From contig NZ_CP100763.1 of NCBI RefSeq assembly GCF_024296685.1, positions 3,658,001 to 3,722,000 of the forward strand: 64,000 bases of DNA, given 5' to 3'. Below the pieces are notes generated by a model, which had not been told where the DNA came from, did not search any database, and was given only the letters and a program-made list of their open reading frames with translations. Of this stretch, positions 1 through 64,000 are shown piece by piece. Origin of the DNA: Natrinema marinum (lineage in GTDB: Archaea > Halobacteriota > Halobacteria > Halobacteriales > Natrialbaceae). The position numbers and the translations under genes are program-made. Each line of letters starts with the position of its first letter. Position 1 is the first letter of the stretch.

Positions 1-403
1 AGCTCGCCTCGACGGACTCGAGGTCCAGATCGAGGACGGTCCGGAACGCGCGGTTCTCCTGGTGGCGGATCTCGCCGGAGAACTGCAGGGTCGCCTCGGT
101 GCCGACCGAGTCGGCGATCGCCGCGACCCCCATCGCACACGACATGGCGTCTGGGTCGGGGTTGGGATGCATCAGCACCGTCACCTCGTCGTGGGCGGCC
201 AGTACCCGCTGGAGCCGGACGCCGGGTGGACGGCGGAACCAGCGGATCGCCCACCAGCCGCCCAGAACGAGGCCGACGACGGCGAGGACGAGCAAGGAGA
301 GGACGAGCGGCTCGAGGGAGCGCAACGAGTCGCCGACCGACCCGGCTGCCAGTGGGTCCGCTCCGGCGAACGCGGCCCCTCTCGAGGCGCTCCGAAGGCT
401 CAT
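1..403 (-). CDS. DHH-family phosphoesterase with N-terminal membrane segment (5' part only)
   Basis: Only the first 134 codons lie in the window; the gene runs off the left edge. The start is the ATG read from base 403 downwards. Residues 30-55 are a hydrophobic run ending in Trp and Arg residues, a likely single membrane anchor. At residues 79-86 is HPNPDPDA, matching the metal-binding DHH-type motif of the RecJ/NrnA phosphoesterases, followed by a GEIRHQENR stretch also found in NrnA-like proteins. From the family, the enzyme probably hydrolyses phosphodiester or phosphomonoester bonds in small nucleotides, here tethered to the membrane. The substrate cannot be inferred from the fragment. 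Confidence 0.8.
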   Translation of the reverse strand, partial: MSLRSASRGAAFAGADPLAAGSVGDSLRSLEPLVLSLLVLAVVGLVLGGWWAIRWFRRPPGVRLQRVLAAHDEVTVLMHPNPDPDAMSCAMGVAAIADSVGTEATLQFSGEIRHQENRAFRTVLDLDLESVEAS

Positions 404-456
404 ATCAGCAAATCAAATCGAACCACCAAGAATTTTCCCCATAGCGTCCGGTCCCG

Positions 457-1356
457 TCAGTCGGCCGACTCGTCGCGGTAGCGTTCGATCGCGGCGCGGT
501 ATCCCTCGCGGAACGTCGGGTAGACGAACTCGTAGCCCAGCCCGCGAAGCTTCTCGTTCGAACAGCGCTTGCTCGTCAGGATCCGCCGGCGGCTCGCCTC
601 CGAGAGATCCCCGTCGGCGAGCCGTTCTTCTTTCGTCCGCTTCGCCGGTCGCTCGACGCCGCACTCGTCGGCCAGCCAGTCCGCGAACGCCCACTTCGAG
701 GCGGGTTCGTCGTCGACCACCTGCACCGTTTCGCCGCGCGCGAGGTCCTCCGTGAGCAGGTAGCGGACAGCGCCCGCGGCGTCGTCCCGGTGAACCATGT
801 TCAGGTAGCCTTCGGTGACGGGACCTTCGAGATAGCGCTCGAGCCGGTACCGGCCGGGGCCGTAGAGCCCGGCGTACCGGGCGACAGTCCCCTCGTAGCC
901 GTACTCGGTGGGCAACTCGAGCGCGATCCGCTCGGCCTTGGCGAGCACTTCGGTCTTCTCGGTGGCGGGCTCGAGCGGCGTCTCCTCGTCGACCCAGTCG
1001 CCGTCGTGATCGCCGTGGACGCCCGTCGAGGAGGTGTAGACCAGCCGTTCGGGCGGCTCGTCGCGCTCACCGAAGGCCTCGATCGCCGTCCGCAGCCCCT
1101 CGACGTACACCTCGCGGGCGGCCTCGGCCCCCCGACCGCCGCTGCTGGCCGCGAAGACGATCGCGTCGACATCGGGGACCGACGCGAGCGCCTCACGGTC
1201 GGTGATATCTGCTTGCTCCGCCTCGAAGCCGGCCTCCTCGATCCGTGCGATGCCGTCATCGGAGCGGCGAACGCCGATCGGCTCGTGGCCCCGCTCGGCG
1301 AGCTGTCGACCCAGCTCGAGGCCGACGTGCCCACACCCCAGAATTGCAACCTTCAT
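457..1356 (-). CDS. NAD(P)-binding epimerase/dehydratase-like protein (atypical SDR)
   Basis: This 299-residue protein starts with a Rossmann dinucleotide motif, GCGHVG at residues 7-12, shorter than the classical GxxGxxG. It continues with a YTSSTGVHGD segment near residue 107 and a GLYGPGR loop near residue 160, both typical of extended SDR proteins of the YeeZ/nucleoside-diphosphate-sugar epimerase type. The classical YxxxK pair is not clear (a KAERIALE helix is present), so catalytic activity is uncertain. It is a cytoplasmic single-domain protein with no signal or membrane segment. It lies downstream of the sulfite-oxidase-like gene on the same strand with about 120 bases between them, so co-transcription is possible. 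Confidence 0.8.
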   Translation of the reverse strand: MKVAILGCGHVGLELGRQLAERGHEPIGVRRSDDGIARIEEAGFEAEQADITDREALASVPDVDAIVFAASSGGRGAEAAREVYVEGLRTAIEAFGERDEPPERLVYTSSTGVHGDHDGDWVDEETPLEPATEKTEVLAKAERIALELPTEYGYEGTVARYAGLYGPGRYRLERYLEGPVTEGYLNMVHRDDAAGAVRYLLTEDLARGETVQVVDDEPASKWAFADWLADECGVERPAKRTKEERLADGDLSEASRRRILTSKRCSNEKLRGLGYEFVYPTFREGYRAAIERYRDESAD

Positions 1357-1477
1357 ACTTCGCCTCGTGGTCGGTCGTACATAATTTCACCGCTCGAGGG
1401 CGCTTTTTCGATCGTCTCTCCCCGTATTCTCTGCGTATTTCAACTCGGCACCTCGAGCCGGCCGCGAACGGCCCCGG

Positions 1478-2725
1478 TCACTCGACGGTGACTTCGACCG
1501 AGTGAGGCAAAACGGCGTTCTCGGCGTAGCCGCCCTCGTTCCACGGGTACTCGTCGTCGGCGTCCTCGTCGGGGCCGGCGATCCGCAGGGGCTGGCGGCG
1601 GCCGCGCTCGTCGGTCGCCCGCGAGAGGAGCGTGTAGGTGCCCGGCGAGGGCACCCACTCGTAGCGGAACAGCCGCCAGGCGCAGTCGTAGTTCGGCCCG
1701 AAGAACTCGCCGTCGTCCCAACTGTCGCCGCCGTCGGTCGATATCTCGATGTCGATCACCGCGTCGTCGCCCGCCCAGGCGACGCCGACGACCTCGAGCG
1801 TGCCGTCCGCGCGCGGCGAGATGGTTGCGCCGTCGGCGGGCCGCCCGATGGTCGACTTGACGTTCTCGTCGAAGGTGTAGGGGTGGTCGATCCCGTCGCC
1901 CTCGAGCTGGTCCCAGGTGTCGAACGTCGACACCGTCGCGTGCGAGTCGGGCTCGACGCCTTCGGGGTGGATCCGGTAGGCCGACTGTTGCCACTGGGTG
2001 TAATCGTCGCCGTCGCGGTCCGCCCACTCGGGGCCGTGGACCATCGTCTCCGCGACGTGGAGTTCGGCGAGCCACTTGACGCTGTTGACGCCGTACCAGC
2101 CAGGAACGAGCAGCCGGACGGGGTGGCCGTGTTCGGGTGGGAGCGGTTCGCCGTTCATCTCGTAGGCGAGGATGCAGTCCTCGAGGACCTTCGCCATCGG
2201 GATCGAGCGGGCGAACAGGTCGTTCTCGCCCTCGACCTCGGGGTGATCGCCGCCGACCGCGGTGAGCCACGTTCCGTCGTCGGTCGCCGCGCCGTGATCG
2301 GCCAGGATCGACCGCAGCGGCGCGCCGGTCCAGATCGCGGTGCTGACGGCTCCGTACTCCCACTGGACGCTACCCGTCTCGGGGTCGAAGTAGCCCCGCC
2401 CGTTGCCGGCACACTCCATCGTGTGCGCGACCGCGACCGTCGGATACTCCTCGCGAATGTCGGCCATCCCTAGGTCGGCCTCGCGGTCGACCGCGCCGCC
2501 AAGCGAGACGGTCCACTCCGCGGCCGCGGGATCGAGCGTCTCGTTGCGGTGACAGACGTAGTGTTCCTCGATCGGCGTGAGCCAGTTCGCGTACGTTTCC
2601 CGGTCGGCGGCACCGACGACCCGATACCGATCCTCGAGATCGGTGACGGCCTCGGTGCCGGGTTTGCGCTCTACGATCTCGTCGACCTCCCGTTGCCGGT
2701 TCTCGCTGCGCGTCGAGTTCGACAT
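1478..2725 (-). CDS. Sulfite-oxidase-like molybdopterin oxidoreductase
   Basis: 415 residues. ECAGNGRG around Cys105 matches the cysteine that binds molybdenum in the sulfite oxidase/nitrate reductase fold (CAGNRR in eukaryotic sulfite oxidase). GVNSVKWL and the HGHPVRLLVPGWYG region are typical of the cofactor domain. The last 130 residues, with VVGVAWAGDD and STDGGDSWDDG, look like the Ig-like dimerisation domain. The reading frame stays open upstream to base 3385, but that extension overlaps the next gene antisense and has no recognisable sequence, so the ATG at 2725 is chosen. No twin-arginine signal is seen, so the protein is probably cytoplasmic. No haem domain is present, and the electron acceptor is unknown. 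Confidence 0.88.
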   Translation of the reverse strand: MSNSTRSENRQREVDEIVERKPGTEAVTDLEDRYRVVGAADRETYANWLTPIEEHYVCHRNETLDPAAAEWTVSLGGAVDREADLGMADIREEYPTVAVAHTMECAGNGRGYFDPETGSVQWEYGAVSTAIWTGAPLRSILADHGAATDDGTWLTAVGGDHPEVEGENDLFARSIPMAKVLEDCILAYEMNGEPLPPEHGHPVRLLVPGWYGVNSVKWLAELHVAETMVHGPEWADRDGDDYTQWQQSAYRIHPEGVEPDSHATVSTFDTWDQLEGDGIDHPYTFDENVKSTIGRPADGATISPRADGTLEVVGVAWAGDDAVIDIEISTDGGDSWDDGEFFGPNYDCAWRLFRYEWVPSPGTYTLLSRATDERGRRQPLRIAGPDEDADDEYPWNEGGYAENAVLPHSVEVTVE

Positions 2726-2808
2726 GGCGGTCGGACACCACCGAGGGCGATAAATCCCTGTGGCGAGGTAGCAATCGACACGCCAGCGCACGCCGGAACC
2801 GAGCGCGG

Positions 2809-3234
2809 CTACGGCGCGCCGTCCGCGATCACGTACTGGATATGGACGAACTCCGCGAACGACATCGGCGCTCTTCCCTCGATCTTCTGCTGGATCTCCT
2901 TTGCGTCCATCTCGATCGCGAGGTCGCTCTCGACCGCGTCGACGTCGAGTACGGCCGTCGACATCCCCAACAGCAGGTGCTCGAGCGCCATCGTGACGAT
3001 CGTCTCTGCATCGGGCGTCCCCTCCGCGAGCGCCTGGATCTCGGCGGCCGCCTCGAGCGTCAACTCGGGCGAGTCGCCCGCGGCGAGCGCCTCGAGGGTC
3101 GCCTCCTCGAGGTCGGTGTCGGCTGCGACGGTGGCAGGCCCGCGGTCGTCGACGATCGCTGCGAGGTCGTCCTCGTACTCGGCCCGGAGGTCGGCCGGCG
3201 AGTCGGGGACGGTCATCCGTTGTTCGTAGAACAT
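2809..3234 (-). CDS. DUF5791-like haloarchaeal protein
   Basis: A 141-residue acidic protein of unknown function, resembling haloarchaeal DUF5791 proteins from memory of the family. It is mostly helical, with an EYEDDLAAIVDDRG helix near the N terminus and a C-terminal segment MSFAEFVHIQYVIADGAP. It has no membrane segment, cysteine pairs or catalytic motif. The ATG at 3234 gives MFYEQRMTVPDSP; an internal ATG at 3216 is the alternative. The gene diverges from cetZ, leaving about 165 bases for both promoters. Confidence 0.7.
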   Translation of the reverse strand: MFYEQRMTVPDSPADLRAEYEDDLAAIVDDRGPATVAADTDLEEATLEALAAGDSPELTLEAAAEIQALAEGTPDAETIVTMALEHLLLGMSTAVLDVDAVESDLAIEMDAKEIQQKIEGRAPMSFAEFVHIQYVIADGAP

Positions 3235-3390
3235 ACCCGGAGTGAGGAGAATCCGGCAGAAAGGTATTGTGAACCCCGCCGATTCTCGCGTGGCTTCCGG
3301 CCGGTCTTCGAAGCCCGCCGAACCGCCGCCCGCTCGAGCGAGCCACATCCGGGCTCGGTTCACCGGAACGTTCAACAGGTCTCACTTACA

Positions 3391-3394
3391 GGAG
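3391..3394 (+). promoter_or_regulatory. Shine-Dalgarno site that fixes the cetZ start
   Basis: GGAG lies six bases before the ATG at 3401 and matches the anti-Shine-Dalgarno end of 16S rRNA. The frame is open upstream to 3242, but only the 3401 ATG has this spacing and yields the family N terminus MKVALIGVGQAGGK. Confidence 0.6.
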
Positions 3395-3400
3395 AGTGAT

Positions 3401-4483
3401 ATGAAAGTAGCCCTGATCGGAGTCGGTCAGGCCGGCGGCAAGATCACCGAACGGCTCGCCCGGTTCGACGCGGACATGGGCTTCGGGGCCGTCCAAGGTG
3501 CGCTGGCCGTCAACTCCGCCGAACCCGACCTCCAGTCTCTACAGTACGTCGACACGCAGTTGATCGGTGCCGATCGCGTCAACGGCCACGGCGTCGGCGG
3601 CGATAACGAACTCGGAACCGAAGTGATGCAGTCGGATATCGAACAGGTACTGGGCTCGCTCGACGGCCGCGTAACGTCGAAAGCGGAGGCCATCTTCGTC
3701 GTCGCCGGCCTCGGCGGCGGCACCGGCAGCGGCGGCGCGCCCGTTCTCGTCCACCACCTCCAGCGGGTCTACGACGTCCCGGTCTACGCGCTCGGCGTCC
3801 TGCCGGGTCGCAACGAGGGCGCGCTCTACCAGGCCAACGCGGGCCGCTCGCTGAAGACCCTGCTTCGCGAGGCCGACGCGACGCTGCTGATCGACAACGA
3901 CTCGTGGCACGAACAGGGCGAAAGCGTCGAGGGTGCCTTCGAGACGATCAACGACCGCATCGCGAAGCGGGTCGGCCTGCTGTTCGCTTCCGGTGAGGCC
4001 GTCGAGGGCGTCGGCGAGAGCGTCGTGGACTCGAGCGAGGTCATCAACACCCTCCGGGCGGGCGGCGTCGCGGCGCTTGGCTACGCGACCGCTGTCGCGA
4101 GCGAGGACAGCGCGGAGAACATCACCACCGCGATGACCGTCGCGAGACAGGCCCTGCTGACCGGGACGAGTCTGCCCGAGGCGACGACGGCTGACTCGGC
4201 GCTGCTGGTCATCGCCGGCAAACCCGAGACGATCCCCCGCAAGGGCGTCGAGAAAGCCCGCCGCTGGCTCGAGGACGAGACCGGGAGCATGCAGGTCCGG
4301 GGCGGGGACTTCCCGCTCGACAGCGACCGACTGGGCGCGCTGGTGTTGCTCGGCGGCGCGGAGCGCTCCGATCGCGTCCAGGCGTTCATGGAACGCGCCC
4401 GAGAAGCCAAGGAGGCCCAGGAGGACGAATCGACGGACCACGCGGCGGCGTTCGAAGACGACCGCCTCGAGAACCTCTTTTAG
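3401..4483 (+). CDS. cetZ: CetZ tubulin-like cytoskeletal protein
   Basis: 360 residues of the archaeal CetZ branch of the tubulin/FtsZ superfamily, GTP-binding proteins that assemble near the membrane and affect cell shape in haloarchaea. GVGQAGGK at 7-14 is the first nucleotide loop, and GGGTGSG at residues 105-111 is the tubulin signature in its CetZ form. RVNGHGVGGDNELG near residue 60 and VLPGRNEGALYQ are typical CetZ loops. The C terminus DDRLENLF resembles the short acidic tails of CetZ1/CetZ2. Sequence feel is closer to CetZ2 than CetZ1, but the paralogue is not certain. It is a single gene with its own upstream region, divergent from the DUF5791-like gene. Confidence 0.93.
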   Translation: MKVALIGVGQAGGKITERLARFDADMGFGAVQGALAVNSAEPDLQSLQYVDTQLIGADRVNGHGVGGDNELGTEVMQSDIEQVLGSLDGRVTSKAEAIFVVAGLGGGTGSGGAPVLVHHLQRVYDVPVYALGVLPGRNEGALYQANAGRSLKTLLREADATLLIDNDSWHEQGESVEGAFETINDRIAKRVGLLFASGEAVEGVGESVVDSSEVINTLRAGGVAALGYATAVASEDSAENITTAMTVARQALLTGTSLPEATTADSALLVIAGKPETIPRKGVEKARRWLEDETGSMQVRGGDFPLDSDRLGALVLLGGAERSDRVQAFMERAREAKEAQEDESTDHAAAFEDDRLENLF

Positions 4484-4536
4484 CGCCGTCTGAAACGTCG
4501 GAAGGGCTTTTTACCCTCGGTTCGCTCACAGTGACA

Positions 4537-6468
4537 ATGACCGAGGAGTGGACCGGTGGCGTCGTCACGGACCGCGGCGACGGCCCGCCCGCCGTCGAGG
4601 AGTGGCGGTCGGTGTCGGTTCCCGGGCGGCCCGCGGCGTTCGCCGACGAGGGCCCGATCGCCTATCGAACGACCTTCGCCGACCCCCGGAGCGATCCGAG
4701 CGAGCGCGCGCTGCTCGAGCTCCGCGGGGCCTACGACCGCGCGACGATCTGGCTGAACGGGACGGAACTGACGACCCACGAGCCCCATTTCGTTCCCCTT
4801 CGGCTCGAGGTCGAGCCCGACCCCGAGAACGAACTGGTGATCGTCTGCGAACGCCCCGATGCATTCGACGGGATCTACGGCACCGACGCGGTGCCCGACC
4901 ATTTCGGAACGCCCGCCATCTGGTGGGGCGTCGAACTCGAGTCCCGGCCCGCGACGTTCGTCCGGCGTTTCGAGGCGCGACCACGGCTGGGTGCGAACCC
5001 GAACGGGGACGCCGAGGCGTCCTCGAGCCCGAACGGACCCGACGCAACCGCGGGGAACGCGACCACCGACGGCGCAGGCGCCGCGATCGACGTGACGCTC
5101 GAGATCGACGCCGGACGGGCGGTCGACGACGCGGTGACGCTGTCGGTCCGACCCGAGGGGTTCCGCGGGGGTGCCACGATGGAGCGCGTACCGGTCGTGG
5201 CCGCGGCGGGCGAGCGGACGACGGTGACAAAGACGATTCCGATCCGGAAGCCGTCGCTGTGGTGGCCCCGCGAGCACGGGCCCCAGAGCCGCTATACGAT
5301 CCAGGCGAAACTCGGCGGCGACGCGCTCGAGCGGACCGTCGGCCTCCGGGAGATCGAGTGCGACGAGGACGGCCTGCTGGTCAACGGCCGCCGCGTCCGA
5401 CCCCGCGGGTTCGCGCGGCTCCCCGGCGGCGACCCGCGCGAGGACGTCGATCGGGCGGTCGAAGCCAACGCGACGATCCTCCGAACCCACGCGCACGTGC
5501 CGCCGCACGACCTCTACGAGGCCTGCGACGAGGCGGGCCTGCTCGTCTGGCAGGATCTGCCCGCCGTCGGTCCCGACCTGCCGGTCGAGCGAGGGACCGA
5601 ACTGGCGGCCGCGCTCGCCGAGGAGTACGGCCGCCACCCGAGTCTCGCGATGTACGGCGTCCAGGACCGACCCACCGATCCGTTCGCGGAGCCACTCGGG
5701 AGCGGTCTCCTCTCGAGACTGCGCTTTCGCTATCGCGCGTGGCGCACGTCGGTCGACGACGGCCCCGCGCAGGGGCTCGCCGACTCGTTCCCCGACGACC
5801 GGCCCGTCGTGGCGACGATCGGCGCGCCGGGGACCGGTGCGGAGGCCGCCCACCTCGCGCTCGGTTGGCAGTACCTCGCGGCAGACGACATCGACTGGCT
5901 GCTCGAGACTTATCCCTCGCTGGGCGATCGCGTCGGCTGGTTCGGTGCTGGCTCGCTCGCGGACGACGACGCCGATCCGGCGGACGTGGCGGGGCTCGAC
6001 GCGGCCCTGCTCGAGCGCCGGGCGACTGACGCCGAGGGCTCACAGCGCGAACAGGCGCGAACGCTGAAGACGGTCGCCGAGGGGCTCCGCCGACGGGGCT
6101 GTGGGCTCCTCGCGGCATCGGCGATCCGGGACAGCGCGCCGGGCGGCGGGATGGGCGTCCACGCCGTCGACGGCGAGCCGAAACTCGCCGCCGAGGCGAT
6201 CGCCCAGTCGTTCGAGCCAGTACAGGCCGTTCTCGACGGTCCCGCCCGGTCCGGGACGGTCGCCATTACGCTCTGTAACGACACCGACGAGGCCCTCGAG
6301 GCGATCGTCGGCTGGCGTGCCGGTGAGAACACGGACACCGAGCGGGTCAGCGTCGAGCCGTTCGAGACGGCCGACGCCGGCTCGGCGCGGATTCCGGGCG
6401 ACGCCGAGCGGGTCGACCTCGAGGTCGGGATCGACGATCGGCGGATTCGTAACCGATACCATTTATAA
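4537..6468 (+). CDS. Glycoside hydrolase family 2-like protein, probably without the usual catalytic acid/base
   Basis: 643 residues laid out like a GH2 enzyme. An N-terminal jelly-roll region contains RATIWLNGTEL and AIWWGVELE, a middle beta-sandwich follows, and a TIM-barrel-like part has RGFARLPGGD, ILRTHAHVPPHDLYEACDEAGLLVWQDLP and HPSLAMYG. In beta-mannosidases the last motif continues to Asn-Glu, the acid/base; here it reads GVQDR. No obvious replacement was found, so it may be a binding protein or an altered enzyme. No signal peptide is present. A GTG six bases upstream is a possible alternative start. It is transcribed in the same direction as cetZ, 50 bases downstream. Confidence 0.72.
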   Translation: MTEEWTGGVVTDRGDGPPAVEEWRSVSVPGRPAAFADEGPIAYRTTFADPRSDPSERALLELRGAYDRATIWLNGTELTTHEPHFVPLRLEVEPDPENELVIVCERPDAFDGIYGTDAVPDHFGTPAIWWGVELESRPATFVRRFEARPRLGANPNGDAEASSSPNGPDATAGNATTDGAGAAIDVTLEIDAGRAVDDAVTLSVRPEGFRGGATMERVPVVAAAGERTTVTKTIPIRKPSLWWPREHGPQSRYTIQAKLGGDALERTVGLREIECDEDGLLVNGRRVRPRGFARLPGGDPREDVDRAVEANATILRTHAHVPPHDLYEACDEAGLLVWQDLPAVGPDLPVERGTELAAALAEEYGRHPSLAMYGVQDRPTDPFAEPLGSGLLSRLRFRYRAWRTSVDDGPAQGLADSFPDDRPVVATIGAPGTGAEAAHLALGWQYLAADDIDWLLETYPSLGDRVGWFGAGSLADDDADPADVAGLDAALLERRATDAEGSQREQARTLKTVAEGLRRRGCGLLAASAIRDSAPGGGMGVHAVDGEPKLAAEAIAQSFEPVQAVLDGPARSGTVAITLCNDTDEALEAIVGWRAGENTDTERVSVEPFETADAGSARIPGDAERVDLEVGIDDRRIRNRYHL

Positions 6469-6776
6469 GCGTCGCGCAGTGTGTGCCACACTCCAACATG
6501 GCACGAGGAGGGCCCTGCTAACCGGTTTCAGGGGTTTGGCGACCGGTACATTTAAATTACAAGGGACAGTAGTTGCGGGTACCAGAACGCCACCGGGGCG
6601 CGTATCGCTCGACGATCGATGACAGGAAATCTTATTCACCGAGGTTTCGCAGATCGTGAGCAGCCGCTTCGAGCGGCCGGACGGCTGTCGATCGGGTTCT
6701 CTCACTCAGTAGCGAGAGATCCGTACGGCCTCCAGTCGGCTCCCCGGTGCGGGTATGGCACAGAGGTTTGAGTAAC
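6469..6776. other. Intergenic region of 308 bases with promoter-like AT patches
   Basis: There is no convincing gene here. An isolated AT-rich element TTTAAATT begins near 6551, and a weaker one (CTTATTC) lies near 6630; either could be the TATA box for the coiled-coil gene, giving a leader of 110-200 bases. A 50-codon frame from 6619 to 6771 ends five bases before that gene, but its composition is not protein-like. Confidence 0.4.
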
Positions 6777-7658
6777 ATGGTAGACGAATCGAAGAACATC
6801 GAACTGACAGAGGACGACCTAGAAAACAAATCGAAAGGACAGCTCATCAAGATGGCCGGTCAACTGCGAGACCGGCGCAACGAGCTGAACCAGATGGCTT
6901 CCGAGCGGGCTTCTAAACGCGACGACCTCAACGCGAAGACTCGCGAGAAGGTCGACGAAGCCCAGGAACACCGCGAGAAACGCGACGAGTTAAACGAGCA
7001 GGTCCAAGAGCACAAGGAGAGCCGCAACGAGCTCAACGCCGAGGCCAACGAGCTGTTCGACAAGGTCGAGCAGCTCAAGTCGGACATGGAGCTCGACGAG
7101 GGCAAGGACCTCGAAGAGCTCGAATCCGAGATCGAAGACCTCGAGTTCAAACAGCAGACCGAGGTCCTCTCGAGCGAGGAGGAAAAGGAGCTCATCGAGA
7201 AGATCGAGAGCAAGCGCGAGGAGTACGAGGAGCGCAAACAGAAGCTCGATCAGAACGAGGATTTAGAGGAACTCGTCGAGGAAGCCGAGGAAGTGCGCTC
7301 GGAGGCCTCCCAGCACCACCAGAAGGTGACTGAACTGGCGGACAAGGCCCAGGAACACCACAACCAGATGATCGAGGCCTACCGCGAGGCCGACGACATC
7401 CGCGACGAGGCCGACGAGATGCACGAGAAGTTCGTCGAGGCCCAGGAGGCCGCCGACCGCCACCACGAGGACTTCGTCCGCGTCCAGAAGCGCCTGCGCG
7501 AACTGGACAAGAAAGAAGAAGAGGAGCGCAAGTCCGAGCGCGACAAGAAGAAAGAGGAGGCCAAAGAAGAGGCCGAAGAGATCTATCAGAAGTTCAAGGA
7601 AGGCGAGACCTTGGACACCGAGGACCTGATGAAGCTCCAGAAGACGGGACTGCTGTAA
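6777..7658 (+). CDS. Archaeal coiled-coil protein
   Basis: 293 residues, nearly all Glu, Lys, Arg, Asp, Gln and Leu in heptad-like order, predicting one long coiled coil (about residues 15-280) with no membrane segment. It resembles the widespread archaeal coiled-coil family grouped as COG1340, whose role is unknown. A short polar break near residues 105-125 (DMELDEGKDLEELE) may hinge two coils. A distinct tail, GETLDTEDLMKLQKTGLL, may be a docking motif. The ATG at 6777 is chosen because the MVDESKNIELTEDDL start looks native, whereas the ten codons upstream do not. Some databases label this family phosphoserine phosphatase; nothing here supports that. Confidence 0.85.
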   Translation: MVDESKNIELTEDDLENKSKGQLIKMAGQLRDRRNELNQMASERASKRDDLNAKTREKVDEAQEHREKRDELNEQVQEHKESRNELNAEANELFDKVEQLKSDMELDEGKDLEELESEIEDLEFKQQTEVLSSEEEKELIEKIESKREEYEERKQKLDQNEDLEELVEEAEEVRSEASQHHQKVTELADKAQEHHNQMIEAYREADDIRDEADEMHEKFVEAQEAADRHHEDFVRVQKRLRELDKKEEEERKSERDKKKEEAKEEAEEIYQKFKEGETLDTEDLMKLQKTGLL

Positions 7659-7912
7659 GTCGATTTCGTCTACCGCGTCTTTTCTCCCGATATTCGGGAT
7701 TCGAAAGCGGGCGTGTAGCGCTGCCTGTCGGGAGTGAGGGAAGCGACGCGTCGGCGTCCTGGCCGATCCCCGCCTCGAGCGCGCTCTCAGCGCCGTCGGT
7801 CACGGTCGGCTGAGGGTTCACCTCTCGTGACAGTCTCGAATCCGTTCTCATCGCCTGTGAACCGAGGGCGCTATTTTGTCCGTACGCGTGATCGACGCGA
7901 CCTAGCAGAGCA

Positions 7913-8347
7913 ATGAAATCGAACGAACGTCGGTCGGTCGAGAGCCCGACCGCTCGAGAACGACTCACCGAGTTCTACGCGGCGTTCAACCACGTCGTGA
8001 CCGACCGCAGTGAACTCGACGAGATGGCGGCGCTGTTGACCGACGACGCGACCTGGACGGACGCGACGACCGGCGACCGAGCCGATCGGACCTACGTGGG
8101 GATCGACGCCGTCCTCGAGAACGTCGTCGCGACACCGGGCGAACGGTCCGATCACGTACAGGCGCTTCCGGAGCGATTCGTCGATGCGGGCGACACCGTA
8201 GTGGTAGAGGGAGCATACGTCGGCACGGCCGACGGTAGGAACTTCGATATCGCGTTCGCTCACGTGTTCGACCTGCGTGACGGCCGGATAGCCGGCTGTA
8301 CGGCCTACAGGGATACCGCGATCGAAAATCAAGTATTCGATGCCTAA
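7913..8347 (+). CDS. SnoaL/NTF2-fold protein
   Basis: 144 residues. The pattern LTEFYAAFNHVVTDRSELDEMAALLTDDATWTD, followed by YVGIDAVLENV and a C-terminal sheet (DTVVVEGAYVG, IAFAHVFDLRDGRIAGCTAYRD), is that of SnoaL-like proteins of the NTF2 superfamily. Members are small-molecule isomerases, hydrolases or ligand-binding proteins; the ligand is not predictable. An AT-rich ctatttt lies about 40 bases before the ATG. Its 3' end (AGTATTCGAT, 8332-8341) recurs at 8393-8402 just before the next gene. Confidence 0.78.
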   Translation: MKSNERRSVESPTARERLTEFYAAFNHVVTDRSELDEMAALLTDDATWTDATTGDRADRTYVGIDAVLENVVATPGERSDHVQALPERFVDAGDTVVVEGAYVGTADGRNFDIAFAHVFDLRDGRIAGCTAYRDTAIENQVFDA

Positions 8348-8410
8348 CGCGGCGTACCCCCGGCCAATCCGGAGCGGGAACCCACGGCGCGCAGTATTCG
8401 ATCTATAACA

Positions 8411-9823
8411 ATGGAACCAGATCCACTCCAGTCGGTCATGAAACGCTCCAGGGACGACGCAAGCGTGGTCGTGCCGGGGATCGACGCGCCGAGTACCGTC
8501 GCCTGTCTCCGCTCCCTTCGACCGCGCGGCGTCCGTACCATCGTCGGCTCCGAGTCACGGTCGACGCCGGCGGCCGCCTCCTCGCATCGCGACGAGTTCG
8601 TTTCCCTCCCGGATCCGGAGATTGATCTCCCCGCGTACGGCGACGCGTTGCTCTCGCTGGCCGAACGCCCGGACGTCGAAACGATCATCCCCGTCCGGGA
8701 GGAGGACGTCTACGTCCTCGCGGACCGGAAAGACGACTTCGCCGACGAGGTCGCGACGCCGTGGCCCGATTTCGAGACTCTCCGACGCGTCCAGGACCGA
8801 GTCGAACTCTTCGACGCCGCCGCCGCCGCCGGCGTCGAGGCTCCCGAAACCGCCCGCCTCGACGAGTGGGACGACTGGGACCGCGAGACGATCGTGAAGC
8901 CGCGCTACACCGTCGCCGCCCCGGCCTATCTCGGGCCGACGTTCGACCGCGCCGAGATCGGTTCCACCGAGTACCAGCGGCCGGGTACGCGGCCGGATAC
9001 GACGACGGAGGTCGAGACCCGTGGCCACGTGCCGCTCGTTCAGGAACGGATCCCCGACTCGAGGGAGTTCGGTTTCTTCGCCCTCTACGATCGCGGCGAC
9101 CCGGTCGCGACCTTCCAGCACTGCCAGCGCCGGGGCTGGGAGTACTGCGGCGGCCCCAGCGCCTACCGGGAGTCGGTCTCCATCCCGGAACTCGAGGACG
9201 CCGGACGTGCCCTGCTCGGCGAACTCGAGTGGCACGGGCTTGCGATGGTCGAGTTCCTGCGCGACCCTGCCGACGGCGAGTTCAAGCTGATGGAGATCAA
9301 CCCGCGCTTTTGGTCGTCGCTGCCGTTCTCGGTCCGCGCGGGCGCGGATTTCCCCTACTACTACTGGCAGTTAGCGACCGGCGAGGCACTCCCGTCGGAT
9401 CCGACCTACGAGGTAGGGATGGGCGGTCACCTGTTGCGGGGCGAACTCAGCTACCTCCACAGCGTCGCGACCAAGGAGTATCCGCTCGTCGAGCGGCCGT
9501 CGCTGGACGAGGCCGCGCGCGATGTCGCCGCGTCGCTCGTCCGCCATCCGCGGTTCGATTACGCGGTCCCCGACGATCCGGTGCCGTTCTTCCAGGACGG
9601 CGTCAACCTCGTGCGGGCGTGGCTCCGGAGTACGGCGACGGATCGGTCGGTCACCACGAGCGGGACCGTCGGCACCGAGTTCGATACCGCGGCCGAGGCC
9701 GACGCCGAACGCGAACGCGCGCCCGAAGACGGCGCGAAATCGAGCGACGCGGATCTGGCCGCGGACGGCGACCCGACGCGATCGGCCCAGACCGACGGCG
9801 GGGACCGATCCGACTCGCGGTAG
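8411..9823 (+). CDS. ATP-grasp carboxylate-amine ligase
   Basis: 470 residues. The fold order is that of ATP-grasp ligases: an N-terminal substrate domain (VVVPGIDAPSTVACLRSL), the ATP-lid region with ETIVKPRYTVAA near residue 158, and a metal/ATP site VEFLRDPADGEFKLMEINPRFWSS around residues 280-300, where Glu-x-Asn-x-Arg binds Mg-ATP. Such enzymes join a carboxylate to an amine through an acyl phosphate; the substrates are unknown. The last 80 residues are a low-complexity acidic tail. It has its own start 63 bases after the NTF2-fold gene and is followed by sppA. Confidence 0.85.
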   Translation: MEPDPLQSVMKRSRDDASVVVPGIDAPSTVACLRSLRPRGVRTIVGSESRSTPAAASSHRDEFVSLPDPEIDLPAYGDALLSLAERPDVETIIPVREEDVYVLADRKDDFADEVATPWPDFETLRRVQDRVELFDAAAAAGVEAPETARLDEWDDWDRETIVKPRYTVAAPAYLGPTFDRAEIGSTEYQRPGTRPDTTTEVETRGHVPLVQERIPDSREFGFFALYDRGDPVATFQHCQRRGWEYCGGPSAYRESVSIPELEDAGRALLGELEWHGLAMVEFLRDPADGEFKLMEINPRFWSSLPFSVRAGADFPYYYWQLATGEALPSDPTYEVGMGGHLLRGELSYLHSVATKEYPLVERPSLDEAARDVAASLVRHPRFDYAVPDDPVPFFQDGVNLVRAWLRSTATDRSVTTSGTVGTEFDTAAEADAERERAPEDGAKSSDADLAADGDPTRSAQTDGGDRSDSR

Positions 9824-9930
9824 CCGTAGCGTCGGCCGGCGTCGGCTCCCGGCAACGCGGCCGGTAACCGCCAACGCTTAACGGGAACCGCTTCCAGATA
9901 CGGATATGCTTCCGACTCGAGGTGGCAGCC

Positions 9931-10926
9931 GTGGTCAGTAGCGAGGGTATCGGCCGACTCGTGATCGTCGTCGCCGGCGGGCTCGCGTTCGCGGCCGTCG
10001 GCGTCGTCCTGTTCGTCCTCTTCCCGACGACGCTGGCGGACCTACTGGGCGTGCTCTTCGCGCTGGCGGTCGCCCTCGTCGGCGTGCGATTCGCGGGCAA
10101 CGCCGCCGGCTCGCTGTTTCCGGGCTACGACGTCGCAGAGGTCGCCGTCGAGGGACCGATCACCCGCGACGGCGGCGGCGGTCGATTCCCGTCGGGTCCG
10201 GGGTCGACGCCGGCCGACGACATCGTCGCCCAGATCGAGCGCGCGAACGACGACGGGAACGTCCGGGCGCTCCTCTTGAAACTCAACACGCCCGGCGGCG
10301 AGGTCGTGCCAAGCGACGACATCCGGCTGGCGGCCCAGCGGTTCGACGGACCGACGGTCGCGTACACGACCGACGTCTGTGCCAGTGGCGGCTACTGGAT
10401 CGCGAGCGGCTGCGACGAACTCTGGGCCCGCGAGGGCTCCATCGTCGGCTCGATCGGCGTCATCGGCTCGCGGATCAACGCCAGCGGCCTCGCCGAGAAA
10501 GTGGGGCTCTCCTACGAGCGATTCGCGGCCGGCGAGTACAAAGACGCCGGCAACTCGCTCAAGGAACTAGACGAAGACGAGCGCGCGTACCTGCAGGGGC
10601 TGATCGACGACTACTACGACACCTTCGTCGAGCGCGTCAGCGACGGCCGCGACTTAGAGCCGGAGTTCGTCCGAGATACCGAGGCGCGGATCTACCTCGG
10701 CGAGGAGGCCTACGACATGGAACTCGTCGACCACCTCGGCACCCGTCGAGAGATCGAGGACGAACTCGCCGATCGCCTCGACACCGACGCGGTGACCGTC
10801 GAGGAGTTCGAGCCCGAACGGCCGCTGATGGCTCGCGTCGGCGCGGGTGCCCAGCAGGTGGCGTACGCGTTCGGGGCCGGCATCGCCGGCCTCGGCGACG
10901 GGCGCGGCTTCCGGCTGCGGAGTTGA
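9931..10926 (+). CDS. sppA: Signal peptide peptidase SppA (S49 family)
   Basis: 331 residues. Two hydrophobic segments (about residues 9-31 and 35-55) anchor the protein, and a serine-protease domain follows. CASGGYWIAS places the nucleophile at Ser152, and GEYKDAG places the general base at Lys204, the Ser-Lys dyad of bacterial and archaeal SppA. Known members cut up leftover signal peptides in the membrane. GTG at 9931 is preferred because GAGGTG lies six bases upstream as a Shine-Dalgarno site; the GTG at 9922 would lie inside that site. Confidence 0.9.
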   Translation: MVSSEGIGRLVIVVAGGLAFAAVGVVLFVLFPTTLADLLGVLFALAVALVGVRFAGNAAGSLFPGYDVAEVAVEGPITRDGGGGRFPSGPGSTPADDIVAQIERANDDGNVRALLLKLNTPGGEVVPSDDIRLAAQRFDGPTVAYTTDVCASGGYWIASGCDELWAREGSIVGSIGVIGSRINASGLAEKVGLSYERFAAGEYKDAGNSLKELDEDERAYLQGLIDDYYDTFVERVSDGRDLEPEFVRDTEARIYLGEEAYDMELVDHLGTRREIEDELADRLDTDAVTVEEFEPERPLMARVGAGAQQVAYAFGAGIAGLGDGRGFRLRS

Positions 10927-11032
10927 ATCGCCGATCGGCCGCGTTCGCCGGCGGCCACGCGACCGCCGAGCGCGCCAGACTGTCTCGAACGAGTAAGTGG
11001 TTTTATCGTCGCACGGAACCCAACGCCTATCC

Positions 11033-12352
11033 GTGACAACGCTGGTCGTCTGCCTCGACCGGACCGACGACGTGGGCCGCAAGACCGGTCTGCGCTCGCC
11101 GGTCGTCGGCTGGGAGGCAGTCCGCGCGCTCGTGACCGACGTCGGCCTCGCGGATCCGGAGGACTCGGGCGTAAACACCTTGCTCGAGTCGCTGCGCGTC
11201 GCACAGAACTTACGCGACGAGAACGAGGAGGTCGTCGTCGCGGTCGTCTCGGGTGACCGGGAGTCGATGGTGTCGGCCGACCGCGCGGTCGCCGAACAGC
11301 TCGACGACCTCATCGCCGACTACGACCCGGAGTCGGCCGTCGTGGTGACCGACAGCGCGGAGGACGAGCGGCTGATTCCGATCGTCGAGAGCCGGGTCCG
11401 TGTCGACTCCGTGGACCGAGTCGTCGTCCGACAGGCCCGCGACATCGAGTCCACCTACTACCTGCTCAAACAGTTCCTGGCCGACGAGGAACTTCGCCAG
11501 ACCGTCCTCGTGCCGATCGGGCTGACGCTGCTGGTTTTCCCGATGCTGGCGACCACCGTCGGCCCGGCGAAGGGCGCTGCCGCGATCACCACCGTCATCG
11601 GCCTCTTCTTGCTCTACAAGGGGTTCAACGTCGACGAACTCCTGACGCGCCTGGCCCACCAGACACGAGAATCGCTGTACTCCGGGCAGGTGTCTGTCGT
11701 GACGTACGTGGTCGCGGCCGGACTGACGTTCATCGGGCTGTTCGTCGGCGCGCTCGGCGTCTCGAACCTCGGCGACACGCCAGGGGTCGTCATCCCGGCG
11801 ACGCAGTTCGCCTTCGACAGCGTCCCCTGGCTCGCGATGGCCGCGCTGACCGCCAGCGCCGGCCGATTGCTCGACGAAGTGATCAGCGAGGAGCCGATTC
11901 GCACCTCCTTTCTCAACCTGCCGTTTATCGTCCTGGCCGTCGGGCTGGTGATCCGCGGCTTCTCCGCGTACTTCCTCGAGCAACAGGACGTGATCGAGCC
12001 GTTCGTCGTCCCGGCGGCCGAACTCGGCGTCGTCTCGAACGAGCGGTTCGTGATGGGCGCCGGCCAGCGGCTCGCGGTGTTCGTCGTCACCGCCATCGTC
12101 GTGAGCCTCGTCGGCGCGCGGATCGCGTCGATCTTCAGCGACTCGAGCGAGGACGCAGAGCGTGGTGACGGCGGCTCGGACGCCGATCACGCGGACGGTG
12201 GGGGCGGCTCCGACGCCGCCCTTGAGTCCGCGGGGCCGGCCGACGCGACCGCCGAGCCCGAGCGCGGACTGGATCGGACCGACCCGGAACTCACCGATGG
12301 CGGGGCCGACGCGAACGCGAATCCGAACTCCTCGCGGGACCGGACCCGCTGA
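11033..12352 (+). CDS. DUF373 family membrane protein
   Basis: 439 residues. A cytoplasmic N-terminal half begins with TLVVCLDRTDDVGRKTG and includes VVAVVSGDRES, typical of the archaeal DUF373 family. Five to six membrane segments follow, starting at LVPIGLTLLVFPMLATTVG and ending near AVFVVTAIVVSLVGARI. The last 70 residues are a disordered acidic tail. Function is unknown; the conserved Asp-rich start could bind a metal or nucleotide. GTG at 11033 is chosen: a TTTTATC element sits about 30 bases upstream, which fits a leaderless transcript. Confidence 0.83.
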   Translation: MTTLVVCLDRTDDVGRKTGLRSPVVGWEAVRALVTDVGLADPEDSGVNTLLESLRVAQNLRDENEEVVVAVVSGDRESMVSADRAVAEQLDDLIADYDPESAVVVTDSAEDERLIPIVESRVRVDSVDRVVVRQARDIESTYYLLKQFLADEELRQTVLVPIGLTLLVFPMLATTVGPAKGAAAITTVIGLFLLYKGFNVDELLTRLAHQTRESLYSGQVSVVTYVVAAGLTFIGLFVGALGVSNLGDTPGVVIPATQFAFDSVPWLAMAALTASAGRLLDEVISEEPIRTSFLNLPFIVLAVGLVIRGFSAYFLEQQDVIEPFVVPAAELGVVSNERFVMGAGQRLAVFVVTAIVVSLVGARIASIFSDSSEDAERGDGGSDADHADGGGGSDAALESAGPADATAEPERGLDRTDPELTDGGADANANPNSSRDRTR

Positions 12353-12400
12353 GCCGACCGGACTCGGTATCCCTTTACCCGCGCCGGTCTACCTCCGACC

Positions 12401-13141
12401 ATGAGTGACGCAGACGGCGCGTGGGTCAGCCTCTTCTCCGGTGGCAAGGACTCCTCGTGGGCGCTGTATCAGGCCCTCGAGCGCGGCCTGCCGGTCGAAC
12501 GGCTCGTTACGGTCCACCCTGCGGGCGACTCGTACATGTACCACGTCCCGGCGACGGAACTGGCCGCGCTGGCGGCCGAAAGCATCGGGATCGACCTCGT
12601 CGACGTCGAACCGGACGACTTCGAGGCCGGCGCGGCGACCGACTCGAGCGCACAGGGCGACGACGAACTCGAGCCGCTCGAGGCCGCGCTCGAGGCCCTC
12701 GAGCGCGACCTGCCGGGCGGTATCGCGGGTGTGACGGCGGGCGCCGTCGAGAGCGAGTACCAGACGAGCCGGATTCGGGGGATGTGCGACCGTCTTGGTT
12801 GTGACCTCTTCGCCCCGCTGTGGCAGGAGGATCCGCGGGAACTGGCCGACGCGATGCTCGAGGCCGGCTTCGAGATCGAAATCATCCAGGTCGCGGCCCA
12901 CGGGTTAGACGAGTCGTGGCTGGGCCGGACGCTCGATCGCGAGGCGATCGCCGATCTCGAGGCGCTCAACGAGGAGTACGGCGTCCACATCCTCGGCGAA
13001 GGCGGCGAGTTCGAGACGTTCGTGGTGGACGGCCCGCACATGGATCAGCGGATCGACCTCGAGTACGAGACCGAGTGGGAGGGGACGCGCGGCCGGTTGC
13101 GGATCACGGACGCGACTGCAGTACGGTCGCACCGCGAGTGA
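12401..13141 (+). CDS. dph6: Diphthine-ammonia ligase Dph6-like PP-loop ATPase
   Basis: 246 residues with SGGKDS at 13-18, the PP-loop of ATP pyrophosphatases. SEYQTSRIRGMCDRLG, LFAPLWQEDPRELA and LGEGGEFETFVVDGP are hallmarks of the Dph6/TIGR00290 family, which amidates diphthine in the last step of diphthamide synthesis on elongation factor 2. An acidic stretch near residues 75-90 (EAGAATDSSAQGDDELEP) looks like a haloarchaeal insert. After RLRITDA the C terminus (TAVRSHRE) is atypical and appears to come from inserted DNA: a 103-base copy of the gene's 3' region lies downstream at 13224-13326. Confidence 0.88.
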   Translation: MSDADGAWVSLFSGGKDSSWALYQALERGLPVERLVTVHPAGDSYMYHVPATELAALAAESIGIDLVDVEPDDFEAGAATDSSAQGDDELEPLEAALEALERDLPGGIAGVTAGAVESEYQTSRIRGMCDRLGCDLFAPLWQEDPRELADAMLEAGFEIEIIQVAAHGLDESWLGRTLDREAIADLEALNEEYGVHILGEGGEFETFVVDGPHMDQRIDLEYETEWEGTRGRLRITDATAVRSHRE

Positions 13142-13223
13142 GCGGAGCGAACGAGCGGCTGTTTTTGGTCCAGATTATTGCGCGAGGGGTGAGGGGAGCG
13201 AACCCGAGCGAAAAAGGTGGTTC
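13115..13223 (+). repeat. Spacer element between the two copies of the dph6 3' region
   Basis: These 109 bases separate the two dph6 tail copies. They contain GAGTGAGCGGAGCGAACGAG, which supplies the stop codon of dph6, then an AGCGGCTG-TTTTTGGTC stretch and, near the right end, GAGCGAACCCGAGCGAAAAA. The same order of motifs occurs in the spacer behind purNH, so this looks like one member of a small insertion family. No coding content is seen. Confidence 0.6.
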
Positions 13224-13326
13224 CGAGACGTTCGTGGTGGACGGCCCGCACATGGACCGGCGGGTCGATCTCGAGTACGAGACCGAGTGGGAGGGGACGC
13301 GCGGCCGGTTGCGGATCACGGACGCG
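13224..13326 (+). pseudogene. Duplicated fragment of the dph6 3' end
   Basis: This 103-base segment matches dph6 bases 13012-13114 with only four differences, all in one 15-base stretch; two are silent and two give Gln to Arg and Ile to Val. Read in frame it encodes ETFVVDGPHMDRRVDLEY and onward to RLRITDA, then runs on without an early stop. It is probably the remnant of the original gene end, displaced when the spacer element was inserted. Confidence 0.75.
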
Positions 13327-13384
13327 CTTAGACTGATCGTTCGACCGGCGGTGTTTCGGCTCGCCAGCGTTGGCTGCGGGTCAT

Positions 13385-14083
13385 TCACCACGCCTCGAGG
13401 GTCGCCTCGCGCTCCTCGGGGTCGGTGTACGTCCACCACGCGATTCGATCGAGTTCGAGTGGGGTGTAGCCGGCGACGAACGCCAGCCACTCACAGGAGG
13501 CGATCGTCAGCCGGTCGGTCGCGGTATCGATCGGCGACGACTCGAGGTCGGCGGCGACGGCCTCGAGAAGCCGCTCGATCGTCGGGTCCGGCGTGACGGT
13601 CTCGACGCCGGCCAGCTGGCGCAGATACTGGAACGTCGACGGGCCGACGCCCGAAATCGTCCCGATCGGGTTCTCGTCGTACCGGTAGTGGTCCGCCGTC
13701 GCGGCCCAGTCGACGAGCGCAGTCAGGTCGTCGTCGGCCGATCGGTCCGCGAGCACGCGGGCGATCTCGAGGAGGACCTGTCGCTTGCGCTGCGCGCCGA
13801 GCGCTTCGACGAGGTCGTCGTCCTCGAGATCGACCTCGGCGAGGGCCGCGAACGAATCGACCCGATCGGTCTCGAGGAAGGCGTCGCGAAACCGTTCGAC
13901 GGCCGGTTTGATGCCGTCGACGAACCGCTGGCCGGTCGACGCGGCGGCGGCCTCGGCGATCAGTAACAGGGGGTCGTCACCGGTCCAGCGCCGGAACTCG
14001 CGAAAGTCCGTCGCGAGGTCCTCGTAGGGAACGCCGTCGGCGTAGGGCTCGAGTACCGCTCGAACGGCCGGATCGGGGTGCAT
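13385..14083 (-). CDS. Uncharacterised protein with a HhH-like segment
   Basis: 232 residues, largely helical and acidic, no membrane segments. GTISGVGPSTFQYLRQLAGV followed by TPDPTIERLLEAV resembles the helix-hairpin-helix part of HhH-GPD DNA glycosylases (GxGPxTA..L and then the P-D-T/H segment), but no catalytic lysine or iron-sulfur cysteines are evident. A nucleic-acid-binding role is therefore only a guess. ATG at 14083 is used; a GTG at 14098 would add five residues. It sits downstream of the sugar-nucleotide transferase gene on the same strand. Confidence 0.6.
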   Translation of the reverse strand: MHPDPAVRAVLEPYADGVPYEDLATDFREFRRWTGDDPLLLIAEAAAASTGQRFVDGIKPAVERFRDAFLETDRVDSFAALAEVDLEDDDLVEALGAQRKRQVLLEIARVLADRSADDDLTALVDWAATADHYRYDENPIGTISGVGPSTFQYLRQLAGVETVTPDPTIERLLEAVAADLESSPIDTATDRLTIASCEWLAFVAGYTPLELDRIAWWTYTDPEEREATLEAW

Positions 14084-14153
14084 GTGCGTCGTCCCCACGC
14101 ATCACACGGAAGACCCATAGCTGTGTCGCCTCGCTCGAGACGACTACCGAGGG

Positions 14154-15125
14154 CTACTCCGCGCCGTTCGTGATCGTCGTATGGGCACCGATGAGCGCCC
14201 CCGCGAGGTCGAGGTTCTCGATGTGGGTGCCCTGATCGATGATCGAGCGGCGGATGTCGCCGTTGCGGACCGTCGCGTCCGGGAAGATGACCGTGTGCTC
14301 GAGGTCGGTCCCCTCGAGGGTGGCGTCGGCCATGACGTGGACGTTCTCGCCGACCGTGGCGTCTTCTAGCGTCGCGGAGTCGGCGACCAGCGACTCGCCG
14401 TCCAAGTGCCAGGCGACGGCGTCGAGGTAGCTCTCCGGGGTGCCGATGTCGAACCACGCGCCCTCGAAGGTGTAGGCGTAGGTGTCCTCGCGGTTCTGGA
14501 GCCACTGGACGAACCAGCCCGGCTCGTCGGGGTTGTTGCCGTCCTCGAGATAGGTCGGGAGCAGATCCAGCGACTCCTGCGGGAACGCGTAGCAGGCGAT
14601 CGAGACGAGCGTGCTCTTGGGATCGTCGGGTTTCTCCTGAAAGTCGACGACGCGGTCGCCCTCGAGGTCGACCAGCCCGTAGGATTTGGCCTTCTCGCGG
14701 GAGCCGACGTCGTAGGCGGCGAGCGTGGGCGCGCCGTGGGCATCGAAGTAGTCGAGAAAGTCGGAGACGGCGAAACTGATCAGGTTGTCGCCGGCGATGA
14801 CCAGCAGGTCGTCGTCGACGCTCTCCCGGTCGATCAACTGGGCGAGCGCGCCGACGACGCCGAACTTGTCGTCTTCCTCGGTCGTCTCCTCGACCGAGAG
14901 CTGGGGCTTGTCGAACTCGCTGTCGGCGAGGTGGGCCTCGAAGTCGGGAGCGAACCGCTCGTTCGTGCTGACGTAGACCGTGTCGATCCGATCGTCGGAC
15001 TCGAGTTCCGCGAAGATACGATCGATGACGGTCGACTCGCCGATCGGGAGGAACATCTTGGGCCGATGTTTGGTGATCGGCCACATACGCGTCGCGTACC
15101 CGCCTGCAAGGACGACGGCCTTCAT
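14154..15125 (-). CDS. Sugar-1-phosphate nucleotidyltransferase
   Basis: 323 residues. The N terminus MKAVVLAGGYATRMWPITKHRPKMFLP carries the nucleotide-binding G-G-x-x-T-R-x-x-P and the KPK-like lysine of the nucleotidyltransferase family, which makes NDP-sugars from NTP and sugar 1-phosphate. VIAGDNL supplies the metal-binding Asp, FQEKP the second lysine region, and WFDIGTPESYLDA the family C-terminal motif. The last 70 residues form left-handed beta-helix repeats (ATLEDATVGENVHV...). The product nucleotide sugar, probably for glycan or S-layer glycosylation, cannot be specified. Confidence 0.88.
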   Translation of the reverse strand: MKAVVLAGGYATRMWPITKHRPKMFLPIGESTVIDRIFAELESDDRIDTVYVSTNERFAPDFEAHLADSEFDKPQLSVEETTEEDDKFGVVGALAQLIDRESVDDDLLVIAGDNLISFAVSDFLDYFDAHGAPTLAAYDVGSREKAKSYGLVDLEGDRVVDFQEKPDDPKSTLVSIACYAFPQESLDLLPTYLEDGNNPDEPGWFVQWLQNREDTYAYTFEGAWFDIGTPESYLDAVAWHLDGESLVADSATLEDATVGENVHVMADATLEGTDLEHTVIFPDATVRNGDIRRSIIDQGTHIENLDLAGALIGAHTTITNGAE

Positions 15126-15258
15126 GGGCCGCTGTTCGCCAGCAGGGTGTAAGTCACTTACCCTTTCAACAGCCCGACGGGAAGCCGACGCACGGAATTC
15201 GTGTCCGGTCGGGGCGAACAGAGCAAACGCTAAAAGCGCGAGCGCCGTCAGCCGAGGT

Positions 15259-15549
15259 ATGCGCGAGGCCGACGAAACGACGCGGCAGCGACTCGCCGAC
15301 GCCCTCCGCGACGAGCCGGCGACGCCGAGCGAGTTGGCCGTCGAACTCGATCTGACGCCCCACGCGGTGGTCCGTCACGTCGAACACGTCTCTCGGTCCG
15401 TCGATGGAACCGACGAGCAACTGCTCGTCGCCCCGCCGACGTGTCGAGACTGCGGCTTCGACGACTACGACGACCTCCTGAACCTCCCCTCGCGGTGTCC
15501 CGACTGCAAGAGCGAATCGGTCGACGAACCCACCTTCACCATCGAGTGA
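15259..15549 (+). CDS. Small winged-helix/zinc-ribbon regulator
   Basis: 96 residues. The first half (RLADALRDEPATPSELAVELDLTPHAVVRHVEHV) is a helix-turn-helix. The second half has CRDCGF and CPDCKSE, two CxxC knuckles forming a zinc ribbon. This architecture is common in archaeal predicted transcriptional regulators (COG3357-like). It starts 134 bases upstream-divergent from the nucleotidyltransferase gene. The target is unknown. Confidence 0.82.
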   Translation: MREADETTRQRLADALRDEPATPSELAVELDLTPHAVVRHVEHVSRSVDGTDEQLLVAPPTCRDCGFDDYDDLLNLPSRCPDCKSESVDEPTFTIE

Positions 15550-15742
15550 CCCCGTCGACGTTCATCCCCTGCGGACTGTCGGTATCAGTTGACATTTCTC
15601 AACCGGATCCGATACTAATATTTACGGCGCAGGCGAGACCCTGATACGAACCTTCGAGCGAGCGGCGGCGTCTCGTCCCGTCGGCGGCGGCCGCCGTCTC
15701 CGTCTTTGGGCGCGGTCGCTCGACTCGAGGACTCGAGCACCT

Positions 15743-16108
15743 ATGAGTTCCGGATCTAACTCGGACATCGACGCGGTCGAGTTCGTCCAGCGACTGCTCA
15801 ACTGGCTCGACGGCGACGACCACGATCTCTCGGGCGACTCGCTCGACGACGCGTTCGCCCTGCTGGCCGACCGGCGTCGGCGACTGCTGCTCGAGGTCAT
15901 GCGCACCTACGAGGAGGAACTGACGCTCCCGGACGCGGCGGAGGAAGTCGCGGTTCGGGAGACCGGAAACAGCGTGCGAAACATCTCGGCCGAACGGGTC
16001 CAGGAGGTCTACCTGTCGCTGTACCACGACCACCTCCCGCGGCTGGTCGATGCCGGCTTACTCGAGTACGATCAAGAGCGTGATCTGGTCGCCCCCGACG
16101 CGGTCTAG
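15743..16108 (+). CDS. DUF7344-like HTH protein
   Basis: 121 residues. DDAFALLADRRRRLLLEVM followed by VQEVYLSLYHDHLPRLVDAGLLEYD is the pattern of haloarchaeal DUF7344 winged-helix domains, probable DNA-binding regulators. The stop codon overlaps the last four bases of the convergent Rieske gene. A distant relative with two such domains is encoded at 25623-26549. Confidence 0.8.
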   Translation: MSSGSNSDIDAVEFVQRLLNWLDGDDHDLSGDSLDDAFALLADRRRRLLLEVMRTYEEELTLPDAAEEVAVRETGNSVRNISAERVQEVYLSLYHDHLPRLVDAGLLEYDQERDLVAPDAV

Positions 16109-16557
16109 AACTCGACGTTCGAGGTCGACGTACGATCGAGGTCGTCGCCCTCGATCGGCCCTATCCCGACGAACTCGTAATCGCCGTCGGTCAGATACAC
16201 GTCGCCGTCGGCGACGCTCACCTCGAGTTCGGTGAGGTAGGCCCCCTCGCAGGGACCGAACGTACACTCGCCGGAGTCGGCCTCGAAGTACGCGCCGTGG
16301 TTCGCACAGACGAGTTCGCCGTTTCGCATCGGCGCGCCCGACCCCTTGTCCAGTTTGATGTGCGTGAAGTGCTGGCAGTAGTTGAGCCAACAGGCGACGC
16401 CGTCCGCTTCGGCGATCGGTTCCCCGCCGTCGGTCGCCGCCGGGTCGGTCCTGACGAGGATCGCTTCCCGTATCTCGCCTGCATCGTCGGTGACGCGAAA
16501 GCAAACCGTCGAGTCGTCGGGCACCTCGGACAGCGCCGTGATCCGTCCGTCGTCCAT
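16105..16557 (-). CDS. Rieske [2Fe-2S] protein
   Basis: 150 residues. YCQHFTH gives Cys61 and His63, and VCANHGAYF gives Cys84 and His87: the CxH...CxxH ligand set of a Rieske cluster. The second box lacks the disulfide cysteines of high-potential bc1-type Rieske proteins, so it is more like a ferredoxin-type Rieske protein. No signal or anchor is present, so it is probably a cytoplasmic electron carrier. The partner oxygenase or reductase is not in the neighbourhood. ATG at 16557 is preferred over the GTG just before it. Confidence 0.88.
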   Translation of the reverse strand: MDDGRITALSEVPDDSTVCFRVTDDAGEIREAILVRTDPAATDGGEPIAEADGVACWLNYCQHFTHIKLDKGSGAPMRNGELVCANHGAYFEADSGECTFGPCEGAYLTELEVSVADGDVYLTDGDYEFVGIGPIEGDDLDRTSTSNVEF

Positions 16558-16652
16558 CACGCTCCGGTTATCGGTCGGTCACCCTGAACGTTACGCCACC
16601 CTGTGGCACATGTCTGACGGAATTTTAAACATCTCTCCGACCAACGCCGTCT

Positions 16653-17762
16653 ATGGACTCCCTTCTCGTCTACGGTTCCTACGGCTACACGGGACGGCTG
16701 ATCGCCCGCGAGGCCGTCGCGCGAGGCGGTTCGCCCGTCGTCGCGGGCCGCGACGGCCGCGCGGTCACCGAGCAGGCCGACCGGCTCGGCGTCGAAGGGC
16801 GGACGTTCGACCTCGAGTCGGACGCGCTCCGCGCTCAGCTCGCGTCGTTCGATGCCGTCCTCAACTGTGCGGGACCGTTCGTCGAGACGGCCGGGCCGCT
16901 GGTTGCCGCCTGCCTCGAGACGGAGACGGACTATCTGGACATTACCGGCGAGTTCTCCGTCTTCGAGTGTCTCCGCCAGCGCGACGCCGCGGCCCGCGAT
17001 GCGGGAGTCACTCTCCTTCCCGGCGTCGGCTTCGACGTCGTCCCGTCGGACTGTCTGGCGGCGTTTCTCGCCGAGCAGCTCCCCGAGGCCGACCAGTTAC
17101 GGCTCGGGATCAGAGGCGGCGGCGGCCTCTCGCGGGGCACCGCGAAGACGCTCGTCGAACACCTCGGCAGCGGCGGGGTCGTGCGCCGAAACGGCCGGCT
17201 CATTCAGGTTCCCACCGCTTTCCGAACGCGCGAGATTGACTTCGGCGACGGCCCCGAACACGCCGTCACGATCCCCTGGGGCGACGTGGTCACCGCGGCT
17301 CACTCCACCGGTATCGAGTCCGTCGAGGTCTACGCCGCCGCGCCGTCGTGGGCGACGAAGGGGCTCTCAGCCGTCGGCTCGCTGGGGTGGCTCCTCGAGC
17401 GCCGGCCGGCCGAACGGCTGCTCGAGCGGCTGATCGACGCCCGCGTCGACGGGCCGGACGAGCGCGCCTTGGCGACCGGCAGCGCCGTCGTCTGGGGGGA
17501 GGTCACCGATCGGGCCACCGGCCGACGGGCGCGGGCCCGGCTGCACACGCCGAACCCGTACGCGCTGACCGCCGAATCGGCCGTGACGGCCGCCGAACGC
17601 GTCCTCGAGCGAGGGGGTCAGGTCCCGGACGGGTTCCAGACGCCCGCGTCGGCCTTCGGGAGCGAGTTCGCACTCGAGCTCGCGGGGACGGAGCGCGAAC
17701 TGGTGGACGCGCCGGAGGCGTCGGGCGAACCGGGCGGGTCGGTCGTCACGTCCGACGACTGA
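16653..17762 (+). CDS. Saccharopine dehydrogenase-like NAD(P)-binding protein
   Basis: 369 residues. LVYGSYGYTGRLIAREAVARG at the start is the Rossmann motif of the saccharopine-dehydrogenase-like/trans-acting enoyl reductase family. DAVLNCAGPFVETAGPLVAAC and TDYLDITGE follow in the conserved order, then LLPGVGFDVVPSDC. Family members include lipid enoyl reductases and many proteins of unknown activity, so a true lysine-pathway role is unlikely. It has no membrane segments except a weak hydrophobic patch near SAVGSLGWLL. Confidence 0.85.
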   Translation: MDSLLVYGSYGYTGRLIAREAVARGGSPVVAGRDGRAVTEQADRLGVEGRTFDLESDALRAQLASFDAVLNCAGPFVETAGPLVAACLETETDYLDITGEFSVFECLRQRDAAARDAGVTLLPGVGFDVVPSDCLAAFLAEQLPEADQLRLGIRGGGGLSRGTAKTLVEHLGSGGVVRRNGRLIQVPTAFRTREIDFGDGPEHAVTIPWGDVVTAAHSTGIESVEVYAAAPSWATKGLSAVGSLGWLLERRPAERLLERLIDARVDGPDERALATGSAVVWGEVTDRATGRRARARLHTPNPYALTAESAVTAAERVLERGGQVPDGFQTPASAFGSEFALELAGTERELVDAPEASGEPGGSVVTSDD

Positions 17763-17819
17763 GATCGAGCGTCCGTTCGGCTGGCAAGATTTTTATTCAT
17801 GATTGCTGTCAATAGATAT

Positions 17820-18227
17820 ATGTCTCCCGACTCACAGTCTCTCCGCGATCGATTTCGCGACGATCTATCGTCCGGTTCCACACCGGTCTTGCTCACGGCG
17901 GTCCCGATCGCGATGGCCGTCGGACTCGGGAGCACGTGGTACACACACGAGGTCGCCGGCGGTTTTCTGCTGCTCGTGACGATCGGCGTCCTCGTCCCCT
18001 CCGCACACGAACACTACATGCCGCAGGATCGGTCCTGGTCGCGTGACGTGACGTGGACGATCGCCGCTTCGGCCGTCGCCAGCGGATTGTTCGCGGGCAG
18101 TTATCTCCTTGCCGGCATCCTCCTGTCCGATGCCACCGCCACAGCGGTGGTCGCTTTCGTTGCGACGTACCTCTGTGGCTGGACGATGCTTCGACTGCTC
18201 GCACGCAGCGATAGCGGCGGTGCGTAA
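17820..18227 (+). CDS. Small membrane protein with four predicted helices
   Basis: 135 residues. After a charged N terminus come hydrophobic stretches at about residues 20-36 (VLLTAVPIAMAVGLG), 43-58 (GGFLLLVTIGVLVP), 78-105 (IAASAVASGLFAGSYLLAGIL) and 108-125 (TAVVAFVATYLCGWTM). No known family is recognised. The ATG at 17820 is preferred over 17799 because TTTTTATT lies about 30 bases before it, which fits a leaderless haloarchaeal start. It is followed three bases later by another small membrane gene, probably one transcript. Confidence 0.6.
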   Translation: MSPDSQSLRDRFRDDLSSGSTPVLLTAVPIAMAVGLGSTWYTHEVAGGFLLLVTIGVLVPSAHEHYMPQDRSWSRDVTWTIAASAVASGLFAGSYLLAGILLSDATATAVVAFVATYLCGWTMLRLLARSDSGGA

Positions 18228-18230
18228 CCC

Positions 18231-18416
18231 GTGTCCCGGCACGTCCTGCTTTCGATCGTCCTGTGGGCGGGGTTCGCTTTCGTCGTGATCGCCGGTGTCG
18301 AAGTGATCGTATTCGGACGGTTCGAGTGGATCAAAGCCGTTCCCAGCGCGATCGGTCTGGGAATCGGGCTCGCGTTCGCAGAGAGAGTAGCCCCGGTTCA
18401 TCGCTCCGGGTCGTGA
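18231..18416 (+). CDS. Small two-helix membrane protein
   Basis: 61 residues from a GTG start, three bases after the preceding stop, which suggests translational coupling. Two hydrophobic stretches are seen, LLSIVLWAGFAFVVIAGVEVIVFG and AVPSAIGLGIGLAFA. No family is recognised. Pairing with the upstream membrane protein suggests a small complex. Confidence 0.5.
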   Translation: MSRHVLLSIVLWAGFAFVVIAGVEVIVFGRFEWIKAVPSAIGLGIGLAFAERVAPVHRSGS

Positions 18417-18434
18417 GGGCCCCGAATCGGGCCC

Positions 18435-19307
18435 TCATCGGTAACAGGCGTCCTCGACGCGCTCGTCGTACAGCCGCGCGAGTCGATCCGTGACGCGACC
18501 GCCGCCGATCGGCTCGCCGTCGAGCGTCGTTATCGGCCGCAGTTCCCAGGTCCGATTGGTCAGAAACGCCTCGTCGGCCGCGAGCACGTCAGCCGGCTCG
18601 TATCGCCCCTCGTGAACCGGAACGCCGGCCTCTCGAGCCAACTCGAGGACGAGTTCCCGCGTGATCCCCAGCAACACGGGCCCGTCGGTCGTCGGCGTGT
18701 GCAACGCGCCGTCGCGGACGAAAAACAGGTTGCTCGTCGCGCCCTCCGCGATTCGCCCCTCGAGGTCGCACATGAGTGCCTCGTCGGCGTCATCGCCGAG
18801 TTCCGTGCGCGCGAGGATGCCGTTGAGATAGTTGTGCGTCTTCGCCGCGGCCGGAATCGCCTCGTCCGGGACGCGCCGCGTCTCGACCGTCTCGACGGCC
18901 GCCGGGCTGTCCCAGACGGGTTTGCCCTCGAGCCCGCCGCGGGGGAGCGGTTTGACGTAGACGACCACCGTCGGATCGACCGCGGGCTGGGGGGTGAGTT
19001 TCCCCGGCTGGACGCCGCGGGTGATCGAGAGCCGGACGTAGGCGTCCGCGAGGTCGTTCGCCGCCAGCGTCTCGTCGATCCGCTCACGGAGGTCGTCGCT
19101 CGTCAGTCCGTGCTCGAGCGAGAGAGTTTCGCAGGTCCGCTCCAAGCGCTCGAGGTGGCGGTCCCACGCGAAGACCGTGCCGCCGTAGGCCCGCAGCGTC
19201 TCGAAGGCGGCGTCGCCGTAGCGGAAGCCACGGTCGTCGACGCTGACGGTCGCCTCGCTGGCGGGAACGAGTTCGTCGTCGACGTGATACAGCAGGTCGT
19301 CGGTCAT
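18435..19307 (-). CDS. pabC: Class IV aminotransferase, probable aminodeoxychorismate lyase PabC
   Basis: 290 residues of the class IV PLP fold. Lys156 in AAAKTHNYLNGI is the expected Schiff-base lysine, and DRGFRYGDAAFETLRAY is the N-terminal family motif. GATSNLFFV and GITRELVLELA bind the cofactor phosphate. Branched-chain aminotransferases look similar, but pabA and pabB follow on the same strand two kilobases away, so 4-amino-4-deoxychorismate lyase (to 4-aminobenzoate) is the best guess. The intervening 19.3-21.3 kb stretch looks inserted and probably broke a pabB-pabA-pabC operon. Confidence 0.8.
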   Translation of the reverse strand: MTDDLLYHVDDELVPASEATVSVDDRGFRYGDAAFETLRAYGGTVFAWDRHLERLERTCETLSLEHGLTSDDLRERIDETLAANDLADAYVRLSITRGVQPGKLTPQPAVDPTVVVYVKPLPRGGLEGKPVWDSPAAVETVETRRVPDEAIPAAAKTHNYLNGILARTELGDDADEALMCDLEGRIAEGATSNLFFVRDGALHTPTTDGPVLLGITRELVLELAREAGVPVHEGRYEPADVLAADEAFLTNRTWELRPITTLDGEPIGGGRVTDRLARLYDERVEDACYR

Positions 19308-19353
19308 GGTACCCTCGAGTCGTCGGTATCTCGTCGTGGCACTCGGAGCGGTA

Positions 19354-19515
19354 TCAAGCTACGGTCTCCCGCTCGAGGGCGTCGACTTCGGCCGTCGATA
19401 CGGCCTCGATTCGCCCCTCGGTCGGATTCTCGTGTCCGTACACACGGATTTCTACGTCGTCGTTTTTGATGTTCTCGAGTAGCTTATACGGCCCTGAGCG
19501 GGGACTTTTCGTCAC
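19354..19515 (-). CDS. Small basic/acidic protein, possibly Sm-like
   Basis: 53 residues from a GTG start. The sequence YKLLENIKNDDVEIRVYGHE followed by NPTEGRIEAVSTAEVDALE has the rhythm of an LSm/Hfq fold (helix-like start, strand ending in a charged turn, then EGRIEAV like the second strand of Sm motif 1). This is only a resemblance; many haloarchaeal small proteins have such patterns. Codon use is good for this genome and the frame is preceded by GATAAT about 45 bases upstream. Without homology data it stays hypothetical. Confidence 0.5.
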   Translation of the reverse strand: MTKSPRSGPYKLLENIKNDDVEIRVYGHENPTEGRIEAVSTAEVDALERETVA

Positions 19516-19559
19516 CCGATCTGAGAACCGACTGTTCTCGCGGGGGGATTATCGGTTGC

Positions 19560-19592
19560 TATGCACACGACGAGTCGTGACTCGTGTGCATA
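19560..19592. promoter_or_regulatory. Perfect 11-base inverted repeat at the edge of the foreign patch
   Basis: TATGCACACGA at 19560-19570 and TCGTGTGCATA at 19582-19592 are exact reverse complements with an 11-base spacer. It lies between the 53-residue gene (start 19515) and the 3' end of the low-G+C membrane gene. It could be a bidirectional terminator, an operator or a mobile-element end. Confidence 0.5.
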
Positions 19593-19652
19593 TTCGGGAA
19601 TCGGATTCTGTCGACGTGCAACCCGAGGGGGAGAGGATAGAAGTTGGTAGAG

Positions 19653-20384
19653 TTACTTCGTCTCAGACTTTGCTCTTTTTTCCCTCAGCCAGGTGGATAA
19701 GTTCTCTTTTATATAGACAATCAGTCCAGAAATTAGGGCGACAGCTGAAATACTTCCAATTATAACAGACATCACAAATATAATCATAGACGTAACAAAT
19801 GCACTAGTAGGTAGCATCATTATTGCGTTTTTAAGCGATAATGTTCCTACAGCCACCAATTCATAATTCTTAGGCAACCATATCAGACCATTCGATGAAA
19901 TAATAATAGAAATAAATGATAAGAATAGGAGGATGACTGCGAGTTTAATATCAGACATAACTCTCCCATCTAAGAATTCAAATCCATACAAAATCGCCCC
20001 CAGAACAAAAAATCCAATAATTGTTAGTGGGACTATTTGGAGGATTGAGTTTTGATCGAGAATCAGCCATCCAATTGACCAAAATAGGAGATAATAGGAT
20101 AACGAGAACAGTATTAATTCAATATTTTTAACTCGTAAGTGTGCTCGCATGAGTTCAAATTTCCCTCCAAGTCTCTGCGTCATCTCCTTGTATATCAAAT
20201 ATGTTAGCAGAGCCACAATTAATAACGAGCCCCCATGTCCATATCCTAAATACTTCTCTGTAAGGCCCACATCGCTACCCTGAAGATCATGAGTATAGAC
20301 CGCAGTTGCAGCGAACACGCCCAAAACAAGAAATAATTCTGAAGTATCTTTGATGAACTCAGATAGGTCGAAATCAGTTCCCAT
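19653..20384 (-). CDS. Low-G+C membrane protein of unknown function
   Basis: 243 residues from ATG 20384, or 251 from an ATG at 20408. The DNA is strikingly AT-rich against its neighbours (runs such as aataattgt and taataataga), a sign of recent transfer. The protein has about six hydrophobic helices, among them LFLVLGVFAATAVY, SLLIVALLTYLIY, LILFSLSYYLLFWSIGW, IVPLTIIGFFVLGAILYGF, LAVILLFLSFISIIIS and a last one near MIIFVMSVIIGSISAVALI. A cytoplasmic basic tail (WLREKRAKSETK) follows. No family is recognised. Accessory defence or immunity functions are often encoded by such orphans, but nothing here proves that. Confidence 0.7.
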   Translation of the reverse strand: MGTDFDLSEFIKDTSELFLVLGVFAATAVYTHDLQGSDVGLTEKYLGYGHGGSLLIVALLTYLIYKEMTQRLGGKFELMRAHLRVKNIELILFSLSYYLLFWSIGWLILDQNSILQIVPLTIIGFFVLGAILYGFEFLDGRVMSDIKLAVILLFLSFISIIISSNGLIWLPKNYELVAVGTLSLKNAIMMLPTSAFVTSMIIFVMSVIIGSISAVALISGLIVYIKENLSTWLREKRAKSETK

Positions 20385-20408
20385 CGTGTATACTACCCAG
20401 AAACTCAT

Positions 20409-20958
20409 TTCAGGGATAATAAATCTACATCACGCGAGATTCCTCCGAACAGGCAAGGATCTCAATCGACTCGATTTTCTGACCCCGTCTAAGCGTTTCC
20501 GCTAGTTCTGGTTAGCATGGTCCCACCCATACCTACCACCGCTGTAGCGTCTCTGTATCGGCCGACATCGGCCAGTTCGACTTACCGCCAGCGCGGCGCG
20601 CGCTCTGCGCGCCGCGCAATTGCCTTGCCCCCTTAGGGGCACGCGTTTTTGCACACAACACAGCCAAGCCATCGTTTGGGCCCGTTTTCTGGATCGCCAT
20701 CGCAGACTCTAACCAGTCAATATCCTAACGTTCTTTAGGATAGATTGCGTACCGCACGGATGCGCACGAAAGTGCGCTGAGCCGGAGTCCTGCCACCAAG
20801 CTAGCACTCCGGCTCACACACGGCCCCCGCGTCGCGGGAGCAATCCACCGTTGGCGTTGGCGAAATAAAGAAGTGCCGACGTCCGCCGACCAGTCGCGAC
20901 CGTCGTCGACTCGCTCGCCGGGTTGTCTCCGCCGCGTCGGGGCCACAGACCCAAACCC
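20409..20958. other. Non-coding 550-base stretch of the foreign patch
   Basis: I see no gene. The left 180 bases are unremarkable. The right part carries the hairpin cluster listed separately, a TTTTT run after the second hairpin (near 20646), and ordinary sequence leading to the zinc-ribbon gene. Short frames on the minus strand here (for example 20814-20996) have a non-protein composition. Confidence 0.5.
20591..20838. ncRNA. Cluster of six perfect hairpins, candidate structured RNA or mobile-element remnant
   Basis: Exact stems are: 20591-20601 with 20607-20617 (11 bp, GC only); 20626-20631 with 20636-20641 (6 bp, followed by a T run); 20721-20728 with 20735-20742 (TATCCTAA/TTAGGATA); 20762-20767 with 20772-20777 (GCGCAC, GAAA tetraloop, GTGCGC); 20778-20788 with 20806-20816 (11 bp); 20826-20831 with 20833-20838. 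Stems four and five abut exactly. The density of stems and a GNRA loop suggest a folded RNA. An IS200/IS605 end with its guide RNA is an alternative, but no tnpA or tnpB is present. Confidence 0.4.
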
Positions 20959-21138
20959 ATGGACTCGAGTATCACCATCCACTGCACCTGTGGCACAGCC
21001 GTTCGTCTCGAGACGACGGCCGACCCGGTCGGCTGTCCTGACTGCGAGACGACGTACGAACTGACGCTGGTCGAACACTCCGACGATCACGATGCATCCA
21101 GCACTCGCTACGGCACTCACGTGTATCGCGGCCCGTGA
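20959..21138 (+). CDS. Small CxC...CxxC zinc-ribbon protein
   Basis: 59 residues starting MDSSITIHCTCGTAVRLE. The cysteines in HCTCG and GCPDCET make a one-knuckle zinc ribbon, typical of tiny haloarchaeal proteins of unknown role. Its 3' end overlaps the next gene by 47 bases in another frame. Upstream frames to 20923 lack protein character, so the ATG at 20959 is chosen. Confidence 0.6.
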   Translation: MDSSITIHCTCGTAVRLETTADPVGCPDCETTYELTLVEHSDDHDASSTRYGTHVYRGP

Positions 21139-21310
21139 GGACCGCGCCGTGACGGGCCTGCCGCCCCTCTCCCAGACGGTGGATATCGAGGCCCTCACCG
21201 CGGTCCTCGAGTCGAACCCGACCGCCACCGTTCGCTTCGAGTACGAGGGCTACCGAGTCGTGCTCGGTCCCGGCTCTGACGCGGTCACGGTGATCGATCG
21301 GGACCGGTGA
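21092..21310 (+). CDS. HalOD1-type output-domain protein
   Basis: 72 residues. GLPPLSQTVDIEALTAVLES followed by ATVRFEYEGYRVVLG and DAVTVID fits the halobacterial output domain HalOD1, a small module of unknown biochemical role common in haloarchaea. The start ATG at 21092 gives the usual leading helix (LATALTCIAARED); a GTG at 21149 would remove both that helix and the 47-base overlap with the zinc-ribbon gene. It is convergent with pabA, 43 bases away. Confidence 0.65.
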   Translation: MHPALATALTCIAAREDRAVTGLPPLSQTVDIEALTAVLESNPTATVRFEYEGYRVVLGPGSDAVTVIDRDR

Positions 21311-21353
21311 CGGCCCGCCGATCGCCCCCTGAGCGCCGATCCGGCCGGCCCGA

Positions 21354-22043
21354 TCACTCGTCGGCTCGAGCCGCGAACCGACAGAAGTTCGCGATCATCC
21401 GCTTGCCGAGTTCGAGCGAAATCTCCTCGCCGGTGCCGTCGTCGCTCGAGTCGGTCGCCGCCGCGTGCTCGCGCGTGAGGATGCTCTCGGGGTGAAACTG
21501 CACGCCGATGTGGGGCCGCTCGCGGTGGCGGACCGCCATCAGAACGCCGCGCTCGTCGGTTGTCCGGGCGGTCTCCTCGAGCGTGGCCGGAAGGTCGGCG
21601 CGCTCGACCGCCAGCGAGTGATAGCGACCCACCTGAAACGTCTCCGGAAGGCCCTCGAAGACCCCGTCGCCGTCGTGGCCGATCGTCGAGGGCTTCCCGT
21701 GGACCACCTCGGGCGCGTGGACGACCGGGGCACCGTTGGCCGCACACAGCGCCTGATGACCGAGACAGACCCCGAGGATGGGGTACTCGGTCTCGGCGAA
21801 CAGCGGGATCGAAATCCCCGCCTCCCGCGGGGTTCCCGGCCCCGGCGAGACGACGATGCCGGTCGGCTCGAGGTCGCGGACGCCCGCGAGATCGATCTCG
21901 TCGTTGCGACGGACGATCACCTCGTTTGCGACCTCTCCCACGTACTGGACCAGATTGTAGACGAACGAATCGTAGTTGTCGATGACGAGCAACCGGTCGC
22001 TGCGCTCGCTCGCCGGCTCACGGCTACCGTGCTCGTCACTCAC
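21354..22043 (-). CDS. pabA: Aminodeoxychorismate/anthranilate synthase glutamine amidotransferase
   Basis: 229 residues. [17 protein letters not shown] is the class I glutamine amidotransferase start. [10 protein letters not shown] carries the nucleophilic cysteine, and QFHPESIL supplies His and Glu of the triad. It passes ammonia from glutamine to the chorismate-binding subunit. The GTG at 22043 overlaps the pabB stop by eight bases, which indicates coupled translation. An acidic insert ([10 protein letters not shown]) near the C terminus is a haloarchaeal feature. TrpG is the main alternative; the pabB partner decides the call. Confidence 0.88.
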
Positions 22044-23619
22044 GGTTCTCACCTCTCTCGGCCTCGAGTCCCAGTTCCGCGCGCTCGCCTAACGCCTCGT
22101 CGACCGCGGTGATGAGCGCGCGAGCCTTGGCCAGGGTTTCGTCGTACTCGCGTTCGGGGTCCGAGTCGTGGACGATGCCCGCGCCGACCCGCAGGTGGTA
22201 CTCGTCGGCGTGGCGGACCAGCGTCCGGATGACGATGTTCAGCGTCGCGCGGCCGTCGAACCCGAACAGTCCCACGCTGCCAGTGTAGGGGCCACGTCGG
22301 GTCGCCTCGAGTTCGTCGATGATCTCCATCGTCCGCGGCTTGGGCGCGCCGGTGATCGTCCCGCCGGGGAAGACCGCCGCGATCGCGTCGGACAGCGTCG
22401 CGTCGGCGCGGAGCCGACCGGTCACGTTCGAGACGAGGTGCATCACCTCGGCGTAGCGGTCGATCCGGCGGTACTCCGCGACGTCGACCGACCCGTACGC
22501 ACAGACCGTCCCGAGGTCGTTGCGCTCGAGGTCGACCAACATCGCGTGCTCGGCGCGTTCCTTCTCGTCGGCCAGCAGATCGTCCTCGAGCGCGGCGTCT
22601 TCCGCGGCCGTCTCGCCGCGCGGCCGCGTCCCCGCGATGGGTTCGGTTCGGACGAACTCGCCGTCACGCTCGAGCAACAGTTCGGGACTCGCGCTCACCA
22701 GATCGGCCGCCCGGAACTCGAGCAGACAGGAGTAGGGGGCCGGATTGACCCGTCGCAGGGCGTCGTAGGCCGCGACGGGGTGGACCGCCGCGGGCGCGAC
22801 CAGTCGCTGTGAGATGTTCGCCTGAAAGGTGTCGCCGTCGCGGACGTACTCTTTGACTCGACGCACGCGCTCGGCGAAGGCCGCGCGGCCGCAGTCGCTC
22901 TCGAAGGTCGCCTCGGGGCTCGAGACTGGCGGGTCGCCGATTTCAGGATCGCCCTCGCGGATCGCCCGGGCCAGTTCGAGCGCCCGGTCACGGCCGCGTT
23001 CGTAGGCCGCCTCGAGGTCGGCGGCCGTCGGCGCCGGCCCCCGCTCGCTGCCCGCGATTCGGGGACAGGCCGTGATCCGCAGCGTCACCGCGCCGTCGGT
23101 CGGCCCCTCCCAGGCGGCCAGCCGGTCGTAGACCGCGGTCTCGAGTCGCGGCAGTCCGCGGTCGTCGACGGCCGACTCGGGCAGGGCCTCGAGTTCGCGG
23201 GCCACGTCGTAGGAGAGCCAGCCGATGGCCCCACAGGGGTAGGGCACGTCGCAGTCGCCGCGGAGGAGCCGGTCGCCGGCGAGCAGCCCCTCGAGGGCGG
23301 CGAGCGTTGGCGACTGCCCGTCCCCCTCCGCTCGCGAGATGGCGTCGGCACTGACGGTGAGTCGGTCGATCGGATCGACGCCGAAGTAGCCCCAGCCGGG
23401 TTGACCGCCGGTCGTCTCGAGGAAGACGCCGCCGTCGGCGTCGCCGTCGCGGGCGCGACGGTAGGCGAGAAACGGATCGTCGACGGTCGCCCGAACCTCG
23501 ACCGGAACCCGGTGTCCGGCGCGCGTCGAGACGTCACGGTCGGTCGCCGCGTCGCCGTCGGGGTCGCGGGCGGCGGCGCGAAACGAATCGAGCGTCGTGA
23601 CGACGCGCGGATCGCTCAT
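22036..23619 (-). CDS. pabB: Chorismate-binding aminodeoxychorismate synthase component I
   Basis: 527 residues. The C-terminal chorismate-binding domain is clear: [82 protein letters not shown] and [27 protein letters not shown] is the PabB form of that loop, but [10 protein letters not shown] has Ala where many PabB proteins have a catalytic Lys (PIKGT), a TrpE-like feature. Start [10 protein letters not shown] at 23619 is chosen; the longer open frame upstream is compositionally spurious. It forms an operon with pabA by eight-base overlap. Confidence 0.87.
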
Positions 23620-23812
23620 ATCTCGCCGGTCGGGATGGGCGGGTAATCCTCTTGCGATTTCGGGGCCTTCGGTGGCCGTCACCGCGGCGAGCCCGATACC
23701 GAAAGCGGCGCTTCCGGCACTCACAGCGCAGCGAAACGGCGGGGAGTCCACACGCGAGAACGAGTCGGAGAGTGTCGGTCGCGGTCCGGGACCGCGGGGC
23801 GGCGCGAGTCGG

Positions 23813-24553
23813 TTACCGGACTTCGGCGCGGTCGATCCAGCCCTGAATGCGCGTCTCGGAGATGTCGGTCTCGTCGGCCAGGTCGGCGGCGTCTGCGACG
23901 GCGAGTTCGCCGACGGTTTCGACACCCGCACCGGCGAGCCGATCGGCGTAGGCCGGGCCGATGCCCTTGATCGAGTCGACCGGCTCCTGGTTGGTCGGCT
24001 CCGGTTCGGGCTCGGCGTCGGCCGCGTCTGTCTCCGGCTCCGTCTCCGTCTCGGCTTCCGCGTCACCGCCCTCGTCGTCGGCGTCCGGTTCGGGCTCGGC
24101 GTCGGCGGGCTCAGTCGTCGTCTCGGCCTCGTCTGCGTCCGATTCGGTCGTCGCTTCCGCCTCGGCTGCATCGGCGTCACCGGTCTCCGGTTCGGCCTCT
24201 TCGACCGGCGGTTCTCCCTCGGAGAGATCGGGCGTCTTTTCGGCCGTCGGTGCCGCGTCGTCCGTCTCCGGTCCGGCCGCTTCCGCCGGCTCAGCGCCCT
24301 CCTCCGGGGCGTCCGTCGGCTCCGTCAGCGACTCCGTCGATCCCGCCGAACTCGAGCCGCTGGCCGCCGATTGGGGCGGCTCGGCGGCCCGTCCCTCTGC
24401 CGGTTCGCTTCGATCGGTGCCGGCGGTGGGTCCGTTGCCCTCGTCCGTCGACCGTTCCCGTTCGACCGTTACCCCGACCTCTCGAGCGCCTCCGCGCTCC
24501 GAGTCCGACTCGTCGAATCCCAACAGGGACTTCAGCTTTTGGAGGATTGCCAT
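23813..24553 (-). CDS. Acidic protein with C-terminal helix-hairpin-helix domain
   Basis: 246 residues. After [20 protein letters not shown] comes a roughly 160-residue low-complexity region rich in Glu, Ala, Pro, Thr and Asp, probably disordered. The last 60 residues, [20 protein letters not shown] to [12 protein letters not shown], are a helix-hairpin-helix domain (GIGPxYxxxLxxAGV) like those in haloarchaeal DNA-binding or ribosome-linked proteins. It may tether DNA to another partner through its N-terminal helix. It sits between aroE and pabB on the same strand. Confidence 0.78.
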
Positions 24554-24637
24554 TATCTCGATGTAGTCGGCTCCAACACTTAAATTCGCCTGATACTGTC
24601 GCCGGGGCCAGGATCGAGGCCGCCGCTCGCGATCCCC

Positions 24638-25441
24638 TCAGAGCCGCGAACGGAGCGCCTCGTTCATGACCGCGACCGGGGCGTCCCGGCCGGTCCAGAT
24701 CTCGAACGCCTCGACGCCCTGATAGAGCAACATCCACGCGCCGTCGACGGTCGTTGCCCCGGCAGCGGCCGCCTCACGCAGCAGTCGCGTCTCGAGGGGG
24801 CGGTAGACCGCGTCGAGGACGGCCAACTCGTCGTGGAGCGCGTCGGCCGGCACCGGGGAGACGTCCTCTTCCATGCCGACGCTCGTGGCGTTGACCAGCA
24901 CGTCCGCCTCCGGCACTAGCGTCTCGAGCTCCGCGAGGCCGTGGCCGGTCGCGCTGGGGACTTCCTCGGCCAGCTCGCGGGCTTTCGGCTCGGTCCGGTT
25001 GGCGATCGCGACCGTCGCGCCGGCGTCGGCGAGTCCGAACGCGACCGCCCGACCCGCCCCGCCGGCACCGACGACGATCGCTCGCGCTCCCTCGAGCGTC
25101 ACGTCGTGATCGCGCAGCGCACGCAGCGCGCCGACGGCGTCGGTGTTGTACCCCGTCGGCGGCCCCGACCCGGAGAAGTCGATCGTGTTGACCGCGCCGA
25201 TCCGGGTCGCCAGGTCCTCGGGGGCGACGATCTCGAGGGCGTCCTGTTTGAACGGGATCGTCACGTTCAGCCCCGCAACCCCGAGCGCGTCGGCGCCGTG
25301 GATCGCGTCGGCGATCTCTTCGGGATCGGGTTCGAAGGTGACGTAGCGCGCCTCGAGTCCGAGTTCGTTGTAGGCGGCCTCGTGTAGCGGCGGCGACAGC
25401 GAGTGCCCCACCGGGTTACCGAGGAGCCCGTAGACGTCCAT
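24638..25441 (-). CDS. aroE: Shikimate dehydrogenase
   Basis: 267 residues. [21 protein letters not shown] is the substrate-binding start, and [11 protein letters not shown] carries the catalytic lysine. GAVNTIDF and GYNTDAVGA bind shikimate. [18 protein letters not shown] is the NADP motif, and NATSVGM plus [15 protein letters not shown] close the fold. It reduces 3-dehydroshikimate to shikimate with NADPH in the pathway leading to chorismate, the substrate of PabB encoded nearby. Internal ATGs at 25447 and 25459 would add two or six residues; the 25441 start matches the family best. Confidence 0.92.
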
Positions 25442-25622
25442 AGCCATCGGTGCGCTCATTCGTCGCGGTGGGACTATAATCGGTCCGGCTCCGAGACCGC
25501 GGAGCCGAGCCAGCGTCGCGTTCGGAGTGTGGCCTCGATCACGCCCGCATCGGTCGCGTGAACGCGGCCGGCGACCCGGTTCCGATCGACCGCTGCTCCC
25601 TGTGGCCGTCCGTCGGCGGCGA

Positions 25623-26549
25623 TCAGTCGCGCGAATCGGGCGGCTTCGACGACAGGCCGGCGGGGTTCGTGAGTTCCCGCGACGACGCGTCCGAGGTGTC
25701 CGTCCGGTCTGCGGGCGGTCGCGCCAGCATCCACACCGTTCTGCCGCTGCGTATCGTCTTGTCGCCGTTTCCGAGCGTCTCTGCAGGGGCCGTTTCGCGT
25801 CGATCCTCCGCCGTGTTCGCCCGCCGATCGGCTCGTCGCTCGAGCCCGATGGCGTCGGCGAGTGGTCCCTCGAGCAGCCAGTCAGCCTCCCATTGCGGTG
25901 CGTCGGCGGCGAGCGCGGCACGACTGGCCTCGGGGTCGTAGTCGACGAGTCCGGCGGCGGCCAGGGTGGGGAGGTGCTTGTGGGTGAGAGACGCGGCGAC
26001 GTGCGTCTGTTCTACGGGGCTCACGTCGGCGGCCGTCGGTTCGTCACCCTTCTCTCGAGCGGTGAGCGTGGCGGCGAGTTCCGAGACGGACACCGCGCCG
26101 CGTCGCGTCGCGAGGACGGCACAGACCGCTCGGCGCCGCGGTTCGCGAAGCGCCTGCAGCGTTCGGTCCAGCGTGTCCTCGTCCGCGGGGAACGCATCGC
26201 CGGTGGGGTCCTCGAGGACGGTCCGGACCCAGTCGGTCTCGAGAATCGAGTGGTCGGCGAGTCCGATCAGCGTCACGTCCCCACGGGTTGTCCGATTCAG
26301 AACACCGAGGCCGACCAGCCGCGGGACGTGGTGATGGTGCAGGGAGATTTGCGTTTGCTCGCACTGATCGTCGCTGACGATAGGAGAGCCGTGCTCCGTG
26401 GCCGCGACCTCCGTCGCGAGCGTCTCGATCGACGACTGGTCCGGTACCGTGGCCCCCTGCTCGAGCAGCGCGGCGAGCAGATACCGCCCCTGTGGCTCCG
26501 AGAGGACATCTGCCGCGATCGTCGTTTCAGGTGCCGGGGGTGAACTCAT
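25623..26549 (-). CDS. Protein with two DUF7344-like winged-helix domains
   Basis: 308 residues. A first domain at about residues 10-105 ([12 protein letters not shown] ... [22 protein letters not shown]) and a second at about 130-225 ([23 protein letters not shown] ... [23 protein letters not shown]) share the same HxHxPxLxxxGLxxxx end, so the gene arose by domain duplication. It is a likely DNA-binding regulator. The tail of about 80 residues is polar and basic-acidic mixed. The ATG at 26549 is preferred; an upstream frame to 26720 runs into the PAS gene's 3' end and is spurious. Confidence 0.75.
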
Positions 26550-26616
26550 TACTCGGTAGAGCCACTGGGTAGGGGAAAGAAGTGTACCAGCATGATCTGG
26601 TATCGCTGAGTGGTCG

Positions 26617-29001
26617 TCACTCGTCGGCCCGGAAGTATGCCGATAGTAGCTTTGCCAGCGCGACGCGGAGGTGCTGGTGGAACGTCTGGCGGGCGATGCC
26701 GAGCCGATCGGCGATCTCACCGGCGTCGCTGTTTCGCGTCGGCCACTCGAAGTAGCCGCCGTGGTAGGCCGCCTCGAGGGCCAGCCGCTGTTTCTCGGTC
26801 AGGGCCGACTCGACGCGCTGCCGGAAGTCGCTCCACGTTTCGACCGGCCGGTCGATGGTTCGCTTCGAGACGAGGCGCGTCTCCGGGTAGGCCGACGTGA
26901 CCGCGTCGTTGAGGTCGCGCAGGTTCGCGTCGGGGCTCACCTGGACCGTGAGTGTTCCAGCGCCGTCGCGCACGGTTTTCGACTGGAGCCGCGCGCCGTA
27001 CTCCGCGAGCAGTGCGGTGATCGTCGCCCCGCGAACGACGATCTCCCAGTAGCTCTCTTCGTCGGTCGCGTCGATCAATCGGGACTCCGTGATCGCCTCG
27101 TCGTCTCTCGCCACCTCCCGGATCCGCTCGGGAGCGGCCCCGGTGACGGTGAGATAGTAGACGAACACCTCGTCGGTCAGCGGCAACACGTGATCGACCG
27201 ACAGCGTACTGCCGGTGAGCGCCGACATCCGAATACAGCTGTCGCCTCGGTCGCTCGACTCGAACTCGAGTTCGACGACGGTGTCCATGTAGAGGAGCCG
27301 TCGAACCGCCATCGCGTTGATCGCGTGGCCGATCGTGCCGCCGAACTCCTGTAACACCTCGCGCTCGCGGTCGGCGAACGCCGACGCCTCGTCGGCCCCG
27401 ACTACTAGCGCGCCGGTCGGCCGATCGGCAGCGACGATCGGGACGACCGCGATGGCCTCGTAGCCCCGTTCGCGAGCGTCGGTCCGCCACTCGTCGATGG
27501 GACTCTCGGAGAGATGGCGGTATCGCTGGACCGTTCGGGTTTCGAACGGTGACGTTCCCGACGCGTCGGCCGGCGGATCGACGAACGACGCGAGCACGCC
27601 GTCGGCCGCCGGCTCGTCGATCCCCGCCCAGATTTCGGGATCCCAGGCGTGGCCGTCGGCCCTCGCGGCAGGTTCTACTCGCCCGATGGCCGCAAAGCGG
27701 TAGGCGTCGGCGGCGGCGAACTCCTCGACGATCGCCGTTTCGATCTCCTCGCGCGTCTCCGCCGCGACTATCGTCTCGTCGATCGCCCTGATGACCGCGT
27801 TGAGCCGCTCGAGGCGCTTGAGTTCCCGTTCGCGCGCCTTTCGCTCGCTGATATCGCGGCCGACGCCGGTGTAGCCGAGGACATTGCCCTCGTCGTCGGT
27901 GATCCGGGCACTGTTGAACTCGTAGGGGATCCGACGCCCGTCCTCGGTGATGACTCGCCCCTCGGCGGTCACGCGCTCCCCCTTCTCGAGAATGCGCTCG
28001 ATCGCCTCGCTGATGTGTTCGTGATCCTCTGGTGCGATGAACGTAAGCGGATCTATGTCGTCGAGGTCGTCTAGGTCGTAATCGGCCGCGAGCTCGAACC
28101 GCCCGTTCCACTGAATCAGATTCCCCTCGGTATCGTACGCGTAGAGCACGTCCGGCTGGGCCTCGAGGAGGCTCTCGGTGAACGCTTTCTCCTCGCGCAG
28201 CGCCCGTTCGCGGGCCTTTCGCTCGCTGATATCGCGGCCCGTGCCCGTGAAGCCGAGGACATTGCCCTCGTCGTCGGTGATCCGGGCGCTGTTGAACTCG
28301 TAGGGGATCCGACGGCCGTCTTTCGTGAGGAGATCCGCTTCGACGGTGACGTGTTCATCTCCCTCGAGCGCGCGTTGGATCGCCTCGTCGATCCGCTCGC
28401 GGTCCGCCGGGGCGACGAACTCCAGCGGTGTCATCTCGGCCAGCTCCGACTCGCTGTAGCCCGTTACCGCAGGCACGCGGTCGTTCCACTCGAGGTAGTT
28501 CCCTTCCGCGTCGAACGCGTAGACGATGTCCGGCTGCGCCTCGAAGACGTTCTCCGCGAAGGCTTTCTCCTCGCGGAGTTCCCGTTGGCGCTCGTGTTCT
28601 TCGGTACGGTCGCGAACGAACCAGACGTACCCCCGCAGGTCGGTCTCGGCATCGATGGGGTCACCGATCGTCCCGTCCGCGCCGATCGTGGCGACGATGT
28701 CGCGGGCCCACAGTCGGCGTTCCTCCGCCCCGATACGCCAGCCGTTGTCTTCGACCGTCCCGTCGGTCTGGGCCCGCTCGAGCAACTGGTTCGGTCGACC
28801 GGAGTCGCGGGCGGCCGGCGGGAAGAGGGTCCGGTAGTGTGAGCCGAGGATGGCTCCCTCGTCGTACCCCGTGAGTCGTCGAGCTCCGTCGTTCCAGCCG
28901 GTGACGACGCCGTCCGAATCCAACGGTACGACGGCGGCGTCGCTGTCGAGGGTGCTCAGCTCGGTGATCTCGAGACTGACCTCGTCTAGCGTGCTGTCCA
29001 C
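26617..29001 (-). CDS. PAS/GAF sensor regulator with Bat-type HTH output
   Basis: 794 residues from a GTG. There are three PAS domains (about 20-145, 150-265 and 275-395; the second and third have nearly identical cores such as FNSARITDDEGNVLG), a GAF domain (about 410-555) and a Bat-like beta domain (about 565-720). The C-terminal HTH contains LTEKQRLALEAAYHGGYFEWP and IADRLGIARQTFHQHLRVA. Bat proteins activate bacterioopsin and related genes in response to oxygen or light; the ligand and target here are unknown. A perfect inverted repeat lies about 90-105 bases upstream. It diverges from dtdA. Confidence 0.9.
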   Translation of the reverse strand: MDSTLDEVSLEITELSTLDSDAAVVPLDSDGVVTGWNDGARRLTGYDEGAILGSHYRTLFPPAARDSGRPNQLLERAQTDGTVEDNGWRIGAEERRLWARDIVATIGADGTIGDPIDAETDLRGYVWFVRDRTEEHERQRELREEKAFAENVFEAQPDIVYAFDAEGNYLEWNDRVPAVTGYSESELAEMTPLEFVAPADRERIDEAIQRALEGDEHVTVEADLLTKDGRRIPYEFNSARITDDEGNVLGFTGTGRDISERKARERALREEKAFTESLLEAQPDVLYAYDTEGNLIQWNGRFELAADYDLDDLDDIDPLTFIAPEDHEHISEAIERILEKGERVTAEGRVITEDGRRIPYEFNSARITDDEGNVLGYTGVGRDISERKARERELKRLERLNAVIRAIDETIVAAETREEIETAIVEEFAAADAYRFAAIGRVEPAARADGHAWDPEIWAGIDEPAADGVLASFVDPPADASGTSPFETRTVQRYRHLSESPIDEWRTDARERGYEAIAVVPIVAADRPTGALVVGADEASAFADREREVLQEFGGTIGHAINAMAVRRLLYMDTVVELEFESSDRGDSCIRMSALTGSTLSVDHVLPLTDEVFVYYLTVTGAAPERIREVARDDEAITESRLIDATDEESYWEIVVRGATITALLAEYGARLQSKTVRDGAGTLTVQVSPDANLRDLNDAVTSAYPETRLVSKRTIDRPVETWSDFRQRVESALTEKQRLALEAAYHGGYFEWPTRNSDAGEIADRLGIARQTFHQHLRVALAKLLSAYFRADE
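27825..27942. repeat. Internal PAS repeat, copy 1
   Basis: This 118-base segment of the PAS gene is nearly identical to 28203-28320. It encodes the end of one PAS domain and the linker (FNSARITDDEGNVLG ... GRDISERKARER). It reflects a recent in-frame duplication or gene conversion between PAS domains. Confidence 0.75.
28203..28320. repeat. Internal PAS repeat, copy 2
   Basis: Partner of the segment at 27825-27942, 378 bases away centre to centre, equal to 126 codons, the size of one PAS domain plus linker. Differences are few and mostly silent. Confidence 0.75.
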
Positions 29002-29086
29002 GATCCCGATTTCCCCCGTGCGTTCGATCCGTGTCCGTGTTCGATCGGGCTATCGTCCATGTGATTGGTAAGCACAACCACACACA

Positions 29087-29107
29087 GTATATGTTATCTC
29101 CATATAC
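29087..29107. promoter_or_regulatory. GTATATG/CATATAC inverted repeat in a divergent promoter region
   Basis: GTATATG at 29087-29093 and CATATAC at 29101-29107 are exact reverse complements with a 7-base spacer. The AT-rich arms could serve as TATA elements or as an operator for the PAS/Bat gene (start 29001) and dtdA (start 29218). Confidence 0.45.
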
Positions 29108-29217
29108 GAAAAGCCACGGGTGGTACGTCCGCAATGCGTGACGCTCGAGCCGGCGACCACGCCGGAATCGTCGCCGCGAACCGTCGCCGTTAACGCGCTC
29201 AAAGCGCGAGCACGAGT

Positions 29218-30582
29218 ATGACCGCGCTCGCGATCGTCGAAAGCCGCGCCGACCGCGCTTCGGAGCACATCTGCGAGCAGCTCCACGAGCACGCCGACTG
29301 GGAGCGCCGCGAGGACGACACCCGACCGGCGGCCGACGGTGGCGGCACCTACTATCGGACCGACGGGGCCGTCCTCCGCTCGTTCGACGACCTGCACATC
29401 GAACTCGAGCGTCCCGCTGACGCCTTCGACTGCGACCCCGATCTGCTCGTCTTCGCCTCGCGACACTCGGGCGACACGGGGGCGCTGCTGACCGGCCACT
29501 TCACGGGCAACTTCGGCCCGGCCGAGTTCGGCGGCGAGCCCGACGCGCTGGCCGATGCCGCGCCGAACGCCCTGGTCCGCCTGCTCGAGGCCTTCGACGA
29601 GTACGCTCCCGAGGCGTACGACGTGGGCATGGAGTGTACCCACCACGGCCCGAGCGACGTGGGCTGTCCGTCGCTGTTCGCCGAACTCGGCAGCGGCGAC
29701 GAGCAATGGGACGATCCCGCCGGTGCCGAGGCCGTCGCCCGCGCCATTCTCGACCTTCGCGATGTCGACCCCCACCGCGAACGACAGATCGTCGGCTTCG
29801 GCGGCAACCACTACGCGCCCCGATTCGGACGCGTCGTCCGCGAGACGCCGTGGGCGGTCGGCCACGTCGCGGCCGACTGGGCGCTCGAGGCGATGGACCA
29901 CCCGACGGCCCACCGCGACGTGCTCGAGCGGGCCTTCGAGGCCAGCGACGCCGAAATCGCGTTACTCGACGGCGACTGGCCAGTCCTCGAGGAAACCCTC
30001 GAGACGATGGACTGCCGGCTGGTCGGCGAGACCTGGCTGCGCGAGGTCGGCGACCGGCCCCTCGAACTCGTCGACGCGGTCGAATCCGAACTGGGTGCGG
30101 TCGAGGACGGGATCCGCTTCGGCGATCGGACCGCCGAATCGATCGCCGTCGTCGACCTCCCCACGGAACTCGTCACGACGGCCGAGGGGATCGACCACGA
30201 ATACGTTCGCACCGTCGTCGAAGCACACACCGTCGCCTTCGCCACCGAGAACGGCGGGAGCCGCGTCGGTTCGCGGGCGGCGGTTCCGGTGACCGTCACC
30301 GAGGCCGAGGTCGAAAACGGCAGCAAACTGACCGGCCCGCGAGCGGCGATCGTCGAGGGACTCGCCGCGGTCCTCGAATCGAAGTTCGACGCCGTTCGAC
30401 TCGAAGACGATGCCGTCGTCGCGACGGAGACCGCGTTCGATCCCGAACGTGCGCGCGAGGCCGGCGTTCCGGAAGGACGGAAATTTGGCGCGCTCGCTGA
30501 GGGGGACCCGGTGACAATCGACGGAGAAACAGTCAGTCCTGAGAGAGTTCACACCGAACGGACCCGTCGATTCCCCTTCTAA
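29218..30582 (+). CDS. dtdA: Archaeal D-aminoacyl-tRNA deacylase
   Basis: 454 residues. PDLLVFASRHSGDTG, LTGHFTGNFGPAEFGG, MECTHHGPSDVGCPSLFAELGSG and IVGFGGNHYAPRF are the conserved blocks of the archaeal/plant DTD2 family, which frees tRNA from wrongly attached D-amino acids. The HHGP and GGNHY boxes hold the zinc-binding and catalytic His residues. The C-terminal 180 residues beyond the catalytic domain are the haloarchaeal extension, ending with DPVTIDGETVSPERVHTERTRRFPF. It is a single gene divergent from the PAS regulator. Confidence 0.88.
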   Translation: MTALAIVESRADRASEHICEQLHEHADWERREDDTRPAADGGGTYYRTDGAVLRSFDDLHIELERPADAFDCDPDLLVFASRHSGDTGALLTGHFTGNFGPAEFGGEPDALADAAPNALVRLLEAFDEYAPEAYDVGMECTHHGPSDVGCPSLFAELGSGDEQWDDPAGAEAVARAILDLRDVDPHRERQIVGFGGNHYAPRFGRVVRETPWAVGHVAADWALEAMDHPTAHRDVLERAFEASDAEIALLDGDWPVLEETLETMDCRLVGETWLREVGDRPLELVDAVESELGAVEDGIRFGDRTAESIAVVDLPTELVTTAEGIDHEYVRTVVEAHTVAFATENGGSRVGSRAAVPVTVTEAEVENGSKLTGPRAAIVEGLAAVLESKFDAVRLEDDAVVATETAFDPERAREAGVPEGRKFGALAEGDPVTIDGETVSPERVHTERTRRFPF

Positions 30583-30600
30583 CCCAGCCGTCGGCCGACA

Positions 30601-30610
30601 GTAATATATA
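30601..30610 (+). promoter_or_regulatory. Distal TATA-like box upstream of ftsZ1
   Basis: GTAATATATA lies about 135 bases before the ftsZ1 ATG and is the strongest TATA match in this intergenic region. A second promoter candidate lies at 30660-30671, so the gene may have two starts. Confidence 0.4.
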
Positions 30611-30652
30611 CTTACTCGGCACCGTACCGCGCATTCCCCGGCGAAGGTGACA

Positions 30653-30678
30653 GACACGTAAGATACTATTAACGTGTC
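30653..30678 (+). promoter_or_regulatory. Inverted repeat flanking a TATA-like element before ftsZ1
   Basis: GACACGT (30653-30659) and ACGTGTC (30672-30678) are perfect reverse complements around AAGATACTATTA. A third ACGTGT half-site is at 30692-30697. A dimeric regulator binding here would block or bend the promoter. Ribbon-helix-helix CdrS is known to regulate ftsZ genes in haloarchaea; whether it recognises this site is not known to me. Confidence 0.5.
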
Positions 30679-30740
30679 AGACAGACGGCTGACGTGTAGG
30701 GGAAAGGTAATTATGCTCCATCTTTTAGACAGGGCCAAGA

Positions 30741-31907
30741 ATGGACTCTATCATCGACGACGCAATCGACGAAGCCGAGAACGGGGACCCGGCCGGTGCT
30801 CCTGGGGGTGCGCCGGGAGAGGGGCAGTCGCCCGACGGCGACACAGGCGGCCGACAGACGGGAACGATGACCGACGACGAACTCGAGGACGTGCTGCAGG
30901 ACCTCCAGACCGACATCACGGTCGTCGGCTGTGGCGGCGCCGGCGGCAACACCATCAATCGGATGCACGAGGAAGGCATTCACGGCGCGAAACTCGTCGC
31001 CGCCAACACCGACGTCCAGCACCTCGTCGAGATCGACGCCGACACCAAGATCCTCATGGGCGAGGAGAAGACCGGCGGTCGCGGCGCCGGGTCGCTCCCA
31101 CAGGTCGGCGAGGAGGCCGCCCTCGAGAGCCAGCAGGACATCTACGACGCGATCGACGGCTCGGACATGGTCTTCGTCACGGCCGGCCTCGGCGGCGGCA
31201 CCGGCACCGGTTCGGCACCCGTCGTCGCCAAGGCCGCCCGCGAGGCCGGCGCGCTGACGATCTCGATCGTCACGACGCCGTTTACCGCGGAAGGCGAGGT
31301 CCGGCGAACGAACGCGGAGGCCGGCCTCGAGCGCCTGCGCGACGTCTCTGACACCGTCATCGTCGTCCCCAACGATCGCCTGCTCGATTCGGTCGGCAAA
31401 CTCCCCGTCCGCCAGGCGTTCAAGGTCAGCGACGAGGTGCTGATGCGCAGCGTCAAGGGCATCACGGAACTCATCACGAAACCCGGCCTCGTCAACCTGG
31501 ACTTCGCTGACGTTCGCACCGTCATGGAACGGGGCGGCGTCGCCATGATCGGTCTCGGCGAAGCCGACTCCGAAGCGAAAGCCGAGGATTCGGTCAAAAC
31601 GGCGCTTCGCTCGCCGCTGCTCGACGTGGACATCTCGGGTGCGAGTTCCGCGCTCGTCAACGTCACCGGCGGCAACGACATGGCCATCGAGGAAGCAGAA
31701 GGCGTCGTCGAGGAGATCTACGACCGGATCGACCCCGACGCCCGCATCATCTGGGGAACCTCGATCGACGAGAGCCTCGAGGGCAGCATGCGGACGATGA
31801 TCGTCGTTACCGGCGTCCAGTCGCCCCAGATCTACGGCCGGCCCGACGGCGAGCAAGCCGTCCAGCCCGGTCCCGCACAGGGCGACGACATCGATTTCGT
31901 CGACTGA
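30741..31907 (+). CDS. ftsZ1: Cell division protein FtsZ1
   Basis: 388 residues. The start [16 protein letters not shown] with its acidic, glycine-rich linker is typical of haloarchaeal FtsZ1. GCGGAGGN at 63-70 and GGGTGTG at 151-157 bind GTP, and VNLDFADV near residue 250 is the T7 loop with the catalytic aspartates that complete the site of the neighbouring subunit. FtsZ1 assembles the division ring at mid-cell with FtsZ2 in haloarchaea. The C terminus is GDDIDFVD, without the bacterial FtsA/ZipA peptide. The upstream region carries a notable operator-like repeat. Confidence 0.95.
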
Positions 31908-32031
31908 TCGGCCGTTCCGCCGTCGATCGGCGACTCGCGACCCTGGCGGATAGCAGGCGTTTCCAGTCCATTCATTATCCGCCCCGCCGGCCGCTCGAGG
32001 CGAAGCCCGCCGCGGTATCCGCGTCCCGCCT

Positions 32032-32817
32032 TCAGACGACCCGATCGGCCTCGTCTCTGTACGCTTCGAACACCCGTTCTCCCCACGCGTACGCGTCGGG
32101 GTCGTCCGTATCGACGAAGACCGAGAGGATCCCTACATCCGGATCGTAGCCGCCGACGCCCACCCGGTCGTCGAACAGCGCCAGTCCGAACGGGAGGTCG
32201 TCGCGTGCCCAGAGCCGGAGGTTCTCACGCTCGAACGCCTCCGCGGTGCGGTCGTCGTACGCCGTCGCGAGGCGGTCGATCACCGGCGGCTCGAAGACGA
32301 TCTCGACCGACATGCCCTCGAGGATGCGCTCGTGAACGTCGTCGACGTACGTGGGCGCGACCGAGGTCGTGTCACAGCCTCGCAGCGAGTCGGTCTCGCC
32401 GAGCAGATCGATGAACCGGTTCAGCGGTCGGTACGGATCGTGCGGCCCGACGGCGGTAACCGTGGCGTCGGCGAACCAGTCGACGTCGGCCGGGACGGGA
32501 AGTGTCGTCCCCGAGAGCAACTCGTACAGCGGTGCCAGTCGGCGCGTCTCCGTGACGGCGGACTGGTAGGCGTCCACCGTGGTTCCCATCCGTTCCCCCA
32601 CCGGCGTCAGCGCGTAGCCGTTGTCGGTCCGCGTGATCCAGTCTTTCTTCCGGAACGACGTGAGGATTCGATGCGTCGTCGCCGGCGAGACCTCGAGCGC
32701 CGCGGCCAGCTCCGGTTTCTCGAGCGGTTCGTCGGCCAACACGTCGAAGACCTCGCGCCGCCGGACCAGTTCCAAAAGGTCGTCCTCGAGGTCCGCTACG
32801 GACAGCTCCGCCTTCAT
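32032..32817 (-). CDS. Winged-helix regulator with FilR1/DUF1724-type C-terminal domain
   Basis: 261 residues. Residues 15-80 hold a winged helix (VFDVLADEPLEKPELAAALEVSPATTHRILTSF). The remainder, with LLSGTTLPVP, RPLNRFIDLLG, RILEGMSVEIVFEP, RENLRLWARDDLPFGLALFDDRVGVGGYD and VFVDTDDPDAYAWGERVFEAY, is the ligand-sensing domain of the archaeal FilR1/DUF1724 family. It probably binds DNA as a dimer. The ATG at 32817 is preferred because an AAAAAGCTTTT element lies 26-36 bases upstream; a 16-base TATA palindrome is further out at 32879-32894. Confidence 0.82.
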   Translation of the reverse strand: MKAELSVADLEDDLLELVRRREVFDVLADEPLEKPELAAALEVSPATTHRILTSFRKKDWITRTDNGYALTPVGERMGTTVDAYQSAVTETRRLAPLYELLSGTTLPVPADVDWFADATVTAVGPHDPYRPLNRFIDLLGETDSLRGCDTTSVAPTYVDDVHERILEGMSVEIVFEPPVIDRLATAYDDRTAEAFERENLRLWARDDLPFGLALFDDRVGVGGYDPDVGILSVFVDTDDPDAYAWGERVFEAYRDEADRVV

Positions 32818-32878
32818 TGGCTTCTCATGGAAAGTGCTCAGCAAAAGCTTTTTCATAGGACGAACCCCGCTCAGCGGA

Positions 32879-32894
32879 CGAGTATATATACTCG
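32879..32894. promoter_or_regulatory. 16-base TATA palindrome upstream of the regulator
   Basis: CGAGTATATATACTCG is a perfect palindrome with a TATA core. It lies 62-77 bases before the regulator's ATG and 93 bases after the 3' end of the rubrerythrin-like gene. It could be a far promoter or an autoregulatory operator. Confidence 0.45.
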
Positions 32895-32986
32895 ATCCGA
32901 TAAGTGTGCACACGACGATAGGAGAGCGGCGATCAGTGCGCTCGCGGACCGGCGACGCGGAGCCCCTCGAGCGACCCGATCCGGGC

Positions 32987-33625
32987 TCAACAGATCGGTT
33001 TCGGATCGAGGCCCAACTCGTCCAGCGAGCCCGCGTACGCCTCGTAGGCGTCGTCGATCACGTCTTCGGCGGCCCGACGCGCTCGATCCCACTTTTCGCT
33101 TTCGTCGCAGCCATCCTCGAGGACGGCGAGCGCTCGATCACCTTGCGCCGCCGTCTCGCGTCGCAGTTCCCGAAACGCGTCGGCCCGTCGCTCGTCGCCC
33201 TCGTTGACGAAGAAGTTCACGATCTGAAGGTGCGTCCGGTCGCCGACCAGCGACCGCCCGACGACGCCGCCGAGTCGCTGCGCAGTCGTCTCGAACGATC
33301 GAAGCCGGTCGTGCATCGGCCCGCCATCCGCGCCATCGTCGTCCTCGTCGCTGTCCTCGAGCAGCGCCGCGACCCGCTCGTAGTGGTCGCCCTCCTCGTC
33401 TCGGAACGCGGCGAACGCGTCGCGTGCGTCCGCGTGGTCCTCGTCGTCCGCCCACGTCTCGAAGGTTTCGGCGGCAGCGCGTTCGCTGTCCGCGGCGGTT
33501 CGGAGGACTCGCTCGACCGTCAGGTCCGCGTCGGTGAGCGCGACGAGCAGCTTCGACGAGCCGAGCCGCTCGAGTTCGGTGGCCATCGATTCCTCGATCG
33601 TGGGCCGGAAGTCGTCGGCATCCAT
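32987..33625 (-). CDS. Rubrerythrin-like four-helix protein
   Basis: 212 residues. The helix patterns TELERLGSSKLLVALTDADLT, FETWADDEDHADARDAFAAFRDEEGDHYERV and FFVNEGDERRADAFRELR, with repeated E..EGDH and EGDER motifs, look like the diiron four-helix ferritin/rubrerythrin fold. Not all iron ligands of true rubrerythrins are obvious and there is no rubredoxin domain, so iron binding is likely but unproven. An open frame continues upstream to 34018 antisense to the rhodanese/MBL gene and is spurious; the ATG at 33625 is used. Confidence 0.72.
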   Translation of the reverse strand: MDADDFRPTIEESMATELERLGSSKLLVALTDADLTVERVLRTAADSERAAAETFETWADDEDHADARDAFAAFRDEEGDHYERVAALLEDSDEDDDGADGGPMHDRLRSFETTAQRLGGVVGRSLVGDRTHLQIVNFFVNEGDERRADAFRELRRETAAQGDRALAVLEDGCDESEKWDRARRAAEDVIDDAYEAYAGSLDELGLDPKPIC

Positions 33626-33730
33626 AGGGGACCGACACCGCCGAGCGTGTTGAACGTTGGCGGCGATTCGACCAACGGTATCAGTACAGCGGGGCGCTCC
33701 TTTACCCGCTTCGGACGCGTACCTATCGCT

Positions 33731-34954
33731 ATGACCGACCGGAGTAACGACGCCGACCGATCGGACGACGGCGAAGCCTCGATCGCCCCCGCGGAACTGG
33801 CCGACCGGCTGCGAGCGGGCGACGAGCTGACCGTCCTCGACGTCCGCGACCGCGACGAGTTCGAGCGCTGGCACCTCGAGGGCGAGGGCGTCGAGGCCGT
33901 TCAGATCCCCCACGTGAAGTTCATTCAGGCCCAGGCGACCGGCGGCGCGGCCGATCTCGTTGCCGATCTCGAGGAGCCGATCGTCGCGGTCTGTGGCCAC
34001 GGGGAGGCAAGCGCCCACGCCGTTTCCCTCCTGCGAGAGGCGGGCATCGAGGCGCGCAACCTCGCCGGCGGGATGGACGCGTGGGCGGACCTCTATCTCG
34101 TCCGCGAACTCGCAGTCGGCGCGCCCGCGACGGTTTTACAGTATGACCGCCCCTCGAGCGGCTGTCTCGCCTATCTGCTCGTCAGCGGCGACGAGGCCGC
34201 GGTGATCGACCCGCTGCGGGCGTTCGCGGACCGATACGCCACAGCTGCCGCCGACCGCGGTGCCGACCTCACGTACGCGATCGACACGCACGTCCACGCC
34301 GATCACGTCAGCGGCGTCCGCGACCTCGCCGCGCGAACCGACGCGGAGGCGGTCGTCCCCGAGCGCGCTCGCGACCGCGGTCTGGCGTTCGACGCTCGAA
34401 CCCTCACAGACGGTGCCGAACTTCCTCTCGGCGAGGCAACGTTGGCAGCGGTAGCGACACCCGGACACACGACCGAATCGCTCTCCTTCAGTCTCGCCGA
34501 CGTGCTGTTCACCGGCGATACGCTGTTCCTCGAGGGTGTCGGACGACCGGATCTCGAGGGGAGCGCGGCGCAGCGCGCCGCGGACAGTCGAGCGGTGGAA
34601 CCGCGAGACGGCAGTGACGAGGCACCGGCCGCCGCGCGCCGGTTGTACGAGAGCCTCCGGCATCGAATCCTCGAGCGACCCGACGAAACGATGATCGCGC
34701 CGGGTCACTACAGCGACGCCGCCGATCCGCGGGACGACGGGACCTACGGCGCCCGACTCGGCGACCTGCGCGACCGGCTCGCGGCGCCGTCGCTGAGCGA
34801 AGCGGAATTCGTCGAGCGCGCGACGAACGATCTCCCGCCGCGGCCGGCAAACGACGAACGGATCGTCGCGGTGAACCTCGGGCTCGAGGACGTCGACGAG
34901 GAGACAGCGTTCGAACTCGAACTCGGGCCGAACAACTGCGCGGTCGCGGACTGA
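33731..34954 (+). CDS. Rhodanese/metallo-beta-lactamase fusion (persulfide-dioxygenase-like)
   Basis: 407 residues. The N-terminal 110 residues are a rhodanese domain (VLDVRDRDEFERWHLEG, IVAVCGHGEASAHAVSLL). The active-site position holds Cys in AVCGHGEAS, so sulfur transfer is possible. The rest is a metallo-beta-lactamase fold with DTHVHADHVSG, ATPGHTTES, FTGDTLF and APGHYSD metal ligands, as in ETHE1-type persulfide dioxygenases and related hydrolases. Together they suggest sulfane-sulfur handling in the cytoplasm. The start ATG at 33731 follows an upstream region shared with the divergent rubrerythrin-like gene. Confidence 0.85.
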   Translation: MTDRSNDADRSDDGEASIAPAELADRLRAGDELTVLDVRDRDEFERWHLEGEGVEAVQIPHVKFIQAQATGGAADLVADLEEPIVAVCGHGEASAHAVSLLREAGIEARNLAGGMDAWADLYLVRELAVGAPATVLQYDRPSSGCLAYLLVSGDEAAVIDPLRAFADRYATAAADRGADLTYAIDTHVHADHVSGVRDLAARTDAEAVVPERARDRGLAFDARTLTDGAELPLGEATLAAVATPGHTTESLSFSLADVLFTGDTLFLEGVGRPDLEGSAAQRAADSRAVEPRDGSDEAPAAARRLYESLRHRILERPDETMIAPGHYSDAADPRDDGTYGARLGDLRDRLAAPSLSEAEFVERATNDLPPRPANDERIVAVNLGLEDVDEETAFELELGPNNCAVAD

Positions 34955-34997
34955 TCGGCTCAACCGAGGCGACCGCGGGATACGGCCACGCCCGTAC

Positions 34998-35330
34998 TCA
35001 GTCGTCGGCGACCGCACCGTCGCTCGCGCCGCCCGCGAGGTCGCCCTCGATGCTCGGCGGGTACTTCCCGCGGTCGAGTTTGAGGTCCGACTGCGGGCGC
35101 GCCATGCAGGTCAGCGCGTAGGTCTCCGCTTCCTCCTCGGTGAGCCCGCGGGCGGCCGGCTGGGTGACTTCCCCCTCGAGGATCTCAGCAGAACACGCCA
35201 GACACATCCCAACCCGGCAGGAGTACTCCTGGGCGATGCCCTCCTCGAGGCAGCGGCTGAGAATCGTCTCCTTGTCGGTGCAGGTGATCGTCTCACCCGT
35301 CCCGACGAACTCGATGGTGTACTCTGTCAT
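34998..35330 (-). CDS. [2Fe-2S] ferredoxin
   Basis: 110 residues. Cys38, Cys43, Cys46 and Cys75 (YSCRVGMCLACSAEI, TCMARP) form the plant-type [2Fe-2S] ligand set CxxxxCxxC...C. The acidic tail is a salt adaptation. It transfers electrons in the cytoplasm; the divergent geranylgeranyl reductase next door needs a low-potential donor, so this ferredoxin could serve it, which is an inference from position and shared promoter motif only. Confidence 0.92.
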   Translation of the reverse strand: MTEYTIEFVGTGETITCTDKETILSRCLEEGIAQEYSCRVGMCLACSAEILEGEVTQPAARGLTEEEAETYALTCMARPQSDLKLDRGKYPPSIEGDLAGGASDGAVADD

Positions 35331-35354
35331 ACACCTCGGTACGGATGACCTGCC

Positions 35355-35366
35355 TAAAACGTTTTA
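35355..35366 (-). promoter_or_regulatory. TAAAACGTTTTA palindrome at the ferredoxin promoter
   Basis: A 12-base perfect palindrome centred about 30 bases before the ferredoxin ATG, at the place of a TATA box for a leaderless transcript. Its ten-base core recurs at the same distance from the divergent geranylgeranyl reductase start. Confidence 0.55.
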
Positions 35367-35456
35367 TGTGCCAGGCACTGTCGGATTCGATCAGCAGCGC
35401 CGCCTGCCTGCGTACTGACGCGCTCGACGACCCGGCAAATCCCGCGGATCGACCAT

Positions 35457-35466
35457 AAAACGTTTT
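35457..35466 (+). promoter_or_regulatory. AAAACGTTTT palindrome at the geranylgeranyl reductase promoter
   Basis: Ten-base perfect palindrome at -27 to -36 from the ATG at 35493, mirroring the element before the divergent ferredoxin gene. Probably TATA box and operator in one. Confidence 0.55.
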
Positions 35467-35492
35467 CTTACCGCGGTGTCCACAGTGTGGGT

Positions 35493-36893
35493 ATGAGTAC
35501 GCAGGAGCAGTCGGCCACCACCGCGACGACCCGGTCGCCGGACGCGGTCGTCGTCGGGGCCGGCACTGCAGGGTGCTACGCGGCAGCGACCGTCGCGCGA
35601 GCGGGGTACGACGTCGTCGTCATCGAGCGCAAATCCGAGACCGAAGCGGGCCACATCGCCTGCGGGGACGCGCTGAAGGGTGCCGACGCCTTCCCCGAGG
35701 CGATCCCGAAGTCGAAACTCGAGCCGGCGTTTACGAACACGGGCGTCGACCACGGGCGCTTCGAAATACCCCAGGAGGACACCGTCCTCGAGATCCCCGT
35801 ACCGGGCGAACTTGCCGTCATCGACCGCTGGGAGTACGGCCGGCGGATCATCGATGGCGCGGGCGATACCGGCGTCGAGTTCCACTACGATACCGTCGTC
35901 AAGAACGTCGTCCAGGCCGACGACGGCCGCGTCACGGGCGTCGAAGCGATCCGAAAGGGCGATCCGATCGAGTACGAGTCCGACATCGTCATCGACGCCG
36001 CCGGCTCGCTGTCGGTGCTTCAGGACAACGTCGACTTCTCCGAGTCGACGTTCGATACGAACGTCAACTACACCCACTTCTGTTCGGCCTACCGCGAGAT
36101 CGTCCACGTCGAGGAACCGGTCGAGTGGTCGGACGCCCTCGTCTTCAAACCGACCGAGCGGGCCGCGGGCTACCTCTGGTACTTCCCGCGCACCGAGACC
36201 GAGATCAACGCCGGGCTCGGTTTCCAGATGACCGAAGAGCCCATGCAACTGGTCGACGACCTCAAACGCGACCTCGAGACCCGCCCCGAGTTCCAGGGTG
36301 CCGAAGTCGAGGACAAACTCGGCGCGGCGCTGCCCACCCGCCGGCCGTACGATTCGGCGGTCCATCCGGGCTACATGGCCGTCGGCGACGCCGCTGGACA
36401 CGTCAACCCCACCACCGGCGGCGGGATCGCGGGCGCGGCCTACGCCGGCAAGTACGCCGCCGAGCAGGCCATCGAGGCGCTCGAGACCGGTGACTACGGC
36501 GAGGACACCTTCTGGAAGTACAACGAACGCGTCATGGACCACTTCGGGGCGCGCTACGCCGCGCTGGACGTCTACAACATCCTCTCGACGGCCGTCGACG
36601 TCGACGACCTCATGGGCCTGCTCGCCGCGATGCCCGGCGACAAACTCGCCGAGGCGCTGTACTCGGGCAGCACCAACATCGGCCTCAAGCTCAAGCTCGA
36701 GGCCCTGCTCAAGAGCCGCGGTCACTGGGGGACGATCTGGAACCTCTACCAGACCAAGCGCCGGGCCGACGAACTGCTCTCTCACTACGAGAACTATCCG
36801 ACCAGTCCCAAGGGCTTGGCGGGCTGGCAGGACCGCCGCGACCAGTTGATGGAGAAGGTCTACGAGACGACCGGGGCCGATCCGAAGTACTAA
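35493..36893 (+). CDS. Geranylgeranyl reductase family protein (digeranylgeranylglycerophospholipid reductase)
   Basis: 466 residues. VVVGAGTAGCYAAATVARAGYDVVVIERK is the FAD-binding motif, HIACGDALKG the conserved cysteine-containing loop of archaeal geranylgeranyl reductases, and GYMAVGDAAGHVNPTTGGGIAGA the second FAD motif. The family saturates the isoprenoid double bonds of archaeal membrane lipids. The C terminus (GHWGTIWNLYQTKRRADELL) is helical and may touch the membrane. The ATG at 35493 sits behind the palindrome promoter; the ATG-like GTG two codons upstream is less likely. Confidence 0.9.
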   Translation: MSTQEQSATTATTRSPDAVVVGAGTAGCYAAATVARAGYDVVVIERKSETEAGHIACGDALKGADAFPEAIPKSKLEPAFTNTGVDHGRFEIPQEDTVLEIPVPGELAVIDRWEYGRRIIDGAGDTGVEFHYDTVVKNVVQADDGRVTGVEAIRKGDPIEYESDIVIDAAGSLSVLQDNVDFSESTFDTNVNYTHFCSAYREIVHVEEPVEWSDALVFKPTERAAGYLWYFPRTETEINAGLGFQMTEEPMQLVDDLKRDLETRPEFQGAEVEDKLGAALPTRRPYDSAVHPGYMAVGDAAGHVNPTTGGGIAGAAYAGKYAAEQAIEALETGDYGEDTFWKYNERVMDHFGARYAALDVYNILSTAVDVDDLMGLLAAMPGDKLAEALYSGSTNIGLKLKLEALLKSRGHWGTIWNLYQTKRRADELLSHYENYPTSPKGLAGWQDRRDQLMEKVYETTGADPKY

Positions 36894-36896
36894 AGC

Positions 36897-37092
36897 CAAA
36901 CTTTTGCTCTGCGTGCGGTCGCGAAGCGACCGCACTCGGCAAAACGTTGATGAAAAGCACTCCTCCCTCCCCGTTGGGTCGGTCGTCGGCCCGCTCGCTC
37001 GTTTCACTCGCTCGCGGTCAGTGACTGGGTGACGGCCTGCCCTCCCCCGAGTCGGACGGCTCTCGCGTTGCTCGAGCCGTCCTCCCGGCCAC
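36897..37092 (+). repeat. Structured intergenic repeat, copy A
   Basis: Begins three bases after the geranylgeranyl reductase stop. Its left half is a hairpin: TTTTGC (36902-36907) pairs with GCAAAA (36939-36944), and inside TGCGGTCGC-GAA-GCGACCGCA is a perfect 9-bp stem. It continues with AAAAGCACTCCTCCCTCC, GGGTCGGTCGTCGGCCCGC, CTCGCTCG, GTGACTGGGTGACGGCCTGC and a right hairpin GGACGGCTC ... GAGCCGTCC. The same layout occurs in copies B and C. This occupies most of the 341-base gap before the lipoprotein gene; the remainder has only a small CCCTA/TAGGG repeat at 37184-37199. Confidence 0.75.
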
Positions 37093-37234
37093 TGCGTCCG
37101 TGCGGGATGTCCCGTTGCTCACCGATCGCTCGAGCGGTCGGGCGACTACTGTAAGAGTCCCTATCGCTCCACGTTGCAATTACCCTACTCTGTTAGGGGG
37201 TTTCGACTTTCCTGTCCGTCAAGTAACGAGATAT

Positions 37235-38041
37235 ATGGCAGAAAGCCACACGCGCCGACGCGCACTGACACTGATCGGAACCGCGGGCGGCATCGTGCTC
37301 GCCGGCTGTATGGGCGGCGGCGGAGACGACGGCGAGATGAGCGGCGACGAGTCGGGCGGCGGGACGAGCGGCGGGATGGACAACGAGTCGATGGACGACG
37401 GCGACGAGGGGATGGACGAGGCGATGGCGAACGTCCGCGTCGCCCACCTCTCGCCCGACGCGCCGAACGTCGACGTCTACGTCGACGGGACGGCCGTCCT
37501 CGAGGACGTGCCCTTCCCCAACGTGAGCGACTATCTCGAGTTACCGGCCGGCGCTCACCAGGTGACGATCACGGCCGCGGGCGACCCCGACACCGTCGCC
37601 TTCGAGGGCGAACTCGAGGTGCCCGAAGGACCGTCGACCGTCGCGGCCCTGGGCGAACTGAGCGAGGAGAACCAGTCGTTCCAGCCGGCGCTCTTCGAGG
37701 GCGATCTGAGTGACCCCGGCGAGAACGCGCGGGTTCGGCTGATCCACGCCTCGCCGGACGCCCCCGCCGTCGACGTGACGGTCGACGACGGCGAGACGGT
37801 GCTGTTCGAGGACGCGGCCTTCGGCGAGGCGGCGACGACCGAAGTGCCCGGCGGCGAGTACACCCTCGAGGTCCGCCCCGCGACCGAGAACAACGACGGC
37901 GACGTGGTCGCGACGTTCGACGTGGCACCCGAGGCCGGGAACGTCTACACAGCCTTCGCGGTCGGCTACCTCGAGCCCTCGTCGGCCCCCGCCGACGTGC
38001 CGTTCGATCTCGAGGTCGTGATGGACAACATGGCGAACTGA
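37235..38041 (+). CDS. Tat-exported lipoprotein with DUF4397 domains
   Basis: 268 residues. TRRRALTLIGTAGGIVLAGCMGGGG is a twin-arginine signal ending in a lipobox cysteine (LAGC), so the mature protein is probably attached outside the cell membrane. An acidic, Gly/Met-rich linker follows. Two DUF4397 repeats come next: VRVAHLSPDAPNVDVYVDGT near residue 68 and VRLIHASPDAPAVDVTVDDG near residue 168. DUF4397 proteins are secreted and of unknown function, often in biofilm or surface contexts. The ATG at 37235 follows an ATATAT patch. Confidence 0.88.
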   Translation: MAESHTRRRALTLIGTAGGIVLAGCMGGGGDDGEMSGDESGGGTSGGMDNESMDDGDEGMDEAMANVRVAHLSPDAPNVDVYVDGTAVLEDVPFPNVSDYLELPAGAHQVTITAAGDPDTVAFEGELEVPEGPSTVAALGELSEENQSFQPALFEGDLSDPGENARVRLIHASPDAPAVDVTVDDGETVLFEDAAFGEAATTEVPGGEYTLEVRPATENNDGDVVATFDVAPEAGNVYTAFAVGYLEPSSAPADVPFDLEVVMDNMAN

Positions 38042-38072
38042 TCGACCGACGGCTCTGCGACTCCCCGCTGAC

Positions 38073-39353
38073 TCAGGCCCCGTCGCGGCCGAGCCGCTCG
38101 ATCGCCCCCGCCAGCACGTCGACCCCGTGACCGATGCTCGCCTCGTCGACGTCGAACGTCGCGGTGTGGTGGCCGCCGGGATGGTCGGTGCCGACGCCGA
38201 CGTAGCAAGCGGTCCCGCCGTTTTCCTGTACCGTCTGCATGAGGAACGTCGCGTCCTCGCTGCCGCCGAGTTCGTCGCGCTCGAGAACGCGATCGACGCC
38301 CGCGGTCGCTCCCGCGACATCGGCGACGATCGAGACGAGTTCCTCGTCGCTGGTCGCGCTCGGGGCCTCCGCGCCGGTCTCGATCGAGACCTCGCAGTCG
38401 TGCATCTCCGCGGCGCTTCGAAGCACTCTGCGCGCTCGCAGCTTCATGTACTCCATCAACTGCGTGGTCTCCCCGCGGACCTCGGCGACGATCCGGGCCT
38501 CGTCGGGGATGACGTTGGCGGCGCTGCCGCCCTCGACGACGCCCGCGTTGACCCGCGTCTTCCCGTCGTTGTGTCGCGGGAGTCCGTAGAGATTCTGTAC
38601 CGCCGTCGCCATCGCCTGGACGGCGTTGCGTCCCTGTTCGGGGTGGCCGCCCGCGTGAGCCGATTCGCCCGTGAACTCGGCCTCGAGGTGGGACACCGCC
38701 AGAAAACCGTCGATCCCCGCCACCACCTCGCCGGTCGGATGATCGAGGCCGATGTGGACCGCGAGCAGGGCATCGACGTCGCGGATGTGCACGCTTTCGG
38801 CCATCGATTTCCCGCCGCCGACGACCTCCTCGGCGGGCTGGAAGAAGACCTTCAGCGTCCCCGCGAAGTCGCTCTCCGCGATGGCCTCGAGCACGCCGAT
38901 TCCGATCGTCGCGTGGGCGTCGTGGCCGCAGGCGTGCATCGCCCCCTCGTGTTCGGAGCGAAAGCCCTCAGCTACGGGCTCGTGATCGAGACTGTCCGAC
39001 TCCGCCCGCGGGAGGCCGTCGATGTCGACCCGAAGGCCGACCGTCGGTCCCTCACCGCGCTCGAGCACCGCGACCGCACCCGTATAGCCCCCTTCGAGTC
39101 GCTCGAGGAGGTCGTCGTCGACGCCCGCGGCCCGCGCCTGCTCGCGCCAGCGAGCGAGGTCGGCGTCGTCGGGAACCGCCATCCGGTGGTCGCCCGCGAT
39201 GGCGTCGGGGCCGACGTGGAGGGCGGCGAGCTCGTCGCCGAGTCGGGACTCGAGTTCGTCGACGATTCGGGCGGTGGTGTAAAATTCGCGCCACGCCGGC
39301 TCGGGTCTTCGATGCAGATCGCGACGCAACGCCACGAGGTCGTCAGCGGTCAT
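38073..39353 (-). CDS. M20 family amidohydrolase
   Basis: 426 residues. HACGHDAHATIGIG and FFQPAEEVVGGGKSM give the metal ligands of M20D-type amidohydrolases (aminoacylase, AbgA/hippurate hydrolase-like). VNAGVVEGGSAANVIPDEARIVAEVRGET is the family dimerisation motif. They hydrolyse N-acyl amino acids; the closest style is aminobenzoyl-glutamate or N-acyl amino acid hydrolases, substrate unproven. An unusual insert around residues 45-80 (LHVGPDAIAGDHRM) precedes the catalytic core. It is an isolated gene opposite in direction to the lipoprotein. Confidence 0.85.
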   Translation of the reverse strand: MTADDLVALRRDLHRRPEPAWREFYTTARIVDELESRLGDELAALHVGPDAIAGDHRMAVPDDADLARWREQARAAGVDDDLLERLEGGYTGAVAVLERGEGPTVGLRVDIDGLPRAESDSLDHEPVAEGFRSEHEGAMHACGHDAHATIGIGVLEAIAESDFAGTLKVFFQPAEEVVGGGKSMAESVHIRDVDALLAVHIGLDHPTGEVVAGIDGFLAVSHLEAEFTGESAHAGGHPEQGRNAVQAMATAVQNLYGLPRHNDGKTRVNAGVVEGGSAANVIPDEARIVAEVRGETTQLMEYMKLRARRVLRSAAEMHDCEVSIETGAEAPSATSDEELVSIVADVAGATAGVDRVLERDELGGSEDATFLMQTVQENGGTACYVGVGTDHPGGHHTATFDVDEASIGHGVDVLAGAIERLGRDGA

Positions 39354-39416
39354 ACCCCCGATGTACTCCCGACCGGCTAAAAGTGCTGTCGGCGCACGCG
39401 CCGCGAGAAGTCGGCG

Positions 39417-39752
39417 TCAGTTCCCGCGACCCGCGCCGTGGATCTGCTCGACTTCGGCCTCGATGTGGACCGAGTCGGGGAAGTTCTGCGAGGCGATGTT
39501 GCGCGCGAGGTTGTCGTGACCGTGAATCTCGAGTTCGCGCGTGAAGACGGTGTATTCCCACGACGAAAAGTGGCGCTCGTCGTCGGCGTGGAGCCGACAG
39601 CGCTGTGGCACCGAGAACTTCTCGGGCGGACGTGAGTGGGGCCCCTTCAGCGCGGCTCCCTTTCGCTCGGCGGTGGTTTTGATGTCGTCGACGATGCCAT
39701 CGAGCGCGGCGCGATCGCCGCTCTGGAGGGTGAGACGGGTGACGAACGTCAT
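39417..39752 (-). CDS. uS10-like ribosomal protein paralogue
   Basis: 111 residues. VTRLTLQSGDRAALDGIVDDIKTTAERKGAALKGPHSRPPEK and RELEIHGHDNLARN follow the S10 fold, including the K/R-GP loop. It differs from the main S10 of the str operon and belongs to the haloarchaeal uS10/mL48-like group. Whether it sits in ribosomes is unknown. Confidence 0.8.
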   Translation of the reverse strand: MTFVTRLTLQSGDRAALDGIVDDIKTTAERKGAALKGPHSRPPEKFSVPQRCRLHADDERHFSSWEYTVFTRELEIHGHDNLARNIASQNFPDSVHIEAEVEQIHGAGRGN

Positions 39753-39939
39753 GGCTGGTGCTGTCGAATACGTCTACGGTGTGTGCGTAAAAACCTGCTG
39801 AGACGCGCCGACGCCCGTCGCTTGCGGAACGGGACTGCGGGCGATCGCCCCTCGAGCGGGTGACGCTCGGAACTGGAATCAGTGTACGCTGGACGAACAG
39901 TCCGATATTCTCTTAACGTCGCATCTGTTATCCCAGTTA

Positions 39940-40383
39940 ATGGCAGTCGAAGCTACGAGCGCAGGCGCGATCCTCTTCCGCGATACGCGGGGCCGGCGCG
40001 AGTATCTTCTACTCAAGAGCCGCCCAGGCGACTGGGAGTTTCCCAAGGGCGGTGTCGAAGGAGATGAAGAGCTACAGCAGACGGCGATCCGCGAAGTAAC
40101 GGAAGAGGCAGGTATCGAACAGTTCAGACTACTCGACGGCTTCCGCAAGGACTACGACTACGTCTTCGAGGCGAACGGTAAGACGATCCACAAGACCGTT
40201 CACCTCTTTATCGCGAAGTCGTTCGAGGCCAGCGCGGAACTCTCGAACGAACACCGGGACCTCCAGTGGCGCGACTACGAACAGGCGGTCAACACCGTCA
40301 CGCAGGACGGCCCGCGAGAGATTCTGGAGGACGCTCACGAGTTCCTCGACGAACGCGAGGAGGAGGACGACGACGAAGCGTAA
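39940..40383 (+). CDS. Nudix hydrolase, probable diadenosine tetraphosphatase
   Basis: 147 residues. The Nudix box from Gly37 to Gly58 fits GX5EX7REUXEEXG exactly (E43, R51, E52, E55, E56). FPKGGVEGDEE and RKDYDYVFEANGKTIHKTVHLF are typical of asymmetric Ap4A hydrolases. The C-terminal acidic tail is a salt adaptation. The ATG has a CTCTTAAC element 28 bases upstream, in keeping with a leaderless transcript. Confidence 0.9.
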   Translation: MAVEATSAGAILFRDTRGRREYLLLKSRPGDWEFPKGGVEGDEELQQTAIREVTEEAGIEQFRLLDGFRKDYDYVFEANGKTIHKTVHLFIAKSFEASAELSNEHRDLQWRDYEQAVNTVTQDGPREILEDAHEFLDEREEEDDDEA

Positions 40384-40440
40384 CGACTCGATCGGTCCCG
40401 ATCGAGAAGTGTTTTTGCGCGCTCGGACCCAACGGCCGCT

Positions 40441-41487
40441 GTGAACCCGTCCGCCACGGAGTTCGGGTTCGAGCTCCGGGTCTGTCGATGGGCCGAACGC
40501 GAATGGCCGCTCGAGGGTGCCGCCAGCGGCCGCTCCGCGTTCGTCGCTCGCCAACTCGGCACCAAGCGCCGCCGCTGGGACACCATCGTCCTCGAGTGCG
40601 ACCGTGAGGCCCTCCGCCAGCGGGCGAAGTTCGGCCCCGACCGGCTCGACGGCGACCTCCTCCACGTCGTCCGCAACGCTCCCGCAGAGTGGGCCTACTA
40701 TCGCGACACGCTGCCCCATCCCGGTTACCCCTGGCGGTACGTCCGCGAGGCGATCCACCGCGCCGACGACCGCGGGATCGTCGAGACCAGAAAGAACGGC
40801 AATCGCATCGAGATCCGCCGAAAGTGGCCGTATCCCGACTGGCTCGAGCGGATCGTCGCGATCGAGAACAAACCGGATCTCGACGCGAGCGCCGCCCGTG
40901 CGCTCTCCTCGCAACTCGAGTACGACGTCGCGATGGGGCTGGCCGACGAGGTCTGGGTCGCCACCGAGACCACTGACGAGCGCGTCGAGCCGGTGCTCTT
41001 CGAGGACCTGCCCGTCGAGGTGGGCATCCTCGCGCTCGAGCCCGAATCGCTGACGGTCGACGTGGCCTGGCACCCGCGAACGCTCCCGGTCGACGATCCG
41101 GGAACCAGAATCCTCGAGCGCCCCGACGGCGGGCGGCGTGACGGCTCCGCCGCCCGGTTCGAGTACGTCGACCCCGAGACGAAAGCCGACACGCGGCTCG
41201 CGATCGCCGAGCGCGCCTACGAGCGCGGCTGGCGCTCGTTCGTCGACACGATGCGCCCCGACTGCCGGCACTTCGAGGCGCGCGCTCGAGACGGCTCGCA
41301 GGCGCTGCCGTACTGCGCCGCCAAGGGTCGGTGTCAGACCGCCGCGGAGTGTGCCGGCTCCTGTGCCGACTTCGAACCCGAGCCGCCGACTTGGCGCACC
41401 CGCGGCTGGCCGATCGAGGGCGGACCGGGAAAACGGATACGGCGGGTCCTCGAGGACCGACGACGGCGACGGCGGCCGGGGCTGTAG
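40441..41487 (+). CDS. DUF5787 family protein
   Basis: 348 residues from a GTG. The first 190 residues resemble a nuclease-like or WYK-type fold (FELRVCRWAEREWPL, AIENKPDLDASAARALSSQLEYDVAMGLADEVWVAT), where Glu and Lys in IENKPD look catalytic as in PD-(D/E)XK enzymes. The C terminus carries a cysteine cluster (CRHFEA ... YCAAKGRCQTAAECAGSCADF) that could bind zinc or an iron-sulfur cluster. Such nuclease-plus-cysteine layouts occur in Cas4-like proteins, but the family itself is uncharacterised. It is 57 bases after the Nudix gene. Confidence 0.72.
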   Translation: MNPSATEFGFELRVCRWAEREWPLEGAASGRSAFVARQLGTKRRRWDTIVLECDREALRQRAKFGPDRLDGDLLHVVRNAPAEWAYYRDTLPHPGYPWRYVREAIHRADDRGIVETRKNGNRIEIRRKWPYPDWLERIVAIENKPDLDASAARALSSQLEYDVAMGLADEVWVATETTDERVEPVLFEDLPVEVGILALEPESLTVDVAWHPRTLPVDDPGTRILERPDGGRRDGSAARFEYVDPETKADTRLAIAERAYERGWRSFVDTMRPDCRHFEARARDGSQALPYCAAKGRCQTAAECAGSCADFEPEPPTWRTRGWPIEGGPGKRIRRVLEDRRRRRRPGL

Positions 41488-41513
41488 AACGGCGCGATCC
41501 GACCCGAACGGAA

Positions 41514-42014
41514 TCAGTCGGCGACGCCGACCTCGAGGTCGTCGCGCTCGACGGCCAGCCGGAACGTCGGGACGGTGCGGTACTCGACCTCGACGACGCC
41601 CTTGCGGCGCAGGCTCTGGAGGCCCGAGCGGACGTCCTCGGCCTCGGGATCGACGTCGTACTCGTCTCGGAGCTTGTGCAGCACCGAGACGACGCTTTCG
41701 GACTCTTCGTCGGGGCCGGCCAGCACCGCGACGATCCGGGCCTGCAGTTCGGGCACGCGAATCTTCGAGGGGACTCCGTCGTCGGGGTCGCTCTCGACGC
41801 CCGGCTCGACGTCGACCAGATCCGCCGCCTCGGCGGTCGCTCGGATCAGGCTGTTGTCGTCCCGGAAGTAGTAGTCGCCGAGCTCGTTCTCGAGGTACTG
41901 GTGGACCTCGCTGCCGCTGTCCATCCCCCAGCGGTCCTGCAGTTCGGAGTTTTTCGTTGGCTGTAGCTCCACTACGTCCGCCAACCGGTCGTTGGCCTCC
42001 TCCGAGAGCGTCAT
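41514..42014 (-). CDS. DUF5797-like HTH protein
   Basis: 166 residues. TLSEEANDRLADVVELQPTKNSELQDRWGMDSGSEVHQYLE looks like a winged helix with a PTKNSEL turn. The second half (LQARIVAVLAG, VLHKLRDEYDVD, VRSGLQSLRRKGVVEVEYRTVPTFRL) adds another helical domain. It is known as DUF5797 in haloarchaea, function unknown. The ATG at 42014 is chosen; the longer frame to 42224 is spurious. Confidence 0.7.
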   Translation of the reverse strand: MTLSEEANDRLADVVELQPTKNSELQDRWGMDSGSEVHQYLENELGDYYFRDDNSLIRATAEAADLVDVEPGVESDPDDGVPSKIRVPELQARIVAVLAGPDEESESVVSVLHKLRDEYDVDPEAEDVRSGLQSLRRKGVVEVEYRTVPTFRLAVERDDLEVGVAD

Positions 42015-42093
42015 CGTCGAATCGTAAGCGGATCCGGTACTTTTGTATTGCGTCCCGCCGCGCGGTCGCGCGGTTTCCGGCCCCCATCTCTCG

Positions 42094-43257
42094 CTACTCC
42101 GCGTCGCCGGCGAACGACCGCAGATCGTCGACGAACATGTCGGGGACCTCCATCGCCGCGAAGTGACCTCCCTCCGGCATCTCGGCCCAGTGGACGATAT
42201 CGTAGACCGTTTCGGCCCACGCACGGGGCGTCTTGTACACCTCTACCGGATAGCGGGCGTGTCCCGTGGGCACGTCGACGGCGTCCGGCGTCGCCGCTCT
42301 CACGTCCGTCTCGTAGTAGACTCGCATCGAGGAGTTGATCGTCTCCGTGAGCCAGTAGACGCTGAGATTGTCGAGCAGGCGGTCGCGGTCGAACTGCGAC
42401 TCGAGGTCGCCGTCGCAGTCACTCCAGGTTCGGAACTTCTCGACGATCCAGGCCGCGAGTCCGGCCGGCGAGTCGGTGAGTCCGTACCCCAGGCTCTGGG
42501 GTTTGGTCGCCTGTATCTCGTGGTAGGCCGTCTCCCCGTCGCGGAACTCCGCGGTCTCTCGGTAGTCGGCCAGCCCCCGCTCGTCAAGCAGGTCCGTCGG
42601 GTCGTCGGCCTCGAGCGACGACGGGTTCAGGAACAGCATGTTGGTGTGAATCGCCTCGACGCGATCGGGGTAGTTTGCGCCAAGCAACGCGGTGACCAGC
42701 GCGCCCCAGTCGCCGCCCTGCGCAACGTAGCGATCGTAGCCGAGTCGGTCCATCAGTTCGGCGACGGTTTCCGCTATCCGGGGCACGTCGTACCCCTGCT
42801 CGTTGGTGGGCCCGGAAAAGCCGAACCCCGGAAGCGACGGGGCCACGACGTGGAACGCGTCTGCCGGATCGCCGCCGTGAGCCGCCGGGTCAGAAAGCGG
42901 GCCGAGCACGTCGAGAAACTCCGCGACCGAACCCGGCCAGCCGTGGCTCAGGACCAGCGGCGTCGCGTCCGGCTCCGGGGAGCGAACGTGATAGAAGTGG
43001 AGCCGCTGGCCGTCGATCGTCGTAACGTACTGGTCGAACTCGTTGAACCGGTCCTCGAACGCCGTCCAGTCGAACTCCTCGCGCCAGTACGCACAGAGGT
43101 CCCGAAGGTACTCCCGTTCAGTTCCGTACGCCCAGCCCGCGTCGGGGAGTTGATCCGGCCAGCGCGTTCGTTCCAGTCGCGTCCGGAGGTCGTCGATCGT
43201 CTCGCGGTCGACCGACACCTCGAACGGTCGGATCGAATCGTTCGAGTCCGTCGTCAT
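42094..43257 (-). CDS. Epoxide hydrolase-type alpha/beta hydrolase
   Basis: 387 residues. An N-terminal epoxide hydrolase domain (IRPFEVSVDRETIDDLRTRLERTRWPD and the FDWTAFEDRFNEFDQYVTTI region) precedes the alpha/beta core. HGWPGS forms the oxyanion hole, QGGDWGA the nucleophile elbow with Asp, and EGGHFAAMEVP the catalytic His. Soluble epoxide hydrolases open epoxides to diols. The substrate is unknown. The start at 43257 gives MTTDSNDS; a longer frame to 43302 adds only poor sequence. Confidence 0.88.
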   Translation of the reverse strand: MTTDSNDSIRPFEVSVDRETIDDLRTRLERTRWPDQLPDAGWAYGTEREYLRDLCAYWREEFDWTAFEDRFNEFDQYVTTIDGQRLHFYHVRSPEPDATPLVLSHGWPGSVAEFLDVLGPLSDPAAHGGDPADAFHVVAPSLPGFGFSGPTNEQGYDVPRIAETVAELMDRLGYDRYVAQGGDWGALVTALLGANYPDRVEAIHTNMLFLNPSSLEADDPTDLLDERGLADYRETAEFRDGETAYHEIQATKPQSLGYGLTDSPAGLAAWIVEKFRTWSDCDGDLESQFDRDRLLDNLSVYWLTETINSSMRVYYETDVRAATPDAVDVPTGHARYPVEVYKTPRAWAETVYDIVHWAEMPEGGHFAAMEVPDMFVDDLRSFAGDAE

Positions 43258-43362
43258 GGCGAGACCGCGACCTCCACACCGCCGTTCCGTCCGCCCGTGC
43301 AAACGAATCGCATACCGTTCCCGATTCGGTCGCGGCTCAAAAGACTGTCGCGGGATGCGACC

Positions 43363-44652
43363 TCAGTCGCTCCCGACGACCGGCACGGAGGCCGTCGCCT
43401 CGAGCGTCTCCTCGACCTGCGTGTACACCAGAATCGTCCCGAAGACGGCGAGCACGCTGCCGAAGACGAAGGGCACCTCGAAGCCAAACCGGACCAGCAG
43501 GCCTGAGGAGAGCGGGCCGGCGGCGATGCCGTAGCCGAAGGCCATCGTGAGCACCGAGAGCTTCGAGCCGGATTCGCCCTCGCCGGCGAGGTCGCCGGCC
43601 AGCGCCAGCGACGGGGCGAACACCATCGCGGCGGCGATGCCCTGGGACAGCCGAGCCAGAAACATCAGCAGCGACGAGAAGAGAAAGCCCTGTACGAGCG
43701 TCGTCGGAATCAAAAGCACCATCCCGGTGACGATGAACGGCCGCCGGCCGTACCGATCGCAGGCCCGCCCGATCGGCGTCTGCAACGCGACCTGTGCGAT
43801 GATGAACCCGGCGAACTGGAGGCCAAACCAGGTCGCGCCCTGCTCGAGGCGGGCGTTGACTTCGGGCTGGATGGTCGCGAACAGCGCGATCGACGTGGCC
43901 ATGAAAAACGACGCGAGGCCGAGCGTGAAGATCGGATCGAGCAGGTTCGAGCCCGACCGATCGAGGATCGGAATCGAGAGGTCCGCGCCGGCGTTCGCGA
44001 CCGTCGACTCGGGGTCGGAGACGAGGATCGTCACCATGACGTAGCTTGTCGCGGCCGCGAGCGTGGCGACGTAGAAGGCGGCGTCGAAGCCGTCGATCGC
44101 CGTCCCGCCGGGGAGTACGTAGGGACCGCGGCTAACGACTGCCCCGGCGACGGCCGGTCCGGCACCGAAGCCGACCAGCCGGAACGTGTTGTAGACGCCC
44201 ATGTTTCCGCCGCGATCGCCCGACGTGGCGAGTTCGTTGACGAGCGCGACCGACGACGGGATGATGAAGGCCACGCTGACCCCCTGCAGCCCGCGGATGA
44301 CCAGCAGCGAGACGTACGTCTCCGCGACGACGTAGGCCGCGTTCGTCAGCGCCAGTCCGGCGAGCCCGACCAGAATGAACGGCTTGCGCCGCCCCAGCCG
44401 ATCCGAGAGCCGGCCGGTTAGCGGCTGAAAGCTGCTGTTGAGGAAGCCAAAGAGCGAGAGGATGAGCCCGATGATCAGCGACTCGCCGAGCCCGAACGCC
44501 GTCCCGCCGACGACGCCGCTGGTCACGTACAGCGGGATGACGATGATCAAAAACGAGTTGCCGATCCCGTCGGCCATTCGCGCACCCGCCAGCGCGAGTA
44601 CCCGTTGGTCGACGGCGAACGGCGCGATAAGTCGGTCGACGAGGCTCCGCAT
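43363..44652 (-). CDS. MFS transporter
   Basis: 429 residues with about 12 membrane helices. The motif LTGRLSDRLGRRKPFI after the second helix is the MFS signature motif A, and IGRACDRYGRRPFIV is its repeat in the second half. The central loop (SDPESTVANAGADLSIPILDR) separates two six-helix halves. A proton-coupled drug or metabolite exporter is likely; the substrate is unknown. A TATAAT-like patch (attatag) lies about 35 bases before the ATG at 44652. Confidence 0.88.
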   Translation of the reverse strand: MRSLVDRLIAPFAVDQRVLALAGARMADGIGNSFLIIVIPLYVTSGVVGGTAFGLGESLIIGLILSLFGFLNSSFQPLTGRLSDRLGRRKPFILVGLAGLALTNAAYVVAETYVSLLVIRGLQGVSVAFIIPSSVALVNELATSGDRGGNMGVYNTFRLVGFGAGPAVAGAVVSRGPYVLPGGTAIDGFDAAFYVATLAAATSYVMVTILVSDPESTVANAGADLSIPILDRSGSNLLDPIFTLGLASFFMATSIALFATIQPEVNARLEQGATWFGLQFAGFIIAQVALQTPIGRACDRYGRRPFIVTGMVLLIPTTLVQGFLFSSLLMFLARLSQGIAAAMVFAPSLALAGDLAGEGESGSKLSVLTMAFGYGIAAGPLSSGLLVRFGFEVPFVFGSVLAVFGTILVYTQVEETLEATASVPVVGSD

Positions 44653-44768
44653 CTCCCTTGCCGTATGCGACCGCGCCCGATTATAGTTTCGAACCGAAAT
44701 GTACGAATCGGTGACAGTCTTTCCCAGCGCAAGAGAGGTACAAGCCACCGGCCGCCGTCTCTCTATTC

Positions 44769-45023
44769 ATGTCCGACGTCAAACTCAATCGCGTCGAATC
44801 CGTTCTCGAGGACCTCGAGTACCCCATCGAACCCGATCAGGCCGCGACCGAACTCGAGGACGTCACCCTCCTGCTCGCAGACGGCGAGCGAAACCTGGGC
44901 GCGCTCGTCGCACGGAGCGAGAGCGTCCGGTTCGAGTCGTCCGCGGACCTCGAGTCGGAACTTCACAACGTCCTCCCGCGCGAGGCCGTCGGCGAGCCCT
45001 ACCAGTCGGAGGGCGAAGGCTAG
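44769..45023 (+). CDS. DUF5789 family small protein
   Basis: 84 residues, acidic. VKLNRVESVLEDLEYPIEPDQAATELEDVTLLLADGERNLGALVARS is the core of the haloarchaeal DUF5789 family, resembling DUF2795-like small DNA-linked proteins. The role is unknown. It lies 78 bases upstream of tfs on the same strand. Confidence 0.75.
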   Translation: MSDVKLNRVESVLEDLEYPIEPDQAATELEDVTLLLADGERNLGALVARSESVRFESSADLESELHNVLPREAVGEPYQSEGEG

Positions 45024-45101
45024 AGTCGACTGCGGCCCGTCGACGGTCGACGGACCCAAACGGGCCCCTTAAGTCGCTCGACCTCCGTAGCCCGGACAAC
45101 G

Positions 45102-45410
45102 ATGGAATTTTGCGACGACTGCGGTTCGATGATGAAAGCCGACGACGGCATGTGGGAATGCGGTAGTTGTGGGTTCACGAAACCGAAAGGCGACGCGTCC
45201 CAGTACACCGTCACCGACGCTCAGGAGGCCAGCGAGATCATCGAATCCTCCGGCGAGACTTCCTTGCCCCAAACCGACGCCATCTGTCCCGAGTGTGGCA
45301 ACGACCGCGCCCACTGGTACATGCAACAGATCCGCTCGGCCGACGAGTCCGAGACGCGCTTCTTTATCTGCACCGAGTGCGAGCACAAGTGGCGCGAAGA
45401 CGACAACTAA
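45102..45410 (+). CDS. tfs: Transcription factor S (TFIIS-like cleavage factor)
   Basis: 102 residues. Two zinc ribbons are formed by Cys4, Cys7, Cys20, Cys23 and by Cys62, Cys65, Cys90, Cys93. The acidic hairpin RSADESET around Asp81-Glu82 stimulates transcript cleavage by stalled RNA polymerase. Length and order match archaeal TFS. A copy of the structured repeat begins at the base after its stop codon. Confidence 0.94.
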   Translation: MEFCDDCGSMMKADDGMWECGSCGFTKPKGDASQYTVTDAQEASEIIESSGETSLPQTDAICPECGNDRAHWYMQQIRSADESETRFFICTECEHKWREDDN

Positions 45411-45628
45411 CAACCTTTTACGCTGCGGTCTGTCGCGAGCGAGGCACGGAGCGCCTCGCTCGCGATGTCCCTCGGTAAAAGGTTGATCAAAAGCACTCCT
45501 CCCTCCCCTACGGGTCGGTCGTCGGCCCGCTCGCTCGGTTCACTCGCTCGCGGTCGGTGACTGGGTGACGGCCTGCCCTCCCCCGGGTCGCGACCTCCTC
45601 GCGGTGCTCGGAGGCCGCTCCCGGCCAC
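45411..45628 (+). repeat. Structured intergenic repeat, copy B
   Basis: It starts immediately after the tfs stop. CAACCTTTTAC (45411-45421) pairs with GTAAAAGGTTG (45475-45485); inside, TCGCGAGCGAGGC pairs with GCCTCGCTCGCGA around a short loop. The body from AAAAGCACTCCTCCCTCCC to GTGACTGGGTGACGGCCTGC matches copies A and C nearly base for base. The right hairpin is CCTCC ... GGAGG. A run of six T follows at 45631-45636, so this copy could act as a terminator. It fills most of the 301-base gap before the next small gene. Confidence 0.75.
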
Positions 45629-45711
45629 TGTTTTTTCGTTTGGACTTCCCCTTGTCTCCATATGCTATAGAAGTCATATGTATTACCAATGCGGGTACTC
45701 AATTCACAAGA

Positions 45712-45915
45712 ATGACTAGAGATGGAGAGTCGGTCTTTCAGGAAATACGATCGCTAACCGGGGCTCCGATAATCGCACTAACCCTCGTGTATGTCGATTC
45801 GACCGTCAGTCTATCGTGGTATCAGCTAGTGATCGTTGCCGTTGCTGTCTCGATATTGTTCCACGGAGTAATACCAAGCTCAGTAGAGAGACTCCGCAAA
45901 GCGAACGACGCGTGA
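45712..45915 (+). CDS. Small low-G+C membrane protein
   Basis: 67 residues. Two hydrophobic stretches, LTGAPIIALTLVYVDS and YQLVIVAVAVSILFHGVI, are separated by a short loop. The DNA is AT-richer than its surroundings, as in the foreign patch at 20 kb. The ATG at 45712 is used; the frame is open upstream through the structured repeat, which is not plausible coding. No family is recognised. Confidence 0.5.
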   Translation: MTRDGESVFQEIRSLTGAPIIALTLVYVDSTVSLSWYQLVIVAVAVSILFHGVIPSSVERLRKANDA

Positions 45916-45927
45916 ATACGCGGTACC

Positions 45928-46707
45928 CTACTCGTTGCGTGCGATCGTCAGATATCCTGTGTGCCCGACGGGTGCGGTCGAGGGCCTCGAGCCGCGGTCG
46001 TCGAACTGCATCTCGCGCTGGATCGTCTCCCGCGTGGTAACGTTCGCCAGTCCGACCTCGCGGGCCGTCCGCGCGACCTCGCGGGTCGATTCGACGAACG
46101 GACTGTAGACCGCGACGAAGCCGCCGTCGACCAGTAGCTCCGGCGCGCGCTCGACCATCGCTGGCGCGTCGCCCGTATCGAGGGTCAACACGTCGAACGA
46201 CGACGGCTCGAGGTCGTCGACTTCCTCGGTCACGTCGCCCGTGCGAACGTCGATGGCGTCGGAAACGCCACCCAGCGCCATGTTCTCGCGGGCCACGTCG
46301 GCGAACTCGGCGTCGCGCTCGTAGGTCACGACCTCGGCCCCGGCGCGGGCCATCATTGCCGCGAGCACCCCGGTCCCGGTGCCGGCGTCGAGGACGCGGT
46401 CGCCGCGGGCGATCCCTGTCTCGCCGATGACGAGGCCGATATCGCGGGGGACCATCGGCGCGCCCGTCCGCTCGAAGTGATGAAAGAGGTCCGGTCCGCG
46501 CAGTCGGCGCACCTGAAACTCGTCGCCCAGATGCGTCTCGATCGTGTCGCCCGACTGCACGTCTTCGGGCACCTCGAGCACGCCGAGGTCGGTTCCCTGT
46601 TCGCCGCCGGGTTCGACGAGGTACTCGCGGTCGCCGCGGACGAGCAAGACCGGGACGCGCTCGGCGTCCGCCGTCTCTCCGCCGTCCGCGCTATCGGTGT
46701 CGCTCAC
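45928..46707 (-). CDS. trmI: tRNA (adenine-N1)-methyltransferase, TrmI-like
   Basis: 259 residues. The SAM-binding motif [28 protein letters not shown], and [37 protein letters not shown], follow TrmI/TRM61 order. The N-terminal beta domain and [18 protein letters not shown] region match archaeal m1A57/58 methyltransferases. The GTG at 46707 overlaps the nac stop, so nac and trmI are translationally coupled. Confidence 0.88.
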
Positions 46708-47093
46708 TCGAGGGATTCGACCGCCGCGGCGAGGTCGCCGTCGTTGTCCTCGAGCGCTTCGCGGGCCTCGTCCTCGCTGACGCTGGCGCGCATAGCGACG
46801 AGTTCGATATCGTCGTCGGGAATCGACGGCTCGGCCTCGCTGCCGGCGTCGGCGCTGCCGGTGCTCCCGCCGGCCGACCCGGCCTCGACCTCTTCGGGCG
46901 AGCCGATGACCTGGTAGGTCTCCTGGCCGCGGGCGTCCATCTTGGTGACTTCGGCGTCTCCGAAGACGAGGTCGTACTCCTCGGTGCGGATGATGACCTC
47001 CTCGGCGTCGATGTCTTCGACGTCGATGCCCATCTGTTCCATCATCTGTTCCATCTTGCGCGGGTTGAGTCCGCCACCGCCTCCTCCAAACAT
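46704..47093 (-). CDS. nac: Nascent polypeptide-associated complex protein
   Basis: 129 residues. [36 protein letters not shown] is the NAC domain start, and [34 protein letters not shown] is the C-terminal UBA domain. Archaeal NAC binds ribosomes and emerging chains. It is the first gene of a nac-trmI pair; a PUA-domain gene lies just upstream across the structured repeat. Confidence 0.94.
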
Positions 47094-47113
47094 ACTCGCC
47101 ACGTCGCCACGAG

Positions 47114-47133
47114 CAACCTTTTACTCTGCGGTT
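47114..47133 (+). repeat. Extra left-end copy of the structured repeat
   Basis: CAACCTTTTACTCTGCGGTT sits directly before the left end of copy C and matches the left terminus of copies B and C in 16 of 20 bases. It reads as a partial tandem duplication of the element's end. Confidence 0.55.
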
Positions 47134-47354
47134 CGACCTTTTACTCTGCAGTCTATCGCGCTGACGGCAGCATAGCTGCCGCACAGCGCGATGTCCTTCG
47201 GTAAAAGGTCGATCAAAAGCACTCCTCCCTCCCCTACGGGTCGGTCGTCGGCCCGCTCGCTCGGTTCACTCGCTCGCTGTCGGTGACTGGCTGACGGCCT
47301 GCCCTCCCCCGAGTCGCGAACTCCTCGCGGTGCTCGGAGCCCGCTCCCGGCCAC
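47134..47354 (+). repeat. Structured intergenic repeat, copy C
   Basis: CGACCTTTTAC (47134-47144) pairs with GTAAAAGGTCG (47201-47211). The inner stem GCGCTG ... CGGCAGC-ATA-GCTGCCG ... CAGCGC differs in sequence from copies A and B but is again fully paired. The body matches A and B closely. The right hairpin is CTCC ... GGAG. It occupies the gap between nac and the 3' end of the PUA gene, so relative to those minus-strand genes it lies reversed compared with copies A and B. Confidence 0.75.
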
Positions 47355-47368
47355 ACGCACTCGTCTGT

Positions 47369-47857
47369 TCAGTTCTCCGCGGGCGCGCCTTCGCGCACGT
47401 TCACCGCCATTCCCGTCTCGAAGTCCCGAATCGCCTCGGCGGCGAGCTGGGCCGTCCCGACCGCGAGCAACTCGCCGCGCTCGTGGACCACCAGCACCTC
47501 GTCGCCCGGCCGGATCTCGTCGCCGGCCTCGAGGACGAACTTCGCGAAGACGTTCTTCTCGTCGCGGACGAACGGTTCGCTCTCGTCGTCGACGACCACG
47601 CGATAGGCGGGGTGGGCGAGCGCGGCGTCGAGCCGGCGACCCCCCTCGAGGCCGAGGGTGAACCGGCCGTCGGTGCCGAAGGAGACGATTCGACCCGCGT
47701 CGGCGTGGACCTGCTGGGGGCGGCCCGAGGTGGTTCGTTTGATCGTCAGCGATTCCGCTGGGGGAAACAGAGCCGTGCCGGCCCCCGCGCCGAACTGGTA
47801 GTCCGCGATGGTCCGGAGTTCGGGCAGTCCCGCACTCCCGTCCGCTGGGTCGCTCAT
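47369..47857 (-). CDS. PUA-domain RNA-binding protein
   Basis: 162 residues. The N-terminal part (LRTIADYQFGAGAGTALFP) and the PUA domain at about residues 75-155 (GRIVSFGTDGRFTLGLEGGRRL ... DEIRPGDEVLVVHERGELLAVGTAQLAAEAI) fit archaeal PUA proteins that often neighbour nac and tRNA-modification genes. It is likely an RNA-binding accessory factor. Confidence 0.85.
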   Translation of the reverse strand: MSDPADGSAGLPELRTIADYQFGAGAGTALFPPAESLTIKRTTSGRPQQVHADAGRIVSFGTDGRFTLGLEGGRRLDAALAHPAYRVVVDDESEPFVRDEKNVFAKFVLEAGDEIRPGDEVLVVHERGELLAVGTAQLAAEAIRDFETGMAVNVREGAPAEN

Positions 47858-48039
47858 TGGCCGCGATTCGACGCGACGGGTCGAAAGCCCTTCGACCTGC
47901 GCCGGCGGCGGGCGCGCGGGCCCGGACTGGCGAACGGAAGCGACGGGTCCTCCGTTCGATGCATGTGAACGCTTGTCTGAATCGAGGTCGAACCGAGATG
48001 GTGAATATTAAGATAATTGATTTACTATTACCGACAGCG

Positions 48040-48216
48040 ATGGATGTCACACAGATCGGTCTCGGGGTCGCCCTGCTCGTCATCGGCACCCTGACGCTCG
48101 CCGGCCCGGCCACGATCGTCACGGGACCGTTCGTCTATCTCCTGACCGGGGCGACGCTGCTCGTCACGGGGTATGCGCTGTTGATCGGTCTCTGGCAGAA
48201 CAGGCAGCCGAACTGA
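48040..48216 (+). CDS. Small membrane protein
   Basis: 58 residues with two hydrophobic helices (IGLGVALLVIGTLTLAGPA and FVYLLTGATLLVTGYALLIGLW). The ATG at 48040 is preferred because TTACTATTA lies about 25 bases upstream; an ATG at 47998 would include AT-rich sequence that looks like promoter. No family is recognised. Confidence 0.5.
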   Translation: MDVTQIGLGVALLVIGTLTLAGPATIVTGPFVYLLTGATLLVTGYALLIGLWQNRQPN

Positions 48217-48274
48217 CGGTCGTCCCGGCCCGATTCGTTCACGACCCGGCAGCGGCGTCGCGAGGACGGCGCGC

Positions 48275-48772
48275 TCAGAGCAGGAACGTCTCGTGACGGT
48301 CGCCGAGATCGAGGAAGGAGTCGGCTTCGGCGATCAGTTCTTCGGCCGTCGAGGACTCGAAGGCCATCACCTCGACGCGGACCCCCTCGTGGCGCAGGTG
48401 CGAACAGAGCCGCGAGAAGTCGCCGTCGCCCGTACAGAGGACGATCGTATCGACGTGGTTCGCCAGCGTCACCGCGTCCAGGCTCATCCCGACGTCCCAA
48501 TCCGCCTTCTTCGTCCCGTCGGCGAACGTCTTGATATCCTTGATCTTGGGCTCGAAGCCGATGTCGATCAGCGCCTCGAAGAAGCTCTCCTCCTCGGGCG
48601 AATCCGCGCGGATGACGTACGCGATCGCGCGCGTGAGTTGGCGGTCCTGTACGGCCTTCTCGAGCAGCGCGGAGTAGTCGATGTTGCGGCTGTAGATGCT
48701 CTGTGCGGTGTGGTAGAGGTTCTGGGCGTCGACGAGGACGGCGACGCGCTGACCGGGATGAATTTCCGTCAT
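48275..48772 (-). CDS. NYN/LabA-type PIN-like domain protein
   Basis: 165 residues. VAVLVDAQNLYHTAQ and CTGDGDFSRLCSHLRHEGVRVEVMAF are the NYN (LabA/DUF88) motifs, a PIN-like fold with conserved aspartates for metal-dependent RNA cleavage. Function in haloarchaea is unknown. Confidence 0.88.
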   Translation of the reverse strand: MTEIHPGQRVAVLVDAQNLYHTAQSIYSRNIDYSALLEKAVQDRQLTRAIAYVIRADSPEEESFFEALIDIGFEPKIKDIKTFADGTKKADWDVGMSLDAVTLANHVDTIVLCTGDGDFSRLCSHLRHEGVRVEVMAFESSTAEELIAEADSFLDLGDRHETFLL

Positions 48773-48845
48773 ATACTAGCATGTCGTGGGGGGCTATAAA
48801 AAATCGCGGCGTTCGGTTCGGTCGCGGTACCGCTGCCGGCAGTGT

Positions 48846-49670
48846 TCAGGACCGGAGCTTCTGAATGCGCTTTTCCGTCGGTGGATGCGTCGCGAACAGC
48901 GTCGCCAGGAGTCCCTTCTCCGAGTTGAAGATACACAGCGCACTCATGCTATCGTCGAGGTCGGATTCGCGGCCCTGTGCGCCCTGCGAGATTTTCTCGA
49001 GCGCGCGGGCGAGCGGGTCGCCGCTGCCGATATACTGCCGGGCGTCCTCGTCGGCGACGAATTCGCGGTACCGCGAGATGGCGAGGACGAAGACCATCAC
49101 GAGCATCTGCGCGAGGTTCGAGATGACCATGCCGACGATGATGCTCCCGATGTTACGCTCTCCGCCCATGATATAGACCATGTAGGCGACCCAGCCGACC
49201 ATCATGGCGATGGAACTGCCGAGCACCATCGCGAGGACGTCGCGGTTCTTGATGTGGGCGAGCTCGTGGGCGATCACGCCCTCGAGTTCGTCGCGCTGGA
49301 GCAGTCGGATAAGCTCCGTCGAGACGACGACGACGCCCTTGCCCTTCCGGCCGGTCGCGAAGGCGTTGGGGACGCCCATGTCCATGACCATCAGTTTCGG
49401 TTTGTCGATCTTCATGTCCCGACAGAGCGAGTCCGTCATCTGATGGATCTCCTGATACTGGCCGTCTTCGGGCATTTCTTCGGCCCGTCTGGTTGCCGAC
49501 CACGTTCCGATCTTGTACTGGATGACCGGTAACACGAGCAGCCCCAGGAGGACGAGAGGCCATGCGCCGAAGCCGAACATCGCCAGTCCGAAGGCTCCGA
49601 CGAGCATGTAGAACGCGAACAGGATCGATCCGACGACCGCCATTCGCACTTTCAATCCGAAATCTGTCAC
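48846..49670 (-). CDS. htpX: Membrane zinc metalloprotease HtpX-like (M48)
   Basis: 274 residues from a GTG. Two N-terminal membrane helices precede HELAH at 135-139, the zinc site; SRYREFVADEDA supplies the third ligand. Another pair of helices lies after the active site (MVGWVAYMVYIMGG, VFVLAI). HtpX degrades misfolded membrane proteins at the cytoplasmic face. Confidence 0.92.
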   Translation of the reverse strand: MTDFGLKVRMAVVGSILFAFYMLVGAFGLAMFGFGAWPLVLLGLLVLPVIQYKIGTWSATRRAEEMPEDGQYQEIHQMTDSLCRDMKIDKPKLMVMDMGVPNAFATGRKGKGVVVVSTELIRLLQRDELEGVIAHELAHIKNRDVLAMVLGSSIAMMVGWVAYMVYIMGGERNIGSIIVGMVISNLAQMLVMVFVLAISRYREFVADEDARQYIGSGDPLARALEKISQGAQGRESDLDDSMSALCIFNSEKGLLATLFATHPPTEKRIQKLRS

Positions 49671-50021
49671 ACCGAGGTGTAAGTAACGACTGGGGATAAA
49701 TTACGTGGAACTGTCTCTCACCTCTCGAAGGGCACGGCAATCGATTCGATCAAAGTCACAATCAATAAGTCGGACGAGCAGTATCTGTCGTCTATGCGCC
49801 GCGTCGCTCACCCGACCGTCAGCTCCGTCGTGAGCGACGCCCGCCCTCGTTTTCCGAAACGCAAACGCGCGTGAGAGCGCTCGCGGCGGGCGTGGCACCC
49901 CCGTCTCGGGCGCGTTTCGACCGCGCACAGTTGCGTTTGACCGACTAGCAGCCGCCCACCGATCGGAACCGATACACCCTACCGATTGGGGGCCGACACA
50001 CGACCCAACGACACCACACCC
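49671..50021. other. Divergent htpX-dapA intergenic region with small ORF and long hairpin
   Basis: A 26-codon frame, MRRVAHPTVSSVVSDARPRF and six more residues, runs from 49794 to 49874. A long inverted repeat pairs ACGCCCGCC (49837-49845) with GGCGGGCGT (49885-49893), enclosing the frame's end. The setting, upstream of a biosynthetic operon, resembles a leader, but the peptide is Arg-rich and not Lys-rich. Confidence 0.35.
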
Positions 50022-50945
50022 ATGACAGATATCGACCTTTCGGGCGTCTTCCCGGCGATGTGCACGCCCTTCGACGAGGACCAACGGATCGACTTCGAAA
50101 CGCTCCAGACCGACGCCCAGCGCCTCGAGGCCGCGGGCGTCGACGGGCTCGTTCCCGTCGGCTCGACCGGCGAGTCCGCGACCCTGACCCACGACGAACA
50201 CGTCCGCGTCGTTGAGGCGGTCATCGAAGCCGTCGGCGACGTGCCCGTCATCGCGGGCACGGGCTCGAACAACACCCGCGAGGCGCTCGAGCTCTCCGAG
50301 CGCGCCGCTGAGGCCGGCGCGGACGGCCTCCTGTTGATCTCGCCGTACTACAACAAGCCCGAGCAGCGCGGTCTGATCGAACACTATCAAACGATCGCGG
50401 ACGCCGTCGACCTCCCGCAGATCGTCTACAACGTCCCTTCGCGGACGGGGCGGAACATCGAACCTGACACCGCCGTCGAACTGGCGAGCCACGAGAACAT
50501 CGCGGGCTTCAAGGCCGCCAGCGGCGATCTCGGGCAGATCGGCGAGATCGCAGAGCGCACCGTCGACGAGGAGTTCGCCGTTCTCTCGGGCGACGACGCG
50601 CTCACCCTGCCGATCGTTTCCGTCGGCGGTACCGGCACCATCAGCGTCGCCGCGAACATCGAGCCCGAACGGACCTGCGCGATGGTCGGCGCGGCGCTCG
50701 ACGGCGACTACGAGCGCGCCCGCGAACTCCACCACGAACTCGGCCCGCTGTTCCGCGAACTGTTCGTCGAGACCAACCCGATCCCGGTCAAGGAGGCCAT
50801 GCAGATCCGCGGCTACGGCCCCGCCCGCATGCGTCCGCCGCTGACCCGCCTCGCCGACGAATTCCGCGAGGGACTCGAGGCGGTGCTTGCCGACCTCGAG
50901 CGTGACACGACCGAGGTCGCGGACGCGGCGGAGGGTGATCGATGA
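50022..50945 (+). CDS. dapA: 4-hydroxy-tetrahydrodipicolinate synthase
   Basis: 307 residues. GSTGE at 47-51, Tyr136 in IVYNVPSRTG and the Schiff-base Lys164 in IAGFKAASGD are the active-site elements. It condenses pyruvate with aspartate semialdehyde, the first committed step of the diaminopimelate route to lysine. It is the first gene of a tight dapA-dapB-dapD operon (four-base overlaps). Confidence 0.95.
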   Translation: MTDIDLSGVFPAMCTPFDEDQRIDFETLQTDAQRLEAAGVDGLVPVGSTGESATLTHDEHVRVVEAVIEAVGDVPVIAGTGSNNTREALELSERAAEAGADGLLLISPYYNKPEQRGLIEHYQTIADAVDLPQIVYNVPSRTGRNIEPDTAVELASHENIAGFKAASGDLGQIGEIAERTVDEEFAVLSGDDALTLPIVSVGGTGTISVAANIEPERTCAMVGAALDGDYERARELHHELGPLFRELFVETNPIPVKEAMQIRGYGPARMRPPLTRLADEFREGLEAVLADLERDTTEVADAAEGDR

Positions 50946-51709
50946 CGGTCCGGCTCGGTGTCACCGGCGCGACGGGCCGCATGGGGCGGGAAGTGATCGC
51001 CGCCGCGAGCGAGCGTGAGGACTGCGAGGTCGTCTTCGCGGTCAACCGCGAGCCCGCCGACGAGACCGTCGACGGCGTCGCGATCGAATCGGCAAGCGAG
51101 TTCGACGCACTGGTCGCCGACCGCGAGCCCGCTGTCGTGATCGACTTCACCGGCCCGGCGTCCGCCGTCGACTACGCCGAGGCCTGCGCCGACGCCGGCG
51201 TCGCCTTCGTCACCGGCACGACCGGCTTCGACGACGTGGGCCGCGAGGCGCTCGAGGCCGCCGCGGAGGACACGGCCGTGCTCCACGCGCCGAACTTCGC
51301 CCGCGGGGTGCAGGCCCTGCTCAACGTCGTCGGCGAAGCGGTCCGGAATCTGCCCGGTTACGACGTGGAACTCGTCGAGACCCACCACAACGCAAAGCGC
51401 GACGCGCCGAGTGGCACCGCAAATCGCCTGCTCTCGGAGATCGAAGCCAACGGGGAGTTCACCGAGCGCACGCACGGCCGCGAAGGCGAGGCCCCGCGCG
51501 AGGAGGCCGAGATCGGCGTCCACGCCCTGCGGGCGGGCGACATCACGGGCGAACACGAGATCCTGCTGGCGGGCAACCACGAGGAAGTCCGGCTCACTCA
51601 CCGAGCGGAGGATCGGGGCGTCTTCGCCGCGGGCGCGGTCGACGCGGCGGTCTGGATCGCTGGACAGAAGGCGGGGAGCTACGACTTTGCGGACGTGATC
51701 GCAGAATGA
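50942..51709 (+). CDS. dapB: 4-hydroxy-tetrahydrodipicolinate reductase
   Basis: 255 residues. GVTGATGRMGREVI binds NAD(P)H. FVTGTTGFD, APNFARGVQALLNVV and ETHHNAKRDAPSGTA form the catalytic region (His and Lys), and IGVHALRAGDITGEHEILL is typical of the family. Its ATG overlaps the dapA stop by four bases, and GGTGATC just before it is a Shine-Dalgarno site. Confidence 0.95.
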   Translation: MTVRLGVTGATGRMGREVIAAASEREDCEVVFAVNREPADETVDGVAIESASEFDALVADREPAVVIDFTGPASAVDYAEACADAGVAFVTGTTGFDDVGREALEAAAEDTAVLHAPNFARGVQALLNVVGEAVRNLPGYDVELVETHHNAKRDAPSGTANRLLSEIEANGEFTERTHGREGEAPREEAEIGVHALRAGDITGEHEILLAGNHEEVRLTHRAEDRGVFAAGAVDAAVWIAGQKAGSYDFADVIAE

Positions 51710-52542
51710 GCGCACTCGAGACCGAAATCGACGAGCTGTGGGAGCGCAAAGAAAACGGCGAACTCAGCGCCGATACCGCCGGCGAGGACGAATACGCGAC
51801 GCTCGAGGCCTTCCTCGACGCCCTCGAGGACGGCGAAATCCGCGCCGCCGAGAAATCGGGCGGCGAGTGGGAGGCAAACGAGTGGGTCAAGCAGGGGATC
51901 CTGCTCAACTTCGGCCTCCGGTCGATCGAGCCCCGCGAGCACGGCGGCGTCACGTACAACGACGTGCTCCCGCTGGCCGACTCGAGCGAGTACGGCGACC
52001 GCGGGAGCCGCAACACGCCCGACGGCACGGTCGTCCGCCGCGGCGCGAACATCGGCTCGGACTGCATCCTGATGAGCCCGGCGTTCGTCAACATCGGCGC
52101 TCGGGTCGGCGACGGCACGCTCGTCGACTCCTGTGACACCGTCGGTTCCTGCGCTCAGATCGGCGACAACGTCAAACTCGGCGCGAACCTCCTCATCGGC
52201 GGCGTGCTCGAGCCCGTCGAGAACGCGCCGGTCATCGTCGAGGACAACGTCTCACTCGGCGCGGGCTGTCGCGTCACCAGCGGCTTCGTCGTCGGCGAGA
52301 ACAGCGTCGTCGGCGAGAACACCCTCCTGACGCCGCGCATCCCGGTCTACGACCTCGTCGAGGAAGAGGTTCTCTACGGCGAACTGCCCGCCAACCGCCG
52401 CGCCTTTACCCGCTTCGTCGAGTCCTCGATCGGCGACCACGACCTCTTCGACGGCGGCGCGTACAAGCCCGCCGTGGTCGCGACGGATCTCGAGACGGAG
52501 ACGCTCGAGGCGACGGAACGCGAGGACGCGCTTCGGGAATAG
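51706..52542 (+). CDS. dapD: Tetrahydrodipicolinate N-succinyltransferase
   Basis: 278 residues. After an N-terminal helical part, residues about 115-230 are left-handed beta-helix repeats (ILMSPAFVNIGARVGDGTLVDSCDTVGSCAQIGDNVKL). This signals the succinylase branch of lysine synthesis, consistent with dapE downstream. It is fused in the operon by a four-base overlap with dapB. Confidence 0.93.
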   Translation: MSALETEIDELWERKENGELSADTAGEDEYATLEAFLDALEDGEIRAAEKSGGEWEANEWVKQGILLNFGLRSIEPREHGGVTYNDVLPLADSSEYGDRGSRNTPDGTVVRRGANIGSDCILMSPAFVNIGARVGDGTLVDSCDTVGSCAQIGDNVKLGANLLIGGVLEPVENAPVIVEDNVSLGAGCRVTSGFVVGENSVVGENTLLTPRIPVYDLVEEEVLYGELPANRRAFTRFVESSIGDHDLFDGGAYKPAVVATDLETETLEATEREDALRE

Positions 52543-52587
52543 GTATCCAAAGCGGTCGAAATCCATCGTCGATCTCTTGGCCCCGCG

Positions 52588-53364
52588 TTAGCGGCGATGC
52601 CAGCCCCCGACGTAAGTCACTTCGATTCGTCCGAAGAGATACGCGAGAAGTGCGATTCCCGAAAGCGGTGCGAGATACGTCAGCACTACGTTCAGGGTCC
52701 GATCCGGCTTCGACGGTTCGATCTCGTCAGCGAGGAATACCCGGTAGTACGTCCCGTCCTCGAGTCGTATCGGTCGTTCGGGAACGGTCGCCTTCTGGAG
52801 TGTAGTGACGTCACCGGTCCGTGCCGCTTTGGCAGCCGTCGACGAAACCTCTCTCGAGGTCACGTGGTGACTCGCATACTCGAGTGCCGCCTCGGGCGAG
52901 GACGGCTCGAGGGTCACGTCGATGCGGTACCCGCCGTCTCGCGGGGCCGATTCGTTCGCGACGTAGGCGGTCTCATAGACGGTGCCGTCGAGCGAGACGT
53001 ACCGGTATCGCTCCGGAAGCAGCGATGAGACGGGGACGGGGCCGGGAGCTCCGTAGGAGAACTCGGTCGGAACGGTTCCGTTCTCGAGTACCGATTCCTC
53101 GAACGTACACGCACGAATTTCCCACGCGTACGGGCCCGACTCCGCACAGGCAATCGCCCCGTCGACCGGCGTTCGATCCGGCGCGGCGCTCTCGTTCGCG
53201 TACTCGATGCTCGAGCCGTCGACTGTCACTTCGGCGCGCTCGTACCGATACGTCCGCTCACCCACATCGAGAAGCGCCGTCACGGCCGGGCCGGTGAGCA
53301 GACCGACCGCGACGAGAGCCACAAAGAGATCGAAGCGTGGCGTCAACGTTCTCGTAGCGGCCAT
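52588..53364 (-). CDS. Membrane-anchored protein of unknown function inside the lysine cluster
   Basis: 258 residues. Membrane segments are at about residues 10-32 (RFDLFVALVAVGLLTGPAVTALL) and 228-250 (LNVVLTYLAPLSGIALLAYLFG). Between them is an extracellular beta-rich region with two cysteines (AIACAESG, IRACTFEE). The last residues are basic (GGWHRR), so the C terminus faces the cytoplasm. No family is recognised. It runs against dapD and lysA and thus interrupts the lysine genes. Confidence 0.68.
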   Translation of the reverse strand: MAATRTLTPRFDLFVALVAVGLLTGPAVTALLDVGERTYRYERAEVTVDGSSIEYANESAAPDRTPVDGAIACAESGPYAWEIRACTFEESVLENGTVPTEFSYGAPGPVPVSSLLPERYRYVSLDGTVYETAYVANESAPRDGGYRIDVTLEPSSPEAALEYASHHVTSREVSSTAAKAARTGDVTTLQKATVPERPIRLEDGTYYRVFLADEIEPSKPDRTLNVVLTYLAPLSGIALLAYLFGRIEVTYVGGWHRR

Positions 53365-53560
53365 CGTTCCTTGACAGTTACGACAGGAATATAACCACTT
53401 CGGTCGCCGGCCCCGTCGCCGTCCACCGAAAAGCGGTCTCCATCCTCGTCGTTTCTCTCGGCGCCGGATAACTCCTCGATCCGTTCGGTGACCGAACTGG
53501 TAGAGTTCGCCCTGATTAGAACCCAAACGCTTGAATCCTCGCGGTCACTTGGTCCGGCTA

Positions 53561-54856
53561 ATGACTGACGCTGCGGATTCGCTGCCAGTTCGCCGCCTCT
53601 CCGACTGGGACGCGGCCGAATTGCAGACGCTCATCGACGACTACGGCTCGCCGCTGTACGTTCTCGACCTCGAGCGCGTCCGCCAGAACTACCGGCGACT
53701 CGCGGCCGCCTTCTCGAACGCCGAAATCCTGTACGCGGTGAAGGCGAACGCGCTCGGCGCTGTCCTCGAAACGCTTCACGGGGAGGGTGCGGGCCTCGAG
53801 TGCGCCTCCGCGGGCGAGGTCCAGCGGGCGCTGGAAGCCGGCGCGTCAGGTTCGGAGGTCCACTACACGGCGGTCAACCCGCCGGCGCAGGACCTCGACT
53901 GGGTCGTCGGCGCTTGGGCGGACCACCCGGAGCTGACGGTCACCGCTGGCTCCGAGGACACGATCGACCGCCTCGAAGCGCGGGGCTACGACGGCCGGCT
54001 CTGTCTCCGCGTGAACCCGGGGATCGGCGCGGGCCATCACGAGAAGGTCCAGACCGGCGCAGCCGCGAAGTTCGGGGTCCCGGCCGAACGCGCCGTCGAT
54101 GTCCTCCGAGACGCCGCGGATCGGGGCTTCGACGTGGTCGGGATCCACGCTCACGTCGGGTCGGGCGTCTCGAGCGATCAGCTCGACGCCCACCGGGAGT
54201 TCGTCGCGCGAATGGGCGAGTTAGCACGAGAGGTCAGCGAGGCGATCGACGGCGACGGCCTCGAGTTCGTCGACGTGGGCGGCGGCTTCGGGGTTCCGTA
54301 CCGCGAGGACGAGGAGCCGCTGGACCTCGAGTCGGTCGCCGAGGCGACCAGGGAGGCGCTTGGCGAGGTCGACGCGTGGCTGACGATCGAGCCGGGCCGC
54401 TACTTCGTCGCGGACGCGGGCGTGCTCCTCACCGAAGTGAACACGGTCAAGGAGGCCCGCGACACGGTCGTCGCCGGCGTCGACGCGGGGATGACGACCC
54501 TGATCCGCCCGGCGATGTACGACGCCTATCACCCGATCCGGAACCTGACGGCCGACGCGGAGGGAGCCGGCTCGAGCGCTGCCGAGGGCCGCGAGACGGT
54601 CCCCCAGACCGTCGCGGGACCGATCTGCGAGAGCGGCGACGTGTTCTGTGCCGACCGCGAACTCCCCGCGAGCGAGCGCGGCGATATCCTTGCGATCGGC
54701 AACGCCGGAGCGTATGGCTACGAGATGGCGAACCAGTACAACTCCCGGCCCCGTCCCGCGTCTGTTGTTTTAGAAGGCGGCGAGGTCCGACTCTCGCGCC
54801 GTCGCGAGACCGTCGATGACGTGACGCGGGCCGAGCGCGAGGCGCGAACGGAGTGA
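53561..54856 (+). CDS. lysA: Diaminopimelate decarboxylase
   Basis: 431 residues. Lys61 in LYAVKAN is the PLP lysine, and HAHVGSGVSS, FVDVGGGFGVPY and GRYFVADAGVLLTEVN bind substrate and cofactor. GPICESGDVFCADRELP carries the catalytic Cys. It makes lysine from meso-diaminopimelate. The C-terminal REAREARTE is followed after 60 bases by an 18-base repeat of its own coding sequence. Confidence 0.95.
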   Translation: MTDAADSLPVRRLSDWDAAELQTLIDDYGSPLYVLDLERVRQNYRRLAAAFSNAEILYAVKANALGAVLETLHGEGAGLECASAGEVQRALEAGASGSEVHYTAVNPPAQDLDWVVGAWADHPELTVTAGSEDTIDRLEARGYDGRLCLRVNPGIGAGHHEKVQTGAAAKFGVPAERAVDVLRDAADRGFDVVGIHAHVGSGVSSDQLDAHREFVARMGELAREVSEAIDGDGLEFVDVGGGFGVPYREDEEPLDLESVAEATREALGEVDAWLTIEPGRYFVADAGVLLTEVNTVKEARDTVVAGVDAGMTTLIRPAMYDAYHPIRNLTADAEGAGSSAAEGRETVPQTVAGPICESGDVFCADRELPASERGDILAIGNAGAYGYEMANQYNSRPRPASVVLEGGEVRLSRRRETVDDVTRAEREARTE

Positions 54857-54891
54857 GCGCTTCGGTCCGATAAGCGGTGAGGAACGATCCG

Positions 54892-54909
54892 CGAGCGCGA
54901 GGCGCGAAC
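54892..54909 (+). repeat. Exact 18-base copy of the lysA 3' coding end
   Basis: CGAGCGCGAGGCGCGAAC equals bases 54832-54849 of lysA and lies exactly 60 bases later, in the same reading phase. It probably is a remnant of a 3' tail duplication like those behind dph6 and purNH, only shorter. Confidence 0.45.
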
Positions 54910-55097
54910 AGTACGAGACTGATGTCTCGCATGCCGTTCACGCGGCGCTGCCCGCGAAGACGAAGTGAGACACGCACACAACTAGCGAACGACGGATTGA
55001 AGGCGCGACCGAACAGAGAAGATGTACACGACCGCGGGGTCGCCGAGGATCATGCGGCCGGCGACCGCGACGATGAGCACACATCACTGATCGCACG

Positions 55098-55928
55098 ATG
55101 ACCGTTCCATTCCAGAAGTACCACGGCACCGGCAACGACTTTCTAATTATCCACGCGGACGAATACGTCCCCGACCGCGGCGCGCTCGCCGAACGCGAGT
55201 GCGACCGCGACGACGGCGTCGGTGCCGATGGCGTCCTCTATCTCGCTCTCGAGGAGAAATTCAACCCGCCCCGCGTCGTCATGACGTTGGTCCAACCCGA
55301 CGGCGCGACGGCCCCCATGTGCGGCAACGGCGCACGGTGTGCCGCCGAGTGGGCGATGGAGCGGACGGGTACCGACAGCGTGATGATCGACACGCAGGCG
55401 GGTACCCTGCGCGCCGATCGCGCGGGCGAGGACATCATCATCGAAATGGGGACGCCCGCGTTCGACCCCGACGAGATCCCCGTCGACGCCGACGAGCAGG
55501 TGTTCGAGACGGAGGTCGAAGGACTCGAGGTGACGATGGTCAACACCGGCGTCCCCCACGCCGTCGCGTTCGTCGACGATGTCGACGAGATCGACCTCGA
55601 GTCGGTCGCGCCGCCCGTTCGCTACGCGGACGTCTTCCCGAAGGGGACGAACGTCACCGTGGCGAGCCCCGACGGCTCGGGCGGCTTCCGCCAGCGGACC
55701 TACGAGCGCGGCGTCGAAGGTGAGACCGAATCCTGTGGCACCGGCGCGGTCGCGATCGCCGTCGTCGCGCGCCGACTCGGACTCACCGACGCCGACCCGG
55801 TGACCGTCTCCCCGCCCGGCGGCGACCTGCAGGTAAGCTTCAACGAGCGCGGAAACGCGACGCTCGCCGGCCCCGTCGAACACGAGTTCGACGGCGAGGT
55901 GGCCGTCGAGTCGCCGGTCCAGTCGTGA
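55098..55928 (+). CDS. dapF: Diaminopimelate epimerase
   Basis: 276 residues. Cys75 in PMCGNGARC and Cys213 in ESCGTGAVA are the two catalytic cysteines that invert LL- to meso-diaminopimelate. KYHGTGNDFLII is the family N terminus. dapE starts inside its stop codon. Confidence 0.95.
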   Translation: MTVPFQKYHGTGNDFLIIHADEYVPDRGALAERECDRDDGVGADGVLYLALEEKFNPPRVVMTLVQPDGATAPMCGNGARCAAEWAMERTGTDSVMIDTQAGTLRADRAGEDIIIEMGTPAFDPDEIPVDADEQVFETEVEGLEVTMVNTGVPHAVAFVDDVDEIDLESVAPPVRYADVFPKGTNVTVASPDGSGGFRQRTYERGVEGETESCGTGAVAIAVVARRLGLTDADPVTVSPPGGDLQVSFNERGNATLAGPVEHEFDGEVAVESPVQS

Positions 55929-57079
55929 CTGGGGGCGACTCGAGCGGCGCCGATTCGTTCGATCCGATCGCCTTCCTCGAGCGAGCGGTCCAGTACGCCT
56001 CTCACGAGGACGTGGGGCCGATGCGGGAGTTTCTCCGAGAAACGCTCGAAGATCGGGGACTCGAGGCTCGCGTCGACGACGGCGGGAACGTGCTGGCGTC
56101 TCGCGGCTCGTCGGCGGCAGACGCCGATACCCACGTCGTGCTGAACACGCATATCGATACGGTGTCACCCCACGTCCCATTCGAGCGCGACGAGCGCGCT
56201 CTCGAGGCCGACGGCGGCGACGTGATCAGGGGGCGGGGCTCCTGCGACGCCAAGGGTCCGCTCGCGGCCATCCTCTCGGCCTTTTTTGCCGTGGAACCGA
56301 CCGACGGCCGCGTCACGCTCGCGATTACGCCCGACGAGGAGGTGCTCTCGACGGGCGCATACGCGCTGGTCTCGGGCGACGAGTCCCCAACACGGGACGC
56401 CGACGCGGTGATCGTCGGCGAACCCACGGGCCTCGACGTCTGCACGGCCGCGAAGGGACGCTTTCAGGGGACGATCCACCTCTCCGGCGCCAACGCCCAC
56501 GCCGCCGAACCCGAAACTGGCACGAACGCGGTCGCGGCCCTCGAGCCCGTCCTCGCGGCGATTCGCACCTTCGACGAGCGCGACGACGCCCCGCCGGCCC
56601 ACCCGCAACTCGGCGCGGCGACGCTGACCCCGACCGTCGTCGAGGGCGGTGAGGCCACGAATCAGGTGCCGGCCGACTGCGCGCTGACGGTCGACCGCCG
56701 GAGCGTCCCGCCGGAGACCGCCGACGACTTCCGCGAGGCGCTGACCGCCCACCTGCGGGCCGCCCTTCCCGACGACGTGGGCCTCGAGTTCCGCTTTACC
56801 GACCGACCGACGCCGTTTCTCGAGGCGTGGGACACCGATCCCGACGCGCGGGTCGTAGAGGTACTTGCGGACGCGGCCGGCGGCGACGTGCGCCCGTTTA
56901 CCGCGGCGACGGAGGCCTCGTACTTCGCGGCGGACGCGCCGACGGTCGTCTTTGGCCCCGGCGTCCTCGCCGACGACGAGGGAGCCGTCGCCCACGCCCC
57001 GCGGGAGTACGTGCAGGTCGCAGACGTTCGGGCGGCGGCGCGGGCGCTCGAGGCGACGCTCGCGGAACTGTTCGGCTGA
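55925..57079 (+). CDS. dapE: Succinyl-diaminopimelate desuccinylase-like M20 peptidase
   Basis: 384 residues. LNTHIDTVSPH (His76, Asp78), GRGSCDAKGPLAA (Asp108) and TPDEEVLSTGAY hold the dizinc ligands of M20 enzymes, and GANAHAAEPETGTNA the dimerisation motif. ATNQVPADCALTVDRRSVPPET is typical of DapE/ArgE. Position behind dapF (GTGA overlap) and dapD upstream make the succinyl-diaminopimelate substrate likely. Confidence 0.9.
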   Translation: MTGGDSSGADSFDPIAFLERAVQYASHEDVGPMREFLRETLEDRGLEARVDDGGNVLASRGSSAADADTHVVLNTHIDTVSPHVPFERDERALEADGGDVIRGRGSCDAKGPLAAILSAFFAVEPTDGRVTLAITPDEEVLSTGAYALVSGDESPTRDADAVIVGEPTGLDVCTAAKGRFQGTIHLSGANAHAAEPETGTNAVAALEPVLAAIRTFDERDDAPPAHPQLGAATLTPTVVEGGEATNQVPADCALTVDRRSVPPETADDFREALTAHLRAALPDDVGLEFRFTDRPTPFLEAWDTDPDARVVEVLADAAGGDVRPFTAATEASYFAADAPTVVFGPGVLADDEGAVAHAPREYVQVADVRAAARALEATLAELFG

Positions 57080-57138
57080 GGAGCGAGCGATCCACTCTCG
57101 AGGCGAGAACGACCGACGAGCAGCTGCTTTCGGCGGAT

Positions 57139-57555
57139 TCACATCGACATCAGCGCGATGGCCAGTACGCTCAGTCCGATCGCGGCGAGCTTGCGGGCGG
57201 TAACGGCCTCGTCGAAAGCGACGATGCCGACGAGCGAGCTGACGACGATGAACAGACCGTAGATCGGCACGACGACGCTGACCGGGCCGAGCGCGAGCGC
57301 CCGGTAGTAGGTCAGCAGGCCCACGGTCAACAGGACGCCCAGCGCGGCGATGTACGGCGTCCGTGGATGGCGGAGATAGGGCCGGACGGACAGTCCGCGA
57401 GCGCGGATCACCAGCCCGACGGTGACGAACATCACCGAGTTCGAGAGGAACACCGCGAGCGTACTGGGGAGGTCGGTCATCGCGAGCGAGAGCAGCGGGG
57501 CGACCAGGCTGTAGGCCAGACAGGCGACGATCGAGAGCTCGAGGTACCGTCGCAT
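57139..57555 (-). CDS. Half-size EamA-type transporter, second of a pair
   Basis: 138 residues with about five membrane helices. YYRALALGPVSVVVPIYGLFIVVSSLVGI is the EamA signature; only one EamA domain is present, where typical members have two. It overlaps the upstream paralogue by ATGA, so the two probably assemble as a heterodimer. The substrate is unknown. Confidence 0.82.
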   Translation of the reverse strand: MRRYLELSIVACLAYSLVAPLLSLAMTDLPSTLAVFLSNSVMFVTVGLVIRARGLSVRPYLRHPRTPYIAALGVLLTVGLLTYYRALALGPVSVVVPIYGLFIVVSSLVGIVAFDEAVTARKLAAIGLSVLAIALMSM

Positions 57556-57977
57556 CACTCCTCACCCCCGGCGGCGAGGTAGATCGCGACCGCCGCGACG
57601 ACGATGCCAGCCGCGCGGGTGACGGTCAGCTCCTCGCCGAGAAAGACGATCCCGATGACCGAGCTCCCGACGATGAAGAGACCGTAGATCGGCACGACGA
57701 CACTGACTGGCCCCCGCTCGAGCGCCCGATAGTACGCCAAAATTCCGATCGAGAGGAAGAGCCCGGCGACGTAGACGATTCCCGCTGCGGGGGTGGTCGC
57801 GTCGACGGGCCGGCCGGTTTCCGTAACGAGCAAGACGACGGTCGTCAGAGAGAGGAAGATCGTCGTCGAGAGGAAGAGCGCGACCGCGGGCGGCACGTCC
57901 GTGGTGACGACGCTCGTCAGCGGTGCGACGAGCCCGTAGGCCACGAGGGCGACGATCACCCACAGCAGGTACTCCAT
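57555..57977 (-). CDS. Half-size EamA-type transporter, first of a pair
   Basis: 140 residues, five helices. YYRALERGPVSVVVPIYGLFIVGSSVIGI is nearly the same core as in the next gene, so the pair arose by tandem duplication. Its stop overlaps the start of the second half-transporter. Confidence 0.82.
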   Translation of the reverse strand: MEYLLWVIVALVAYGLVAPLTSVVTTDVPPAVALFLSTTIFLSLTTVVLLVTETGRPVDATTPAAGIVYVAGLFLSIGILAYYRALERGPVSVVVPIYGLFIVGSSVIGIVFLGEELTVTRAAGIVVAAVAIYLAAGGEE

Positions 57978-58075
57978 ATCGGGTCGTCACCGACGGCCCC
58001 CTATACTGTCACGGTCCCGGACCGAAGGGCCGCGACCGCGCTCGACGCGCGGCGGCGGAACGCGAGGCTCGAGGA

Positions 58076-59470
58076 CTACTCGCTTCGCTCTACGTCGTCG
58101 ACCAGCTCGCTCGCGACGCCGGTGTAGCCCGCGGGCGTCAGCGCGCGCAGTTCCTCGCGAACGTCGTCGTCGACCTCGAGTTCGTCGAACATCTCGCGGA
58201 AGTCCGCGAGCGTCACGTCTTTCCCGCGGGTGACGGCCTTGACGCGCTCGTAGGCGTCGGCCTGTCCCTCGCGCCGGAGGATCGTCTGGACGGCCTCGCC
58301 GATGATTTCGGGCGTGCTCTCGAGGTCTTCGCGCATCACGTGTTCGTTGGGAACGACCTTCGAGAGGCCGGCGGCGGTCTTCCCGTAGCCGATCAGGCAG
58401 TGGGCGAACGCGCTGCCGATGTTGCGCTTGACCGTCGAGTCCGAGAGGTCCCGCTGGAGCCGGGAAGTGGTGACGTAGTCGGCGAGGAAGGTCAGATCGG
58501 AGTTGGCCTTCGAGAGGTTGCCTTCGCTGTTCTCGAAGTCGATCGGATTGACCTTGTGGGGCATCGTCGACGAGCCGGTCTCGCCCTCGACGGCCTCCTG
58601 ACCCAGATAGCGGTCGGAGACGTAGAGCCACATGTCCAGATCGAGGTCCAACAGGACGTCGTTGGCCCCGCGGAACGCGTCGAACAGCGCGGCGAGGTCG
58701 TCGCAAGGGTTGACCTGCGTCGTGAGGGGTTCGAACTCGAGGCCCAGTCCCCGAACGAACTCCGCCGCGAACGCCTGCCAGTCCACGTCGGGGTAGGCCG
58801 CGACGTGGGCCGCGTACGTGCCGGACGCGCCGCCGAGTTTCCCCCGCAGATCGTCGGTCGCCTGCCGGATCCGTCCCGTCGCGCGGCCGAGCCGCGAGGC
58901 GTAGACGGCCAGCTCCTTCCCGAAGGTCGTCGGCGTCGCGGGCTGGCCGTGAGTTCGGGCCAGCATCGGGAGGTCGCGGTGCTCGCGGGCCATGTTGGCG
59001 AGGGTATCGCGCACGTCGTACAGTCTCGGCAGGAGCACCTCGTCGACGGCGTCGCGGACGAGCAGCCGATGGGCGAGGTTGTTCACGTCCTCGCTGGTCA
59101 GCCCGAAGTGGATCCAGGCCGAGGCGTTGCTGTCGTCGGGCAGCCGATGGCGGACGAAGTACTCGACAGCCTTCACGTCGTGGTTCGTCGCCTCGAACTC
59201 CTCGTGGCCCTCGGTCTCGAGTTTCTTGATCAGTTGGGCGTCCTCCTCAGCGAAGCCCTCGTAGAGGCCCCGAAGCTGTTCCCGTGCCTCGAGGTCGAGT
59301 TCCAGCGGCGTCGCCTCGAGGTCGGCCAGCGCAATCAGATACTCGACTTCGACGCGAACGCGGGCGCGCATCAGCGCGGCCTCGCTCGCGTACGGCGACA
59401 GCGGCGCGGTCCGGCCGCCGTACCGCCCGTCCAGCGGCGAGACGGCGTACAGGGCGTCGGTCTCGGTCAT
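58076..59470 (-). CDS. purB: Adenylosuccinate lyase
   Basis: 464 residues. SPLDGRYGGRT at the start, HFGLTSEDVNN, RTHGQPATPTTFGKEL, and the fumarase-superfamily signature GSSTMPHKVNPI near residue 290. It acts twice in purine synthesis: SAICAR to AICAR and adenylosuccinate to AMP. It diverges from the purNH fusion, which makes the next intermediate. Confidence 0.95.
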   Translation of the reverse strand: MTETDALYAVSPLDGRYGGRTAPLSPYASEAALMRARVRVEVEYLIALADLEATPLELDLEAREQLRGLYEGFAEEDAQLIKKLETEGHEEFEATNHDVKAVEYFVRHRLPDDSNASAWIHFGLTSEDVNNLAHRLLVRDAVDEVLLPRLYDVRDTLANMAREHRDLPMLARTHGQPATPTTFGKELAVYASRLGRATGRIRQATDDLRGKLGGASGTYAAHVAAYPDVDWQAFAAEFVRGLGLEFEPLTTQVNPCDDLAALFDAFRGANDVLLDLDLDMWLYVSDRYLGQEAVEGETGSSTMPHKVNPIDFENSEGNLSKANSDLTFLADYVTTSRLQRDLSDSTVKRNIGSAFAHCLIGYGKTAAGLSKVVPNEHVMREDLESTPEIIGEAVQTILRREGQADAYERVKAVTRGKDVTLADFREMFDELEVDDDVREELRALTPAGYTGVASELVDDVERSE

Positions 59471-59647
59471 ACCCGTCGTTGGTCGAGGTGGTCGCAAAAG
59501 CGTGTCGAAACCCCTGCCCGGGCTGGGCCACGAGCGTGCATACCTCTGAGGGCCAAACCACGAATACGGCACGAATGATACACGTTCGTGCATACAACGG
59601 GGCTCGAGACCGCAACCACTTTGCCGCTCGCGGGCGCGGGTCCGACC

Positions 59648-61285
59648 ATGACGCGAATCGCCGGGATGGCCGGCAACCGAGGGCGCAACCTGTTGAATAT
59701 CGCCGACCGACGGCCGGGCGGGGCCGAATTTGCCGTGATCCTGACGAACGCGGAAGACGCGCCGGTGCTCGAGGCTGCAGCGGAACGCGGGATTCCGACC
59801 GAAGTCGTCCCGATGGACGACGACATGAGCCGCCGCGAGCACGAGGAGGCGGTGCTCGAGGCACTCTCGGAGTACGACTTCGACCTCGTCTGTCTGGACG
59901 GCTACATGCGGATCCTCTCCGACACGTTCCTCGAGGAAGCGCCGACGACGCTGAACGTCCACCCCGCCCTGTTACCGTCGTTCCCCGGGATGGACGCCTG
60001 GGGCGACGCGCTCGAGGCCGGCGTCTCGGTGACCGGCTGTACGGTCCACGTCGTCACCGACGCGACCGACGAGGACGGCGACGTGATCGAGTCGGAGGTC
60101 GACGCCGGCCCGATCGTCACGCAGGAGCCGATCCCGGTCTACGAGGGCGACGACGAAGAGAGTCTGAAAGAGCGAGTCCTCTACGAGGGCGAGTTCCGCG
60201 CGTACCCCCGCGCCGTGAAGTGGTTCGCCGAAGGCGTGGCCAACGTGGATCTCGAGGCCGGCGAGGTCTCGGTCGACGCCGACGTGGCGAGTACCGACGC
60301 GGATGACCACGACGGGCTGCCCGCCCGCCGACTGATTTCGGACGACCGTGCGGACACGCTCCGCTACGGCGAGAACCCACACCAGGACGCGGCGGTATAC
60401 GCCGACTACACCGCGGACGAGGCCAGCGTCGTCCACGCCGACCAACTGAACGAGGGCGCGAAGGCGCTGTCGTACAACAACTACAACGACGCCGACGGCG
60501 CGCTGAATCTGATCAAGGAGTTCGACGAGCCCGCGGCGGCGGTCATCAAGCACACCAACCCCGCGGGCTGTGCGACCGCCGATTCGCTCGCCGAGGCCTA
60601 CGAGAAAGCGCTCTCGACGGACCCGATGAGCGCCTTCGGCGGCATCGTCGCGCTCAATCGGGAGTGCAACGTCGCGACTGCGGAGCAGATTATCGACTCG
60701 TTCAAGGAGGTCGTCGTCGCGCCGGGCTACACCGACGACGCGCTCGAGGTGCTCTTCGAGAAGGACAACCTGCGAGTGCTCGACGTGGGCGAACTCGGCG
60801 AGCGCACCGAGCGCTTCACCGAGAAGCCCCTCGTCGGCGGCCGACTGGTCCAAGAGCGCGACCTCCAGTCTATTTCGGCCGACGACCTCGAGGTCGTCAC
60901 CGAACGCGAGCCGACCGACGAGGAACTCGAGACGATGGTCTTCGCCTGGCAGACGCTCAAACACGTCAAGTCCAACGGCATCCTCTTCGCGGACGGCACC
61001 GAGACGGTCGGCATCGGCATGGGGCAGGTGTCCCGCGTCGACGCGGTTCGGCTGGCGGCGATGAAGGCCGACGAACACGCCGAGGGCAAGGACGCGGAGG
61101 GCGCGGTCATGGCCTCCGACGCGTTCTTCCCGTTCCCGGACGGGATCGAGGAGGCCGCCGAGGCGGGCATCGAGGCGGTCGTCCAGCCCGGTGGCTCGGT
61201 CAACGACGAGGACGTGATCGAGGCCGCGGACGAACACGGGATGGCGATGGCGTTCACGGGGCAGCGGTCTTTCAGACACGATTAG
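59648..61285 (+). CDS. purNH: Fused GAR transformylase (PurN) and AICAR transformylase (PurH domain)
   Basis: 545 residues. Residues 1-215 are a PurN-type formyltransferase (AGMAGNRGRNLLNI, HPALLPSFPGMDAWGDALEAGVSVTGCTVHVVTDATDEDG). Residues 225-545 are the AICAR transformylase half of PurH (LRYGENPHQDAAVYAD, ALSYNNYNDADGAL, KHTNPAGCA, AFGGIVALNRECN, DAFFPFPDG). The N-terminal IMP cyclohydrolase domain of PurH is absent, as in haloarchaea that use a separate cyclohydrolase. The end AMAFTGQRSFRHD is repeated downstream. Confidence 0.93.
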   Translation: MTRIAGMAGNRGRNLLNIADRRPGGAEFAVILTNAEDAPVLEAAAERGIPTEVVPMDDDMSRREHEEAVLEALSEYDFDLVCLDGYMRILSDTFLEEAPTTLNVHPALLPSFPGMDAWGDALEAGVSVTGCTVHVVTDATDEDGDVIESEVDAGPIVTQEPIPVYEGDDEESLKERVLYEGEFRAYPRAVKWFAEGVANVDLEAGEVSVDADVASTDADDHDGLPARRLISDDRADTLRYGENPHQDAAVYADYTADEASVVHADQLNEGAKALSYNNYNDADGALNLIKEFDEPAAAVIKHTNPAGCATADSLAEAYEKALSTDPMSAFGGIVALNRECNVATAEQIIDSFKEVVVAPGYTDDALEVLFEKDNLRVLDVGELGERTERFTEKPLVGGRLVQERDLQSISADDLEVVTEREPTDEELETMVFAWQTLKHVKSNGILFADGTETVGIGMGQVSRVDAVRLAAMKADEHAEGKDAEGAVMASDAFFPFPDGIEEAAEAGIEAVVQPGGSVNDEDVIEAADEHGMAMAFTGQRSFRHD

Positions 61286-61437
61286 GGCCGCGAACGACCG
61301 GAAGCGCGGCGCTACGCGCCGCGATACGACGAGCGGCCCCGGCCGCGAGTCAGTGAGTGAGCGGCTTTTTGGTCGAGATCTTTCGAGAAGGGCGAGCGAG
61401 CGTAGCGAGCGAACCCGACGAGAAAAAGGTCGATGCC
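61286..61437 (+). repeat. Spacer element between the two copies of the purNH 3' end
   Basis: 152 bases. Right after the stop is a nested hairpin: GGGCCGC (61286-61292) pairs with GCGGCCC (61332-61338), enclosing a GC stem. Then come GTGAGTGAGCGGC, TTTTTGGTCGAGAT and, near the right end, GAGCGAACCCGACGAGAAAAAGG. The last blocks match the spacer behind dph6 in order. Confidence 0.6.
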
Positions 61438-61479
61438 GCGATGGCGTTTACGGGGCAGCGAAGGTTCCGTCACGACTGA
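61438..61479 (+). pseudogene. Duplicated 42-base 3' end of purNH with its own stop
   Basis: In frame it encodes AMAFTGQRRFRHD and a TGA, against AMAFTGQRSFRHD and TAG at 61244-61285. The left 23 bases are almost identical; the right 19 differ in codon choice yet keep the peptide. It is probably the ancestral gene end, with the present end rebuilt by inserted DNA. Confidence 0.7.
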
Positions 61480-61537
61480 GCGGTTCGGGGACGTTCCGAA
61501 CCGACTTTTTTTATCGGTACCCCGAATCCGCTTGAGT

Positions 61538-62893
61538 ATGACCGAGCCGACGATCGAGAACCGCGACTGTCTCGCCTCGAGCGAGGCCCGCGATGCCGCG
61601 CTCGCCTGTGTCGAGGCCGGAATCGCGGCGGGCCATCCCCGCGCTGTCGTCCGCGACGCCGTCTCGCTCGCGGACGATACCCTCCGTGTCGCGGACGCGA
61701 CGTACGACCTCCGCGAGTACGACGAGCTGGTCGTCCTCGGCGGGGGCAACGCCGCGGCCCACGTCGCCGCCGTGCTCGAGACCGTACTGGGCGATCGGAT
61801 CGACGGCGGTGTGGTCGTCACGGACGACCCCGCGGACACGGCGCGCGTCGCGGTCCGCGAGGGTGACCACCCCGTTCCCAGTGAGCGCGGCGTCGACGGA
61901 ACTCGGGAGGTGCTCGAGGCGGCCGACGCGGCCGGCGAGGGGACGCTCGTGCTGGCGGCGATCACCGGCGGCGGCAGCGCGCTCATGGCCGCCCCCGCCG
62001 GAGGCGTGTCGCTGGCCGACTTACAGGCGACCACCGACGCCCTGCTCGAGAGCGGGGCCGACATCGGCGAAATCAACGCGGTCCGCAAGCACCTCTCGGC
62101 GCTGAAAGGCGGCCGACTGGCGCGCCGGACCGCCCCCGCGACGATCGCCGCCGTGATCCTCTCCGACGTGGTGGGAAACGACCTGAGCGTGATCGCGAGC
62201 GGCCCGCTCGCGCCCGACGCGTCGACGTTCGACGACGCGCTCGCGGTCCTCGCACGCTACGAAATCGACGCGCCCGAAACCGTAGTAGACCGCCTCGAGC
62301 GCGGCGCGGCCGGCGAGATCGCCGAGACGCCCGGTCCCGACGATTCCGCCTTCGAGGCGGTCTCGAATCACGTCGTCGCCGACGGGATGACCGTGCTCGA
62401 GGCCGCTCGCGACGCGGTGGTCGAGCGCGGTTACGAGCCGCTGATACTGTCCTCGCGCGTTCGCGGCGAAGCGCGGGAGGCGGCGACGACCCACGTCGCC
62501 GTCGCGGCGGAGATCCGGGCGACGGGCACGCCACTCGAACCGCCGGCCGCGATCCTCTCCGGCGGGGAGACGACGGTGACCGTCCGGGGCGACGGGACCG
62601 GCGGGCCGAACCAGGAGTTCGCGACAAGCGCGGCGCTCGAACTCGCCGAGGGCGACGAAAACGGAAGTGAGGGGCACGTCACGGTCGCCGCGGTCGACAC
62701 CGACGGGATCGACGGGGCGACCGACGCGGCCGGCGCGCTCGTCGACGGGACGACCGTCGTGGACCCGGACGCGGCGCGCGAGGCGCTCGCGGAAAACGAC
62801 GTCCATCCGTATCTCGAGTCCCGCGGTGCGCTCGTCCGAACGGGGCGGACGGGGACGAATCTGAACGACCTCCGAATACTGATCGTCAAGTAG
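61538..62893 (+). CDS. Glycerate 2-kinase type (DUF4147/MOFRL)
   Basis: 451 residues. The first 230 residues contain VVLGGGNAAAHVAAVLE and ITGGGSALMAAP, NAVRKHLSALKGGRLA and VILSDVVGNDLSVIASGP of the glycerate kinase II N-terminal domain. The rest ends in the MOFRL motif region (AILSGGETTVTVRGDGTGGPNQEFA, AVDTDGIDGATDAAGA). It phosphorylates glycerate to 2-phosphoglycerate from ATP. A TTTTTTTA box about 30 bases before the ATG fits a leaderless start. Confidence 0.92.
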   Translation: MTEPTIENRDCLASSEARDAALACVEAGIAAGHPRAVVRDAVSLADDTLRVADATYDLREYDELVVLGGGNAAAHVAAVLETVLGDRIDGGVVVTDDPADTARVAVREGDHPVPSERGVDGTREVLEAADAAGEGTLVLAAITGGGSALMAAPAGGVSLADLQATTDALLESGADIGEINAVRKHLSALKGGRLARRTAPATIAAVILSDVVGNDLSVIASGPLAPDASTFDDALAVLARYEIDAPETVVDRLERGAAGEIAETPGPDDSAFEAVSNHVVADGMTVLEAARDAVVERGYEPLILSSRVRGEAREAATTHVAVAAEIRATGTPLEPPAAILSGGETTVTVRGDGTGGPNQEFATSAALELAEGDENGSEGHVTVAAVDTDGIDGATDAAGALVDGTTVVDPDAAREALAENDVHPYLESRGALVRTGRTGTNLNDLRILIVK

Positions 62894-62930
62894 GATTCGA
62901 GAACGGGGCAACGGGAGCCGCTGACTTGGC

Positions 62931-63758
62931 TCAGGTGTCGGCGTCCGGCGCGAGCGCGTCGATCACGCGGCAGGCGTTCTTCGAGAACGCCCGGCGGAGC
63001 ATGTCCTCCGAGACGTCGAGGGTGAGGATCTCCATGACGGCGACGTTGGGATGACAGGCGGGCGCGCCGCTGCCGAAGAGGACGCGGTCGGGGTGCTCGA
63101 GGAGGGCGCGCTCGAGTTGCTCGCGGTAGCGGACGAAACTCGTCTCGAGGTAGCAGTCGTCGTACTCGTCGAGGAGGTCGATCATTTCGTCCATCAGTTC
63201 GCGGTTCAGCGGGTGGCCGCCGAATCGGCCGACGACGACGGGGAAGGAGCGCTCGAGCAGCGTCTCAGCGAGCGTCTCAGGGGGCGCCTTGACGCCGCCG
63301 CGGACGATCACGGGCAGTCCGACGGCCTCGAGGGCTGCGAGGACCTCCTCGTCGGGATAGTCGTCGACGGCGGGATCGAGGACGAACCCGTGGAAGCGGT
63401 CGTCGTAGGCGTACTTCTCGACGTCGTCGGGGGAGGTGTGGTGGTCCTCGCGGCGACTCAGGGCGTTGTGGAGCCGGCCAGTCGCCTTCCGGCCCGGCGT
63501 CTCGGTCCCGTTGATCCGGGCGAAGGCGGCGAACGGCCGGTCGACGCTGCGTCTGGCGACGCCGTTGTTCGGCGCGAGGTAGCTCCCGTCCCGCCGCGTC
63601 GGCGGGAAGACGATCGCCTTCGTGATCCCTGCCTGGTGCATTTCCCGCTCGAGTCGGTCGGCCGTGATCGTTCGTCTCCGGGGCCCCCCGCTGCCGTCGG
63701 CCGGCGGCAGCCGCGTCGCGATGTCGACGACGCGAAATCCGTGTTCCAGCTCCAGCAT
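62931..63758 (-). CDS. Amidohydrolase-type TIM-barrel protein
   Basis: 275 residues. FRVVDIATRLPP, ITKAIVFPP, FAAFARINGTE, FHGFVLDPAVDDY, PVIVRGG, PVVVGRFGGHPLNRELMDEM, CYLETSFVRY and VLFGSGAPACHPNVAVMEI follow the order of the amidohydrolase 2/TatD-like barrel. The usual first HxH motif is absent (DIATRL in its place), so metal binding is reduced or lost; a role as hydrolase or decarboxylase cannot be assigned. Confidence 0.72.
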   Translation of the reverse strand: MLELEHGFRVVDIATRLPPADGSGGPRRRTITADRLEREMHQAGITKAIVFPPTRRDGSYLAPNNGVARRSVDRPFAAFARINGTETPGRKATGRLHNALSRREDHHTSPDDVEKYAYDDRFHGFVLDPAVDDYPDEEVLAALEAVGLPVIVRGGVKAPPETLAETLLERSFPVVVGRFGGHPLNRELMDEMIDLLDEYDDCYLETSFVRYREQLERALLEHPDRVLFGSGAPACHPNVAVMEILTLDVSEDMLRRAFSKNACRVIDALAPDADT

Positions 63759-63870
63759 CTACTGTGGGGTTCCGAGTCGAGCCATATTTCCCTACCGGCT
63801 CCGCCGCCGATGGGCCTGCCGACGGTTCGCACGGGCAATCGCAAGACGGAGCGGTGGCTGGAGAGAAAGA

Positions 63871-63878
63871 GTTATATA
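63871..63878 (+). promoter_or_regulatory. TATA box of the thermosome gene
   Basis: TTATATAG preceded by a purine-rich GAGAAAGAG (BRE-like) lies about 40 bases before the thermosome ATG, a typical strong haloarchaeal promoter of heat-responsive cct genes. Confidence 0.55.
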
Positions 63879-63912
63879 GAAGTGCTGACGACATGGTTAG
63901 TGAGGATCAACG

Positions 63913-64000
63913 ATGGCACAACAGCGACGCATGGGTGGGCAGCCCATGTTCATTATGAGCGAGGATAGCCAGCGAACGCAGGGCCGCGACGCCCAGTCGT
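63913..64000 (+). CDS. Thermosome subunit (5' end only)
   Basis: Only the first 29 codons are present. MAQQRRMGGQPMFIMSEDSQ followed by RTQGRDAQS matches the N terminus of haloarchaeal thermosome (group II chaperonin) subunits, which fold proteins with ATP in an eight- or nine-membered ring. Subunit type cannot be told. Confidence 0.85.
   Translation, partial: MAQQRRMGGQPMFIMSEDSQRTQGRDAQS

Follow-up and report, generated by a model that had tools for sequence, protein, structure and literature searches.

Positions 12401 to 13141 on the forward strand of the window (the whole 64,000-nt stretch of Natrinema marinum DNA that was analysed) hold a gene which, judging from the match of its product to TIGR03679 (266.9 bits, E-value 9.7e-80) and from the list of open reading frames, is a canonical archaeal dph6, encoding diphthine–ammonia ligase. 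The functional, gene-proximal copy of its 3′ end (copy A, 13012 to 13114) recurs downstream on the same strand as a displaced copy (A′, 13224 to 13326) that lies outside the dph6 coding sequence. A recount gave 99 identical positions out of 103, in agreement with the first-pass annotation. Of the four differences, those at 13045 (GAT in A, GAC in A′) and 13057 (GAC/GAT) are silent substitutions in the dph6 frame, while those at 13047 (CAG/CGG) and 13052 (ATC/GTC) exchange glutamine for arginine and isoleucine for valine, respectively.

The spacer between the two copies, again on the forward strand, has a defined order. Its left part (13115 to 13161) carries the new stop codon and hairpin 1 (ACCGCGAGTGAGCGGAGCGAACGAGCGG), with a predicted fold of −19.5 kcal/mol and a similar hairpin present at other sites. 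This is followed by the element core, E (13162 to 13220), which consists of TTTTTGGT and then hairpin 2 with its covarying base pairs, and whose last bases are GGTGG; it is recognized by our covariance model R1 with 64.1 bits (E-value 3.3e-11) and by the covariation of its family. A short, non-conserved junction, TTC (13221 to 13223), leads into A′ and has counterparts of a few nucleotides at other sites.

Scanning the whole window for repeats, we found equally strong close direct repeats only at 27825 to 28590 and at 57207/57632; since these are protein-internal or paralogous, the dph6 repeat cannot be put down to chance. The former are internal repeats of ∼126 codons spaced by 378 nt, probably PAS-like sensor domains, and the latter is a close paralogous stretch (57207 to 57309 and 57632 to 57734) in membrane-protein-like coding sequence, with copies 425 bp apart.

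Because the sequence 3′ of the TDA codons is spacer-derived, the dph6 reading frame ends in ...TDATAVRSHRE*, its last eight codons (TAVRSHRE) stemming from the insertion and its last codons being GAGTGA; the tail proposed from the sequence alone thus agrees with the open reading frame. Such an end is indeed atypical, as Dph6 orthologues usually end in TDA-x-L-x*, but the displaced copy reads ...TDALRLIV and departs from the usual form as well. A search for distant orthologues with a TAVRSHRE-like end but no duplication found none; in Natrarchaeobius (L054), where the locus shows no duplication, Dph6 is extended by the tail QLSHKR. What did not hold up was the view of C-terminal replacement as the point of the event, given that most relatives with the insertion keep a normal dph6 end (TDAQLE* or TDARLE*). 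To judge from these ends, replacement of the tail is a side effect seen in a few genomes (the present one and those represented by L020, L052 and L065).

The first-pass annotation treated dph6 as a single locus. While its reading as an insertion with duplication was largely sound, it overlooked that the spacer is conserved and structured, that it recurs in ∼18 gene families, and that the same window holds a second case, at purH (61244 to 61479). In a genome search, spacer-only matches of the dph6 region were obtained at three other places in the present genome, and the element copies have a common core, TTTTTGGTCCAGATTTTTG...AAAAAGGTGG. Allowing up to 3 mismatches, we counted 8 occurrences of the first half of this core in the 3.77-Mb genome, two of them in the window, where the chance expectation is 0.00. 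Relatives from several families of the order carry the core pattern with at most 1 mismatch (59 of 100), and reversed-pattern controls gave none. Model R1, built from an alignment of 19 cores, retrieved 12 copies from the present genome and detected copies in 36 of 41 relatives. Positions 12900 to 13500 gave no Rfam match up to an E-value of 1.

The architecture of the element is directly visible in its copies: hairpin 1, frequently of the form CCGCGAG...CGAGCGG, then a T5-GGT tract, and finally the conserved hairpin 2 (XYAGA-TTTTT...AAAAA-GGT-Y′X′). The foot of the latter is formed by the dinucleotide following GGT and the last two bases of GGTNN, which covary (CC:GG, 106 copies; CG:CG, 11; GC:GC, 4), and Watson-Crick pairs are formed in 245 of 248 cases as compared to a shuffle maximum of 227. 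Across the 19-core alignment, 94.2% of cells pair, and two-sided changes are seen in 11 of the 19 pairs. None of 500 shuffles matches the covariation of the whole structure, and pairing is lost when the columns are slid by 1 to 3. At most sites, hairpin 1 and then TTTTT follow soon after a stop codon, which is the sequence arrangement of an intrinsic terminator. The element is also short, non-coding and dispersed, as expected of a miniature inverted-repeat transposable element (MITE).

The duplication is tied to the element far beyond dph6. We compared the 450 nt on either side of each element by local matching in direct orientation and counted a flanking repeat when the best match scored at least 24; this was so at 76 of 138 element sites, as opposed to 0/138 with an inverted right side and 2/138 with a distant one; at the other 62 sites, no duplication was detectable at this score. 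A stricter later pass yielded 81 sites with a flanking repeat. The right-hand copy begins a few nucleotides past the foot of hairpin 2, and what is duplicated is the terminal part of the upstream gene together with its stop codon, over a length of 30 to 118 nt that differs by gene. Host genes with the duplication fall into ∼18 families across haloarchaea and include dph6, argF, ileS, purH, pheT, an SDR gene, a gene for a PINA-like ATPase (NF010335), those for HisH (TIGR01855) and SufS, and genes for malic enzyme/phosphate acetyltransferase, a metallo-beta-lactamase, a thiolase and methyltransferases; argF, purH, pheT, ileS, etfA, hisF, argG and spt5 were named from sequence, without a family search. 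Families in which the element occurs without A′ are mostly different ones. Elsewhere in the present genome, the A-E-A′ arrangement is seen at the thiolase gene and at argF, where 30 nt with the stop codon are duplicated; at pheT and a few further sites, the element occurs alone.

For the purH case, all parts of which are on the forward strand, A comprises the last 42 nt of the coding sequence (61244 to 61285; the gene name rests on comparison of the C terminus with other loci). The left hairpins of the inserted element, assigned from sequence, occupy 61286 to 61365, and the core, a GGTCGAGA ... GGTCG variant, occupies 61366 to 61432 (R1, 39.1 bits, E-value 2.7e-5). A′, which includes the stop codon (61438 to 61479), is identical to A at 32 of 42 positions, and this repeat was weaker in the window scan than that of dph6. 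Left boundaries can differ within one gene, lying 29 to 30 or 48 to 50 nt out in argF and 31 or 90 nt out in the PINA-like ATPase gene. At L250, the element sits just upstream of a start codon on the opposite strand, and the duplication, of ∼94 nt, takes in the first codons of that gene; gene ends are therefore the rule but not the sole target. At L393, the ileS locus of G042 from another family, the element and a displaced end are accompanied by an altered C terminus of the working gene (DQREASEQASGD).

Empty sites were directly observed for two genes. At the argF locus L354 (G002), the stop codon is followed by CTGTTCGGTCCCGC, whereas at the filled loci L353 and L355 (G016 and G011) it is followed by the element, the displaced copy and CTGTTC.... 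Similarly, in ileS, CCGGTCACGAGGCT comes after the stop codon in the empty G007 and after the displaced copy in the filled G018, and G010 and G015 give the same picture (site pairs: L378 empty versus L379 filled; L374 empty versus L375 filled). The element-free relatives thus join the stop codon to the DNA that lies beyond A′ in filled sites. A′ is therefore located at the ancestral junction, and the element, its hairpin 1 and one copy of the gene end were gained or lost as a unit, so that the original proposal of an insertion with target duplication proves largely right. These sites are not polarised as to gain or loss, because recombination between A and A′ can also make an empty site; among the loci compared, no clean empty/filled sister pair was found for dph6.

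Regarding the right boundary, a site was taken as recent when the two copies were at least 93% identical across the final 30 nt of the gene, which applied to 34 sites; the clean cases place the boundary at, or just past, the stop codon. Identity falls off at the stop codon itself in 15 of the 34. In 15 others it continues past the stop codon, mostly where another unit or hairpin follows, and a few end 7 to 11 nt beyond; we therefore make no claim that insertion always falls exactly on the stop codon's final base. The arrays at L148, L175, L191 and L195 have the form A(EA)n, so that their last unit is A′ and not E. This is the product expected if an initial A-E-A′ had undergone unequal crossing-over, and on the same grounds we reject simple tandem duplication of A-E as the sole origin.

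Once duplicated, A and A′ evolve in concert. Over 19 dph6 loci, there were 5198 concerted sites, at which the two copies within a genome match each other but differ from the pair in another genome, as compared to 54 sites that follow orthology; A and A′ came out as sister tips at 11 of these loci. In all families taken together, differences between A and A′ at codon positions 1, 2 and 3 number 60, 43 and 233, a third-position bias that exceeds the expectation for a free-floating, neutral A′ and that may reflect recombinational exchange with functional alleles; in this tally, as in that of the boundaries, a few argF sites were labelled dph6 (pattern TDA), with the conclusions unaffected. The closest match of an element is often in the same gene family (47 of 77), which indicates that many copies are old and inherited, not recently moved.

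Within Natrialbaceae, the dph6 insertion has a patchy distribution, and it was also seen in Halorientalis salina and a Haloarchaeobius species. Its left boundary lies 114 nt before the stop codon in Natrialbaceae, ∼102 nt in Halorientalis salina and ∼48 nt in Haloarchaeobius (the last two counted by eye), and these differing boundaries suggest that dph6 was struck independently in separate lineages. In one relative (G019:C1:1162591-1163323), dph6 is split into two overlapping frames, be it by a frameshift or as a recombinant, and several relatives have a second Dph6 paralogue of ∼57% identity.

Taken together, we consider it probable, if well short of certain, that the dph6 spacer is a copy of a small (∼90 to 200 bp), non-autonomous, terminator-like insertion element of haloarchaea that inserts at gene ends with a 30- to 118-nt duplication. 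According to this proposal, the element would land beside a gene whose last 30 to 118 nt become direct repeats on both sides, such that the upstream copy A would keep the gene intact or nearly so, and A′ would be displaced downstream. Movement between genes would be that of a mobile element, with an enzyme supplied in trans. Its sequence further predicts that the element acts as a transcription terminator, which would do little harm past a stop codon; tolerance of the element after stop codons is best explained by this terminator-like nature together with a duplication that keeps the gene intact. Subsequent recombination between A and A′ in polyploid cells may produce A(EA)n arrays, precise losses and homogenised copies. 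That we are dealing with a new class, that is, a double-hairpin, terminator-like element with gene-end insertion independent of reverse transcriptase, a variable 30- to 118-nt duplication ending at the stop codon and a surviving gene, is a more tentative suggestion, for which the chances seem somewhat less than even.

The main rival starts from ordinary terminator hairpins: replication or break repair would stall at the base of hairpin 2, jump back and re-copy the gene end, giving A-E-A′ without transposition. Such template switching fits the start of A′ a few nucleotides past that base, the lack of any transposase that tracks the element, and the tandem-duplication-like appearance of L229, L388 and L251, where a further hairpin with its T tract, or a broken second element, comes after A′. 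It is nonetheless unlikely in our view, since the arrays end in A′ instead of E, the gene families with the element alone are mostly other than those bearing A′, and both the empty members of the two ileS sister pairs and the empty argF relative lack the element and hairpin 1, so that the element was gained or lost together with the duplication.

Less probable still is an account by homologous recombination only, in which each gene was struck once, long ago, and circles or fragments carrying A-E then passed between haloarchaea and integrated at A, with no mobility between genes. The frequent closest similarity of elements within one gene family, the third-position bias, as if from other functional alleles, and the patchy spread among genera all speak for such exchange, yet it leaves unexplained why ∼18 families share the same element and geometry and why argF, the PINA-like ATPase gene and dph6 each show two or three left boundaries. 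One might also think of relics of integrative elements (plasmids or proviruses) attached at the 3′ end of a gene and almost wholly deleted, as integrases that target gene ends leave the 3′ end duplicated through the stop codon. This we regard as very improbable, because the same short hairpin element lies at ∼18 unrelated genes, always with ∼0.1 to 0.2 kb and without an integrase, and because its exact core was absent from viral contigs.

As to an enzyme acting on the proposed insertion element, reverse transcriptase (PF00078) was found in 0 of 41 genomes in a search that detected its positive controls, making an RNA-primed mechanism unlikely; a retroelement or SINE-like mechanism is disfavoured accordingly. 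Nor does the presence of a Y1 transposase (PF01797) track the element: it is absent from the present genome and from G004, G007 and G041, the latter three carrying 16 to 37 element copies each. These negative results count against the insertion reading, as do the 62 sites without detectable duplication and the frequent closest similarity of elements within one gene family. Furthermore, known transposases make duplications that are much shorter and less variable than the 30 to 118 nt seen here.

Among known systems, MITEs are likewise short, non-coding, hairpin-forming and dispersed, with direct target duplications on either side. Their target duplications are, however, short and of fixed length, and their terminal inverted repeats match a known insertion sequence, whereas the duplications seen here are variable, 30 to 118 nt long, and end at a stop codon. 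REP/REPIN sequences and other palindromic elements derived from IS200/IS605 resemble the element as imperfect hairpins at gene ends that are moved in trans; REP insertion is not known to give a long target duplication, and in addition the Y1 transposase does not follow the element. Integrative elements at gene 3′ ends (phage or genomic-island att sites, for example, icd) share duplication of the 3′ end through the stop codon; their front copy restores the gene, and the C terminus may change slightly. Such elements run to kilobases, carry an integrase gene and are each tied to a single target gene, whereas here ∼0.1 to 0.2 kb without an integrase gene separates A from A′, in ∼18 genes. The element thus resembles a MITE or a gene-end integrative element, yet fails a defining feature of each. 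For archaeal U-tract terminators, mapping of 3′ ends in Haloferax gave T stretch, AGATC and hairpin motifs (PMC7237163), which the element recalls through its T tract past the coding region and its hairpins, a kind of structure that can terminate transcription. The part of that study considered here describes neither the element nor a gene-end duplication (PMC7237163).

No description of the element was found in the openly licensed papers searched, which is weak evidence of absence, and it is apparently an undescribed element that is widespread in Halobacteriales. The apparently odd local duplication in dph6 is accounted for as one member of a widespread element. Filled and empty sites at one gene provide natural pairs for studying how a short element inserts with long duplications, and the same pairs bear on the sparing of gene ends and on gene conversion in polyploid archaea. 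For annotation, C-terminal tails and orphan gene ends beside such hairpins should be viewed with caution as insertion products.

Finally, there are relatives of the element which, by sequence, appear to have moved recently, as suggested by near-identical copies of a repeat and by one foot variant that is nearly identical at unrelated loci. The repeat, ∼158 bp long, dispersed and MITE-like, contains a variant hairpin1-T5-hairpin2 module in Natrinema genomes (L294:3131-3288, G014 and homologues); G014 holds six copies of 97 to 100% identity, and G007, G018 and G021 give 20 or more matches. Next to the L295 copy, the DNA on the right repeats the start of the repeat. The foot variant, GGTCGAGA...GGTCG, is nearly identical at the unrelated loci L311, L312, L268, L269 and L279, where A′ is lacking. 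It sits in a longer common sequence, with GGGGGAGGGCAGGCG upstream and GTGAGTGCTTTTAATCGAAATTTTGCCGAGGG downstream at some loci, and may be a separate mobile unit.
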